Below, in pieces: positions 1-64,000 of a stretch of 64,000 bases of DNA (positions within the stretch are counted from its first letter, which is position 1; the number at the start of each line of letters is the position of its first letter). Origin of the DNA: Thysanoteuthis rhombus. Its lineage: Eukaryota > Mollusca > Cephalopoda > Oegopsida > Thysanoteuthidae. The translations under genes were made by a program, and so were the position numbers. The DNA is taken from the NCBI GenBank assembly GCA_963457665.1, contig OY735207.1, positions 59,845,613-59,909,612 of the forward strand, read 5' to 3'. Under the pieces are notes generated by a model. That model ran no database searches. It saw only the letters and a program-made list of their open reading frames with translations, and had not been told where the DNA came from.

Positions 1-2229
1 ATATTTTTATGGCACTTTCAGGCTTCCATTGCTATAAAAAGGCTTTTAGCTTTACTACTTTGATTTTAGCATACTTGAAATTGGTTGGACAGAAAATTGT
101 TATTAGGGATTCTTAAATAATTACTGACATAGTGAACTCAGTTTATAAATCAAGGGAGATAATTTTTCATAATTATCATTTGCTTTTTGTGACCAGGTAC
201 AATTAATTTCATAAAAGCCAACCTAGCAGAAGTTAATGATACTGTACATATAATTTCAATATCATATAAAGAAATGGGTATTATTTGAGAAACAATTTAT
301 TCAATGTTCTTCAACTTCAAGCACGATTCAGTGAAAAAAAGTAGATTTATAAAGCTTCATATAAAATCATTCATGTCAATACAGAGTTTTGACATATCTA
401 CTCTATTTCTTGTGTTGTTTTTCTACAAAAATTAAAACCTTTTAACGTTATAAAATATCTATTTTGCATTTTCATTAAGTAATGGAAAAAAAACTTGGAT
501 TTTGTGTAAATGACAGGAAGGAAAAATTTGCAGACGAAGGGACATAACTCGTGATATGTCATTCTGAGATAGCAGTGTTAATTTCAGAGTTGTATAAGTT
601 TGGTTTTTTTTAACAAAAAGTATAAATCTTGTTTCTTTACAACGTGTTTTGTTTGTTTTTTGTTTATTCCTGTGAACTCCTTGTTGAGCAGAGGGCTACA
701 GACACACAACCAAAGGTAGACTCAGGCCTGGGCTTTCTCCTCAGCCGGATCCATGTCAATCTGGCCATCTTTGCCTTAGGACTGATTTTTTCCCATGTCT
801 GCTTTGACCTCTCAACTTTTCTCTTACTCTGTGCATTCCAGTTCACCGCTTAAGCTGATTTCCTGCTCTCAAACAGGATCCTCATTTTCAAAATCCCTGT
901 CCTGGTTTTTTGTCTTTGGTTGTAACTAGTATACTGATACTGAGTAGGTTTTAACCAGCATGCCTCATTGGTCCTTTCAGAGAGGGACCCTCGACCAAGA
1001 TCTTGGGGTGATGCAGCTGTAGTTTCAGTGATTTTACCGGTTGGAGTAATTGCTAGTCCCACACCCAACCCTCTCCCTTTACTCTTATATGCAACCAGTA
1101 GGATGACCCAAAAGGAACACATTGGCAAAGTTTCTTTGCAATGTAGGCCATAATAATTATATAATGATCAAAGTGTTGCATCTGTTCATTTTTTTTTCTT
1201 TCAATTCAAAATTGAATGATTACAAACGTCAGAGGGTAAATTCCTAGCTTATTCACACAGCAAATGTAAACTACTTTAGCCATAATTTACAATTGTGTCA
1301 ACAGCTTTTGAAAAAAAAAACACTGTTTAGTACAGATCACTTAAAAAAAAATAGATTCTCACTTGTTAAAATACCATATTAATTATATTATCAGAAAGAT
1401 TTGTATAATTCATTACTTGTAATTTTTTGGAATATGTTATATCTACAGCAGGAGTGAATAGGAATGTTACCACCCTAAAATGAAGGCCATAAAATATTGT
1501 TTTTGATGTTCAAATGAATAATCTACGTATGAAATTTCATGAAAAATGGTTCGGTTATCAGCCATTCACGGGTGCTTGTAGTGCAGATATTTTTGGACAG
1601 CAAGAGTAACCTCCCCTTGGCAACAAGTTGTTTCCTTGGCGAAACCGGTCTTAAGCCGAATAGAGGAGGCACATGAATATAATAATAAATAAATCACAAT
1701 ATATAATGATCTTAATTGATTTAAATCTTATGCAATAATTATTAATGGTCAAATTTCAAAATGGAAAAAATTAATGATAATTTTTTTCAATTTACGTTTT
1801 TTTTTGTAGCTGTAGTAGTAGCAGCAGCAGCAGCCGATGCCGGGTGACAACTGTCACATTGAGTTTCTAGTAGAGGTTTTTACGCCACGAAATTGAAGAT
1901 CAGGCATGTTTAGCATAATTTTGGATACGAATCTTTGGAATAAACGAAATAAAAAACAAAAGGGAAATTCTTCTCACCAATTTGTTTACAGGATTCAAGA
2001 TCACATTGCTTTCCCAATGCCGGAAGTTCAGCCATAGCAGTTATCATTAGCTACGGGCTAAATAAGAATTAGGAGAATAGTTTGGACATTTTTAAAGAAA
2101 AACAACAAAGGAGAAGAACTTAAAAATTGATAAATATTATTTTTGTGTCCAATGAATTATGTTGGTTTTAACAGTGTAGGATTCGTTTCGAAGTTGGAGG
2201 TTTTTTAATTTTTAAAGTTGTTCTGTCTC
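1..2229. other. Upstream intergenic region
   Basis: No coding exon was recognised here. The stretch is AT-rich with several poly-T and poly-A runs. Short open frames occur between about 629 and 1153, but they have no recognisable motif and no splice context. A somewhat more GC-rich patch lies at about 960-1090. Proximal regulatory elements of the eIF2 beta gene may lie in the last few hundred bases, but I could not identify any. Confidence 0.5.
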
Positions 2230-2402
2230 TACCGCGTTATTCAGTGCGGACTGCTATTCTAAGCCATATGTCTGATGCAAGAGGTTGAGTCGGTCTCATT
2301 TATTGAGAAATTATAGGATTTGGGTCGAAGAAGACCGACCCTTAAAAGTGTCCAGCCACAGATTTTCTTATTATTTTGTCTAGTTTCACTATAGAAGCAA
2401 AG
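2230..2402 (+). promoter_or_regulatory. Probable promoter/5' UTR of the eIF2 beta gene
   Basis: This stretch immediately precedes the start codon and contains several CpG dinucleotides near 2231-2250 that are rare elsewhere in the window. The start codon has purine at -3 (gcaaagATGG), a good initiation context. The transcription start is not visible. No TATA box is obvious at a fixed distance, so the boundaries are only approximate. Confidence 0.35.
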
Positions 2403-2420
2403 ATGGCTGAGGATGAAGCG
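2403..2420 (+). CDS. EIF2S2: eIF2 beta coding exon 1
   Basis: This exon encodes MAEDEA and ends at a strong donor (GCG|gtaagaaa). It corresponds to the MSGDEM start of vertebrate eIF2 beta. The 18-nt coding part is far too short to be found as an open frame. It is supported by the in-phase junction to exon 2 (LSFDLM then lysines). Confidence 0.85.
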
Positions 2421-5400
2421 GTAAGAAAATCAACCTGGTTTTGCTTATATATTCAGCTATAAAAAAAGAATTAGTCAAAAAAGAAATACTGTAAAATTCT
2501 CAAGTTTTCAACCCTTTCTCTCCATGCTTCAATCTCAATTTCTGTACATCTGCCCTTAAATAACCTGTCGAAATGTAGATTATACTTCTATTTTTGTAGC
2601 ATCTGTGCTTAATATCGAGTGGGTAAAATGTCATAAATTTAGTATTGGTCGTCTATTAATCTTTATGTTTGTCTTTCTATTGTTCTTTCTCATATAAAAA
2701 GTTTCCCAAAGTAAAAGTGATCCTTTAAAAAATCCACACCGTCCATATTTCTACGCACGAAATTGAAAAATGGCAAAGAAGGGTTACAGTTATTTTTAGA
2801 GATAATTTCTCGCGATCAGCGAATTATTGTTGCCTATTTGGTTTTCTATAATATACCTAGTATTAATCTGAATAAAAAATATCACATCCTTGTGTAATTA
2901 TGACAGGAGAAATACGAGTAAGTTGAGGCTGAAAAGGCAGTGTAAGTGTGCCATGTGGATAGTGATAGAGACGAAGCGGCCATAGAGGGAGGCCAAGCTC
3001 AACTAGTGAAGACGAAATGCCTTTTATTTGACGAAAAATACATAATTTCAGACATAGCTGTAAAATCCTTATTTGTTTTATCGACTCCAAAAATTAATTC
3101 AATCTTAAAGTAAGTTTCTAACTCGTGAAAAATCTATTTAATTATAGGAAGAAGTGAAAAAATCCAGTCTTTAAATCTCTCACTTCTTCCTTTTTTGTAC
3201 GTGCGGACGAGACTATCTTTTTTTTATTATTTTTTTAGTGCCTTTTTTCCTTTTTCCATTTTAAAAATATGCAATAATAATCAATCTGGTTAATTGTTCA
3301 TATCGATTTCATCATCATCAATTTATTCATTAATCATTCATGAACATTTTCTGATGTAATATTTATTTGATCTCATCACATGAGTTGTTTGTTAGAGAAA
3401 TCGGACACGATTTTCATTACAGCATTTAAAAATGGAAAGAAAAAAAAGTACTTCGGTTTTGAACGAAGAACCATCACCACTTCCTTTTCTCAATGCTTGA
3501 AAATTTGAAATTATTGTGATTTTTGTTTATTGTTGAAGTCTATATGGCCACCAAAATAGAGGATAATGTAAAAATTTCTCTAGTGATCCATGGATATTTT
3601 ATATCTGAACACAATTAATGCACGTGTAAAACCGAGAAATGTGATCTCCAGATGGTTAAGTTCTATCCAGAAAAGTTATTGCAAATCAGGAGGAAAAAGT
3701 TGAAATTTATTTGCTTTATAGAATTTCTATTTTGAATAAATAGATAAATAAATGAACGCAACATGATTATAATCATTGTTCATAATGTTCTGTTCTCTGT
3801 ATTTTTTTCTGAAGCTCATTTTAACTTCAAAATTTTATTTGGTGATATTTTGAATTTATTTTGAGTAAAAAAAAATGTTTTTAATTTAAAAAATATTTTG
3901 TGTCCTCGGAGTTGGAATTTATTTTTACAAAAAAAAAAACTCTAATTCGTTGAATTTTTTTTATTAACTTTTGAAAAATGCACAATCACCTTCACATCAA
4001 ATGGAGGAACCCATCCGCCCACAACAGAATATAAAATTCGTTGGTAGTATCTGTAAAATTTGAATCGTTTTTTTTTTTTTTTCTAATTTTCCCAAGAATC
4101 TGCAGTATGGTATAAACCAATGATAGATCAAAAATGAATCCAAGTTTGATCCCTCACTCCCACCTCTAATATTTCCTCCTTACCGTTGAATAACTCTTCC
4201 AACATTTGCTAATAATAAGCGGTTCTTTAAAAGAGAGAAATTATTATTGTACTAAAAATATTACTGTTTATAGGAGGCCAGCTGTAATCTTTCTGGTAAT
4301 CCTTGTACTAAAAAGACGTCCTAATACCGAACGAGGTTATCTCCCTTTGTCGCTAGAAATGGCTAGATTTGTCATTTGTTCATGTCCAGTTAACTTGGAA
4401 TGTCACGTGAAGGCTCCAGAAAAGTTGAGTGCGCTCGAAAATTCATACAAAGGCTCCAAAAAGTATAACTATATAACATGCTGATCAGAAATCAACACAA
4501 AAATGAAAATAAATTGAAAGGATATTTATGATCTTCATTATAACAATTAGAATAAAAATTAAACATAAATTAATTGGTAGAGCCTTTGTATGCTTTTTGA
4601 GCATACTTAACATTGATCAGAGATTAACACAATAATGAAAATGAGTATATCAGGTATAAATACAATGATAAAAATGAAAGGTAGTAATTTTTTTTTTTTT
4701 TTTTTTTTTTTTTAAACAACTTATTGATGAGATATCAAGGCTGTTATGATACTAAATCCGTTGTTTTTTGTCAAATCATTCCAGACCACAAACTTGTCTA
4801 GGTAAGATGGAGACAGTTTTGCAAATAGGATGCACTGTCTCCTGTTTTTTTTTTTTTTTCTTTTTACTTGACATTTCTGGAGCCTTTGGGAGATTTTTTT
4901 TTTTTCTTTTTTTTTTTGAGTGCACTCAACATTCTTAGCTTTAAAGTTGGCTGGAAATGGAAAATAAAAAAAATCTAGCCTCTTTTAGCCATTAAGGGAG
5001 GTAACTTTTTTCCACATCTACACACATGTCTTCTCTCTCTTATCTTCATTCAGTTTTTGATACAAAAATCCATTCTGTGTCTGACTGAACAATCTATCAG
5101 TCAATGTGCGTCAACTGATTTACTGGACAAACTGAAAAGAAAAAAACTTCTCCAAATCATGAAACAGATGTGACTTTGAAATGTTGAAAATCATCAGTCA
5201 TTCTTCAAGTATTTGAGAATTAGTTGATTATGTAATTAAAAACATGAATATACAGAGGAAGGGTTTATTGTGACCACTTGACAACAATAACCAGCTAATA
5301 ACATTTGCCAGAGGATATAAAAATTTGAATAATTAACACTCAATGTTGGAAAAAAAACCTTTATATACTTATAGATTCAACAATAGATTTTAATTCATTT

Positions 5401-8400
5401 TGAGCAAAGTGTTTGAGACCTACTAATTTTGATATCGTTTTGATAAATGGCTTCCTCTTTATGTATGATTATATTGATAAGTTGAAAAAAGTTATAGTAG
5501 TTAAAACATAGGATAGAATTGACTGTTGTAATCATCACCTATTTTATTTTCGTCCATCTCCCCAATGTCTGCATTCCTGAATGTATACGTTCCTGCAAAA
5601 AGTTTAATAAAAAGCAAAACTCTATTCAAAGAGGTTTAAGCTTAATTAATGCAAAAGCGGATACTGAAAATAGCTGAATCAATTTTTTACTTAAATTAAA
5701 CCCAGCCTTTGTTACTATATTGTCCATTTTTTATTCCTGTAGAGATGCCATTTCAAATTTTGTTTTGCATATCTTGAAGAGCTTATGTTAAATTTCATAT
5801 TTAAAGCATCACTCTTTCAAAATCTTACTTTCATAGGTTGATTAGAATCTTGGAAAGGTTTTGTCAAGAATTGGGCATTGATTCTATGAAAATATTGTTT
5901 GCTCAGATAGTGTAAGCATTAACGTGTCTGCCCCATAAGCAGAAGGTCTTTTTGTTCAATTCTCAGTGTGAGTGAAGGGTGTGCAAAACTTTTCATTAGG
6001 ACAACATTCCCTGTGCACTCAGCAGCTAATTGAATACGCTCTAAGCAGTTTAATTAGTATCCATTCGATGACTTGTAGGTATAAAGTTCTAATGTTGACT
6101 AGATTTGTGACTTGCAAGGATCGTAAAGCTGATGCATGCAACAGAAACCACAACTTCGTCATCATCTGTCACACTTTGTGGGGGGTTGTCTCTTAAGAGA
6201 CATGACACTTTACCTTACTTTAGCCATGAAGATTGTGTATAAGAGTACCTGTACTTTTTTCTGCTTGTCAGATCACTTTCAAAAATGTGGGTTGAGTAGG
6301 ATGAATTATCTAGATTAATGCTATTCTATGTCAAAAGTAAATATATCAGCAAAATCCTAAGCCTATTCTTTCAGGTTTTCCTCAGTAAAAGCAAGAAACT
6401 CAAGTATATTGTATAATTGATCTTGACAGGTTGAGAACAAGGCTGCTTTAGAAGATCTTAGTTAAAAACGATTTGTTAATAGGAAGGTTAGTACTTATTA
6501 GAGCTGTAATAGAAAAGTTTCTCTTAATTGTCATGAACACAAAAAGGCAATTGGAAGTGATCGTCTGTATTTGGATAGACAAGTATATCATGTGACTATG
6601 GTAGATTTCACTGGTACAAGTTCCTACCACTATCCAAGCATTTCTATCAAACCTTTCGTAAGCCAAAAGGCAAAGAAACAATTTACCATTAATTCATATT
6701 AGTTAAGATTTTTGGACCTTCTCAGAACCCTCAAAGTAATCTTCTTCTGTGTCCTCCACTCTTATGATGAATGTCACACACTTATGAGCTCTCTTAAGCT
6801 TATCTGATACCTTGGGACATGTTTTCCTAACAGATACAAATAAATTGTATTGAGATAAAGTACAGATGGTCACAGACACTTGAATCTGAGGTTAAGCAGG
6901 TTATACCTATACCTAATAGGTAAGAAGAAAGTGTGTATGGCAATGAACCACTCATCTTTGGTTACTCATCTGTTGCTTTAACCTCTGAACCAAATTACTG
7001 AGTGACTTTTAATGTTACTATTTTCTTTCACCAGCTGATCTGAATTTGTAACCATTTCTATGTGAATACAAGAAATTATTTGCTAGTTGAGTTGAGTTTC
7101 TTGCTATAAGGAAGCTATTCTCAATGGGGGGAACCATATGGCCCATCAGGGGGCCCTGGTATATTTGAATAGAAATAAATTAAAGTGATAATGAATTAAT
7201 TTTTGTCTAACTGTCCCTGTTTGACAAGGTAGTTGTGGACCAAATAAGTTGAGAATGGCTACTGAAGAGTGATGGTTAGTCTAGTAAAACATTGTTAATG
7301 AGTTTTTCTCATTGGATGTGCCATTGTTGTAGCCTTGTACCAACCTAAGATGAATCTAGTAAATAAGTTTACTCTTTGCCTGTACAAAAAAAAATTGAAA
7401 ATTTTAGTCCAGCTTCTGTGTGATTGATCTCTTCACACTGGAAAGTAGTTGAGTCAGGACTTGAATTTTATGGTAGGCTTTTTAAAATTTTACTGTGAAA
7501 AACATCAAGTCGTTAGCTAGGATTTCAAAAAATTGTTAATTCGCTTTAATGTCCATACAATAGGCAGATTAAAATGGAAGTCAAAATTTTTTTTTTTTTT
7601 TTGACAAAATGGATGGAATTGTCGATTTAAAAATTCACTTTTTTGTGATTGTGTTAAAAAATGTTGTTGAATTGACATGTTCTATTCTGAAGTTATCCTA
7701 GTGACCACAAGAGCTATGACCATCTAGCTTCAGCCTACTTGGCAAAATAAACAGGTGGTTATTATTCCTGTTGGCATTGAAAGAACATCTGCTGAATCTA
7801 CCATGCGACTGTAGTAACTTACTGTTTCATTATTAGATAAAAGTTGATTTGAAATTTGAACAATTTTGGGGGCTTCCATAGTGACACACTACAAGACAGA
7901 TGGTTTACAAGTGTATTTGAAGGACTCTCTATAACTCATTCAAGCTTCATAACTTTCCATATCAAACTTCAGTAGACAGCCACCCACCAACCACCAAGTC
8001 ATATCTGTTTGTAGTCGCTGGGCACAAAGAGCTCATGTTGTGCTTATGTTTTTCCTGTGACAGAAGTATGTGTACATTTGTTCTCAATATGAGTGACTAT
8101 TTTCTGTGCACACATTAATTTTCTTTTCATTTAGCTTAGTGGTGAACTATGGTCACTGTATCAACACATTTATTGCTGTGTGAACATTTGCATAATTTTT
8201 AATATTGATTGACTGTCTTATATAACAACATATAGAATATTTTCTTATGAAAACTTTTACATCTAGGGGCTGCAAAGTTGTGTGCCTCTACCAATATCGG
8301 CTTTGTCTGGCCTGTTTTTGTCCCCCCCCCCCCCATTGTCACTTATCTGATATTCATCTTGGGGTCAAGTTAGCTATGGACAAAGATTTATGCCCCCGCC

Positions 8401-11400
8401 TTTGTTGGGTCCAGCAGTCTCCCATAGGTTTTAGGGGTCTTTTTACTTGGACCCTCTAAAAAAAATTTCCCTTCATTTTTGACTCCTGAAAAAGTTCATC
8501 ATAAGTCTCTTAATGTCAGTTGTTGGACATAGACCTTCCCCAAGATTTGCCACATTTCTATCGTGGACATTGCAGAGCCAGTACTTACTGAATTTATCTA
8601 CCTCGTCTCTCCATCTAGTACTCTGCTGGCCTCAGTTGCGTATCTCTAGGGATCCGTGTTGTCAGTCGTGATGGCCATCAATTGTCTACCATTCTTGTGA
8701 CATGGCCAGCCCATTGTTATTTGAGTTTTTAAATGGATTCTATGATATCCCTGACTCCTGTCTTCTCCCGGATGTCTTGTGGTCTCTCCATGTGTGGTTG
8801 AGCATAATTCTTTTATGTGCACATTGCATGGTTCTCAATTTGCGGGTCTGTCTCTTGGTTAGGTTAGGTTCCATGTTTCAGCTCCGTAAGTGTCTATTAG
8901 GAGGATGCATGTAATATCTCCCCAAACTCTCAATGAATTTCATGGTAGGCTGGGCAAATGGTCTAAAGAAGATATGTTCACAATATGGAGTGCGTCCATG
9001 GAATTTCTACATCCACCACCCCAGCATATATATGTACACAGCACACTATCTTTGCTGTTTCTTACTAAAGTTTGGGGAAGGATGCACAATGCACTGCAGA
9101 AAAACTTCACATTTTGGGGTTGATTCAGGGAATTTTTCATAGTTACTCCTCTCCTATCTTCATCATGGCTATTTGTACACAGTACAGAATCTCCAAAAGT
9201 TCTCAACATATACCTAACATCCACCCTTCCACAAAAAGGAAGAAATGTTTACATTTTGGGGTAGATCCGAGATTTTTTCCAGTTACCTTCTAAGTATTTT
9301 GGTTTAAATGAATTACAAAGGAGAAATCCTTTCTCTAAAACATGAAATTTGAATGTATATTCGAAGTGTTGTGACCAGTTCCCTTCACTTCATTCTCTCT
9401 TTCTGTTCATTGTGCCAGACTAAGCAAAGTATTTTGATTATTTATTTTGGGTGAGGGTTTTTTTTCCCCCCGTTGCACTTGCTACTTGTGTATCCGAATT
9501 TTGTCAACCTGGTGAGGTGACATGATTTAAAAGTACTAATATATTTATTCCTGTTTTCCTGTCGAGATTAACTTCAGTCTACCCCCACTCTTACAGTTTA
9601 CCATACATTTCTGCTTAAATTACAAGGGTTGGTCAGGGAGGTGTCTTGATTTGGATTAGGGTTGTGTAATAGAAAATTCATTCAAAGTGTACTCACTTAT
9701 AATGCAGTAGAAAAATTATGGACCCTGACTTCCACGTTATTGCGGGTGTACTGTGCACAAAGTCTATGGACTGAAAAATGGAAAGTTTCCTTGCAACAAT
9801 CCTCACCAAAATGAAGGATGTAAAACCTACATTCCCTTACTGTGGTTTGAATTTATAACTAGCTGTCTTCTTGACAAATCTTGAATATCAAAGAAAATTT
9901 ATCGTACAGGTATGCCAAGCTAATGAATAATTAAATACATTTTTAGAAAAAATATATCATTTTCTGCTTAAATTGGAGTTTGACCCAGCAGAAGCCAGTC
10001 TCATGTTTTTTTCTAATGGGAGTTGTCTTTAATTTTGTACCTGTTTCCGATGTTGGTTCAATTTGATTGTGTTTTTTTTTTTCTTTTTTCTTTCTACAGT
10101 TGAGCTTTGATTTGATGAAGAAGAAGAAGAAGAAAAAGAAAACTCCTTATATGGAGGGAGTTGAGCTCGATGGATCCCGTACTGACCCCCTGGCCACTGA
10201 TGGTGCCCCAACAGAGCAAGCAACTGAAAATGCAGATGCTGATGGCATCGACACGTTAGCAGAAAAAATTGATGAAGGTTTGTAGATTTGTCAATTTCCA
10301 CCCCTACCCCACACCCGGGGGGGGGGGTCAAAGAGATAGGTGAATAGATGGAAATCAGATCATTGTCATTAGTGTGAACATGAATACAGATCTCTTCAAT
10401 ATTCTTTTTTCTTTTTAGAAAAAGAAAAACTTTTCAGACACTAAAACCATTCCTGTATACAGAAAATCAACTTGCGACAGAATAGAAATGAAGAGGCCTA
10501 TATCAATGGCCCAGCTTTGCTTTTTTTCATTTGCTCACCTGCATTATGAATATGGAGTTTTAATTTGATCAAAAGCTTATTTTATCAGAACATCGATGAG
10601 AAAAACTATTCTTCACCATCAAAAGTTCATGGAATCACTTGATTTTACAAAAAAAGTAGATTTTGCCAAATGGGTAATTTCACTGATTTGACACACATCT
10701 ATATACATGGATATGTACACTCTTTGTAATTCTTCTTGATGCTTATCTTGTGTTTTTCTAGATGAGGGATGTTTCTTCAAGCCATTGCCTGGAAAGATAA
10801 ACCAGTGGTTTAATTTGAAAAAAGATTGAACTAAAATTAAACTTCTTTTGAAGATATCTTGTATGGAAAAACTTATGCATTTCATTAATCTTTGCTTTTT
10901 TTTTACCAGTTTTTGTTCTTGTGTATATTTTTCCTCCCTTTTACTTCTGTATTAGAAACTGTTGACTAGAACTGTCAATGTAGGTTTCTCCAGTTTTTAA
11001 ATTGGTCTTGCTGGCTGTGTATGTATCATACATACAGGCTGCACCAATGGAGCTAGAGGGCTGAAAATTTCAACAAGAGAAATAACTTATTCATTGATTA
11101 CCACTTTTTCAATTGATCACCCCAAAAATGGCATGCTGCCAGAAGACATTGGTCATATGATGGTTTCTTTAGAATGACTAACCAAACCTGTTAATACTAT
11201 TCCATTGTGATTAGTATTGTAGAAGTGACCTCAAACTGAAACTGGAATGTCAACCATAGCATTCAATGTGCTGAGCTAAGTACAGAAAAGCAGAAAACTT
11301 CCTTGGAAACAAAACTGAGGTTCTATAATTCAAACGTAATGCAATATCCATGATGTTCTAAAGATGCAAAACCTGGTAACTTAAGACCATTCAGGAGAAG

Positions 11401-13476
11401 AAATTCAATGCCTCTCTCCTTAGATGCGTACAAATCATGTGCATCAAAGGGAAGGACTGTATGTGTCAAAGTGCTCAAGGAAAGATCATAACAGCCTCCC
11501 AATTGTGAAGTTTCACACCTTTGATGATAATAAAAAGAAATAAGAGAAAATATGAAAGAAACAGTATTATGATTATCTGTTATAACCACGATAGATATTG
11601 ATGAATATAATCCCAATTGTAAAATTGCGCACCTTCGATCTCTTGGTTTTAAAAATGGTGCACAAATTTATTGTCCCCCACCTCTGGCAGGTGGCACCTC
11701 TGCTTGTTTAGGCCTGTCTTGAGGCTCCCCACAACAAAACCTACTAATCAAGCCGTGGCTCAAGATGAACTAGTCACTGACAGTGGGGGGGTTGCACTGA
11801 CTGGCTAACAGAAGCTGGAAATCGCACACGGTGGAGTGCCTTAACTGCCTTATATGTTGCACAAAGTGGGAATTATTTTTTCTCTTGTCATTTTACCCAT
11901 TGCCTATTTTTTAGAAACTGTCAACATAGGTTTCTGTGATATTTGAGTTGATCTTACCAGCTGGTTTTGTATGTATGTTCTGTATATGCAACACCAATGG
12001 ACATAACTGAAAATTCGAACATTCACTCTTCATTATGTCTTGAAAAAGAAGACTGTATTCTGAAAATTTCCCAACAAAATAGGATTTTAGTGGGGTTGGT
12101 TCAATTTACAATGTATGCTTATGATAAATTGATCTCTTGGTTTGTGACTGGCAGCATTCATAGTTTTTTTGTTTGTTTGTTTTTTTTTTTAAATTCATAA
12201 CTTCTTAGAGATCACTGCTCAATGAAAGGCAAGAGAAATAACTTGTTCATTGGTCACGTGACAGTTTTTCACATTTGTTTTTCTTTGTTTTATCTGGTCA
12301 TTGTTTGTAACATCATTTCTTTTTGTCTTTTAAGATTTATCGCTGGATTTTGCATTGACTAAAAAAAAGAAGAAAAAGAAGAAAACTACTGACCCAGATG
12401 AACAATTAGATTCAGTACCCGTAAGTTCTCATTTTTGACGGTTTCTTTACATGTGCTTTACCAAAAAGATGTTTCCTTTTAGGTTTTCTAAGAATCATCT
12501 GAGGCGGAGTTGCAGATGGATACTTTACTGCTTCATTTTTTTTTTTTTTTTTCAGGAATCTTTACCATTTTTTATGGCAAGTGAGACTTGCCTTTTTTTA
12601 TCTTTTTCCCCGAGTTCTGTCCTGGGATGTGACTTCTTTATCAGTTGTTTTCTAAAAACTGTGCTATGCAAATAATGTGAACAGTCAGCCACTCTGGGGT
12701 TAGTCAAGGTTTGAATAGATAAGGGGAAAGTAAAATAATCCAATCGAGTGGAGGGCTGTAAAGATCAGGGGAGAGAAAATGAGAGAGAAGGGTGTTTTTG
12801 TTTTTTTCCCCTCTCTCTAAAATGTGCCTGCAAAAATTTAGGTGCGTCTTATATGCCAGAAAATATGGAACTTCATTATTTTGTAGAAAATAGTCTGACT
12901 AGTGGCAGGAGACATTGCTTCCTTTATTTTTATTTTATTTTATTTTATTTTTTTTTTACTTTTAATGCTCAATTTTTTGTTGCCTTTTTCTTTCACAACT
13001 TTTCTCCGACTGAATCCCTTTCAGCCATGAGTAAATGATCAGCACAGATCGGAATGAAAAATAGTTGACAATACTTCATCTACTAAAAAATAAATAAATG
13101 GACCCATCTCTCGTGGGGGCCGTGTTTTGCTGAAAATCACTGTTTGTTGCAATGTGCTTTATTTCATTTTTCTAAAGTTCAATGTTGGAATTAAAAATTT
13201 ATAGCAAGAATTGAAAAATATGTTAGTATATGAGCTGTCCCCACCCTCAATTCTCCTTTCCTACATACAAAATAAAGAACAGGTTCTGTTGAAAAAATAA
13301 AATGCAACATATGTACAATTTTTGGCAGCATTTATCTACATTCGTGTCTTTGATGAAACGATTTGTTTCCAATTGAATTTTCAAACGAATCCCTGTTGAA
13401 ACACCCAAAACTAAAAAAAAAAAAAAAAAAAAAAATATCAGTATTAAAACGAAGACTATCACTTAAAAAGCAATGG

Positions 13477-13534
<58 letters not shown>

Positions 13535-16500
13535 TGGGGGATAAATGAATACTGTGTAGTCTGTTTTATTTCTTGTATTTCTAAAAAAAATATAAAAAAT
13601 ATTTGTCTTTGTCCACTATTTCATCTTTCTATTTTTCCCAATGCTTCAGATTGGTTGAAAATAATTGAAAAAATAAAGAATGCCATCTGACTCTCAGATC
13701 ACTTAATTCCTCACAAATACGGTTGATTGGTTTAAAAATTGGTCTTAGCACAGAATTTTCCCTATTCTAAGAACTGTCAGCCTTCATTGCATTTAAAAAT
13801 ATCCCTTCCTGGTTGTGTCGCTTAACTTAGATACAAATTCCTCCTTTTGTATCTAAATCTGTTTATCTTTTGTACATCCTCAGTATGTATACCATCCACT
13901 AATTACAGCAATTACTATTACAAATACTTAAGTACCATTAATAACATTACTCTTTTCATAATTGTTTGGTTAAAACTAATGCTATGATCTTATCAAATTA
14001 TCTCTGATTGAACAATATATTAGGCTCAAGTTAGTTTTTGAGATGTTTAATACTCGTTTGGTTATGATACTGCTGTATATGGGCTAAAGGGATTGACTTC
14101 GAGTCTCTCCTGAAGCTTACTCTGTTTTCTTCATTTCTGATCTGTGCCATTTATTCACTGCCATAGACTGACCATCAGAGTGAGTTGTGAGGGAAAGCAA
14201 CCAAGAACTAGGAGATTAAAAAAATTCTTGTTGAAAGTAATAATGGTTACTAGAAGTGACGTTTTATAGCTGTATCCAGACATCTCGATAAGACGCTTCT
14301 TGGTCAGTTCCAATCATGCTGAACAACAGAAATGGGAAGGAAGGAAGAGGTGTAATGTCATAATAGAATGTATGACTTCTGCATTTTTGTATTTAAAGAA
14401 TGCCAAAAATGATTTTTATTGAGATTGATACTCTTGAAGTATTTCCACATCGCAATATTTTACAAGTATGAGAATTGATTGACTAAAAAAAAAGACTTTG
14501 CTCTTCCTTCTCCCCCAGTTACTACCACAAATAGTGAACACATCATTGAACTTATGGTTCTTGCTTTTGAATGAGTCAATTTCAACTTTTTTTTACTGAA
14601 ACTTTCTGTATTCATTATTGAAGCTGCATCACTTCTAGATTTCTATAGTTAGTAAATATTGCCATTTCATTCACTAATCTTTTGAAGTGTAGGGTCTTTT
14701 TAGAAGAAATGTGGGTTTTTTTTGTTTTTTCTTTCTTATTTTATCTTGAAATTTGATAAAAAATTTCACTGATTTGTTTCCTTGCAGGATTTAGCTAACA
14801 ATGCAGATAGCAGTAATGTAGAAGAAGTTGTTATGGATGAAGAGGATTTGAATCTTTCTCTACCCATGAAGAAGAAAAAGAAAAAGAAGAAGATTAACAT
14901 AGATGACCAGATAGACGATGAAGAAGCTGACGATGGTGAGGTTTCTTCTATTTTCTTGATTTTTAAGCCTCTTGGTCAAAAAGTTCTGGCAATAGTTCTT
15001 CTTGAAATGATAGAATTTCTAATATCTATACCAATATTTGAGCCTTTTGTTTGTTTATTTGTACCTCTTCTCTGCTAAAACTACGTGGCTGATTGACCTG
15101 ATATTTGGCATGAAGAATCAATAAAAAATGGAGTGTTGATATGCAGAGACTCTGAAAAAATGGTCTAAAATCTGCTTTAAATACGCAAATCTTTATTCTT
15201 TTAATACCATTGTATGGTATTTCCTGGTTTGACGAATAAAAAGGATATCTTTAATCTACTTAGGTAGTTGAATAGTGATGTTTCCAACTGGCCCTGGTTG
15301 GGTCTGTTAGAGCCCAGCAAGAAGCCTTAAAAAGATTTTAAATATTGATTTGGAATTTTAGCACAACACCATCTTCTTACCTTAATTTCTCCCCATGCAA
15401 AGTAAAATTTAGTTGTTAAATAATACCATCTGCCCTCATGTTGCAAAAATGAAACTTCCTAAGTTGAATCAGTTCAAGATGGAGACTTCATTTCCCCTAA
15501 ACTCACTCCGAGAGATTATCATTTTACCAAGCACTTAGACTACATCCTTGCATCCTAAAATGAGATGAAATAAACATTTTGAAAGTTGAGTTTGAGGTTT
15601 ATTTTCATATATTATGCAAAAGTAATTTATTCTATTTTTTGAAATAAACTAAAAATTTCATGTTCAATAATCTGATACATGATTTGGTATCGTCTTTTAT
15701 AACATGTTGTTTATGAAATAAGTTTGAAGGGTGTAGACAAATCTATTGGATTCAAAGTCAATGCTAGGAATACATGTTCAATAAAGAATAACCATTAATG
15801 ACCTGGATGGTTGGAAAGTAGTATTGGATTGAAATCTTTTATCTGATTTTTGTTTTTTTGTGGGTGGTATGGGATCTTGAGTATCAAGGTCTGTAATGGA
15901 CAATTAAAGAAATATGAGTCAACAGCAATATTTTCTATTAATTTACCAGGCTGCCCCTTGGGTATCATGTTATATAAACCCAATATGTCTGCACTAGCAG
16001 CCTTGCATTGGATTGATAATATCAAAATTTAGTGTGCCAAACATTTGATGTTACTACTTTACATTACTCTCATTAAATAAACAGTGAAAGCTGTTCATTT
16101 TTATTGTTTTTTTTTTTTCTCAAAGAGTTGAAACCTTTTTGGCATCCTTTTGGATATTTACTGTACATGCGGATGGTAGAAAAATTCTCTTTGTGAAAGT
16201 GGATGATGGTGCCAAAAAGGTCAAGAACCTCCACTCTATACTATGCATGATATACATGTCAAAAAGGAAGTGACATTAGTGACATCATTACTGGCTGTAC
16301 AACAGAACTTATATATATATTTTTTCACCTACAGTTGATCATTAACTCCATGTGTTGAAATGTTTCAGTTTACTTGATTTGTATCTCTGTGAATGGGAAG
16401 GAAATTCTCGGTTTCTTTCTAAGTTAATTTTTATCCTTTATGGGGGAAAGATAACCAGCTTCAGTTACTCAGCTGAGATGAATGACTCTTTTAGTGATAG

Positions 16501-19500
16501 AAGTGAATTTGTGCTTATATATTACTTCTTGGTTTCTTTCAGATGATGACGATGAGAATATGGGAAGGAGCAAGTCTTGGTATGGTTCCGATCGAGACTA
16601 CACATATGATGAGGTGAGAGAAGCCTTTTTTTTTTTCTTTTTTTTTTTTTGTACTGTATATTAAGTGGATTAGGCAACTCCAATAAGATGGGGCCCTGTT
16701 TTCTGTCGATAATAATTTGATCAAATATTCATCTATACACAAATTATGATCAAACAGAAAATAAGATAGCACACCACTCTTTCTCAGACTCTAAAACCAT
16801 TCTGAAATGCTTTTTTTAAATTGCATTTCCTTGAACATCTCGCTGCCTATGTAGTTGAGGGCCTGCAATGATGCTATAGAAAAAAATGCAAGTGTTGTTG
16901 CTTGTTGATGATGCTTTTACTTAAAGGATAAGGTCTTTACTCAAGCCTCCACAGAACTGTTTTGGAAATCTATTTTAATCTATGTTCTAAAAGTTTTTAC
17001 CTTAAAAAAAGCCCCAACTAGGTTTTCTTAGAATTTCTTGATTTCTCAATCAGTTCTTTCTATGTCTTGGCCCCAATTTAAAGTAGGCAAGGATACTTCT
17101 ATTTATCTAGTGTTCAGGTTTTTAGGAAGGAACCTGAAGTGAGATTGTTCATTTCTCTTTTCTTGCCCAATTCAATGCATTTAATTGGGAAAAAATGAAG
17201 TGTGGAATCAGCTATCTAGGCTCATGAATGAATAAATATATTTTTAGACAGAGAAAATGCCAGTTTACCCTAGACACATATTACAATAAACAATTGAAGA
17301 AATGGGGTGCTGCTGCTGGAATGAAAACTGCATACATACAATAGGTGGCCAGCTTGCATATTCGCTGTGTAAAATTCTCTCATTGTAAAACAATTTTGAA
17401 ATGCATCTCCTTGAACCTCTCTCTGCCTATGTAGTTAGGGGCCTGCAACGGTGCTATAGAAAAAAACGCAAGTGTTGTTGTTTGTTAAAGAAGCCCTTTT
17501 TTAACGGATAAGGCCTTTACTCAAGCTTCAGCTCACATTTCTTCCGGAAACCCATTTAATGTTTCCAAAAGATATTATTAGTAAATTCTCTGGTGGTACT
17601 TGATATAGTATGGTGATGCCACCCAGTATTGTGGCCAAACATTAATTTTGGCTGTATTAGGTGTGTTGAACCCTGGTTAGAAATTATATCTGAATAAAAT
17701 AGAAAGTTGAAGACGGAAATGATTCATTTTTAGCTTGTATGTTTGACTGAAAAGTGTACCGCCTGTGTGTATTGTAGAATTATTTGTCTATATTTGATTC
17801 ATAAGACGTTCGGCATCAATTTGATTTTTTTCCTTCAATAAAACCCCATCTTTTGAAGTGGGACTTATGATAATAGCACAAATTTGAACATCCTTAATGT
17901 TTACCGATACTGTATCTCATTAGATTATTGTAGAATCAACTGTCTAACATCATCTACTGATATTCAAATAAAATTCTTGGTGTTGATTATGATGAATTCT
18001 GTCTATAGGTTATTCATCTAATGTAGATTTAACAAAATGTAATTGTCTCAAAACTCAGTTTTTATTTATATTGATATAGATTGGGTACAAATCAGATCAA
18101 CTAAATAAATTGTGCCTTTTTTTTTTTTTTTTTTTTTGGTCTTAGCAGAATAAATGTTTCCCATGTCAAAAATCTAACCTTGTGTCCGCAAAGATCAACC
18201 TCCTTTTTATCCGACTTGAAAATCTCATCATAGAAGTCTTCCAATTTCTGCACAGTCTACAAGTGTCTTTCGGTTTTATGCTTACTGATAGACATTCCAG
18301 ACAAATGCTAAACTAAATCTAACTTGGATATCTCCAACTGATCTCTTTTCTGGTCTGTTTGGGCACTCACCATGTTACAAATAATGTTTGCATGTGTAAA
18401 CCAGATTGTTAGCACCCACCTCCAATTTAATTGATACATTTTTTGATAAAACTCCTGAACTTTTAGTAATGAGTTATTTCTGTAAGTTTCTAATGATCGA
18501 AACTGCATCCAACTTGAGGCCATATTACGTGGCATCATTCTTACCATCTGAGTTGAGCAGCCACCTGGAATATTCACCATATAAAAATGGGATGTCGTTT
18601 CAAATAAAATGATGCATTTATAATTATTCTGTAGGATTATATATCAATTTTTTATGTATATGAGTGTATATGTATATAGTTCAATTTTGTATTTCTTGGG
18701 TTATAGCAAAGCTGATTCATTCATTTTTGTCTGATATTCATAGATGAGTTGTAAATATTTAGGTTAATTTATCATTTCTGGGTATCATTGTTAGATTTTT
18801 GCCTGATTAGATAAAGCTTAGACTATTTATTTGCTGGATACCGCCTTCTCATTGTAAAACCATTTTGAAATGCATCTCCTTGAACCTCTCTCTGCCTATG
18901 TAGTTAGGGGCCTGCAACGGTGCTATAGAAAAAACGCAAGTGATGTTGCTTGTTAAAGAAGCCTTTTTTTAATGGATAAGGTCTTTATTCAGGCCTCAGC
19001 TCACAGAATTCTTTTGGAAACCCATTCAATGCATTTCCAAAAGATATTACTTGTAAATTCTCTAGTGGTACTTGATATAGTGCAGTGATTTTTATATCCT
19101 CAGTATTCTGGCTGTATTGATTGTGTAATACCCTTGCTAGAAATTATATCTGAACGAGATAAAAAGTTGAAGACGAAAATGATTTATTTCTAGTTTGAAT
19201 GTTCAACTAAAATGTCTACCACCAGAATGTATTGTAAAATCATTGTCTGCCGATATTCAAATGAAATTCTTGACATTGATTATAATGAATCCTGATGGTA
19301 GGTTATGTAGATTTTAAGAAATCAAATTGTCTCAAAACCGTTATGTTCATATTCGTATTGATATATGGTACGAATTAGATCAAGTAAATAAATTGCACTT
19401 CTTTTTGCTCTTTTTGGAATAAATGTTTCTTCTGTCAAATATTTAACTTTGTGTTTGCATAATCAATCTCCTTCTTGTCCAATTTGACAATCTCATCATA

Positions 19501-22500
19501 GAAGTCTTCCAATTTCTGCACAGTCTACAAGTGTCTTTCAGTTTTATGCTTACTGATAGACATTCTAGACAAATGCTAAACTAAATCTAACTTGGATATC
19601 TCCAACTGATCTCTTTTCTGGTCTGTTTGGGCACTCACCATGTTACAAATGTTTGCATGTGTAATTGTATTGATAGCAGCCCCTCTCCAATTTAATCAAG
19701 GTATCTTTTGATGGAACTCCTGAACTTTTAATAATGGATCAATCTTTCAGTAAATTTTCGATAATTAAAACTACATTCAACAGTAGGCCATCTCAATGTG
19801 GCGTTCCTTTTACTATCTGAATTGAGCAGCCAGCTCGCATGTTCACTGCGTAAAAATGGGATGTTGTTTCAAAAAAAAAAAAGTGATGCATTAGAATTAT
19901 TCTGTAGGATTATATATCAATTTCTTATGTATATGAGTATTTATGTATAGTTTAATTTTGTGTTCCTCAGTTTATTGCTTGGCTGATATATTCATTTTTG
20001 TCTGATATTCATGGATGAGTTGTAAATATTTAGGTTGATTTATCATTTCTGGGTATCATTGTTGGATTTTTGCCTGATTAAATAAAGCTTAGACTATTTG
20101 CTGGATACCGCCTTCTCATTGTAAAACCATTTTGAAATGCATCTCCTTGAACCTCTCTCTGCCTATGTAGTTAGGGGCCTGCAACGGTGCTATAGAAAAA
20201 AACGCAAGTGATGTTGCTTGTTAAAGGAGCCCTTTTTTAATGGATAAGGTCTTTTACTCAAGCTTCAGCTCACATTATTTTGGAAACCAATTTAATGTTT
20301 CCAAAAGATATTACTTGTAAATTCTCTTATGGTACTTGATATAGTGCAGTGATTTTTATATCCTCAGTATTCTGGCTGTATTAGGTGTATAGAACCTTGG
20401 CTAGAAATTGTATCTGAACGAGATAAAAAGTTGAAGACAGAAATGATTTATTTCTAGCTTGAATGTTTGACAAAAACGTCTACCACCAGAATGTATTGTG
20501 AAATCATTTGGGTATATATGATTCATGAAACCTATGGCATCAATATGATTAGTTACTTCTATAAAACTCTTCTTTTTGAAGTGGGACTCCTGATTTTAAC
20601 ATAGATTTAAACATTCTTGATGTTTCTTAATAAGATGGTATCTCATTAGTATATTGTAGAATTTACTGTTTAACATTGTCTACCGATTTTCAAATGAAAT
20701 TCTTGACATTGATTATAATGAATCCTGATGGTAGGTTATGTAGATTTTAAGAAATCAAATTGTCTCAAAACCGTTATGTTCATATTAGTATTGATATATG
20801 GTACGAATTAGATCAAGTAAATAAATTGTGCTTCTTTTTGCTCTTCTTGGATTAACATTGTTTTTGCAAGGATCAATCTCCTCATCCAATTTGAAAATCT
20901 CATCATAGAAGTCTTCCAATTTCTGCACTGTCTACAAGTGTCTTTCGGTTTTATGCTTACTGATAGACATTCTAGACAAATGCTAAACTAAATCTAACTT
21001 GGATATCTCCAACTGATCTCTTTTCTGGTCTGTTTGGGCACTCACCATGTTACAAATGTTTGCATGTGTAATTGTATTGATAGCAGCCCCCCTCCGATTT
21101 AATCAATGTATCTTTTGATGAAAATGTATATATGTGTGTGTGTGTGTGTCTATAGTTTAATTTTGTGTTCCTCAGTTTATTGCTTGGCTGATATATTCAT
21201 TTTTGTCTGATATTCATGGATGAGTTGTAAATATTTAGGTTGATTTATCATTTCTGGGTATCATTGTTGGATTTTTGCCTGATTAGATAAAGCTTAGACT
21301 ATTTATTTGCTGGATACCGCCTTCTCATTGTAAAACCATTTTGAAATGCATCTCCTTGAACCTCTCTCTGCCTATGTAGTTAGGGGCCTGCAACGGTGCT
21401 ATAGAAAAAAACGCAAGTGATGTTGTTTGTTAAAGGAGCCTTTTTTTAATGGATAAGGTCTTTTGCTCAAGCTTCAGCTCACAATTCTTTTAGAAACTCC
21501 TTTTAATAAATTGAAATTTAACCATATATTCTCTCTTTCTACCTATATCTATCTCCCATTCGAACCAAGTGCTAGAACGTCATAAATACTACATCATGGC
21601 TGTAGCAAAATGAAAGTGTCCTTTTTACAATGGATTTTTATTGGGTATCAAGCACTTCCTAGAAAAAGACTGGAAATTCTCCAGGCTCTACACCAAAAAT
21701 GTCACTAGGATCTTTGAAATATTTCTGGACAATTAGACAGATGAGTGAAAAGGGAAGAATATCTCTAGTTGATTGGGTCGGTTATCTTGGCTACAGTGAT
21801 TCAATTAAACTGTTTTAAACATGTTATGATGACTTCCTATTTTTACCAATTTTTTTTATGAAGAACGCGGCACAAGTTACATCACAAAAAATATACTTGA
21901 CAGTGATCAGATTGAATTTCCTTTAGGTAGACATCTATGTTTTTGGTTATTGCAGATTCTACTGAAATACAAATGGATTTCAGTGACCATTGATATAGAA
22001 GAACATGCACAATGCTTTGATACTTGTTCAGTTGATCCAACTTGAATCTGCATCAATTAGAGACCTGTTATATTCACTGCATGAACTACTTTATGTTGCC
22101 AGCTGAACTCATTGCTGAGCATTTTAATTCTTCAGCAAGAAGTGCCAATGGCCTGGATTTATTCAAGGTGGGTCCCAATTTGTGATGGGGGTGACCTACA
22201 CACTTTGATCTCGGGACCATCCTCTGTGGTACATGCTATGAGATTGCAACAGACTCTGGTGTAGATGAACCACTAAATTCTTGATATGTAGAACTTGTTT
22301 GTTTTTATTCTTGGTGCAGTTTTTTATTTTTTTATTATCATAATTCTCGTTATAATCATTTTTTCTTTTCAGCTGCTCACTAGGGTTTTTGATATCATGA
22401 GAGAAAAGAACCCGGATATGGTTGCTGGTGAGAAAAAACGTTTCGTCATGAGACCCCCACAGGTATTAAGAGTGGGTACCAAAAAGACCTCATTTGCAAA

Positions 22501-25500
22501 TTTCTCCGAAATATGCCGATTGTAAGTTGCCCCTTTTTTACCTCTAAAATTTTTAGTCAAACAGATCTGCATTAAAAACGTTCAGTTTTATCACCTTTCT
22601 TGCAACAATTCTTACTTAATTGCCAAAGAAGTGCCCTTTTTTTTTCTTAATTCAGTTTGGATGATGCTTTGTCAACCCTGGATAATTGTAGACTAGTACT
22701 TCTCTCATCTCAATTTTAGCTTCTTTCTTTGCAACTTCTCAGATCATTAATCAAGCTAAAAGAGCATTTCCCATCCCTTAATTCACCATGTTCTATGTTG
22801 AGAAAGGATTCCATGATGTACATAATTGATTATAGACTAGTATTTCTTGTTGATTTTAATTGCTTTTCATCACAACTACTCAGACTGTACATCTACAGCT
22901 ATCAGTAAACGGTGTAGGTTGAAAATAGAGAATAAGCTTTCTGCTAGATTCCAACTCTCATCGCTTTCGTGTGAGAGAGCCTGTCTTACTGTGACAGCTG
23001 CTGTACCACTTGGGCTACAAGATCTTTGTAGCTGGTAGATAATTAGATTTATCCATGTACACTAACTCTTTGTTTTTCTCCAATCACTAGGCACCATATT
23101 TTGAGTAATTGTTTTTGCATACGCTCGTAGTATTTGTAGTAGTAATAACATTGTGATTTTTTTCATTATATGAAGCATTGTCAACCATTATTGATGGTTG
23201 TAGAATGGTGGCTTTGGTAGTTGCGGGGAAAAGCGGCTAAAATTTAAATGGAATAAATACTAGTCAAGAATCAATAATTGTAAATATTGAATTGAGTCTT
23301 TTTGAAATAAATGGTGCTATGGATGAATTGAAGGAATTACGAAACTCAAGTTTGTGAGAAGTAGTATTTGAGGTGTTCCATCATTTCTTTATTATTTTGT
23401 ATTTGTTAAGTTTTCTAAGATTATTAAAAACACGTTCTTGTCTAGAAAATAGTATTTCTGTCCCTCCTTAAATTCTAAGACTATCATGAAATTATTTTTT
23501 TGAAATGCATCTCCTTGAACCTCTCTCTGCCTCTGTAGTTAGGGGCCTGCAACGGTGCTATAGAAAAAAACGAAAGTGATGTTGCTTGTTAAAGATGACC
23601 TTTTTTAATGGATATGGTCTTTGTACAAGTTTCAGCTCACAGAATCATTTTGAAGAACCATTTTATCTATGTTTTTAAAAGTTTTTATCTAAAAATTCTC
23701 AACTATTTACTTATAACACAAGAACCATGTGTGAACTGGAGTAGATACTGGATGTGATGGTATAAAATATTACATAATTCACTGATGTAATTGAATATTG
23801 TGTACTTATCCAGTGTGTAGAACCCAAGTAGGAAATCATAAGCATAAATAACTGGTGCTATGATTGAATAAAAGAATTAGAATCATTATCTTGTGTGAAG
23901 CAGTATCTGAAGAATCCCTATATTTCCTTTATCTCTGTGTAAAATTAGTTTTTTGTGCGGACTATCGTTTCACTGCTTGTTATGGTGTGGCAATTATAAA
24001 TGAACATCAATGATTAATTATTTTGAAAAATTACTATTTAATTATTGTATTCATTGAGTTTTCATACCATTATCTGGTGTCTTTCTCTGGTGATAAAGTG
24101 ACAGCAAGTCTCCTCAAGCACTATGGCTGATTTTAGTTGTGCTATTGACGGGATGGTTTCAATTCTTTGAATATCTTTTGCAAGGCTTTTCAGTGTTGCT
24201 CCAAGAACTCCAATAATAATGGGTTATAATTGCTGCTTTTATCAACTGTTATTCTTGCCAATAACATTAGGTTTCAATCTTTCTGTCATTTGTTTTAGAA
24301 ATACTAAAATAATGACTACTTTTCATATTTTTGGAAAACTTTTATTATGATGTCTTTTAAGATCAACAAATTTTTTCTTCACTGCTGCGATTCGATTATT
24401 GTTTTCTGCTTAGCAGTTGTAAAGTTAGAATGCTTTTGCCTGACTTTTGAAATGGGATGATAAGTTGTTTAACAAATCTCACTGACACTGTTGGATCTTA
24501 TTGCTTTTTATTTCATTGCTATCTGTTTAATAATTCTTTTTTCTTTGGTTGTTACTATCATTTATTCAATTTTAGCTTTGTTTTGTTGTGTGAAAGAGTT
24601 GACCTGTTCCCACTGAATCTTTTAACAAGTCAATCAAGCACTTTCCCCCAGTGTATAAAAGCTTTAGATATCTCCCACCATTGACATTTTCTTAATCAGT
24701 ACTCCTCTTACTGTTTGTTTTCTCTGCATGTTATTTTCATCTTCTCATTGAAACTTATGATTGCTCTTAATTTTCTAGATTACACAGAGAACCAAAGCAT
24801 GTGTTAGCCTTCTTACTTGCAGAGTTGGGTACGAGGTAAGTTGTTTTTTTTTTTTTTTTTTTTTTTTTTTTCTTAATACATTCAATTTTTTTTTAATTGA
24901 AACTGTCTCTTAATTAGCTCCTAAGTTGTTTATAATTTTTAACCGCAGTGAGACAGCAAGTCTAAGAATATAAGTAGAATTGAAAATGATACATTCTTAT
25001 CTCTTTATATTGGATAAACCTTGTTCATAAAGTGAATTATCTTGTATGCTATATTTGTCAACAGAAAAATTATGGCAAGAGTAAAGAAAATTAGCCTCCC
25101 CCACTCACATTTTAAAGCCACTATGAAATCCTTTTTTGAAATGCATTTCTTTGAATCTCTCTCTGCTTATGTTGTTAGGGGCCTGCAGCAGTGCTTAACA
25201 AAAAACGTAATTGTTGTTGCTTGTTAAAGATGCCTTTTTTTGACGGATATGGTCATTGTTCAAGCCTTAGCTCATAGAGTCCCTTTCGAAACTGATTTTA
25301 ATCTATGTTTCTAAAAGATTTTACCTGAAAATTCTCAACTATTTACTTATAATGAAAGAATAGTTTACGGCCTAGAGAGGATACTAAGTATAGGCTGGAA
25401 ATGATGGGTAGATAAGTTTTTAAAGTTAATGGGGAAGATGATTTATTTCTAGCTTATGTGTTTTCATAAAAGATCTGTCAGGGTTCAGTTATAAGACTAT

Positions 25501-25521
25501 ATATTCTAAAAAGATTTAAAT

Positions 25522-25616
<95 letters not shown>

Positions 25617-26424
25617 TGGTTTTTAATTTATTTTTTTTAGCTGCTTTATCTGTCACCTGGAGACAGAACTCGAACATGTTTCTTTATATAAGGAGTCTCC
25701 GGTCTGATAGTGGCTACATGAAAACTGAGAAAAGGCATGAAGACCATTAATTGCTCCTGATATGTATTCATTTCCATTGGTCTTCAATGTCCATTGTTTG
25801 CTTTCATGATCCTCCTATCACACTCATTAAGAGTCTGGCATATATTGTACATTGTAAATATTTTTTTCATGTACTCAATTTTCCAGCAAATCTCAGAAAA
25901 CTCACTTAAAGACACACTTCTTGTCTATTCATATTAGAAAGTCCTTATCTAAGAATGAATAATCTTGTACACTATATTTGTCAACACAGAAACTATGGCC
26001 ATAGTGACCAGAATTAAGGAAGAAAATTGTATTTTCCTCCTTTCTCATTTTCTAGAGCCATTCTGAAATGCATTTTCAAATTGCATCTCCTTGAACCTCT
26101 CTCTGCCTATGTAGTTAGGGGCCTGCAACGGTGCTATAAAAAAAAACTTGTTGTTTGTTGCAGATGACCTTTTTCAATTGATAAGGTCTTCACTCAGGCT
26201 TCAGCTCACAGACTCCTTATGGAAACCCATTTTAATCTATGTTCCAAGAATCAACTCTTTTTGTCCCTTGGCCCCAATTTAAAGCTGATAAGGATGCATG
26301 TATTTATCTGGTGTACAGGTTTTTAGAAAGGAACATGATGTGAGTTTATTCATTTTTCTTCTTACCCAATTCAATGCATTTAATTAGAAATAATGAAGTG
26401 TGGATCAGCTCTCCTGGCACCTGA

Positions 26425-26458
<34 letters not shown>

Positions 26459-29400
26459 GTGTGTCTGTGATTTATAAATGTTGAACTGACACAGTGAAAA
26501 TGCCAGTTTACCCTTGACACGTAAATACAAAAAACAATTGAAGAAATGTGCTCCTGCTGGGATTGAAACTGCAGCAAACTGACATATTCACCATGTAAAA
26601 ATGGGATATTGTTCCAAATGCAATGATGCATCTATAATTATTCTGTAGGATTATATATCAATTTCTTATGTATATGAGTGAATATGTATATAGTTTAAAT
26701 TTGTGTTCCTTGGGTTATTACAAAGCTGATTCATTCCTTTTTGTCTGATATTTATAGATGAGTTATAAATATTAATTTCTGGGTATCATTGTTAGATTAT
26801 GGCCTGATTAAATAAAGCTTAGATTATTTGCTGGATATTGCTTTCTCACGTTGTAAAACCATTTTGAAATGCATCTCCTTGAACCTCTCTCTGCCTCTGT
26901 AGTTAGGGGCCTGCAACGGTGCTATAGAAAAAAACGAAAGTGATGTTGCTTGTTAAAGATGACCTTCTTAATGGATAAGGTCTTCATTCAGGCTTCAGCT
27001 CACAGATTCTTTCTTTTGGAAACCCATTTAATATATGTTTCCAAAAGATATTACTTGTAAATTCTCTGGTGGTAGTTGATATAGTATGGTGATGTGTATA
27101 TAACCAGTATTGTGGCCAAACACAAAATATGACAGTGGAGGTCATCAATTTGATTAGTTCTTTCTATAAAACTCTTCTTTTTGAAGTGGGGCTGATGATA
27201 TTAGCATAAATTTGAACATTCTTAATGTTTCCTAAAGAGATAGTATCTCATTAAAATATTGTAGAATTTACTGTTTAACATTGTCTACTGATAATAAAAT
27301 GAAATTCTTGGTGTTGATTACACTGAACCCTGACAGTAGGTTATTCATCTTGTGTAGATCTTAAAAGATCAAATTGTCTCTAAACTGTTATATTCATTTT
27401 TATGTTCGTAAAAATTTGATACAAATCCGGTCAAATAAATAAATTGTGCTTCTTTTTGCTCTTCTCAGAATAAATGTTTCCTTTGTCAAATATCTAACTT
27501 TGGGTTTGCAAAGATCAACCTCCTTTTTATCCAACTTGACTATCTCAGTATGGGAGTCCACCAATTTGTGCACTGTCTACAAGTGTCTTTCAGTTTTTAT
27601 GCTTACTGATAGACATTCTGGACAAATGCTAAACTAAATCTAACTTGGATATCTCCAACTGATCTCTTTTCTGGTCTGTTTGGGCACTCACCATGTTACA
27701 AATGATGTTTGCACGTGAGACCCCCCCTCTCTTCAATTGATATATCTTTTGATGAAGTTCCTGAATATTTAGTAATGGATCAATCTTTCAGTAAGTTTCT
27801 GATAATTAAAATTGTGTCCAACAGGAGGCCATCTTAATGCAGCATCACTCTTGCCATCTGAGTTGAGCAGCAAGCTTGAATATTCACCATGTAAAAATAG
27901 GATGTCGTTTCGAATAAAATAATGCATTTATCATTATTCTGTCGGATTATATATCAATTTATGTTGTTGCTTGTTAAACAAGCCCTTTTTCAATGGATAA
28001 GGTCACAGAATTCTTTTGGAAACCCATTCAGTACATTACCAAAAGATGTTGCTTGCAAATTCTCTGGTGGTAGTTGACGTAGTACTGTGATGTATGTATA
28101 TCCAGTATTGTGGCTGATCACAAATTCTGGCTGTATTAGGTGTAGAACCCTGGCTAGAAATTATATCTGAATGAGATAAAAAGTTAAATATAGAAATGAG
28201 TTATTTCTAGCTTGAATGTTTGACTAAAAAGTCTACCGCCAGAGTGTATTGTAAAATCATTTTTGTATATTTGATTCATGATAATTTTGTCCACCAATTT
28301 CTGCACTGTCTACAAGTGTCTTTCAGTTTTTATGCTTACTGACAGACATTCTAGACAAATGCTAAACTAAATCTAACTTGGATATCTCCAACTGATCTCT
28401 TTTCTGGTCTGTTTGGGCACTCACCATGTTACAAATAATGTTTGCACATATTACCGTATTTTATTGATGTATCTTCAGTTAAAATTCCTGAACTTTTGAT
28501 AATGAATCAGTCCTGAATGCCACAGAATGCATGTGGTAATAATCGATGCAGTTGATTGATGTGATTTCTTGAAGATTTTCAAAGTGAACCCCCTATATCC
28601 TCAAGAACTTCTTTGCTGGGCAATTCTAATTTTGTTAGATCCTATTCTAATCTAATATCATTAAACTAACGTAAACTTACATCTAAATATCTTATAGACT
28701 CAGAAACAGCTTCACCCTGGTGTCCGAATATTTGTCTTTGAGGGGAACTGGACCCAGATATCAACATAAGTGGCACTGACCTCCAATGTTTCTTGAGGCT
28801 CCAAATTACCATGCCTGGCCAAACTGTAAAAAGGTGGTGGGGCATACGACTACCTAACCCTCATTTAATTTCATGAAATCTTTTGAATATCATTCGCTTT
28901 CTTGTTATGTTTGAATTTTTTTTTTACTTTACTTTTGTGGACATATGTGACATTGCAATCACGGTGAGACTAGTCTCCATTTAACTATCCAACAACAGAA
29001 TGTACAAGTACTAGACTGACTGTTCGTAAAGGTGGTCCTTTGCTTTAGGTTTAAGGTGTTGTAATGGGACCTGATAATACGTATTTTGTAGCAAAATTTA
29101 TTTTGTCATAGCCATTTCATGTTGGAGAATCTGATGTACAATTTGGTGTTGTCTCCTTTGACATCTCGTTCATAAAAACAGTTCTTAGGGGTGAAGACAA
29201 ATCTGTCATGCTAAGAATGCATGTTCAAGAGAGAATAACCATTACTGACCTCGATGGTTGGAAAATGGTATTGGATTGAAATTTTCTGTGATTTTCTTTT
29301 CCTTTTTTGTTGAACTCCATTCTTCTAAGTTTTTCTTTTGTATTATGCTTGACATACATAAGTTGAAATTATCTTAGTACTGAAAACAAATAAGCAGTAA

Positions 29401-31628
29401 TGTGTATTTGTCATTTAGTTGATTTTCTTTCTTTGCACTTGATAAAGATTCTAAGGTCCCCATGCCTTACGAGTTAAACAGTGGTGCTATATAAAGACAT
29501 GAACACTTTCCTCTGTTGTTTTCTTTGTAGCAACCGAGGCATATATCATGTGACATTCTTATGTTATGGAAACAATTCTTGTTTGAATATCTACTTTCTT
29601 AACTCCTTGAAGCAGTAATGAAGAAAACTTCATCTTATTAATGTTACTATTTACCAAAACTGCAATTAATGTTTTGTTTTTTGTTTTTTTGCATCTTGTT
29701 TAAATTTCAAGTCTTGTAAAGTTTTTTTTTTTTTGTTTTGTTTTTTTTTCAAATTTAGTATTTCATTTATTTTATTTGAAGTATTATAAATGATTATTAA
29801 TAATTGCCACTATTAAGCATTGAGCGAGCAATCCTCCAGCATGGAGGGTTGTGAGTTTTATTCTCACCTGGAACTTATTTTTCATTCCAATTTACTGTTA
29901 ATTCATTTACTCACTACCGAGTAAAAACCTGCCTGATTTGTGATAAAAAGCAACTATTTTGAAGGTTATTATTGATTTTTGCTAACATTAATGATTTGAA
30001 AATTTTTTCCTTGAATCCTTTTTCTTTGTATATTATATAATAACAATTGTTGAGAATGATTTGTTTATATCTCTGTCTCTTAGTGGCTCAATCGATGGTA
30101 ACAACCAGCTGATCATCAAAGGACGATTTCAACAGAAACAAATAGAAACTGTAGTTAGGAAATATATTAGTAAGTACAATTTATTTTTCTTATTCAGTTG
30201 TATGAAATTGGTCAGAAAATTTTCTTGAGTTTAATTACGTAGTGCCTTATTTTCATAAAGTAACATGAAGGGATATGATAAAGAAATCTTAATAATTCCT
30301 CAAGAGCTGAAGTTTGGATAATGAGGCCCCATTGGAATACGAACTCATTTTGGATAACAAAACGATTTTCTCAATGCTTGCTCTGTGTTAGTGTGTGTGC
30401 ACTTGGAGTAAAGTTTCTGAATCTGAAAGAATGTTGGTCATAATGTGTAGAAAATACTTTCTATCCTTGTCAGAAAGTATTTACAGTGGAAGCTGTTTAT
30501 TATGGTTATGGATAATGTTATCTAACGGTCATGGAAATCAATAGGTCCCAAACACTTTGAAATAAATTTTGAGAAAATGAACTTCATTGATTCTTTTATC
30601 AGGTCAAAAAGTTTGAAATATAATGGTATAAGTTGTTCCAATTTTTATATCCTTTGCTCAGTGTTATCACCTGGTTATTGTTATCCAAAAGATCCTGTCC
30701 CAAAGTGATCACAATAAGTAACTTCCTGTGAGTATGTAAAAAGGCGGGAGTATGAAATGATCACAAAAATATCTGGAAATTTATTTGTGATTATTTGCTT
30801 CTTGAACCTGCTGTAAAAGTGTGTTGGAAGGGGAATAACATGTATGCATCATGTAATTTGAAATGGTGAAAGTTGATGTAAAAAAATTTCTGACACAGTA
30901 ATTTTAACTTTTTATCAATTCTCTTTGGCTTATTGCTGCTTCGTTATCACAATGTATGAGGTCAAATAGAAATACTTAATCTCAGATGGGACATTTATTT
31001 GGTTGTAAACAGTTTGACATGAATGAGTGGCAATATGACTACATTTATTTTTTAGCTCTATCTGCCCAGTAGGCTTTGAACATGAATTGCCGGTCATGAA
31101 GTCCTGATTTCTTTTGCATTTCGCATCAACATAGTAATCCTTGCAAGCTTTTTAAGTCCAGCTGAAACCAGGACTTTTTTCTTACAAGTTTTTCAAAAAT
31201 ATATACATGAGACAAGCCTCCAAGATATGTTATACCAGGTTAAGCTTTTGAATGGGGGGGGGGGGGTATATGTTGTCAAATACAGTAAGCTGAACTATCA
31301 AGTTGTGATTAAGGGGGGGCAGCAATAAGATGGAGAGAACTGGTCGAAAATACTCTATTTCAGAATTGGAATTATTTAAGCAGATTTTATGTTTTTTGAA
31401 TTTTTAGTTCCTCTGAATAAAAACCATTTTTTTTTCCTTTTGTCCATTGCAGAAGAATATGTTACATGTCACACCTGTCGGTCACCTGACACTCTCCTCC
31501 AGAAAGACACAAGACTTTTCTTCTTGCAGTGTGAGACGTGCGGTTCTCGCTGCTCTGTGGCCAGCATCAAATCTGGTTTCCAGGCTGTCACCGTCAAGAG
31601 AGCAGCCATGCGTGCCAAGAATGCATAA
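2403..31628 (+). CDS. EIF2S2: Eukaryotic translation initiation factor 2 subunit 2 (eIF2 beta), nine coding exons
   Basis: eIF2 beta is one of three subunits of eIF2, which carries Met-tRNAi and GTP to the 40S ribosome in the cytoplasm. The nine exons join in frame (2403-2420, 10100-10277, 12335-12420, 14788-14935, 16543-16613, 22373-22521, 24779-24835, 30084-30169, 31453-31628) into 322 residues, close to the human length of 333. Visible features are three lysine boxes of eight K (residues 13-20, 75-82, 122-129), which in this family bind eIF5 and eIF2B epsilon. The core motifs [38 protein letters not shown] and [17 protein letters not shown] follow. A zinc ribbon C-x2-C-x17-C-x2-C occupies residues 270-294. 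Acidic stretches separate the lysine boxes. All introns are GT-AG. The short first exon encodes only MAEDEA. Introns 5-7 carry repeated candidate small RNAs. Confidence 0.97.
4335..5006. mobile_element. Inverted-repeat element (MITE-like), arms diverged
   Basis: The left end (GGTTATCTCCCTTTG, then GGCTAGATTT, AACTTGGAATG, GGCTCCAGAAA) reappears as a diverged reverse complement at the right end, around 4870-5006 (CTGGAGCC, AATCTAGCC, AAGGGAGGTAAC). The centre has a second short inverted pair around AGCCTTTGTATG (about 4585) and CATACAAAGGCT (about 4446). Poly-T tracts interrupt the right arm. This looks like an old foldback or MITE-type insertion with no coding capacity. Confidence 0.5.
5901..5975 (+). 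repeat. tRNA-like SINE head
   Basis: A TCTGC/GCAGA five-pair stem encloses a seven-base loop, CCCATAA, as in an anticodon arm. It is followed by a B-box-like GTTCAATTC. The acceptor stem does not close, so this is a tRNA-derived repeat fragment and not a functional tRNA. Similar tRNA-like heads occur elsewhere in the window. Confidence 0.45.
7910..8010. repeat. Dispersed repeat, also at 62335-62425
   Basis: The segment with CCATATCAAACTTCAGTAG followed by ACAGCCACCC matches CCATATCAAGCTTTAGTAG followed by ATAGCCCACCC near 62368. Both copies are preceded by a similar AACTCATnnAAG string. The element is short and of unknown family. Confidence 0.4.
8490..8895 (-). pseudogene. Fossil C-terminus of a non-LTR (LINE) retrotransposon ORF2
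   Basis: Read on the minus strand with frame changes, this segment shows the usual end of a LINE reverse-transcriptase polyprotein. YGAETW is followed by [13 protein letters not shown], a WRDHKT block, then QWAGHVTRM (the W.GHV.R motif) and finally WGRSMSNN. Several stops and frame breaks interrupt it, so it is a dead 5'-truncated insertion. It lies antisense within intron 1 of the eIF2 beta gene. Assignment to a particular clade is not possible by eye. Confidence 0.7.
10100..10277 (+). CDS. EIF2S2: eIF2 beta coding exon 2 (first lysine box)
   Basis: The acceptor is TTTCTACAG and the donor is GAAG|gtttgt, in phase 1. The exon encodes LSFDLM, eight lysines, [11 protein letters not shown] and an acidic, low-complexity linker ending AEKIDE. 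It corresponds to the first K-box of vertebrate eIF2 beta. Confidence 0.93.
11020..11300 (-). repeat. Interspersed repeat family A, copy 1
   Basis: This copy matches, in reverse orientation, repeats at 41808, 48735, 49408, 54085 and 58090. Shared landmarks are GTATGTAT then GCACCAATGG, GAAATAACTTATTCATTGAT, CAATTGATCACC and GCATGCTGCCA, ending near AATGACTAACCA. There is no coding capacity. It is probably a SINE or a non-autonomous element. Confidence 0.65.
11925..12270 (-). repeat. Interspersed repeat family A, copy 2
   Basis: Contains GTCAACATAGGTTTCTGTGA, TTGATCTTACCAGCTGG, GCAACACCAATGGA and, at its end, AGAGAAATAACTTGTTCATT. The same order is seen in copy 1, about 900 bp upstream. This copy is interrupted and diverged in the middle. 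Confidence 0.5.
12335..12420 (+). CDS. EIF2S2: eIF2 beta coding exon 3 (second lysine box)
   Basis: The acceptor is GTCTTTTAAG and the donor CCC|gtaagttc. It encodes DLSLDFALT, eight lysines, then [12 protein letters not shown]. This matches the second K-box of vertebrate eIF2 beta, which is also preceded by an aspartate/leucine-rich segment. Confidence 0.92.
12421..14787 (+). other. Intron 3 of the eIF2 beta gene
   Basis: A 2.4-kb intron with homopolymer T/A runs and a (TA)n microsatellite at 13479-13532. No conserved repeat family or RNA gene was recognised in it. Confidence 0.65.
13479..13532. repeat. (TA)n microsatellite
   Basis: An uninterrupted alternating TA tract of about 27 dinucleotides. 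It generates apparent Tyr-Ile repeat reading frames that are not genes. Confidence 0.95.
14788..14935 (+). CDS. EIF2S2: eIF2 beta coding exon 4 (third lysine box)
   Basis: The acceptor is TTCCTTGCAG and the donor GATG|gtgagg. It encodes [13 protein letters not shown], an acidic run, DLNLSLPM and eight lysines, then an acidic segment ending EEADD. This is the third K-box, which in the family contributes most to binding eIF5 and eIF2B epsilon. Confidence 0.93.
14936..16542 (+). other. Intron 4 of the eIF2 beta gene
   Basis: A 1.6-kb intron. The part at about 15655-15850 is repeated at about 29110-29300 in intron 7 (family C). The rest is unannotated AT-rich sequence. Confidence 0.65.
15655..15850 (+). 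repeat. Repeat family C, copy 1
   Basis: Shares an ordered series of blocks with 29110-29300 in intron 7: TCATGTT then AATCTGAT, GATTTGGTATCGTCT/AATTTGGTGTTGTCT, GACAAATCT, ATGCTA, ATGTTCAA, GAATAACCATTA and ATGGTTGGAAA, then TATTGGATTGAAAT. The two copies differ by substitutions and short indels throughout. Confidence 0.55.
16543..16613 (+). CDS. EIF2S2: eIF2 beta coding exon 5
   Basis: The acceptor is GGTTTCTTTCAG and the donor GAG|gtgaga. It encodes [13 protein letters not shown] followed by [11 protein letters not shown]. This corresponds to the vertebrate AGSERDYTYEE segment that begins the conserved core. Confidence 0.93.
16822..16956 (+). ncRNA. Family 1 candidate H/ACA-like RNA, copy 1 (diverged)
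   Basis: The most diverged recognisable copy in intron 5. It keeps CTGCCTATGTAGTT, the hinge ATAGAA and a terminal ACA, but differs at several stem positions (for example TGCATTTCC, GAACATCTCG). It may be an older or decaying copy. Confidence 0.4.
17402..17540 (+). ncRNA. Family 1 candidate H/ACA-like RNA, copy 2
   Basis: This 139-nt copy is a good example of the family. The 5' hairpin has a lower stem GCATC/GGTGC, an upper stem CCTCT/AGGGG and an inner stem CTGC/GTAG closing the tetraloop CTAT. The unpaired segments between lower and upper stems resemble a pseudouridylation pocket. The hinge ATAGAA fits AnAnnA. The 3' hairpin has CCTT/AAGG in its upper part, and the element ends with ACA plus three bases. 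Conservation with other copies stops at that point. The H/ACA assignment is an inference from hand folding. Confidence 0.6.
18253..18382 (+). ncRNA. Family 2 candidate H/ACA-like RNA, copy a
   Basis: A 130-nt unit. The 5' hairpin has an upper stem TCGGT/ACTGA (TCAGT/ACTGA in other copies, so pairing is kept through a wobble) within AGTGTCT/AGACATT. Possible hinges are AGACAA and AAACTA. The 3' half contains TTGGA/TCCAA closing a four-base loop and AAATG pairing with CAT(G)TT next to the terminal ACA plus AAT. The last 83 nt are identical in copies a to e. Antisense, this island also contains a 21-codon frame, which I do not consider the selected feature. Confidence 0.6.
18871..19008 (+). ncRNA. 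Family 1 candidate H/ACA-like RNA, copy 3
   Basis: A 138-nt unit almost identical to copy 2 across its 5' hairpin and hinge. In the 3' hairpin GCTTG pairs with CAGGC where copies 4 and 5 have CAAGC, so the stem is kept by a G-T wobble. It ends ACAGAA. Confidence 0.6.
19521..19650 (+). ncRNA. Family 2 candidate H/ACA-like RNA, copy b
   Basis: A 130-nt unit with TCAGT/ACTGA in the 5' hairpin. It is identical to the other four copies over the final 83 nt and ends ACAAAT. Immediately downstream the copies begin to differ (GTTTGCATG here, AATGTTTGC in copies a and e). Confidence 0.6.
20138..20277 (+). ncRNA. Family 1 candidate H/ACA-like RNA, copy 4
   Basis: A 140-nt unit with an intact 5' hairpin, hinge ATAGAA and GCTTG/CAAGC pairing in the 3' hairpin. 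It ends ACATTA. The base after ACA differs from that of copy 3, which shows where constraint ends. Confidence 0.6.
20928..21057 (+). ncRNA. Family 2 candidate H/ACA-like RNA, copy c
   Basis: A 130-nt unit with CTGTCTA at the 5' end, able to pair with TAGACA before the hinge, and TCGGT/ACTGA in the upper stem. The last 83 nt are identical to the other copies. Confidence 0.6.
21347..21486 (+). ncRNA. Family 1 candidate H/ACA-like RNA, copy 5
   Basis: A 140-nt unit, the last copy in intron 5. The 5' hairpin and hinge match copies 2-4 exactly. It ends ACAATT, after which the homology with other units breaks down. Confidence 0.6.
22373..22521 (+). CDS. EIF2S2: eIF2 beta coding exon 6
   Basis: The acceptor is TTCTTTTCAG and the donor CGATT|gtaagt. 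It encodes [35 protein letters not shown] and [15 protein letters not shown], the most conserved part of the eIF2 beta/eIF5 fold. It is nearly identical to the vertebrate sequence. Confidence 0.97.
22522..24778 (+). other. Intron 6 of the eIF2 beta gene
   Basis: A 2.3-kb intron carrying one family 1 candidate RNA (23506-23644). The flanks of that copy are only weakly similar to the intron 5 units. No other element was recognised. Confidence 0.7.
23506..23644 (+). ncRNA. Family 1 candidate H/ACA-like RNA, copy 6
   Basis: A 139-nt unit alone in intron 6. Its tetraloop is CTCT where intron 5 copies have CTAT, a change confined to a loop. GCTTG pairs with CAAGT through a G-T wobble. It ends ACAGAA. 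The flanking DNA is poorly alignable with other copies while the island is nearly identical, a strong hint of selection. Confidence 0.65.
24779..24835 (+). CDS. EIF2S2: eIF2 beta coding exon 7
   Basis: The acceptor is AATTTTCTAG and the donor ACGAG|gtaagt. It encodes [18 protein letters not shown], identical in character to the [18 protein letters not shown] of vertebrates. Confidence 0.95.
25142..25279 (+). ncRNA. Family 1 copy 7, degenerate
   Basis: It aligns over the full length but the hinge region reads TTAACAAA instead of CTATAGAAA. The terminal ACA is ATA, and stem bases are changed (GAATCTCTC, GCAGCAGTGC). By the criteria that unite the others this looks like a dead copy, a useful contrast to the intact ones. 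Confidence 0.5.
25522..25612. repeat. Compound (CA)n(TA)n microsatellite
   Basis: A run of alternating CA passes directly into a long alternating TA tract. The whole tract is purine-pyrimidine alternating. Confidence 0.95.
26082..26213 (+). ncRNA. Family 1 candidate H/ACA-like RNA, copy 8
   Basis: The 5' hairpin is intact. The hinge is ATAAAA, which still fits AnAnnA. The 3' hairpin is shortened just after the hinge but has a strong upper stem GACCTT/AAGGTC. It ends ACAGAC. Confidence 0.5.
26424..26464. repeat. Compound (TA)n(CA)n microsatellite
   Basis: Alternating TA followed by CA and ending CGTGTGTCTGTG. It is short and interrupted. Confidence 0.9.
26870..27007 (+). ncRNA. Family 1 candidate H/ACA-like RNA, copy 9
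   Basis: A 138-nt unit. The tetraloop is CTCT, the hinge ATAGAA, and the 3' hairpin has a perfect six-pair upper stem GACCTT/AAGGTC plus GCTTG/CAGGC. It ends ACAGAT. Confidence 0.62.
27573..27703 (+). ncRNA. Family 2 candidate H/ACA-like RNA, copy d
   Basis: A 131-nt unit with one extra T in the 5' apical loop. TGTCTA pairs with TGGACA, where other copies have TAGACA, so pairing is retained by a T-G wobble. The final 83 nt are identical to copies a-c and e, although the surrounding unit differs substantially from those in intron 5. Confidence 0.65.
27961..28010 (+). pseudogene. Truncated family 1 copy (3' part only)
   Basis: It starts abruptly at ATGTTGTTGCTTGTTAAA and keeps CAATGGATAAGGTC and CACAG. 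The 5' hairpin and hinge are missing, and the 3' part is internally shortened. It appears to mark a deletion junction between duplicated units. Confidence 0.55.
28306..28436 (+). ncRNA. Family 2 candidate H/ACA-like RNA, copy e
   Basis: A 131-nt unit with the same extra loop T as copy d and a single T-to-C change (GACAGACATT). The final 83 nt are identical to all other copies. The sequence downstream diverges after GTTTGCACA. Confidence 0.62.
29110..29300 (+). repeat. Repeat family C, copy 2
   Basis: The diverged partner of 15655-15850 in intron 4, in the same orientation and with the same order of blocks. Confidence 0.55.
29812..29880 (+). repeat. tRNA-like SINE head
   Basis: CCTCC/GGAGG forms an anticodon-arm-like stem. 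It is followed by GTGAG/CTCAC closing a seven-base TTTTATT loop, as in a T arm. There is no acceptor stem, so this is a tRNA-derived repeat and not a tRNA gene. Confidence 0.45.
30084..30169 (+). CDS. EIF2S2: eIF2 beta coding exon 8
   Basis: The acceptor is CTGTCTCTTAG and the donor ATTA|gtaagt. It encodes [16 protein letters not shown], then [13 protein letters not shown], matching the vertebrate [21 protein letters not shown] block. Confidence 0.96.
30170..31452 (+). other. Intron 8 of the eIF2 beta gene
   Basis: A 1.3-kb intron with a G-run near 31255. A segment at about 30630-30735 recurs at about 33240-33330 downstream of the gene. Confidence 0.7.
30630..30735 (+). repeat. Repeat family D, copy 1
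   Basis: It shares TCCTTTGCT, TATTGTTATC, AAAAGATCCTGT, CCAAAGTG, TCACAA and CTTCCTGTG-like blocks with 33240-33330. The family is unknown. Confidence 0.5.
31453..31628 (+). CDS. EIF2S2: eIF2 beta coding exon 9 (zinc ribbon and stop)
   Basis: The acceptor is GTCCATTGCAG. It encodes [19 protein letters not shown], then [19 protein letters not shown], ending RAKNA and TAA. The four zinc-ligand cysteines are at residues 270, 273, 291 and 294. The last exon also carries the 3' UTR. Confidence 0.97.
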
Positions 31629-32230
31629 ATAAAACCCCCAAAAAAAACAAACCTATAACAAAAGATAATATGGAATTCGAGCTTTCAATTGACGGACTTT
31701 TTTCCATTTTTTTTTTTTTCTTTTTTTTTTTTTTTCTTTTTAAAGACTTTTGTTATATTTTTTTTCCCCCCTTTAAAGAAAGTTCATTTAGTATAAGTGT
31801 AATCACCATCCATACACTTGGCGGAAAATACCAAATATTTTACACACACACACACAGACACTCACACTACTTGGAAGTCACAAACAGGTACATGCATCAC
31901 CAATATACTTGGATGAATGAACGAAAACTTCTGAACGAATAATACAATAAAGATGAAACAGAACCAAAGTAAAAATTTAGGAATTGGATCCATTGAATCG
32001 ACATTGTAGTTAGATTCACACACAATGGATTAATGCAGCTATATTCATACATACAAGCATAACACATCAAACAATTGTCAACAGAGCAGTTAAATTGTTG
32101 GTTTAAATTGAGGGGATATAGATTTTTTTTTATATATATATACATGTATATATATATATATATCATGAAAGAAAAGCAGAAACAGAAAGAAACAGAGAAA
32201 TCTAGAATAAACAACAAAGAATCAAACATG
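31629..32230 (+). other. EIF2S2: 3' UTR region of the eIF2 beta gene
   Basis: Poly-T tracts and a (TA)n run (about 32130-32162) follow the stop codon. Good polyadenylation hexamers AATAAA are at 31946-31951 and 32206-32211. The true cleavage site is not determinable by eye. Confidence 0.5.
31946..31951 (+). terminator. Candidate polyadenylation signal AATAAA
   Basis: A canonical hexamer 318 nt downstream of the eIF2 beta stop codon, in an A-rich context. A second hexamer at 32206 is an alternative. Confidence 0.4.
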
Positions 32231-32328
32231 GAGACTTAATTTGTTTTGTGTTTAATGGATCTTTTTTCATTTATTTTCAGTTTCATGATGAAATACAACC
32301 TCTGCCCAAAAATAATTTTCACATTTAT

Positions 32329-32382
32329 AAATGTAACAACAATTATGGGACAGAGCTGTGTCCCATAATAATTGTGACATTT
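32329..32382. repeat. Near-perfect palindrome
   Basis: The arms ATTATGGGACA and TGTCCCATAAT are exact reverse complements around GAGCTG. Pairing continues outward (AAATGT...ACAACA with AATTGTGACATTT) with small indels. This is a hairpin-forming site, perhaps the core of a small foldback element. Confidence 0.75.
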
Positions 32383-33239
32383 GCTTGTACAAATTTATAT
32401 ATAGATGTAACCACTACTAATGGGACATGCATAGTTATAAATATAGCATTTTGAATCTCTTGGGACATAACCATTAGTCAGCCAGGCGATAAGTATAGAT
32501 AGAATTGATAATTTAAGGAAAGTGAAATACAAGGACAGGTAATTTCTAAAGGGGGGGGTAAAAACGCACTATCTAAATGTCCTCCTTTTCATGATACAAG
32601 TAGGGGCGTAAACAAGAATATTCCCATGCAAATTTATAGTAAAATCATTAGCTACGCATTAACATTATACATATTATAGCCCTATTATCTCAGTAACGCT
32701 TGCATTCATTTTTGACCACTGACAATCTTAGTTCCTGATTTTCAATTTGTTTCTACAGTTAAACCTTGAGCAATGTATTTACATTGTGTAAATGATAGCT
32801 GTGTCCTGTTAGTAACACTTGCATTAATTCCTTACAAAACCTTTTTTCAATGCATAACATACAGATTGAATGCTGTAACTGGCTCAAACAACTCTTTAAG
32901 CATTCAATTTTTCATTTATTTTTCTTTTCTTACTACCACTGGAAATATTCTGTTGGTGCATAAAATTACTAAAGCCAAATGGAGTAGCAGGAAAGACAGG
33001 GCAGTGGTAAGAGCTGAATACTTACATAAACAGGGTTTTAATGCAGTTGCTGCTAAAATCCTGTAATTTCCCTGTGTCGTTATATAGGGAGGAAGCAATT
33101 TATTACAATCCCAAATTATGTCAGCAAAATCAGACGATCCCAAACATTTTATTCTCAATGAATTAAATCAAAGAAAAAAATTTATTTTTTTGAACCTTTA
33201 TAACAATGAAATCTACAACATAACAGTGAATGTAAATTT

Positions 33240-33330
33240 TGTCCTTTGCTTAATATCATCAGCCGGCTATTGTTATCTAAAAGATCCTGTGCCAAAGTGG
33301 TCACAACAACGGGCTTCCTCTGTGTATAAT
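33240..33330 (+). repeat. Repeat family D, copy 2
   Basis: The diverged second copy of the segment at 30630-30735 in intron 8. The open frame crossing it is repeat sequence, not a gene. Confidence 0.5.
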
Positions 33331-33811
33331 TACACTAGGCGACACAATTTTTTGTCTCTGGTGAGTGAGTGCTGTTTTCTGATCGCTTATGTCAGAAAAC
33401 CATAGAAATCGGCTACCAATCCTTTCAAACTTGACTTTTATGACCAGGACAGTGATATCATAAGTATTTGTTATTTTACTAAGTAATTAAAAATGAGCAA
33501 ATGTACCTGTTGTCCAATCAAAAATAAGTAGACTTCAAATTATCATTGTCCCAGTCACAGAAGGGAAGATTGAAAGAAATAACTGACATCATTTTTTTTT
33601 CCTTTTCTCTAGACATAATCATTCAGAAAATAACACCACTATTTATTTGCTGTTGTTTTTTTTCTTGTTCCTGGATAGTATGTTTTGTGTTATTGGAGTG
33701 AATGAAAGTTTTGATGTTTATTATTTTCAACCAATACATTGTTCGGCTTTCCTCGGTGCTTCATCGTTTTTAGAATTTTACTCAGATGATGGGAATTTCC
33801 ATTGGTCACAC

Positions 33812-33883
33812 TGGACCCTTCCACTTATAGATATGAACAACTTTTTCTGCTTGTTTCTCTCTAAGTTTAAATGGAAGGGTCCA
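33812..33883. repeat. Short inverted repeat
   Basis: TGGACCCTTCCA and TGGAAGGGTCCA are perfect 12-bp inverted arms separated by about 48 bp. Pairing extends weakly inward (CTTA/TAAG). Confidence 0.7.
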
Positions 33884-35054
33884 TTGTTTAGAGAAGTTGG
33901 AATGTTTAGCTTATTTTGCTCCACTTGAAGAACATGGCAACTACGCTGCTCTTACTGTAGTTGATGGGTTGAAAGCTTTTTCTTCTTTCTTTTTCATCTC
34001 AGTTGAAACTTGGTTGACCCCTCCCTTTCCTCCTGTTATGGGTAACAATGATGGGTTCATAATGCTACAAATCAAGAAACTATTTATATTCAGATACATA
34101 GATATATAAAAATGTTACCCTGTTGATATCTTAGACGTGACCCTAACACACAGTCTTGTGATTCTGTTGAATTATGATTTAGTTGAAGAGATGAAAAGTA
34201 GGAAGAAGAAAAAAGTTGATTGAATTATGAGGAAAGCTGAAGAATATATACTGCTAAAATATTATGAAGGATGAAGACCACAATTAAGGAAGGAAGCTGT
34301 AGCTATCCCTCAAGGTCAAGGTTGATGTTACACAGAATGAAGATGCTTGTGCGTGAATTTAATGTTGCACTCTAAGGAGTAGGGCTGCAACTATGTTTTT
34401 CCATATATAATATACTCATTTCCTAATACCAGACAATTGAAAAAAAAACAAAAAGAAAAAATGAACCGTCCTAAACAGTGTTATCAGAATATGGGCTCTG
34501 GTACAGAAGTCCAAAAGAATCTGGTTAGTCTGTAAAATCCATCATCATCATCATCAATAAAAAATAACAATACAGAAGATTACTGACCATCTTAAAATTT
34601 TTAAAATGTCAACGCGTGTTTGCTACTTGATGTTGAATTGTAAATAGGATTTTAAAACGTGTAATTTATGAACATTTATTTTGTTTTTCCAGATGAAAAT
34701 TCTCTTCTTTTTTCCTATCAAAATATTAGCTGAAAACTTATTGGTACACAATTTCAACAATACTAATTATCACCGGGGGGGGGGTATTTGGCTGAGTTCG
34801 CCAATAGACTGTTGAGGAACTGATTAAATTTTGAAGAGCCAATCTTAATACAACTACCTCTCCTACATTGTTATGTGACCAAACTACATTGCATTGCCAA
34901 AAGTTATCTAATAATTTGAATGTTTTGTGGGAGGGTGGACAATGGGAGACCTGATTAAATTATGGGATGGATCCATGCGTAATTACCTCCTCCTGAGAAT
35001 GATTTTGGCAGAGGTATGCACTCCCTGGGTGCTTCTTAATTTGTTTATTTATTA

Positions 35055-35089
<35 letters not shown>

Positions 35090-38000
35090 CAATTTTCAAT
35101 TTTCGCTGGCGTTCAAACTCTAAATATAGAGAAATATTTTATCCCCCATAAAAAAAATATGCAAATATTTAATTTCTATAATGGGGAAGAAGGGTCATTG
35201 ATTCAAATGTTATAAGGAGGAGACAAGCTTGACAGTGAAATTAAAAGACAACTTTAGAATTTTCAAACTATCAACATGTGTTTGCAACTTGCCATTTAAG
35301 TTAAGATAGAGGAAACTGGCCAAAACTTGAAGATGTGTAAACTTATTACCTCCAGAGAGTAGAGAGGCTAGAACTGAGGAAAGACCAGAAAACTGGTTTA
35401 GAACAATCGATATATGAATAGTAATCTAATTTCATAACAATACTTTTTCAAATGTTTTACAACTTGATTTTGATGACATTTATTTTTTGTTTTTACATAT
35501 ATAAATGTTTTTTTTGCGCAACTTGTAACTCCATGGGAAAACTTTTTTTTTTTTTTTTTTTTTCTTCAAAGAAAAACGGTTTCATGTGTTCCAGGTCCCC
35601 TGGAATGAAGTTAAAATTGTGACCCTGTGGAATTGAAGAGTTAATTGAAAAAAAATGACATGATGAAAATGAAGGGTTAATCAGGAAAATCTAAAAATGG
35701 AAATAAGATAACCTTGTGAGGTTGAGTATACTTACAGAAAAGAACGCTCACTAAAATGGGTTTCCAGTAGGAACCAGGTGGATAAGGAACGGATGAAAAG
35801 CAGTTAATATTGAACTTTGAGTTAGAAAAATACTTATGCACTGAGTGTTGAACAGACAAACAAGGTCTGGACAGAAAGCAGATGTATGATTAATAGCTTC
35901 TGAGTAGGGAAAATATTTTTTACACAAAATTTTGGGCAAGCAAAGCCTGGACAGATTACAGATGTTTGATTCTTAATCACCTTTGTTAGGAAAATATCTC
36001 CCTAGTTTCAGGGCAGGCAAATTGATAGCCAGGGGATTTATCCCTGCCTTTCGCTAACACATATTTCCAAAAAGAAAATTATGAACTCTCAAATTTGCAG
36101 ATATCGGAATGAAGATGGTTTAGGCTAGCATGATTTCAATACTTACCAGCTGAGAAAGGGGGAAAAATCAATCATAAACCTTTCAGCTGTCGACCCCAAC
36201 CACAAGGGGAGCTGGCTATCATACAAGCCAACCATTTGTTTTGATGGAGTAGGGTGCAGAGAAGCCCCCAAGACACTGCATAATATTCCATGTTCTTTGT
36301 CACCATGATATCTTGACCCCCAGAAGATTATATCTTTGGGGAAGCTATACCAATAGATATATCAAGTGGATTCAACGACCTATAGCTTTGACGGAATTCT
36401 CATGTGTAAAATTATATCAAGTAGATAACCTGAAAGACAGACTGATAGTCATTCCATGGTGTCCTCACCCACAGCGTATATTTTGACCTATCAACCTGTA
36501 ATAATACTGGTAAAACTAATGTCACATATTTACTGTCGTGTGTCGATAGTTCATTTTCGACTTGTGATGCCTCTGGGGATCTTTGTTCCAGCGCAGCAGT
36601 GTCTTTTAGTCGACAGCTGCACCCTCCCTCAGATCTGAACACAACGTGGGTGAGGTAGGGGCTCAGTGATCAGTCAACTATGGCCGGACCAGCGTTGCAA
36701 CTGGCGAGGGCTATGGAGACCAGCTTGGGGTAATGGTTCACCAAATGGAAGTTCTGTAAATGAAATAATTGGCACAGAGTAAGCTGGATATTCAAACGAG
36801 GAATTGATCCAGAATCTACCACTAAGATCCTGTTGAACCCATTACTCCTATTTAGAATCAACAGACTAATTTGAGAGGATCTCTATTGTGCACAGCTAAT
36901 GAAAAAACAAGCTCCTTCAGGGATCCCAACTTGCTAACTGAAGTTAGTTGTAGAAACAAAAGCATATACTACTACTATTAGACTTGAGCTGCAATTAACT
37001 TACTCTTGAATGAGAAGCATTGGTAACTTCTTCCAGCCTGATATTTTTTTTTTTTCAGCCTTTGTTTGCAGATGATTGACTGAGTGTATCACAAATCCAT
37101 CGCACAATGAAAAATAAGAGCAACACAATACCTTCCCAAGGGGATAGAATGACATACAGTTATAAAGCCAACCACCTTACAACTTGGTTACACTAAAATT
37201 TTGTTATTTTGAAGCCAGCCAACCATCTGTCTGTGTTACAACAGGGGAAGCCTTTATAAGTAACCTAGAGAGTTCATCACACCATTGTACCCCACTTCCC
37301 CTACATCTCACTAGCTAATTCACAAATTATAGGGAGTTTTTTGTCCATTTTTTTTCAAGAAAGAATCTATTTGTTAAAAGGGTACATGAAAGATATACTA
37401 AAATCAACTTACAATTTACAAATGTTTATAGTGACACTGGATTAATTGGAACTTTGGGAAACACAGATAGCATAGTCAGGGTCCCAGGTCACATTCGTGT
37501 CCTTGTAGTTCCAGATTTTGTCAATTCCTCCCTCTCCTCCCATTATGAGTTATCACCATTATATTCACCTCCCCCAACTGAAATCCCACCCCAAACTAAA
37601 ATTGTTCCCTTTAGGATATCCCCCTCCCCCAGGAGCCAAGTATTTCCCTTATGAAAATCACCATGAAGGCACCACCCTCTGACAAAAAGAAAATCAACTC
37701 TAAGGCTTATTTTTATTTCAATTTCTAATTTGAGTATTGGACACTAGACATAATTCCGTAAGATGGTACCAAAACCTTATTTTTCAAAAAGGCATACACC
37801 ACAATATGATTCTATCAGAAAATTGACCATATAAATTTCATATGGAAACCTGAAAATTATTTTGGTGAACAAAACAATAATCATGGATGTTATGTATTTT
37901 ATAAAAGTCCAAAATTAAAACAGCATTTTATTCTCCCAAAACTTGTTGCTACTGAGGGAAGTTGACCCCGTCAAATTTTATTTTGATGAACTAAAAGTAA

Positions 38001-41000
38001 TCTATTAATATTTCTCCAAAACAAGGACAAAAATGTCTTCAACTTTACAAATACTTGGAAAGAAGGCAGAAAATGAATCAGAGCAGTAACTTTATATGCA
38101 AAAAAAGAAAAGGGGTTGTCTCCCTTCCAAAAATTGATACACATTTCAACAAAAAAACAAAACAAAACATTCATCTTGAGAAGCATCTTCAAAAATCTGC
38201 TAACTGTGGTGATTGCTCATCACGAGACAGCATCAAGAGGTTCACTCACCCACCCTCCTCCTCCTAGAAGTGATTTGGCACAGTTCAGAGATATTTCGCC
38301 ATTGCCTACTTCTGTAGAAGTTACAACTACCAATTCAAAAGGCAACACGTCATTATTTGGAAAGTTCTAAATTTCTTTCCTCCAAATGATAATGAGCCAC
38401 ACCTACCCAGCTCTGATTTTTCCAATTCACCTATGAGGAATGGTTTTCCTATGCATTAGTCCCAAAAACCTTTGGACAATACCCGCGTGCATTGATCCTA
38501 TATGAAGGTTCTCTGGTACGCAAACAAGAAAAATCAATCCCCAAAAGATTTCTTGTCTGTGGTTTTCAACAAAATATAAGTTATGGAAGGAGATTATGTA
38601 TATGAATGTATAATCAACATTTCTGAATTTTAAATACTTACAAAGTTACAATGCATGACGTGTGGTTTTTCATGTTTTTTTCTGCTAACAAAAGCCAATA
38701 TTTTGCTTATTTATGCTGTAAATATTTTTAGAAACATTGTTATTAAAAATCATATCAAAATCTGAAGTCATTTACTCCAGAGTTGTAACAAAGACAAAAT
38801 CTGTAATTATATTCAAATAACATGACATATTCATCTAAGGTTCATTGGAATTTGCATCAAATTCTTAATGCAGAGTGTTCAAGCTTCAAAATTTAAAAAA
38901 CTGACCATTGTAACTCTAAAAACATTGAAAACCTTACTGCAGTGGGTTCAATCCTCATTGGGTGTTCTGAATTTACAGCCTTGTATCAGATTAAACTTTG
39001 CAAAGTAAATGCCTCTAAAATAAGCATTCTAAATTAAGGGATGTTTTTCCTTCTTTACCTGTTATTGATTCTTCATGTCTATACATTTCAGTCAAAATGA
39101 ATCCATACAACACACACTGTCCCAAGAAAATATATACCCACTTTGCTAATAGAAGTTCTGAAAGTTGATGAAACACTTTCAGAATGACAATGTAAGATAA
39201 TTTGGATCATGTGTAGAATAGACACCCCAGATTTGATACAAATGAAAAGTTCAAGTTTTGGAAGTTGAACCAGATGACATCACATAGTATGTCAGAAGTC
39301 TTAAGGAAGAGTAAACAAATTACTTCCCAATGAATTCATGCTTGACCCTCAAAAGTACATATATGAAAAAATAAAAATTTCACATCTAGAATAGCAAGTG
39401 AAAAATAATCAACAAAATGAAAAGTATACAGTTGAACAGGCAGGAAAGTATTTAAAAAAAAAACACAGATGCACGGGATACCAATAATCACTTTTGTGAG
39501 CAGTCTGGCATGTTTGTAAGTCCACAAAACTTTTCAAATATAGATATTGTCATATTGATTTATGTGCTATTAGAGAAAGGAAAAATTAGCCTAAAATATA
39601 CTATAAACTGTATAGAAACAGATATAACTATTTTTATATTTAGTTTACACCACTCACATAACATTTACACATAAATCTTTAGTATGATAGCAATGGCTTG
39701 TTTCCTTTCCGCATGTGGCAAGTTTTTACACAACATAAGACCGATTATATGGTTTACCTAAATGAATTTTATATTTTGATTTTTCTCTAATCTTTCTTCT
39801 TGCAGTTGCCATGTTTTTTATAGTGATAATATCAATACTTTGTGAAGTTCATACTTTATACCTACAAATATGTTGAGAGCTTGTTTATCTATTATGTAAC
39901 ATGTTGTCTGTTTTCACAAGAAAACATGCTACAAAGTTGAAAAAAAAACTAGTTTATTTTTTTTTAAACATATAGAACTATCAAAGGAAGCCACTCATGT
40001 TATCATTTGCTCTAGTTTTTCTCCTATGCTAGACAAAAAAAATTGGATCAAAAAATTGGGGGCTTATTTTACATATGATCCAATATTCTGGTTAGTCACT
40101 GAATGGAGATCACCACATGTCCCATGAAAAACACATCCTGACTGCAAGCGAAGAGTTAAACAAATAAAAAGGTACTTATAATTCAATCAAAATTTTATTT
40201 AATTGACTTTTTTTTTATAAAGTAAAATATGTACATATTTTCAATTTGATCAAAGTTTATTCAATAAAAAAAGGTTGGATTGAGATAAAATAATGAATTT
40301 GTTTACTTTTCATCAAAACATCTGACATACATGATGTCATCTGGTGTAACCTCAAAAATTGAAATTTTCATTTGGATCAAATCTGAGGTGCTTATTCTAC
40401 TCATGATCCAATAATTCATAACTGTCAATTAGCTAATTGTGCAATAATTATCAATTGATAGAATAATTTCAAAAGAGAAATAATATCAACCGACAATTCT
40501 TACAGAATAGTTTACACAAGTTGCGAGATTTATTTGATACCCAGTAGAAAAAATCCCATGGTGATTCAAAATATATATACTATAGTGAGACTACATGCAA
40601 GAAATTTTGGTCACAGGGTTGCCTTCCTTTGAATACCAAGGAATCTGGATGATGAAAATATAGACATTCATTAGTTTTATTGAATACAATGAAACAACTC
40701 TAATAAAGATGTACAATGGAAAACTTGCTTTTATTTGGCTATAAATGCACTGGAACATTCTTCCTTTTTTCTTTGACAAAACATTGAATTCATTTAATTG
40801 TATTTTTGCTATTGTGTCTGTGTTGACTGTTAAGAGCCTTGAATGGCAGTCAAACAATTTTCTGTTCAACCTGAAAACACTCGGCAAAATTTTTCAACAG
40901 TAAAACTTGTGGGGCAAAAGTTTCACAAAATTCAGATTTGAGGAGACATATGCGAAAACACATTAGAAAAGAAAGAGCCTTATGTTCAATTTGTGGATTT

Positions 41001-41807
41001 TAAATGCATAACCAGAATATGTGGTCAAATGAAAAGAAAAAAAACAAAATCCAGGAATGTTCAAAACTCCCCCCACCAGTCAAACAATTTTGCTCATTGT
41101 GTCAACAAAAATATCAAAAGGTTTGACAGAGATATAAGAAAGTCAGGGTGGAAACAATTTCAGACCTTTTCTCAGAGTGTGAAATGAAAAAAACTGACAC
41201 AAATAAGCCATTAAAAAATGATGGTCATCTCTTAGATTAGTGTCCCAAATTATCAGTTGTTGTGAGGGCACTTGGTCAGTAGCAAAAAAATTCTAGGTAG
41301 ATATCAACTCAAAAACTTTCCAGAGTTATTTTTTCTGATAGCATAAATATTTTTTGTATTTGTATATATATTCATGTACTTCTGCAAGAAAACAGAGCTT
41401 ACAAAACTAGAAAAAATTAGTGTGCTCCTGATCGTATGGTGAAATAAACACACAATGATAGTTGGAATCTTAACTATTATTTTAGTCGTGGGTTTTTTTT
41501 CACACTTTGTTTTATTTAGATTTGATATCTGCTAAGTTAGAATTTCATTTTAGCTGACTGAGTTCCTTCTCAAGAACCATTTGAATTTGGGATGATAAAT
41601 GATGAGACAACCAAATTACAAGAAGTAGAAAATTTCTTTAAAGATATTTTAGTTTTGAAATCAAGGCAGAAAATTACTTGAAAAAAAAAAAATGCCCTTC
41701 GATGGCAAACAAAATGAAAAGTAGCATGCCTGGAGGAATGACAAATCAATGCCACCCATGTATGCATCTTTTTACCTAATGTAAATTCAGTATTTGAAAC
41801 AAAAGTG

Positions 41808-42240
41808 AGTCTGGTTAGTCACTGGATAGAAACTGTCATATGTCCAATGTCTTTAAGCAGCATGATTTGTCAGGGGTGATCAATCAAAAAAAGTGGGGGG
41901 TTCAATGAATAAGTTACTTCTCTTGCATTTTGTTGGGTAATGATCACTAAAAAAAAAGTCTGAAAAAACAAATGTGAATGCTGCTGGACACAAACTAAGG
42001 GATCACTTTAGGATACACTTACATTGCAAATGGATCCCCCCTCCCCACTGAAAACATACCTAAGTGGGGAATTTAAAAAAAAAAAAACCAGAAGTGTTTT
42101 CCCTACTCAGTGAGGGAAATGTGTGGAAAATTCCTAGTTTCTATTATGAATTGTGAGGGCTGGGTGAAGTCTGGACAGATAGATAGAAATGTCAGGACAC
42201 AGTGTTTAAACCAGTCTGTAGTAGGTAGGCGGTGATTGAT
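41808..42240 (+). repeat. Interspersed repeat family A, the most complete copy
   Basis: Landmarks in order are CTGGTTAGTCACTGGATAGA, AAGCAGCATG, GGTGATCAAT, GAATAAGTTACTTCTCTTGC, GGACACAAACTAAGGGA, TTACATTGCAAATGGATCC, GTTTTCCCTACTCAGTGAGG and a GGCTGGGTGAAGTCTGGACA end near AAACCAGTCTG. It recurs at least six more times in the window in either orientation. Confidence 0.7.
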
Positions 42241-42616
42241 TAGAATTTTATACGACAAAGATTACAGATGAAAACAGATATCTCCTTTTCACCATTAAGT
42301 GTCTTATCTACTCTGTTAATAATGGATTTGATTGAATATAATTTGTTTAATTAAAGAACCAATATTCAAACTGATATGAAGCAGAGATGGATGCTCTCCT
42401 TATATGGGATATTCATTATAAACTAGTTTACTTATGCCACCAAAAAATGACAAGAGTTTCCGAACAATTTTCCAGTCGTGAAAAACTAATGTTAAAGCAG
42501 TAGTATGTATCTATGAATGTTTGGAGTTTATATACTTGTATATGAGTACGTAAACTCATTATAGGGAGAAGAGTAGTTAACCAATCTTGAAATAGATTGC
42601 TGTTGAATGAAATCTG

Positions 42617-42619
<3 letters not shown>

Positions 42620-42653
<34 letters not shown>
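42620..42653. repeat. (TA)n microsatellite
   Basis: An alternating TA tract of about 17 dinucleotides preceding the Tc1-like fossil. Confidence 0.95.
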
Positions 42654-42658
<5 letters not shown>

Positions 42659-42795
42659 TAGTTGCATGTGAAATTTAAAGTGCAGCTATAATGAATTACA
42701 TTAATTCTTATTGCTGAAAAAAGCTCACAAGGTAAATACTTTTTGACTACTAAATCAATTCTATCAAGGTATATTCTGTAGAATTTACAGCTTAA

Positions 42796-43490
42796 TTGTG
42801 GAAAAGCCAATATCACAGGCAACATGGCTACTCTTGTGAGGAAACAAATCATGCTTTCAGAAAAAAAGAAAGTGTTGATCTTCACAAGAGAAGAATGTCA
42901 ATTTCAGCCATTGCCAATGATCTTGAACAATGTAGAAGAGTTGTTCACACAATATTCACTGGAAAGTCAGATACACTAGAATCCAAAAAGAAGCCTGGAC
43001 GACCTGGCAAAACTACTAAGAAGGAAGACAGAATGACAGAACATTCATAGCAGACAGATTTAAGATTGACATTGAAATTTCACGCAAGTTGGTGTGAATT
43101 CAGGTTTGCAAGTGTCAAGACACACTGTTTCATTCCAACTGATCAAAGCCTCTTTGCAGTTGTGAGAACCAGAAAGCATATGAGTACGTAAACCAGTAGC
43201 CAGAATATGATCTTTGGACTCCTGAACAGGGTAGACGAGTGTCTTGCCCATCAAAGTGTTGAGGTAAGTCTGAAGTTTGGAGATGGCAGTGAGAGGGTTG
43301 GGGGCATCATCTCTGCAGCTGGCATTGGCCCTCTGGATTGGCTGCGACAGCATGTCATTCCACACCACCGTTCAGTTGAGAATCGGCCGCCCATTTTCAT
43401 GTAGGATAATGCGCCGTGTTACAGCCAAGAAACAAATTGAAAACAACTCAAAAAGCTGAATATCCTCAGCTGAACAAATAATGAACCATG
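42796..43490 (+). pseudogene. Tc1-like transposase fossil
   Basis: With several frame shifts and stops, the plus strand recalls a Tc1-family transposase. The N-terminal DNA-binding part contains ISAIANDLEQCRRVVHT and KKPGRPGKTTKKEDR, the GRP hook plus basic motif typical of Tc1 proteins. The centre contains fragments resembling the GGGSVMVWG block and AAGIGPLDW. Near 43404 a DNAPC-like catalytic segment is followed by KKQIENNSKS. The reading frame is not intact, so the copy is dead. Terminal repeats were not located. Confidence 0.7.
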
Positions 43491-44187
43491 TTGCATGGGA
43501 TTTATATCATATTTGTAAACCAAGCAAAAAATTGAAATTATCAAAGATAATAGATAAAAGACACGATCGAAAAATGAAGAAGAGAACCTTGCATTAAGAT
43601 AATAAATATATATCAATTGCAAGACATTTCTGTCACATAGTACTTTCACAGAAAGGATAGCAATCAGTGAAGGAAACATAAAATTCACTTTAGAATGTGT
43701 GGATAGTTTCAATACAGAGAAAAAACACTCTATGCATGTAATGTAATGAGAAACATCTTCAGATTTCAAAGAGTTTTTTGATGATTGAATTCCTTCTTGC
43801 TGTTTGCCTTAACAACACAAACAAGGATCTCCATTGTCTGGAAAACTCTATGAATATCAATGATCTTTCTCAAAATGATAGGCAGTATCTTCAGATTTAC
43901 ACAATCTGAAAAAATATCTTGAGACAATTCCTTCAAGACCACTGATCTGATGAAGGCAATGCATAGTTTGCTAGTTATTGACTTATATAAAATGCAATGT
44001 ATACATATATGTATATATATATATACATATATGTATGTATTAAGAAATGGATACATATGATCTGACAGAATGATTATAAATTGCATTGTATTACAAAGAA
44101 ACTTACTTGAGATGATCTCCCATCGGAACATGGTTAACGTATCACTCGCCCTAGACAACGTAAATAGAATAAACGATAGAAGAAAAT

Positions 44188-44268
44188 GAGGCTGCTGCAG
44201 GAATTGAACCTGTCACCAATAGGATAGTGAGGCTCTCATCATTGAGCTAAATAGCCACCAATAACACG
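44188..44268 (-). repeat. tRNA-derived element (degenerate tRNA-like)
   Basis: On the minus strand, an A-box-like TTTAGCTCAATGATGAGAG and a B-box-like GGTTCAATTCC are spaced as in a tRNA. The acceptor stem pairs only at GGCT/AGCC and the anticodon stem is poor, so it is a tRNA-derived SINE head or a tRNA pseudogene. Confidence 0.5.
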
Positions 44269-46774
44269 AAAGTCCAAATAAACGCTTTCGCATCAAATTT
44301 TCATCTTGTTTATCTGAGATCTTTTTGTCTCTTTCAATGTGACGGTTATGTTTTGAGAAATGGATGTATGTGATCTGAGATATATTACACACACATTTTT
44401 TTGCATTTGTGTGTGTGTAACAGTTTTTGATGATTGTACAGACATTACATTCTGATCTTAAGCAGAGGTCTAGGAAGTGACACTTTGATCAAATAATCCT
44501 GTCAGTTCTGACTGGTGCAATGCTAATTTTAAAACAAAGATGATCATTTCTATGACCAAAGTGGCAGTGGCAGGTAAATTGTGAGTCTATTTTTGTTTAA
44601 AAATGCTTATCATTAAAAGTGTCGAATAAGTCCCGAAGATCAGGAATTATCTTCTCTGAAGCAGGTGAGCAATATGGTTCAAAGAAATGCATACATCTGT
44701 ATGATAGATGAACAATGCTAATGCATGTTAGACTATGGAGACAATACTTGATCACAAGCAGTTACTTCCCTTTAAAAATACAAACTTTCTTTGTATATGT
44801 ATTGGGCCTTTAATCTGAGATGTTGAGACTGGTTTTCAGATGAAGCCAGTGTATAATCTATGCAAATTAAATTTCTCCAAATAGAGAGTTTTAGTTAACT
44901 CCTTGGGAGGAGAAGATTTATCAAAATCTGAACCATAAGCTGATAAAAAACAAAGTAAAATGTTACAGTTTTTTTTACTTTCTTAGATGAACCATCGTCT
45001 CAATTATTTGATTAAGCATGGGGCAATTATTACAAATGTTTGAACTGATGTTTCCTTCATCTTGATTTCAGTAGATTTCTATAGCAACTTTCCTCAGAGG
45101 AAAATTGATATGAGTCTGGGTCTCACAGGGAGATTATTCTTTATTTCCAACTTACGTTGTTCACTGACAACTGAAGAATGAGAATCTGAGAGTTGGGATT
45201 AAAAGCAACTCAAAATTAAAATGAAATAAATACTAACCAAAAAATTAATACAAAAATGTCACACAGTTATTAACTTTGAGTTTTGTTCCTCATGGCTTAA
45301 ATGGGTTTACACCATTTTGTTTCAGCAACATTACCATTTCTCCTGGCATTATGAACAAACTCTAATTTTAACTTGTGAAATTTGAAAAAATAAAAAAGAA
45401 TAAATCTAAAAGTTAGGACTTGGCACTTTCATGTACCTTATCCAGATGTTTTGTGGGTGGCTTAGTAAATGTGGATTCTCTTGATCACTTATAATCTGAA
45501 TTTTTTCTCCCCCCCCTTTTTTACAATACAGAGACATAGTAAGTTTATATCCAGCCTATTGGTAAGTACCCACAGTAGGTCTGTACCTATACAATGATAC
45601 TCCAGTTATATAATTCAGTTTTAATTGAGAAATATTAATCACAAACAATAATAATAATAATAATAATATGTGTTTGGAAAAAAAAAAGCATTATATTTAT
45701 GCAGATCATTCATGCTGGCGAGATACTTTTGTTCATTTACTTTAAGTATAATTAGTAAACTTTATATATATATATATATATAGGTTATATACAAGAGTTA
45801 AGATTACTCTCTAGCACAGATTATCTGACACTGGGGTTAGGATAGATTTAGGAGAAAAGTAACCTTCAGCCTATAGGATGTAATGGTAAATTTTGGACAC
45901 TTTTTCTTCTTCCAAAAGCGTACTTGATGCTAGGAAATACAGTAATTTTTTTAATGAAAATTCTTACCCAATAAGCCTGGACCTTACATAGATCATACAT
46001 TAGATTCAGCTGAAATCTACCTTGAACCTGAGGAAAGCGTGGATAAATATGTACACATTAGTCTTATATGTAGATACTACAAGACCAACAACAATGCTTT
46101 CATTCAAACAGCTTTTTGGATGATTGAACCCTGTTTTGTTGTCTGTGTTGTTAACATGACATTTCAGGCAAACGTGATGGTGGTAAACAGAAATTTTTCT
46201 CCTCAATGGTAGCAATGCTTATAACATAGGGTTCAGGCATTTTCCTTTCCTGTCTTAGTTAAACCTGGATTCCCATACTTCGTCCCTGTTGAGTAGTGGA
46301 TGCTACATTGAGTTGAACTCCGCACTTGTCCGACTTATACAATCGGCCAACATCTTGATTCATGCTGTTTCTTTGATTCTCCAAAGTGTCAAATTGGGTT
46401 CTCTGTCTATAATTCAGACTTCTTCCCAGTGAGAATAGTACTTGCCCTGTTTAAAAGTTGGTCTGTGTTCCATTTATATTTTTTGGATGGAGTATAAAAA
46501 GGAGTACCTTCTTGCAAATATGTTCTTTTTTGCTAGGGAAAATGAGTACCTTTCTTGCACATATACATCCTTTCTTGCTAGGAGGCAGACAATGCTTGGT
46601 AAAGAGGCTTACATGCACTGGACGGGGTCACTGCCTTGGTAAGTTCGGCTTTCAACACATATATGGACGTTATTCTGTATGGGTTTGGTGGCAGTGAAGA
46701 AAAAAAAAAGCTCAATTTACCAATGCTGATCCAAAGGAAATGAGAACTTTGGCACTTGTGTGTACTTTCTGGAA

Positions 46775-46780
46775 TTTATT
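46775..46780 (-). terminator. Candidate polyadenylation signal for the CS-domain gene
   Basis: AATAAA on the minus strand, about 20 nt downstream of the TAA stop at 46799. The spacing is short, so an alternative further signal cannot be excluded. Confidence 0.35.
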
Positions 46781-46798
46781 CTTTCGAGTAATTGGTTC

Positions 46799-46986
46799 TT
46801 AGGTATATTTGGTGTTGAAGATATTGAAACGATCATAATTCTCAAAGTCACTGTTTTCTAGACTATCTTCATCACTCTTGGCAGAGTCCACTGGTAATGG
46901 AACTTTCTCCTCCTCTTTCACCTCCTCCTCCTCAGAATTTGATGACCTCTTCTTCACCATTGGGATCAATGGCTTCTTCAAAACCA
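46799..46986 (-). CDS. CS-domain gene, last exon (acidic tail, stop)
   Basis: The acceptor is TTTTTATAG. It encodes VVLKKPLIPMVKKRSSNSEE, an acidic and lysine-rich stretch, and SDEDSLENSDFENYDR, ending FNTKYT and TAA. It is low-complexity and probably disordered. Confidence 0.7.
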
Positions 46987-49900
46987 CTATAAAAAGCAAA
47001 TAAAGAAAAACAAAATATTATTTTCAGAAGGAAATTCTCTTCCAAATCTTGATTTTTTATGTTGCTAAATATTCAACATATTTATGCCTCAAGTCAGATT
47101 TTGGTATAATTAGAAATATGAGGTAAATGAAAGCTTATTAGCATGGTAATAGCATTTGTAAAAATAACTAAAAGCATGTTTCTTATCTCGAGAATATTCA
47201 TACGTAATTTGATCCGCTTTCTAAATTTCAGAGATGGACTAAATATACGCCCAGACATTAGATTCAATGAAGGAAAAGATAGCAGGAACAATTGTGCCTG
47301 AAGAAGGCTGGGCTTTGTAAGAGTATCTTGCTCTTGACATATCCAGATTGAAAATCATCAGTAGTGCCCGAACAACTCTGTACTATGTTTATGAGAAGAA
47401 ATCCCTAATGACCAAAACATTTATGAAAATGTCCCCCCTCCCTCAACAAACAGTTCTTTGTAATTCAGTCAGGCTCGAACCAGAATGTCATGTTAAGTAA
47501 GTTCATCTTGCCCCACTAGCATGGCTTTGTGCCAAACCAAGCTAGGTCTTGCAATTATGGGTGCCTGGTGATTAATAAGTTAGGCTTTGTACTTATGGGT
47601 GCCTAGTGATTAATAAGTTAGGCTTTGTAATTATGGGTGCCTAGTGGTTAATAAGCAGATGGAAAATTTTTGTGTGTGTATTTATGTATGTATGCATGCC
47701 CCTAGGCTGTAATTTTTATCAATGTGCACCAAATTCAAAGACACACACATTTAATATATCTTGATGTACTTTTTCAAAGACCTTTATGAATTTTGAGAAG
47801 AAATTTCCTTCTTAGGTTTTGATGAGGGGGTTTAATTTACAATGTAACTTTGTTTTTCTTGAATAAAAACATTTTTCTTCTTCCTTAATTTTGCACATAA
47901 GTGAGGCAAAGAGAAAGAGCAAAACTGAGACATAGATGGAGAGATGATGAAGAGGGATAAAAATTAGCCATTTTTTGGCTACATCCGGTTGATTTTCCCC
48001 CAATTTAGCTTATACAAATCTATGTTTAATTTTCAACAAGTTTTTCTAAACAATAGATGCATTTAAATTGAACTTAGGATTTGGTGGGTTTTTTTTGATT
48101 TTCAGATGAGAAGTTCAACTATTTTACATTTGCAGCATTTTAAAATAATTTTACAGGTTAACAAGATAGATAATTAGCTATATAACAAATTCATACATAA
48201 ATATTCCAGTCATTTTTGATGGGTACTATTCTCGCAAGGCTGTCGGATCTGGGTTTCTTGGTTTTTCTTACTTCAAAATTTAATGAAGTTATGATTGAAT
48301 AAACTCAATGTTTTTATCATATAAATCTGTAGAATGGCAAACATCCAATCTGTCTTTCATCAAATTCCTTTCCTCCCATGTTATTAAACAAACAACCTGT
48401 CATCAATTTTGTCTTTTGATTTTTGACTTGGTATGATTTGAATCAAACAGCCCTGAAATAGATGTTTTTTTATTCTTTTCTAGATTTTCACCGGTTTCCT
48501 TCTTCCTTCCTATCCCCACTTCCTTCCCTTTTAACTCTTGACCACTTTCTTGAGCCCTGCTGCTTTAGTGACCTTTTACCAGACTAAGCTAAGATCTTTG
48601 TAATTTTGTTTTGTTTTTTTTACTTACAACAGGCAATGAATTTAAAACTTATCTAAGAGCAACAACACAAAAATCAACTTTTCATGATGACTGCACTATA
48701 TTTAACACTTTTTCAAAGTGTAGATGAATAAGTATGGTTAATTACTCAATAGAAACTGTCACATGACCTATGTCTCTTAGCAGCATGCCTTGTTAGGTTT
48801 GATCAATTAAGAAAATGGGAAAAGGGGTGATCGATAATTAAATTATTTCTCTTGACTTTCATTTGGCAGAGATCACTAAAAACATCAGAATTTTCAGAAA
48901 AACAAGCTGATCAGAAATCTGTGAGTGATTAACTTTCTAACATGGTTGGTATCTAGTTATGACAGAGAACCTAGTTCTATACACCTGACTAACTATTGAC
49001 TTAGTTCCATTCTTGTTCTTTTTCTTGATTTTTTGCCCTAACATTAAGCTAAATAGTTTGACCAAGTTGTTTATCATTTCCACCAAAATATGACCCACTA
49101 CTGACCTAGTTTATTTTAAAAACTAGCTACCAGCCTTACTTTCTAGTAAGTAACAAAAAAAAAAAAATCGAAAGGGGGGGGGTGTCACTGACAGTTATCA
49201 ACAGTTTGGCTGTATAACAAGTTAAACAACCAGACAACACAAATATTTACCTTGAAGGGTGAATGGATTTTCTTCATCAGCTTCAAACTCATCAGACCCT
49301 GAGTCATCACTGTCTTCTATCTTTTCAAAGTCCACGTAAAGATTGCGAGGCTGTGGGATTCAAAAGTAAAAAGACAATCAGAGAGAGAAAAAAAAAATGT
49401 AAACAGGTCTGGTTAATCATGCAATAGATACAGTCACAGGATCGACATCTTTGGCAGCATGCCATATTGGGGACAATCAATTAGAGAATTGGAGAAAGTG
49501 GTGATCAATGAATAAGTTACTTCTCCTACCCTTTGTTAGGTGGTGATCACAAATAAAAAGTCCAAATTTTGCAAAAAAACAAAGCAAGCGTGAACACTGC
49601 TGGACACAAGCTAAGGGACCGATTTAGCATGAACTTACATTGTAAATTGATATTTTTTCTACACATAATAAGGAGTAAATGTTAAAGTGCTAGTGTCATA
49701 TCTGGCCTGTATGCGCAACACATACACAGATAGATAGATAGCCAGACCCACTTGAAAACTGATGAAACCTATCGTGACACTTTTGGTTGAGGGTTTATAA
49801 TTTTCCCTTGTTAACCAAGAGTACATTATTTGTAAACCAGAATGATGGAAATCCAATTTATATAGAATGGATATAAAAATATATACATATACACTAGCAT

Positions 49901-52900
49901 TCATGAGCCTGGTTTTATAGATAAGTTTGTTTTTTTTTCAGCTAAATTTATGTAATTTATAACAGCATACAATGTTTTTCTGTCTCAGTCTTCCACTTGT
50001 TACACTTTGTCTCCATTTCTGATGAACACAATTATGCACAAGATTTGATACAGATATTTATTCACAAGTCAATAAATCTTTGGAATATAAACAGTCAGGT
50101 CTTCTCTGCTACCCACCTTCCCTCTTTACTAACCACATCATCCCATATGTATATCCAGGCTCCTTTTCATTGAACACCCAATAGAGGGAGGTGGCAGATG
50201 TCTGCAAAATTTCGGACTTCTTTAAAGTGAACAAAAAATCAAAAGTTACCTATATGATTATTATTGCTAATAATATTTCTAATATCTATTAGTGTATTTT
50301 AACAATCTTATGCTTTTAAAAAAAATTAATTTCTCATTTCTTGCTAAAATATTTTATCCAAAAGACAAGTGGGGATGGTCCCCGAAAGAAAGAAAAAAGC
50401 AAATTAGATGTGGCAAAGAATGATATGACTAATTTTTTTTTCAATCGTAATGCAAGGATGATTTGTACAAAAGTTTAGCTGAGTGACTCAAACCAACATC
50501 AAAAGACAAGTTGCTTCCACAATCAATATTATTAATAATATTTCTATCTATTACTGTGTTTTAACCTTATTCTCCTTTTCTCTCAACAAAATGACTGACA
50601 AAGTCATACACTCAAACTAATTTCTTTGAATGTCATTAAAAAAGGGTACCATATTTACTAAAGTATAGTGCGCTCTCAAATGTAAAGTTTTGTAAGTAAA
50701 ATACAGCAATATAGTTATTTTTTCTATTTTTTTATACTCAAGTATAATGCTACACCCTGATTTTTTACATTAAATTTCTTGCATTATACACAAGTAAACC
50801 TGGTATGTTTGCTATGGCTTCAGCTTAAACTCTTGAATCCAATTATAAAATAATTTGCTGATAAGAAACTGAAATGAATGGATAGAGCAAAACAAACACT
50901 TAATGGAAAACAATTATTTACTTACCTTGTTGTATTTGTCCTGCAGTAAACGAGGCCAGTACTTGACTTCGGCTTTACATAAGGAGAGAATGACTTCATT
51001 GTTTTGCATACATACTGCACATTTCTTTACAACCACTTCATCAAACAATTCATAGTTTACTGATTGCACGACACCATCATTTAGAACAAAACTGAAACAA
51101 AGAGTAGAAATAAGGTTTTCAATGAAAAAATCATCAAAGCATTTACATGATACAAATGATACAACTGGTAGTAATTTCAGGATGAAAAATCCTTGTTGTA
51201 CATATTTTATAAACCAGTTAAACCTTACCACTGTCTCTCCAAGTTGATCTCTAAGCCGAAGTTATAGAATAATCCAATGTGTCTACCCTACAGAAATAAA
51301 AGCACTAACTCTGATTGTTGGAATTTCCCATGTCGTATTTTCAAGTTGAATAAAGCCATTGTTTATAGCAAAGTTTATGTTTTTATTCACAACGACCCCA
51401 ACATTGACAATTTGAATTGGAATAACTATTTTCTTTTTATAATTTGTGAATCTCTAATCTCACTCGACAGGAAGTTATGTTATCTCTAAATATATTGTTG
51501 GATAGTAAGTTTACAATTCTATAATTACTACAACCACTGATGACTTCATACTCCTACCACCTTACTTACAATTTGGAGTGTATAAGAAGGTAGAATTACT
51601 GGCGAGGACAAGATATGAGATTTAGAATCAAGAGTATCAATTAAGATATTCATTTGGCCCAGTTTCCTTGTCATTACCACTTGGGAGCCACTAATTAGAG
51701 AAGAAGAGATATTAGATTTAAGGCACAAAAAAGTCACCACCTGATGAGTATCCAATGGGATGTGGTGGTCTGATGGATAAAAGTACCAGTAAATCTCATA
51801 TGATCCTCCAGAAATCCTTGAGTTTAAAAGGAAGAACTGTTAGTTATACGAACAGACACTAGACATGATAGGTAAAAGAATGACAACAAAGAATTCCATT
51901 TCCATTTGAAATACCCAGAAAGTTACTGAATACAACAGATACCCGAGGAAAGCTGGAGGGTACAGTGATGGAAACTTTGTGATAAAGACAAGAAAGACAA
52001 GGGAACTATTTCCAAAGAATCATTGTATAATAATCACATCAAAACATTGAAATTCCTAAATGCATTTATGAAAGATATACACTCAAATATCAGAAAAAAA
52101 AAAAGGACTTCTTTGAAAGAGTAACCCTCACCTAAAATGAACGGACGTTTTCTGGAATTCACAACCGGACCATTCTGAATTATTTATTTTCAAAGTTATC
52201 AGGAGACGGAATTTGTTTTGGCACCAAAGAACATGGAAGTTGCTACAAAAAAAAAATGTTACAAAATCAAATTTGTTGTTAAATAATTCAAATTGAATTA
52301 ATAAGAAACATTGCCAAACAAGTCTTTAAAAAATACTAAAAACCAATTTCATCACATAGAAAACATTGAAGCCAAAATCTTGTGGCTTAAAAGTTAGCAA
52401 GCAGTTGCTTTATTTTTCAGATATACATCTATAATCATCTTCAAAATCTGAAAACATAGAATATAACTTCTCAAATAATCTATAACTTTCAAAATATTTT
52501 TTGAAATGATACATGTAATAATAAACTATTCTTTATTACTAGTTTTACTCCAACTTTTTATGGTTACTCTATATAATAACACCCAAGGTTGATAGACCCT
52601 TCAACCTTGAGAGCAAACAGTGCAAAATCTACGGTAAAGTAGCCTCCAACCAAACTTGAACTTGCATCTCACACTTTGAGAACTTGTCATTCTACTTGTT
52701 TATGATTTCACTCAGTTCTCAAATCTCGAGTCAATCTGCTAACCTTAAGTCTCTAATTCTCTACAAAATATTTGTTTTATTACCTGTTTTAATAGTAGAG
52801 TCATTTTGAAAATTTCAGACAAAGCATTTTCACTATTATTATAAACCAGTTGAATTAGTAGTAAAATAATAATTGTAAGAATGTTTCACCTGATAATTTC

Positions 52901-54593
52901 AAAATCAAATATACACTTGGACTTTATATCTGAATATTGATTCAAGTAATTGTTAAATAACTGCAATTATATATAATATAAATCTGTTTCTAGACAATTA
53001 AAAAAATGGTCTGCGTTCTGTCACAACAGACAAAGGATTGTCCCCACCAGGGTCCATGCCTGAGCAAAGCCTATGGAGATCCTAGGATGCCAAGTCATCA
53101 GAATCCTTCTCTCGGTCTTGTTGATGTAGTCCAGAGGAAAGCGGAGAACAATACCACTGGTATCAGTTCTACTACAGGAGCTTCCAAGAGGGCATCATAT
53201 TGGACATCAAACCATCTTTTGGGGGCTCTACTCCCTGGTTTGGAATCAGTTATCATTCTCCTAGATTGGTTGCTTTCCCAAGGCTAGAACCCAATCTACC
53301 CTGCTATTTTACCTCATAGCTTGGGGGAGGAGAGATGGATTCATGTCATTCAAAAGGGCATTAGAGCAAAGCGAACAGCACCAACTAGAGTTTGAACTCT
53401 GAATCCCCATTCCATAGTCCGAGCCATAACTGACTACGTCGATTGCATCTGCAGCAGATAATTACAAAGATTATAAAATGATCACAAATTTGATATTGGA
53501 ACTTGAATTTCAATTTTGCAATCAGTAGCAAAAGAGAAGGAAATGACAATTTGCAAATCCCCATGCTGAAAATAACTGAGCCTCTTTCCACATTAGTTAA
53601 GAAAGTCAACATAGTTAGTATGTTTTTACAGGCAGTACATTCAAATAGCATTAACCTCTCTTCAAAGCTGAGAAGAAAATACTAACCTTTCATTTGTTGG
53701 TTGTAGTTGAGTGCAAATGGCAACATTGCTGTCTTGGTTATAGTTCACCTTTACCAAAAGGCCATCAAGCAATTCTTGGCACAATGTTGTAGCTTCAGTG
53801 CCTTTCACCAGATTTTGGCAACTGTCAGAATCAGAAAAGTGGAATGAAAACATAACCAAGAATCTATCAAACATCAGAAAAGAAAAACAAACAATACAAA
53901 TGAAGAGCAAAGATTAATTAATGCTAAAATTTCCTGCAAGATTTAAACATTTCCAAATCTGTTCTTGTTTATTGATTATCAAACTATATCGACTATTCTA
54001 TATATTAAATACTCTTCAGTGAAAATAAATAAAAAGTTAAAAATGATAAAGAACTAGTATTCCAAAGGAAATTATGAATCACCATCACCCATATATGCTG
54101 TGTAGGGGGTGATCAATGAATAATTTACTACTCTTACCTTTTAAGGGTAGTGATCATTAAAAAAACGTTGGAATTCAAAAAAAAAACAAAAAACAAAAAA
54201 AAAATAAGTGGGCACAAACTAGGAACCAATTTAGCATAAACCTACCTTGCATAGTCAACCCCCATTAAAAACCTAGTTTTGAGTGGAATTCGAAAAACAA
54301 AAAAGAAATTTTCCGTACTCATTGAGGGGAGTGTGTGTGCAAAATTTCAAGTTCCTACCATGAACAGTAAGTGCTGGGCTAAGTCCGTATATATAGCTAT
54401 AAATGTCAGAACGCATGAATAACCCAAACTCAGCAACAGTGATTAAACCAGTCTGTTGTAGACTGTTTATCATATAATTTGGCTGAAGAAAAATGAATAA
54501 TTGTTGTGAGCAGAAAATGAAGTTGATCTGAAATTCACACAGAATAATTATATTTAAATGTTAAGAAATTCAAAATTGTTCATGAGTAGATAA

Positions 54594-54685
<92 letters not shown>

Positions 54686-57600
54686 ACATGTGAGGTGCAA
54701 TCCAAAAGTTTGGGGAATAGGAATGTTGATCAATCAGTTTATTTGTCCAGCTATCCAGTTTCCAGTGTCTTGTTGGGAAAGCCATTTTGTACCTTACATA
54801 CATAAAAGCTGAAAATCACTTAAGAAAACAACTGTGATTGCAACTATAAACCAACCTGGAGAAAATGGCAACAGCATTGAGTTCCAAAAGCTGTGTTTTA
54901 TTCTTCCTGCTTTTGTCTGCAAGTCTCTTAAGTACAACCAAACATTTGTAAACACACTGCAACAAAATTCAAAAGCACAAATTTATTTCATAAGGACATG
55001 GTTTTATTTTAATGTACACTCTTATAATAAACAAACTTCAAATACATTCTTGGATGAAGTTTTGCAACATTACTATATTTTGAGAAGCTTTCACCTTCAT
55101 CCAAACTCTCAGTTGCTTTTTATTACGACTTGGGCTGGCTCTTTAATATCTGATTGTACTGTTTAATCATTTACCTTAAAATTACGGTCTGATTCAAGGT
55201 TGTGATAAAAAGCAACTGAAAGTTAGGATGAAAATAAAAACTCAATAATAATGTTGCAATACTTTATCCAAGAATAAAATTGAAAAAAAATTGTTCTATC
55301 AAAAGATTACTAGGTCTCAATCATAAACATCAATAAGCGTGGAGTATCAGCTGTAAGGAGTTAGGTTTAAGGTGTGAAATCAGCTTCCTTGATAGTTAAA
55401 AGCAGCTAGGCAGTATACTGGACCACATCTGGCTTGAAGGAGTGAGTTTGATTCTCACAGTGGACTTACACCTTATTCTCCAATTGTACTGTTTAATCGT
55501 TGCCATGTCTTTTCAAAAGTTCACTTCATACCACTTTGCTTCAATGAAAATCTACATTAGTGATGGTTTCGCAATAATCCAAAAACAAGGTTTCCCCAGT
55601 TATCCCAAATCATGTAAAACAAAAAAGCAATTACCATTAATTTATACGGGAAAATTTTTTGAGCATGCCCAGACACCCCCCCAATTTTTTTTCATGCCTG
55701 CCTACCTCAAAGTCTGTTGTGGCTGATGTGTAAGGCTTCAAAATTGAACTATGCTTGACTGCTTAGCCTCATGGATTTTTCTAACATACATTTTTGAAGG
55801 TATTCAAAACATTCAGTAAATGTGCCCTAAACCTATGTGCCCTCTCAAAATTAAGGTTACCCTTTTCAACAATCATTGCAGCACTGCCATTTGTAGTGAA
55901 AATCTCACACAAGATTATTTTTTTGGTCTAGGAATGCTAAAAGGAACTCACTTCAACTTGTGAAAGGTTTTATAGGAATGGTCTTGATATCAGGGCAAAC
56001 CTGCATTTGCCTTCCGAGAAAAATAAGTTTTGTCTTTTCATACATCCCAATCCATGACCAATTGGTTCACTGACAGTTATCATAAGTCTATAACAACAGG
56101 CTTGGTTTAAAACTAATACTAATACTATAAGTGTAATACACAGGGGAGAAAAGAAAGTTTGGTAGTTTAATAAGCGGGTGGGAAGGAAAAAGGGCTAATG
56201 GCCACTACTGATGCTATAAGTGTGACTGACAACTTTTAATATATATTTGGTGATTGATGCTTGTTAGTTAAAGAACCCTCTCCAAACATTCAGTTGTAAT
56301 GAAAAAGAAACAATTTACATTCATCAGTTTTGGATTTACCATTGATCAAAATTAAAACAAAAATTCCCATTTGAGAAAAAGGAATAATACAACATCCTAT
56401 TCAGCCTAATCCAACTGAAAATCCTGAGAAATATACAGTACATCCAACCACTTTTTCATAGAAACTTAATTTTTTTCTAAACCATAGCAGGATTTTATCA
56501 GGTATTATTAATGACTTAACTCTACAGCATAGAAACTCTGTTGCCAAAAATATTAATTGTGGGGATGAACTCATTTTTGGGTGGCAACATATTCAACAAC
56601 AGAGTTCCAATACTGTAGAGTTTGGTCATAAATGAAACCTTATAAGATCTGTTTCTCCATAAAGAATAATACAATCCTGCTTTGATAGGTTTAGAAGACA
56701 ATCAACTTCCCATAAAAAAAAAGTGGTACGGGGTGTACTCATTTATGGCCAATACTGTACATCCTGATGTTTCTATGACATATCTGTCTAGTACATCTTT
56801 TTTTGAAGTCTACTGAGGCATTTTACTTCATGAATAATTCACCTTAATAGGTTAATCTTGAAAGGATTGAACAACAAAACAGTCATATCATATTGCCTGT
56901 TATATGGCAAGAGACAACAGAATCCAGAAGATCACAACTCAAAGTATTTATATTCAGACACTGAGATGAAAGAATTTTACTTTACCTTCTCACATGATCC
57001 TTCTCCAACTATTTTCATAATTTCTTGAATGGGCTTCTCCCGTTTAATTGCAAGCAAACCACTGGAAATATATCAGTAGATCAGGTCTTTATTTCATAAG
57101 CAATTTTTATGAAAGAATATTAAAGTTGTAAAGTGGCTCCATTAGAACTGTCACATAAGTGTGTCTGGAAAATATACAGCCATTTCTAATATCCTGAGAA
57201 CTGGTTGCACATCCTTGATGTAACTTGGCGACTAATCAAAAAGGTTTTCATTGCACATGTGTAAACAGACTCTCCCTTAGGGTTACTCAAGACCAATATA
57301 TTTTCATTATTATGAATTTACTTTCATTGCTATAAACAATTTTACATTATAAAAAATTGATATGAATTTTATTTTTTTTTATATTTCAAATTCTCAATTC
57401 ATTATTAAAAAAGTGTTTTGAACCAACTGATTTTGATAACAATAACCGTTTGATAACATTATCTAAGATTATAATTAATGGTTTCCTCTGTATTGAGAGC
57501 ATGAATAGAGAGTACAAGAAATAGGAAAACAAATTTGAGAAAGGTCCAGTTGAAATACCTACCTGTCCAGTAGAGACACAGGAACCAACAGAGAAAGGTA

Positions 57601-60600
57601 AGCCTCTGTGAAGTCATGATCCTGGATTTCTAGCACATTCGGCAGAAAAAGTGGACATACCTGGAGTTCAATTAAATTTTCAGCACACCTGGAAGCAATA
57701 AAAGGGAAATAAATAGAAAATGTAGGTAAAATTATAGATAAATATTGCGTTATTTGGTCTGTCTGTTTTATATCCTCCTACGATATACTTTTAGTCATTT
57801 TAATATAATTTACTGTCTGCTTGCTAGGACAAGGAGTTAGACTTTCCCAGGGTGAGAAGAAGAGATGGATTCATGCCTTCTCCAAAGGAATCAGTGCAGA
57901 TTGTCTAAACCAAAATTTGAACTGGATTTTTTACAATTATATTTTCCATGCTGCTAACCTTTAGGCTGACCACACTTGTTAAAATTCTTTGCTACTTCAT
58001 GAATAAAAACAAACGTTTTTGTTTTAATAAATACCATTTTTAAAAAGTCCATGAAAATCTCTGCAACTTTGAGAAGTAACAGAAGCAAGTCTGGTTAAAA
58101 ACTCACTCAATAGAATCCATCACATCTTTTGTCAGGATGCCGTGTTGGTGGTGATCAATTAAAAAATTGGAAAAATGGGGTGATCAATGAATAAGCTACT
58201 TCTTTTGCCTTTTGTTGGGCAGTGATCAGTAAAAAAAGCATACATGCTGATGAACACAAAGTGAGGGACCAATTTAGCATAAACTTACACTGCAAATTGA
58301 ACCCCTCCTCCACTAAAAACCTATTTAGAGCTGGAATTTTTTTGTAGACATAATAAGGAGGAAATATTCCAATTTTCAGCCCTCTAGCACTATTGGTGCA
58401 GCCTGTGAGACATACATAGCCAGCCAGACTCACTTAAAAACTGAAACCTATGATAATAGTTTTGGTTAACAGTCACAAACTGTAAATTTTACATGTAAAA
58501 TTTAAAGGTTCAAAGAATAAATACAAAATACAGGAAAAATAAATTGTTATATATATTTTTTTTCCCCTGAAGATGATAACCTTATTCCAAACAACTCTTG
58601 AAAAAGAAAACCTCTTTCAAATAAATCTAGAAATCTTACTTTTGATCTGCCAGACAGAATGATTCCAGCAATTGGCACACAGAGGTTTTAATCTGAAAAT
58701 AAACAACAAAAAAGTCCAGAGATAAAACTTTATGAATGATATTTTAGACATTTTGTCTCCAACTAAGAAAGACTAACAAATCTTGCCTTTTCATTTAGGA
58801 CAAATCACACGATATAATTCATTTTGATTAATTCATCTCTCATCTAATTATTATATTGCTTTTTACATATTTAATTCATGATATAATGCTTCAATTTCAT
58901 TGTCAAGCCATGCATTTGCTGAAGTTATAGCTTCTGATTTTGAAGACATCTGTTGTTAACAAACAGGAAAAAATCTACATTAAATGTCAGATAACCTTAT
59001 TGGTTTAAATAGATACACAGTTCTTCAAACATCAGCACTTAATATGTGAGATTTATTTAGTCATATGGAAAAAGTAACTGTCCCCTTTTCAAACATCAAT
59101 GCTTTATAATACTTTTTTCTTGAATTTATTTCTGTTTGGTTTCTCTCTGATATCTTGTTCTTGTGACATCAAAGTATGTTATATATGAGAGTAAAAAGAT
59201 GTGAGACATGAAAAAATAACTTGGAAATGAGAAGACAGAGTCATGGAGACACCCCACAATTTTGGAAGAAATTACCATATCAATAAGACAATCTAATGAA
59301 AACAAGTTACATTAATTCACACAAATATCGCAATAAGTTTGATTATTGAAACAAAATGACTATCAGAAATAAACAATATCAAAACAATTAAAACTCTTTA
59401 CCTCATTTGTATAAATACTCTTGACAATTTCACACAGAATAGAAAACAGTCCAGAATTAAGAGATGCAATTGTCTTTATTAGACTGAAAAATAAAAGTGT
59501 AACAGTATAAGGATTTTTAAGCAACAATGCTGTTTTGTAGGGTGGATAATTATTTCATTTTTGATACATTTTTCTGAAGAGTGAATCCTTTATTCATTCA
59601 AGTTGATGGACAAAAGTTACAGGGATTCATAAGGACATGAATCTGAAGTAGAATCAATTTAATGGAAGGCTGCAAAATGTTTCATTTGAACTTTAGTCCT
59701 CATTTTCAGAATAGAAAGACTCATAAAATAAATCCCATCCAGAAAATGTATCTTTAATTCTAAACCAGAAAATGAACATTTTCCATTAGTGCCTAGTTGT
59801 TGTAATTTCAGTAATACTCAAATAGTGTTAATATTTAACATTTACTTGACTGGGCGCAAAAGTTTTCCACAAAAAAAGGATTTTCAATTGTGAATTCAAT
59901 CTATAGTTATCAAAAAAGGTTGCTGATAACATTTTCACACACATTATGATAAAGAAAATATAAAGAAAAAAGCATTGCTGATGACCTGCATCTTGGATTT
60001 GATAGCTTGAAGACTGAGCTGGCCGTGGGTCTCTGGAACCCCAGGCAAGCTGAACTTCAGTGACCTTTGAAGTATAGTATCATCTTATATTCCTAATAAA
60101 ATCTTTTTTTCACAAGGAGGAATTTTCTTATTTTGACTATTTTTAATCTGTTTATTTTTTTCTTTTTGCTATTTTCCATTTGTATTTGAAAATTCCTACT
60201 ATCAAAAGACAAGCATACCTAGCACTAGGCACCCTGGGTGTCTATCTGTGTTGCTGGTATAAAGCACTAGCCCTAGTTAGAGATCAAAAACAGTCTTTCA
60301 AAGGTAAGTTTTCGATATTGGATTTGACAATCTAAGTTTATTATTAAAGTTTTATATTATTTTATAATTTATTTCTATGAAGAAAGATTATCTGGATTGC
60401 AAAAAATTGCACGTAAAAATAAAGTTGATTTGTTCTTAACTCACACAAGTGGATTATAGCAAATATGAAAGATTTTTTTTAGTTGTTTTCATAAATTACA
60501 TTTTTTCAGCTGGAACACGAAGGAGAATATGAGTGAGAGGCTTTCAAAAGACATTCGTCAGCAGAGATGGATACAAAAACTGCACAGCAATGAGTCACAT

Positions 60601-61106
60601 TGATGATAGATAGGAGACGTAAATATAAATCAAACTTACCTTGAATTAATTTCAGTCATGAATTGGATCAACTGAAGTGTTTTGTGAAGGATACTAACAT
60701 CATCATGCTGAAAGTGAAAATAAGTTATGATAAAATAATTTCAGACAAAATCCAGGTTATTATAGAACTGCATTATAGTATGAAAGAGATTACAGCCATA
60801 TAATTAAAAAATTACCAAATCATCCAAAATAATCAGATTTTATAAAACGTAACTTGATCTTAGCTGTTAACTGTTACTTGAAATGTTTCCCATGATTTCA
60901 TGAAGATCAAGAATATTTCAAAGAGCTATACTTGGAAAGAAAACAGTCTTTTGCAATACAGATATTACATGAAGATTGAATAAAGAATTTGAATATAGCG
61001 AAAAGGACTTACGATTTTCAGGACTTGTCCAAGACTTTGTAATATTCCACAAGATAGAAAGTTACCAAACAAACTGCAAAAAGAGAAAAATGACAACATG
61101 TAGCAG

Positions 61107-61165
<59 letters not shown>

Positions 61166-63800
61166 ATGAATGAATGAATGATTTAATTAACCCAAAATGC
61201 TTGCATGAAAAAATCAGATGATATGAGGAATATGATCATAAATGATAGGTATTCAATTGAATACAAATTATGCTCAACAGGAAAGAAATGAACCTACCTC
61301 GGAGTTGACATTAGCAATTTGACATAATCAACAACAGATGAAAACATATCTGGATCATGTGTGTATGACAAAAGTTTCAAAAAATATCCAGGGACATTTT
61401 CTGCAATCAGTTTCTCAGGGTGGCTGGAAAGAATTAGAATAACAGTTTAATAGCAAATGAATTTTTATAGACATCCAAGTCAAAATTGAGAGGATTTATT
61501 GTTTTTATCTTTATAAGATGAAGCACACTCAGAATTCAAGCAATATGTGATTACTGCTCCAGCCAACTTCAAGTAATGTAATCAGTTTCTTTCCATCCTT
61601 ATATTAAACATTTTCCCTCAATACACTTTTTTAAGAAAATAAATAGGGTGATAGAATATAGAAACTGTCAATTTTTATCAATAAACTATTCCAACATAAT
61701 TAGTTCTTGTCAATATCTTTTTGAACAGTCATTAACATTCCCAATTTTACTTAGACAATTGAACTTCTTCATTGTGTTCTTGATGTTGTTTGCACAACAT
61801 TTCAAATGATCCATTCTTCAACCATGATGAAAAAATGAAAGAAAAAGTCTGAAATGTGGCAACAACACAAAGAAGTTTAATCGTCTGAAGGAAATTTAGG
61901 TTTTGTTCACAAATACATTTCATGCATGACATACATTGATTTTTGCTCTTAAGATTACTGTATTTAATGGCATTGAAGTTGTTATTTTTCCCCAAAAAAT
62001 TAATCTTGGAAATTCATCCTATCCTATTTTCATTCTTTTTTTCATTTCATTCTTTTTTCAAAATTTTGCAAGTCAAAATAGGGTAGCACATTAAACAACA
62101 AAGGTCACGATTTGGGGTAGACTTACAGGTTGAAGTAACTGGTACCCACATCCTCCAATTCATTAAAATGGGCTCTATGTAATCCCAGAATGAAAAAATC
62201 ATTCATGATGACAGAGGGTGTTTATTGAGTATGGATGAAACTATTATTTAAAATGGCTAAATACAGAATATAAGTAACTATATATATTGATCTATAAGAC
62301 TATTGATTTACAAGGATATTTTGAAGACTACTGCTTACTGCAACTCATCTAAGCCCCGATGGCTGTCCATATCAAGCTTTAGTAGATAGCCCACCCCCCA
62401 GTCATAATACCAGTGCAATGAATGCTGTGTAATATTTGCATCATTTTTTCTTTAAAATCAATGACCGTCACAAATACCAACAAATATGGTAGTAAAAAGA
62501 ATAGTGGAAATATTAAAGTAAATAACAAACAAAATGGGTCTTTTGTTAGCTTAAAGGCTCTGTAATCAACAAGGATTATAAAGCAGCATAAAAATTAGTC
62601 TTGTAGAGTTCAAAAAAGAGAACTTACTTGAGACAGACTTTTAGGTATGACATTATCAGCTGAGCATATTGTTGTGAAGAGGTCTGAAAATTAAATGAGA
62701 GAAATAACATCAATGAAATCTCAGTAAAATTCATCAAAAAGTGTTAGAATGTTTAACAAAGGTACAACATAGGTTCTTTCTCCTCATAGAAAAACATTCA
62801 AAAACATCTTGCATACTCAATATTTTTCATAATACTTGAGTGCTGCCAATTTGGATGTTTTTTGTTTTGTTTTTTAGAATTTGTGAGTCCATTGTTGACA
62901 ATATTCAGATGTTTTTAAATATTTTTTAATGAAATCAAGTCCAGTGTTACAAAATAAGATGATTTTTTTGATTTTTGACTTTGAGAGTGAATTCCAGAAT
63001 AAAAAAAAACCCTGAAAAATCACATCCGAAGTGGCAACAGCGATACTAATTATTCCTCCGCAAACCACACATCTTGGTTTGGATCTTTTTTTTCTCCTGC
63101 CAGCCTCCCAATTTATTACCATTTTCTATACACCATTCTTTATGTCTCTGAATTTTACAACATTCAACTATAATGTCTGAACAATGGTTCCCCCACTCTT
63201 TTCTTCATCAACAATTGTGGTATGCCAACAACAAGACATTTTTCATCAAGATGATGAGACAGAGCATAAGATGCAGATTCATGCCTATCCTAAGGGTATT
63301 AGTGATAAGTAAACACAAGCAGTTTCAGTTGGAATTCACTAATTCCATTTCCTGTACTGATAACCATTATACTACTTGATATCAAGGTTGCACAGATTTG
63401 ACCAGAAGGGGAGAATATCCAAGCTTTATCTCAGAGACTGATCTAACTCGGGTATTTGAATGTAGAAAATGAATGAGTCTGGAGCCAAAGGTTCAATAGT
63501 AGCCTTTTGGGGTGGAACTTTGCCTTGAAACTGTGCTGGGTAAGTCTCTAAAATAAAGCTTGGGTCAATAATTTCTTTTTTTCTGACCAAATCTGGTATA
63601 ACCACTTAATACTGCCACACAACATACATACAATATTGTAAATAGCAATGAAATAGCTTTAAAAAATTCAGTTTTTACGAGGCATTGGTCAATTGAATGA
63701 ATCTACTCACTTGTTCATAGTACAGAACTGCACACATATCAGCAATTTTGGAAGCAGAAGGGTAAAACGTTTTTGGAGTAACTGGTTCTGGGAACAAAGG
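46799..63800 (-). CDS. Armadillo-like plus CS-domain protein, partial (5' end outside window)
   Basis: Fourteen exons with GT-AG boundaries were found on the minus strand. The first ten (63800 to 56986) encode an alpha-helical, leucine-rich, armadillo/HEAT-like region (for example PGYFLKLLSYTHDPDMFSSV, ILQSLGQVLKI). Exon 53687-53821 is unassigned. Exons 52132-52242 and 50926-51091 together form a CS (p23-like) domain (FHVLWCQNKFRLLITLKI; YELFDEV; EVILSLCKAEVKYWPRLL). The last two exons are an acidic Ser/Glu-rich tail ending FNTKYT. CS domains usually bind HSP90 or other partners. A C-terminal CS domain is known in TDRD12-type piRNA factors, and the KAEVKYWPRLL ending would fit, but no helicase or clear Tudor domain is visible here. 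The gene therefore remains unassigned. The phase break between the exons ending at 56986 and starting at 53821 means at least one exon is missing. Confidence 0.75.
47543..47655. repeat. 38-bp tandem repeat, three units
   Basis: Three consecutive units of TAGGCTTTGTAATTATGGGT plus GCCTAGTGATTAATAAGT differ at a few positions. The GCCTAGTGGTTAATAAG part resembles a tRNA A-box region, so the unit may derive from a SINE head. Confidence 0.85.
48735..48945 (+). repeat. Interspersed repeat family A, partial copy
   Basis: Contains TGGTTAATTACTCAATAGAA, TTAGCAGCATGCCTTGTTAG, GTGATCGATAATTAAATTAT and GGCAGAGATCACTAAAAAC. These are the 5' landmarks of family A. It lies in the intron before the last exon of the CS-domain gene. 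Confidence 0.65.
49251..49350 (-). CDS. CS-domain gene exon (DSDDSGSDEFE)
   Basis: The acceptor is ATCCCACAG and the donor CAAG|gtaaat. It encodes PRNLYVDFEKIEDSDDSG, then SDEFEADEENPFTLQ. The serine/aspartate clusters are classic acidophilic kinase (CK2-type) contexts. Confidence 0.8.
49408..49800 (+). repeat. Interspersed repeat family A copy
   Basis: Nearly the full landmark order is present: TCTGGTTAATCATGCAATAG, GGCAGCATGCCATATT, GTGATCAATGAATAAGTTAC, GGTGGTGATCAC, CTGGACACAAGCTAAGGGAC and the 3' part AGCCAGACCCACTTGAAAAC. Confidence 0.65.
50926..51091 (-). CDS. CS-domain gene exon (second half of the CS domain)
   Basis: The acceptor is TTTGTTTCAG and the donor AACAAG|gtaagt. It encodes SFVLNDGVVQSVNYELFDEV, VVKKCAVCMQNNEVILSLCK, then AEVKYWPRLLQDKYNK. 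The order of beta-strand motifs, with L-K/C-KAE..W near the end, is typical of the C-terminal half of a CS domain. Confidence 0.85.
52132..52242 (-). CDS. CS-domain gene exon (first half of the CS domain)
   Basis: The acceptor is TTTTTTTGTAG and the donor TTTTAG|gtgagg. It encodes SNFHVLWCQNKFRLLITLKI, then NNSEWSGCEFQKTSVHF. The aromatic-x-W...V/L.I...I..N pattern is the usual start of a CS fold. Confidence 0.85.
53320..53450. repeat. tRNA-derived SINE family E, copy 1
   Basis: AGAGATGGATTCATG, AAAGGGCATTAG, AGAGTTTGAACTCTG and a GAGCCATAACTGAC-like end match the copies at 57845 and 63250. The reverse strand of the TTTGAACT segment is B-box-like. Confidence 0.5.
53687..53821 (-). CDS. CS-domain gene exon preceding the CS domain
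   Basis: The acceptor is GATTCTGACAG and the donor GAAAG|gttagt. It encodes CQNLVKGTEATTLCQELLDG, then LLVKVNYNQDSNVAICTQLQ and PTNE. It is open only in the frame that requires two bases from the preceding exon, which does not match the exon at 56986-57061. It joins correctly to the CS exon at 52242. Confidence 0.75.
54085..54480 (+). repeat. Interspersed repeat family A copy
   Basis: Contains GGTGATCAATGAATAATTTA, GTAGTGATCATTAAAA, GGGCACAAACTAGGAACC, CCGTACTCATTGAGGGGAGT, AGTGCTGGGCTAAGTCCGTA and AAACCAGTCTGTTG. The start is lost. Confidence 0.65.
54594..54682. repeat. (CA)n(TA)n microsatellite
   Basis: A short CA run is followed by a long, uninterrupted TA tract of about 36 dinucleotides. 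It is embedded in an intron of the CS-domain gene. Confidence 0.95.
54690..54800 (-). mobile_element. Transposon end fragment (uncertain class)
   Basis: The segment beginning GTGAGGTGCAATCCAAAAGTT directly beside the TA tract resembles a mariner-type transposon terminus. The adjoining minus-strand frame is short. The class is only suggested. Confidence 0.3.
55046..55276. mobile_element. Foldback MITE-like hairpin element
   Basis: The left arm (TTCTTGGATGAAGT, TTGCAACATTA, CTCAGTTGCTTTTTAT) reappears as the reverse complement on the right (ATAAAAAGCAACTGAAAG, TAATGTTGCAATAC, TATCCAAGAA). Almost the whole 230 bp is two arms. It would fold into one long imperfect hairpin. It lies inside an intron of the CS-domain gene. 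Confidence 0.75.
55401..55475 (+). repeat. tRNA-like SINE head
   Basis: GTGAG/CTCAC encloses the seven-base loop TTTGATT, like a T arm with a B box. It is preceded by a CAGCTAGGCAGT segment. There is no closing acceptor stem. Confidence 0.45.
56475..56762. mobile_element. Inverted-repeat element with Tc1-like terminal sequence
   Basis: The left arm (CTAAACCATAGCAGGATT, TTAATGACTTAACTCTACAG, AACTCTGTTG) pairs with the right arm (CAACAGAGTTCCAATACTG, TAGAGTTTGGTCATAAATGA, AATCCTGCTTTGATAGGTTT). At the right edge GGGGTGTACTCATTTATGGC followed by CAATACTGTA looks like a Tc1-type terminal repeat. The inner GATGAACTCATTTTTGG is a further diverged relative. It is probably a non-autonomous Tc1-related element. 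Confidence 0.6.
56986..57061 (-). CDS. CS-domain gene exon (GLLAIKREKP)
   Basis: The acceptor is TATATTTCCAG and the donor GAGAAG|gtaaag. It encodes SGLLAIKREKPIQEIMKIVG, then EGSCEK. It ends in phase 0, which cannot join directly to the next recognised exon. Confidence 0.75.
57563..57688 (-). CDS. CS-domain gene exon (armadillo-like region)
   Basis: The acceptor is ATTGCTTCCAG and the donor GACAG|gtaggt. It encodes KCAENLIELQVCPLFLPNVL, then EIQDHDFTEAYLSLLVPVS and LLD. It is leucine-rich and helical. Confidence 0.8.
57845..57980. repeat. tRNA-derived SINE family E, copy 2
   Basis: AGAGATGGATTCATGCC, CAAAGGAATCAGTG, CCAAAATTTGAACTGG and CATGCTGCTAACC match the copies at 53320 and 63250. 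Confidence 0.5.
58090..58460 (+). repeat. Interspersed repeat family A copy
   Basis: Contains GTGTTGGTGGTGATCAATTA, GTGATCAATGAATAAGCTAC, GGGCAGTGATCAGTAAAA, ACACAAAGTGAGGGACC, TTACACTGCAAATTGAACC, CTATTGGTGCAGCCTGTGAG and AGACTCACTTAAAAAC. It is a near-complete copy in an intron of the CS-domain gene. Confidence 0.65.
58640..58692 (-). CDS. CS-domain gene exon (armadillo-like region)
   Basis: A 53-nt exon with acceptor TTTATTTTCAG and donor CAAAA|gtaaga, encoding IKTSVCQLLESFCLADQ. The phases match both neighbours. Confidence 0.78.
59402..59483 (-). CDS. CS-domain gene exon (armadillo-like region)
   Basis: The acceptor is TATTTTTCAG and the donor AATGAG|gtaaag. It encodes SLIKTIASLNSGLFSILCEI, then VKSIYTNE. 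Confidence 0.8.
60640..60707 (-). CDS. CS-domain gene exon (armadillo-like region)
   Basis: The acceptor is TTCACTTTCAG and the donor TCAAG|gtaagt. It encodes HDDVSILHKTLQLIQFMTEI, then NS. Confidence 0.8.
61013..61073 (-). CDS. CS-domain gene exon (armadillo-like region)
   Basis: The acceptor is CTTTTTGCAG and the donor AAAATC|gtaagt. It encodes SLFGNFLSCGILQSLGQVLK, then I. It is a helical segment in the repeat-like region. Confidence 0.8.
61110..61163. repeat. (TA)n microsatellite
   Basis: A long alternating TA tract followed by short TATG repeats, in an intron of the CS-domain gene. Confidence 0.95.
61298..61423 (-). CDS. CS-domain gene exon (armadillo-like region)
   Basis: The acceptor is ATTCTTTCCAG and the donor CCGAG|gtaggt. 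It encodes HPEKLIAENVPGYFLKLLSY, then THDPDMFSSVVDYVKLLMST and P. This is the clearest armadillo/HEAT-like stretch. Confidence 0.85.
62628..62683 (-). CDS. CS-domain gene exon (armadillo-like region)
   Basis: A 56-nt exon with acceptor ATTTTCAG and donor CTCAA|gtaagt, encoding TSSQQYAQLIMSYLKVCL. The split Asn codon joins it in phase to the next exon. Confidence 0.8.
63250..63385. repeat. tRNA-derived SINE family E, copy 3
   Basis: GATGCAGATTCATGCC, CTAAGGGTATTAGTG, AGTTGGAATTCACTAATTCC and GATAACCATTATACTAC align in order with the copies at 53320 and 57845. Confidence 0.45.
63711..63800 (-). CDS. CS-domain gene exon, most upstream one visible
   Basis: The acceptor is TATTTCTACAG and the donor GAACAA|gtgagt. 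It is a 90-nt phase-0 exon encoding PLFPEPVTPKTFYPSASKIA, then DMCAVLYYEQ. The start codon and earlier exons lie beyond position 64000. Confidence 0.8.
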
Positions 63801-64000
63801 CTGTAGAAATACAAGAACAAAATGACAAATACATTACAAAGTCATTCTTGGTAGAATATTGATGCATTTATTACTTTGATAAAAAAAATCACAAGAATAT
63901 GAGAGTGAATCAGTAAGTCCACAGCTTGACACAGTTATTAGCTGAATTTTGATTTGAAATTTTAACTGTCTGATGTTCAACCTATGCGATCAATATTCAC

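Follow-up and report, generated by a model that had tools for sequence, protein, structure and literature searches.

Outside model animals, snoRNAs are annotated mainly by homology. In the giant-squid genome study, for example, noncoding RNAs were called with Rfam models, using the curated thresholds, and with a tRNA scanner (PMC6962438). One snoRNA gene per intron is the predominant arrangement in animals (PMC11028025). In Drosophila, the minifly/Nop60b gene has an intronic cluster comprising DmSnR60 a-d and snm60 a-b; the two copies of snm60, with none elsewhere, are 85% alike and share a perfectly identical segment of 59 bp (PMC1821038).

We analyzed a 64-kb window of squid DNA that contains five similar units of 134-135 nt within two introns of EIF2S2, the translation-factor gene for eIF2 beta, with three copies (1-3) in one intron and two (4-5) in the other. 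The exons were located by tblastn with a human eIF2 beta sequence, and the units lie in sense orientation to this host gene. We conclude, with a probability of roughly 0.85, that the units are a family of H/ACA snoRNA genes; each is best read as a box H/ACA snoRNA, intron-encoded and undescribed, in which the 3' hairpin would be the guide. A second repeated family (family 1) is present in the same gene in nine copies, and the intron of copies 4-5 also contains another H/ACA-like unit, F3.

Table 1. Units, neighboring repeats and exon matches of EIF2S2 in the window.
Feature	Positions	Strand	Remarks
H/ACA-like unit, copy 1	18249..18382	+	ACA at 18377-18379
H/ACA-like unit, copy 2	19517..19650	+	ACA at 19645-19647
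H/ACA-like unit, copy 3	20924..21057	+	ACA at 21052-21054
H/ACA-like unit, copy 4	27569..27703	+	ACA at 27698-27700
H/ACA-like unit, copy 5	28302..28436	+	ACA at 28431-28433
F3, another H/ACA-like unit	29433..29558	+	ACA at 29553; box H ATATAA; both pockets open
Family 1 copy	16819..16949	+	
Family 1 copy	17397..17537	+	
Family 1 copy	18866..19005	+	
Family 1 copy	20133..20274	+	
Family 1 copy	21342..21483	+	
Family 1 copy	23501..23641	+	
Family 1 copy	25137..25274	+	hairpin 1 diverged
Family 1 copy	26079..26210	+	
Family 1 copy	26865..27004	+	
Family 1 piece, 43-base	27962..28004	+	upstream of copy 5
EIF2S2 exon match	16575..16616	+	tblastn, short (14 residues, E 0.041); upstream of copies 1-3
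EIF2S2 exon match	22370..22522	+	tblastn; between the two unit-bearing introns
EIF2S2 exon match	24780..24833	+	tblastn; upstream of copies 4-5
EIF2S2 exon match	30061..30177	+	tblastn; downstream of copies 4-5
EIF2S2 last exon match	31455..31619	+	tblastn

The first-pass annotation of this DNA had listed five copies identical over their last 83 nt. All five were found where it had placed them, with block seeds matching the plus strand only and no other site in the window, and 83 nt proved to be the minimum of the shared 3' part over the 10 copy pairs. Identical runs extend 77-104 nt before the ACA and 6-39 nt from the ACA onward, and stop exactly three bases after the ACA in 6 of the 10 pairs, some of these stops being made by an AAT indel. 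The claim that the alignment starts to break at ACAAAT needs correcting: ACAAAT is present in every copy, and there is no sharp stop, as ATGTTTGCA follows downstream in all five after the AAT indel. The units probably start about 4 nt earlier than had been proposed, at TGCAC, with a closing GCA/UGC helix. As claimed, differences are confined to the 5' half, all six variable columns falling at or before column 52 of the 135 (p = 0.0027 if placed at random, in a test picked after the columns were seen). The letters of the terminal loop and hinge within the 83-nt block are likewise invariant, which exceeds the needs of guiding alone.

All five sense strands are computed to fold as hairpin, hinge, hairpin and ACA plus three bases, with minimum free energies of -31.0 to -34.6 and z-scores of -2.70 to -4.56; the antisense strands of the two copies tested also beat their shuffles (z = -2.35 and -3.61). 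The hinge carries a box H, AAACUA, that is identical in the five copies and fits ANANNA, and each predicted 3' end reads ACA followed by AAT. Hairpin 2 has a lower stem UAAC-U-UGG/CCA-U-GUUA, whose last A is the A of the ACA in the computed fold, an open pocket with arms AUAUC(U) and (G)CACUCA, and an upper stem (U)CCAA/UUGG(G). The 13-14 nt between the top of this pocket and the ACA would place the target uridine at 14-15, which falls within the rule of 15+/-1 nt from the box given in PMC8522698. The pocket of hairpin 1 is closed, with GUCUA/UAGAC paired across it and a 2/1-nt internal loop in four of the five copies, slightly larger in copy 1 through the loss of one pair. Not every H/ACA member requires an open pocket in its first hairpin, and hairpin 1 is probably a structural half. 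The proposal that the differences between copies preserve pairing held for two of the six variable columns, where a one-sided change keeps the pair, but two others disrupt pairing (3 of 187 cells); the remaining two are unpaired or a loop indel. None of the six columns, in copies this near to identical, shows a two-sided compensatory change. The CAB box that marks scaRNAs is ugAG in a terminal loop; by eye, neither UUUAUGCUU (with one U extra in copies 4-5) nor UCUUUUCU, the loops of the computed folds, contains one, and we rejected a scaRNA identity.

Scanning both strands of the window for H/ACA features, under rules set after the fold was seen, gave 10 hits, with the five units at ranks 1, 2, 3, 5 and 6 and F3 at rank 4. 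Six equally good hits arose in 5 of 45 shuffled windows, with a best score of -40.7, so shuffles can outscore real hits, and this control weakened the impression left by the first 6 shuffles; in 110,113 readable bases taken from other parts of this genome there were two hits, the better at -25.4. No Rfam family reaches threshold in the window, so that a known family is rejected and the RNA can be called undescribed with respect to Rfam 15. Below threshold, three of the nine matches of copy 1 are H/ACA, against none of five in one control stretch; they include SNORA72 over 18248-18386, the best-scoring of them (18 bits against a threshold of 43), and SNORA35, which ends three bases after the ACA; three others are C/D, among them the match with the best E-value, SNORD81 (E = 0.16). 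For F3, six of seven sub-threshold matches are H/ACA. Matches of copies 2, 4 and 5 to U7 snRNA lie on the minus strand and below threshold, copy 1 has none, and we rejected this assignment. A covariance model built from the five copies finds seven matches in the window, namely the five themselves and two on the minus strand (E = 0.09 and 0.13). The suggested covariance-model and H/ACA prediction thus returned the units among the top ranks of the scan and, below threshold, matches to three H/ACA models. Taken together, fold, box H, ACA plus three bases, pocket distance, sense orientation, scan rank and genome copy number uphold the H/ACA layout that had been read from the letters.

We consider it likely that the H/ACA RNA of the five units acts as a guide. 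A comparison of the hairpin 2 pocket with the rDNA piece of the source genome in three registers gave best scores of 24, 23 and 21, against 95% levels of 18, 20 and 20; these levels came from 60 plain shuffles in which 1,900 N were scattered, and are too easily beaten. The piece ends in 1,900 bases that read N, so that part of the 28S is unreadable. We reran two registers on the 18S, the 5.8S and the readable part of the 28S with 200 two-base-block shuffles. The closed register was best at position 1539 of the piece (L032:1539), in an apparently variable 18S stretch, and 12 of 200 shuffles did as well; the open register was best at an 18S uridine in a conserved region (L032:896, 9 bp) and was equaled in 28 of 200. 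The candidate 18S site reads GAGUGC-U-C-AGA in the source, where the human sequence has GAGUGU-U-C-AAA. Hairpin 1 scored at most 16 in two registers (95% levels 18 and 16). Against human sequences, hairpin 2 had no match in 28S pieces and, among 18S, the 28S end and snRNAs, one weak 18S match whose score of 18 falls short of the 95% level from shuffles, 22. Patterns for rRNA had no matches in the genome contigs and viral contigs searched. The suggested comparison of pockets with rRNA and snRNA thus yielded no significant target in the readable source rDNA or the human sequences compared.

The snoRNA snR30/U17 works by its 3' hairpin. The units could likewise form a non-guiding RNP of H/ACA type, either a processing or chaperone snoRNA acting through the 3' hairpin or an orphan with a role on mRNAs or in cis on EIF2S2. 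The invariance of the entire 3' half, loop and hinge included, the closed pocket of hairpin 1 and the lack of a significant target all favor this. Against it, the pocket and spacing of hairpin 2 are canonical, the target search covered the 28S in its readable part, and the snR30/U17 motifs are absent from the pocket by eye. We regard a non-guide role as unlikely; since guiding itself is likely and no more, such a role overlaps with the reading of the units as H/ACA snoRNA genes.

Alternatively, the copies, as linked repeats in introns, might be kept identical by gene conversion or by having duplicated recently, and have no RNA function. The copies are indeed repeated and linked, and the invariant loop letters are compatible with copying. 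We compared flanks from 300 to 30 nt upstream and over 300 nt downstream. As the first-pass annotation had it, the flanks have diverged: 19 of 20 pair-by-side comparisons are 70-83% identical, those of copy 5 being rough (17-28 gaps each). The exception is the upstream flank of copies 2 and 3 (19521/20928), at 93%; these two copies, identical over 104 plus 39 nt, have probably undergone a recent exchange or duplication. Between introns, the flank identity of 0.826 for the pair 18253/27573 gives a probability of 1.6e-7 for 82 identical sites. Copying would leave the H/ACA geometry unexplained, whereas the invariant part matches an H/ACA-shaped RNA with ends that are not random, and family 1, which shares these duplicated blocks, shows conservation of its own. 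Selection is better supported than gene conversion alone, and we judge copying without RNA function to be very improbable.

A short nonautonomous transposon or SINE, or another dispersed repeat inserted into introns, would account for units that are repeated and intronic, but we reject it as wildly improbable, since searching the source genome (2.73 Gb) at the DNA level, with very common words skipped and the best candidates alone scored, found no sixth place, so that the unit is not scattered genome-wide but sits in five places, all within EIF2S2, with homologous flanks that indicate a larger duplicated block, unlike separate insertions. The 3' end of the unit had no matches in the viral contigs.

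Under the H/ACA snoRNA reading, and going by what is known of the class for processing, protein binding, guiding and target, each unit would encode a small nucleolar RNA of the box H/ACA class, about 130 nt long. This RNA would be freed from spliced EIF2S2 introns by exonucleases that trim up to bound dyskerin, NHP2, NOP10 and GAR1, its 3' end being fixed by the ACA box together with the trinucleotide after it. The invariant 3' hairpin may base-pair with a site reading UGAGUG(Y)-Psi-N-(R)GAUAU, thereby directing its pseudouridylation. Copies multiplied jointly with family 1, as a block of 1.2-1.5 kb duplicated within and between the two introns, and purifying selection would have kept the RNA part. 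Family 1 is probably an H/ACA gene too; none of its nine copies is among the 10 hits of the H/ACA scan. More doubtfully, EIF2S2 may be an amplified H/ACA RNA factory here (five units, nine family 1 copies and one F3) with a high supply of RNPs whose 3' hairpin, loop and hinge included, is under letter-by-letter constraint, acting either on a changed 18S site, as a guide specific to this lineage, or as a non-guide chaperone of pre-rRNA.

Although Rfam shows none at threshold, conservation between paralogs marks one guide-like RNA at the least, and possibly three, within a single host gene, and this suggests a route to lineage-specific snoRNAs. Among the matches listed, no paper joined eIF2-beta with snoRNA terms, which is weak evidence of absence as "H/ACA" is unsearchable as a term. 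The units resemble the animal intron-encoded SNORA type in their order of hairpin, box H, hairpin and ACA plus three bases, in their length of about 130 nt, in a pocket 13-14 nt from the ACA, and in their sense placement in introns of a translation-related gene. They differ from it in matching no Rfam family at threshold, in their closed 5' pocket and in their five copies, three and two per intron. As in minifly/Nop60b, near-identical small RNA copies occupy introns of one protein gene; the RNAs there are C/D-type or orphan and lie one per intron (PMC1821038), whereas those of EIF2S2 are H/ACA-type and lie several per intron. Like the multi-snoRNA introns noted in PMC11028025, the EIF2S2 introns each hold several putative snoRNA genes, but with a host gene and RNA pair of their own and a composite duplication of 1.2-1.5 kb. 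EIF2S2 would offer a naturally occurring example of introns with several H/ACA genes each, suited to the study of dosage and intron processing.

We find the five copies of family 2 where the first-pass annotation had placed them, and their computed properties support its reading of them as box H/ACA RNAs: they are, at a probability of about 0.85, an H/ACA snoRNA gene family. As that annotation had proposed, we ran an H/ACA-specific prediction, using rules of our own (an ACA; ANANNA 50–80 nt upstream; only one second hairpin, its pocket 12–16 nt before the ACA; only one first hairpin), and scanned the forward and reverse strands of the 64-kb window. All 10 hits lay on the forward strand, with the family 2 copies at ranks 1, 2, 3, 5 and 6 (scores −34.0 to −30.4) and a previously unrecognised H/ACA-like unit, F3, at rank 4 (ACA at 29553; −33.5). 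Because the rules were written after seeing family 2 fold, the weight rests on relative rank and on this new hit. Six shuffled windows gave 1–6 hits each (best −28.9), and 45 gave a mean of 3.9 (best −40.7), with six hits at or below −30.3 spread over five shuffles. Scanning 21 other genome stretches (207,613 bases, 110,113 of them readable and the rest N; one of these stretches borders the window) produced two hits, the better scoring −25.4.

On the sense strand, each copy is predicted to form two hairpins, joined by the hinge UAAACUAAAUC, which carries box H AAACUA, and followed by a tail, with energies for copies 1 to 5 of −31.0, −33.3, −34.3, −34.6 and −34.5 kcal/mol (z of −2.70, −3.53, −4.13, −4.56 and −4.54). 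Antisense folds, computed for two copies, are also stable (z of −2.35 and −3.61), and the strand therefore cannot be told from stability by itself. The hairpin 2 pocket measures 5/6 nt (AUAUC, CACUCA), or 6/7 with its closing U-G pair open, and lies 13–14 nt from the ACA; hairpin 1 is self-closed (GUCUA/UAGAC).

In the 64-kb window no Rfam model reached its gathering score; on 17000–30000, with E up to 10 allowed, 13 matches came up, with no H/ACA family among them. Under laxer filters, copy 1 alone drew nine matches, all sub-threshold: three H/ACA, all on the forward strand (SNORA72, 18248–18386; SNORA35, 18320–18382, ending at ACA+3; snoR135), three C/D (one of them, SNORD81, had the lowest E of all, 0.16) and three from other families. 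H/ACA families made up six of seven matches to F3, two of four to one family 1 copy, and none of five (three being C/D) to a same-size control stretch in the intron. This comparison agrees in direction with H/ACA, a single control being thin.

Exons of the host gene, EIF2S2, were placed by tblastn with a human eIF2 beta sequence, and their positions put copies 1–3 in one intron and copies 4–5 in a later one, all five sense relative to the gene.

Features of the EIF2S2 region and nearby, in window positions
Feature	Position	Strand	Basis or remark
EIF2S2 exon match	16575-16616	+	tblastn, E 0.041, weak taken alone
EIF2S2 exon match	22370-22522	+	tblastn
EIF2S2 exon match	24780-24833	+	tblastn
EIF2S2 exon match	30061-30177	+	tblastn
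EIF2S2 exon match	31455-31619	+	tblastn
Family 2 copy 1	18249-18382	+	134 nt
Family 2 copy 2	19517-19650	+	134 nt
Family 2 copy 3	20924-21057	+	134 nt
Family 2 copy 4	27569-27703	+	135 nt
Family 2 copy 5	28302-28436	+	135 nt
F3	29433-29558	+	scan, fold; same intron as copies 4-5
Family 1, nine copies	16819-27004
Composite family 1/family 2 block	17397-21483; 26865-28436		1.2-1.5 kb
Reading frame resembling Tc1-type transposase remnant	about 42796-43047	+	recognised by eye

Genome-wide scatter as a transposon had been named as a refutation of the family 2 reading. Searching the source genome (2,731,506,558 bases, 514 contigs) at the DNA level with copy 1 recovered five places, the five copies themselves; a family 1 copy recovered nine near-full matches plus a 43-base piece, all within EIF2S2. 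Within the search tool's stated limits, these searches rule out a dispersed repeat for both families. Families 1 and 2 multiplied jointly inside one intron, as a composite block that was also copied to the later intron.

A second explanation, duplication and conversion, probably accounts for part of the likeness. The tabulated lengths take in the GCA/UGC helix that forms the base of hairpin 1. The claimed identity of the 83-nt 3′ part holds in all 10 pairs, identical runs extending, pairwise, 77–104 nt 5′ of the ACA and 6–39 nt from the ACA on. The six variable columns all fall in the 5′ half, as reported, and within the first 52 of 135 (p = 0.0027 for random placement). Pairing, said to be kept at these differences, is kept at two (one-sided changes) and broken at two; the others are unpaired or a loop indel. 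No compensatory double change was found among the six; the copies are too alike for a covariation test. The surrounding DNA is duplicated and, as claimed, diverged, flanks being 70–83% identical in 19 of 20 comparisons and 93% in one, with comparisons involving copy 5 gappy. Invariant columns number 12–15 per 15 within the unit and at most 4 per 15 within about 15–20 nt outside it on both sides; ATGTTTGCA, directly 3′, is common to all five copies.

For the three of six inter-intron pairs that were computed, flank identities of 79–83% predict about 14–17 changes per 82 nt; none occurred (chances of 1.6e-7, 2.1e-8 and 5.8e-9). The identical run stops exactly at ACA+3 in 6 of 10 pairs, some stops being made by an AAT indel. 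Copies 2 and 3 are identical across 143 nt, probably through recent duplication or conversion. The likely history combines duplication, some exchange and an RNA kept by selection. The invariance of terminal loop and hinge exceeds a guide's needs.

The anatomy of this putative H/ACA RNA makes a guide role fairly probable. We located the source rDNA and partly read one unit, whose 18S gene is long (2,060 bases counted from model position 217); the final 1,900 bases of the piece, presumably 28S, are N and were set aside. The source rDNA arrays (G000 contigs C384, C353, C341, C298 and C49) contain 19 well-preserved 18S places, spaced about 11.4 kb apart (unevenly on C49, 11–40 kb); diverged pieces occur as well (four 18S on large contigs, two 28S). 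With the U-G pair open, the best site is GAGUGC-U-C-AGA in the source 18S (6 + 3 base pairs), whose uridine corresponds to U823 of human 18S, adjoining pseudouridine 822. It was equalled in 28 of 200 two-base-block shuffles and is not significant; neither is the best closed-register site, in an apparently variable 18S stretch (12 of 200). Pieces of human 28S gave no match for hairpin 2. The 18S candidate is unlikely to be the target. Guide prediction is generally unreliable: according to an excerpt of PMC8522698, some guides able to pair with rRNA leave it unmodified in the cell, and the basic rules are neither sufficient nor absolutely essential.

Both pockets of F3 are open; its box H is AUAUAA and its tail ACAUUC. 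Across six pocket registers and three sequence sets, its best sites were GAAUG-U-C-AAAGUG in human 28S, which 5 of 100 shuffles equalled, and, in the source 18S, GUAUAU-U-A-AAG, which 1 of 100 equalled.

The second repeated family, which we take to be the first-pass annotation's family 1, placed none of its nine copies among the scan hits on either strand of the 64 kb, so its H/ACA nature rests on sequence reading and on folds of the five copies passing a motif filter, three of which share the same hairpin 1 shape. In seven of the nine copies hairpin 1 hardly changes, and hairpin 2 is variable. Family 1 thus mirrors family 2, in which hairpin 2 is the invariant one, which suggests one working half in each RNA.

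The closest published parallel that we found, going by an excerpt of PMC1821038, is Drosophila minifly, whose introns hold a C/D snoRNA in four isoforms and an orphan RNA in two copies, one small RNA per intron; the orphan copies are 85% alike, share a perfectly matching segment of 59 bp and occur nowhere else. Animals mostly carry one snoRNA per intron, as an excerpt of PMC11028025 puts it, whereas the probable H/ACA copies of family 2 share introns of EIF2S2, an unusual arrangement.
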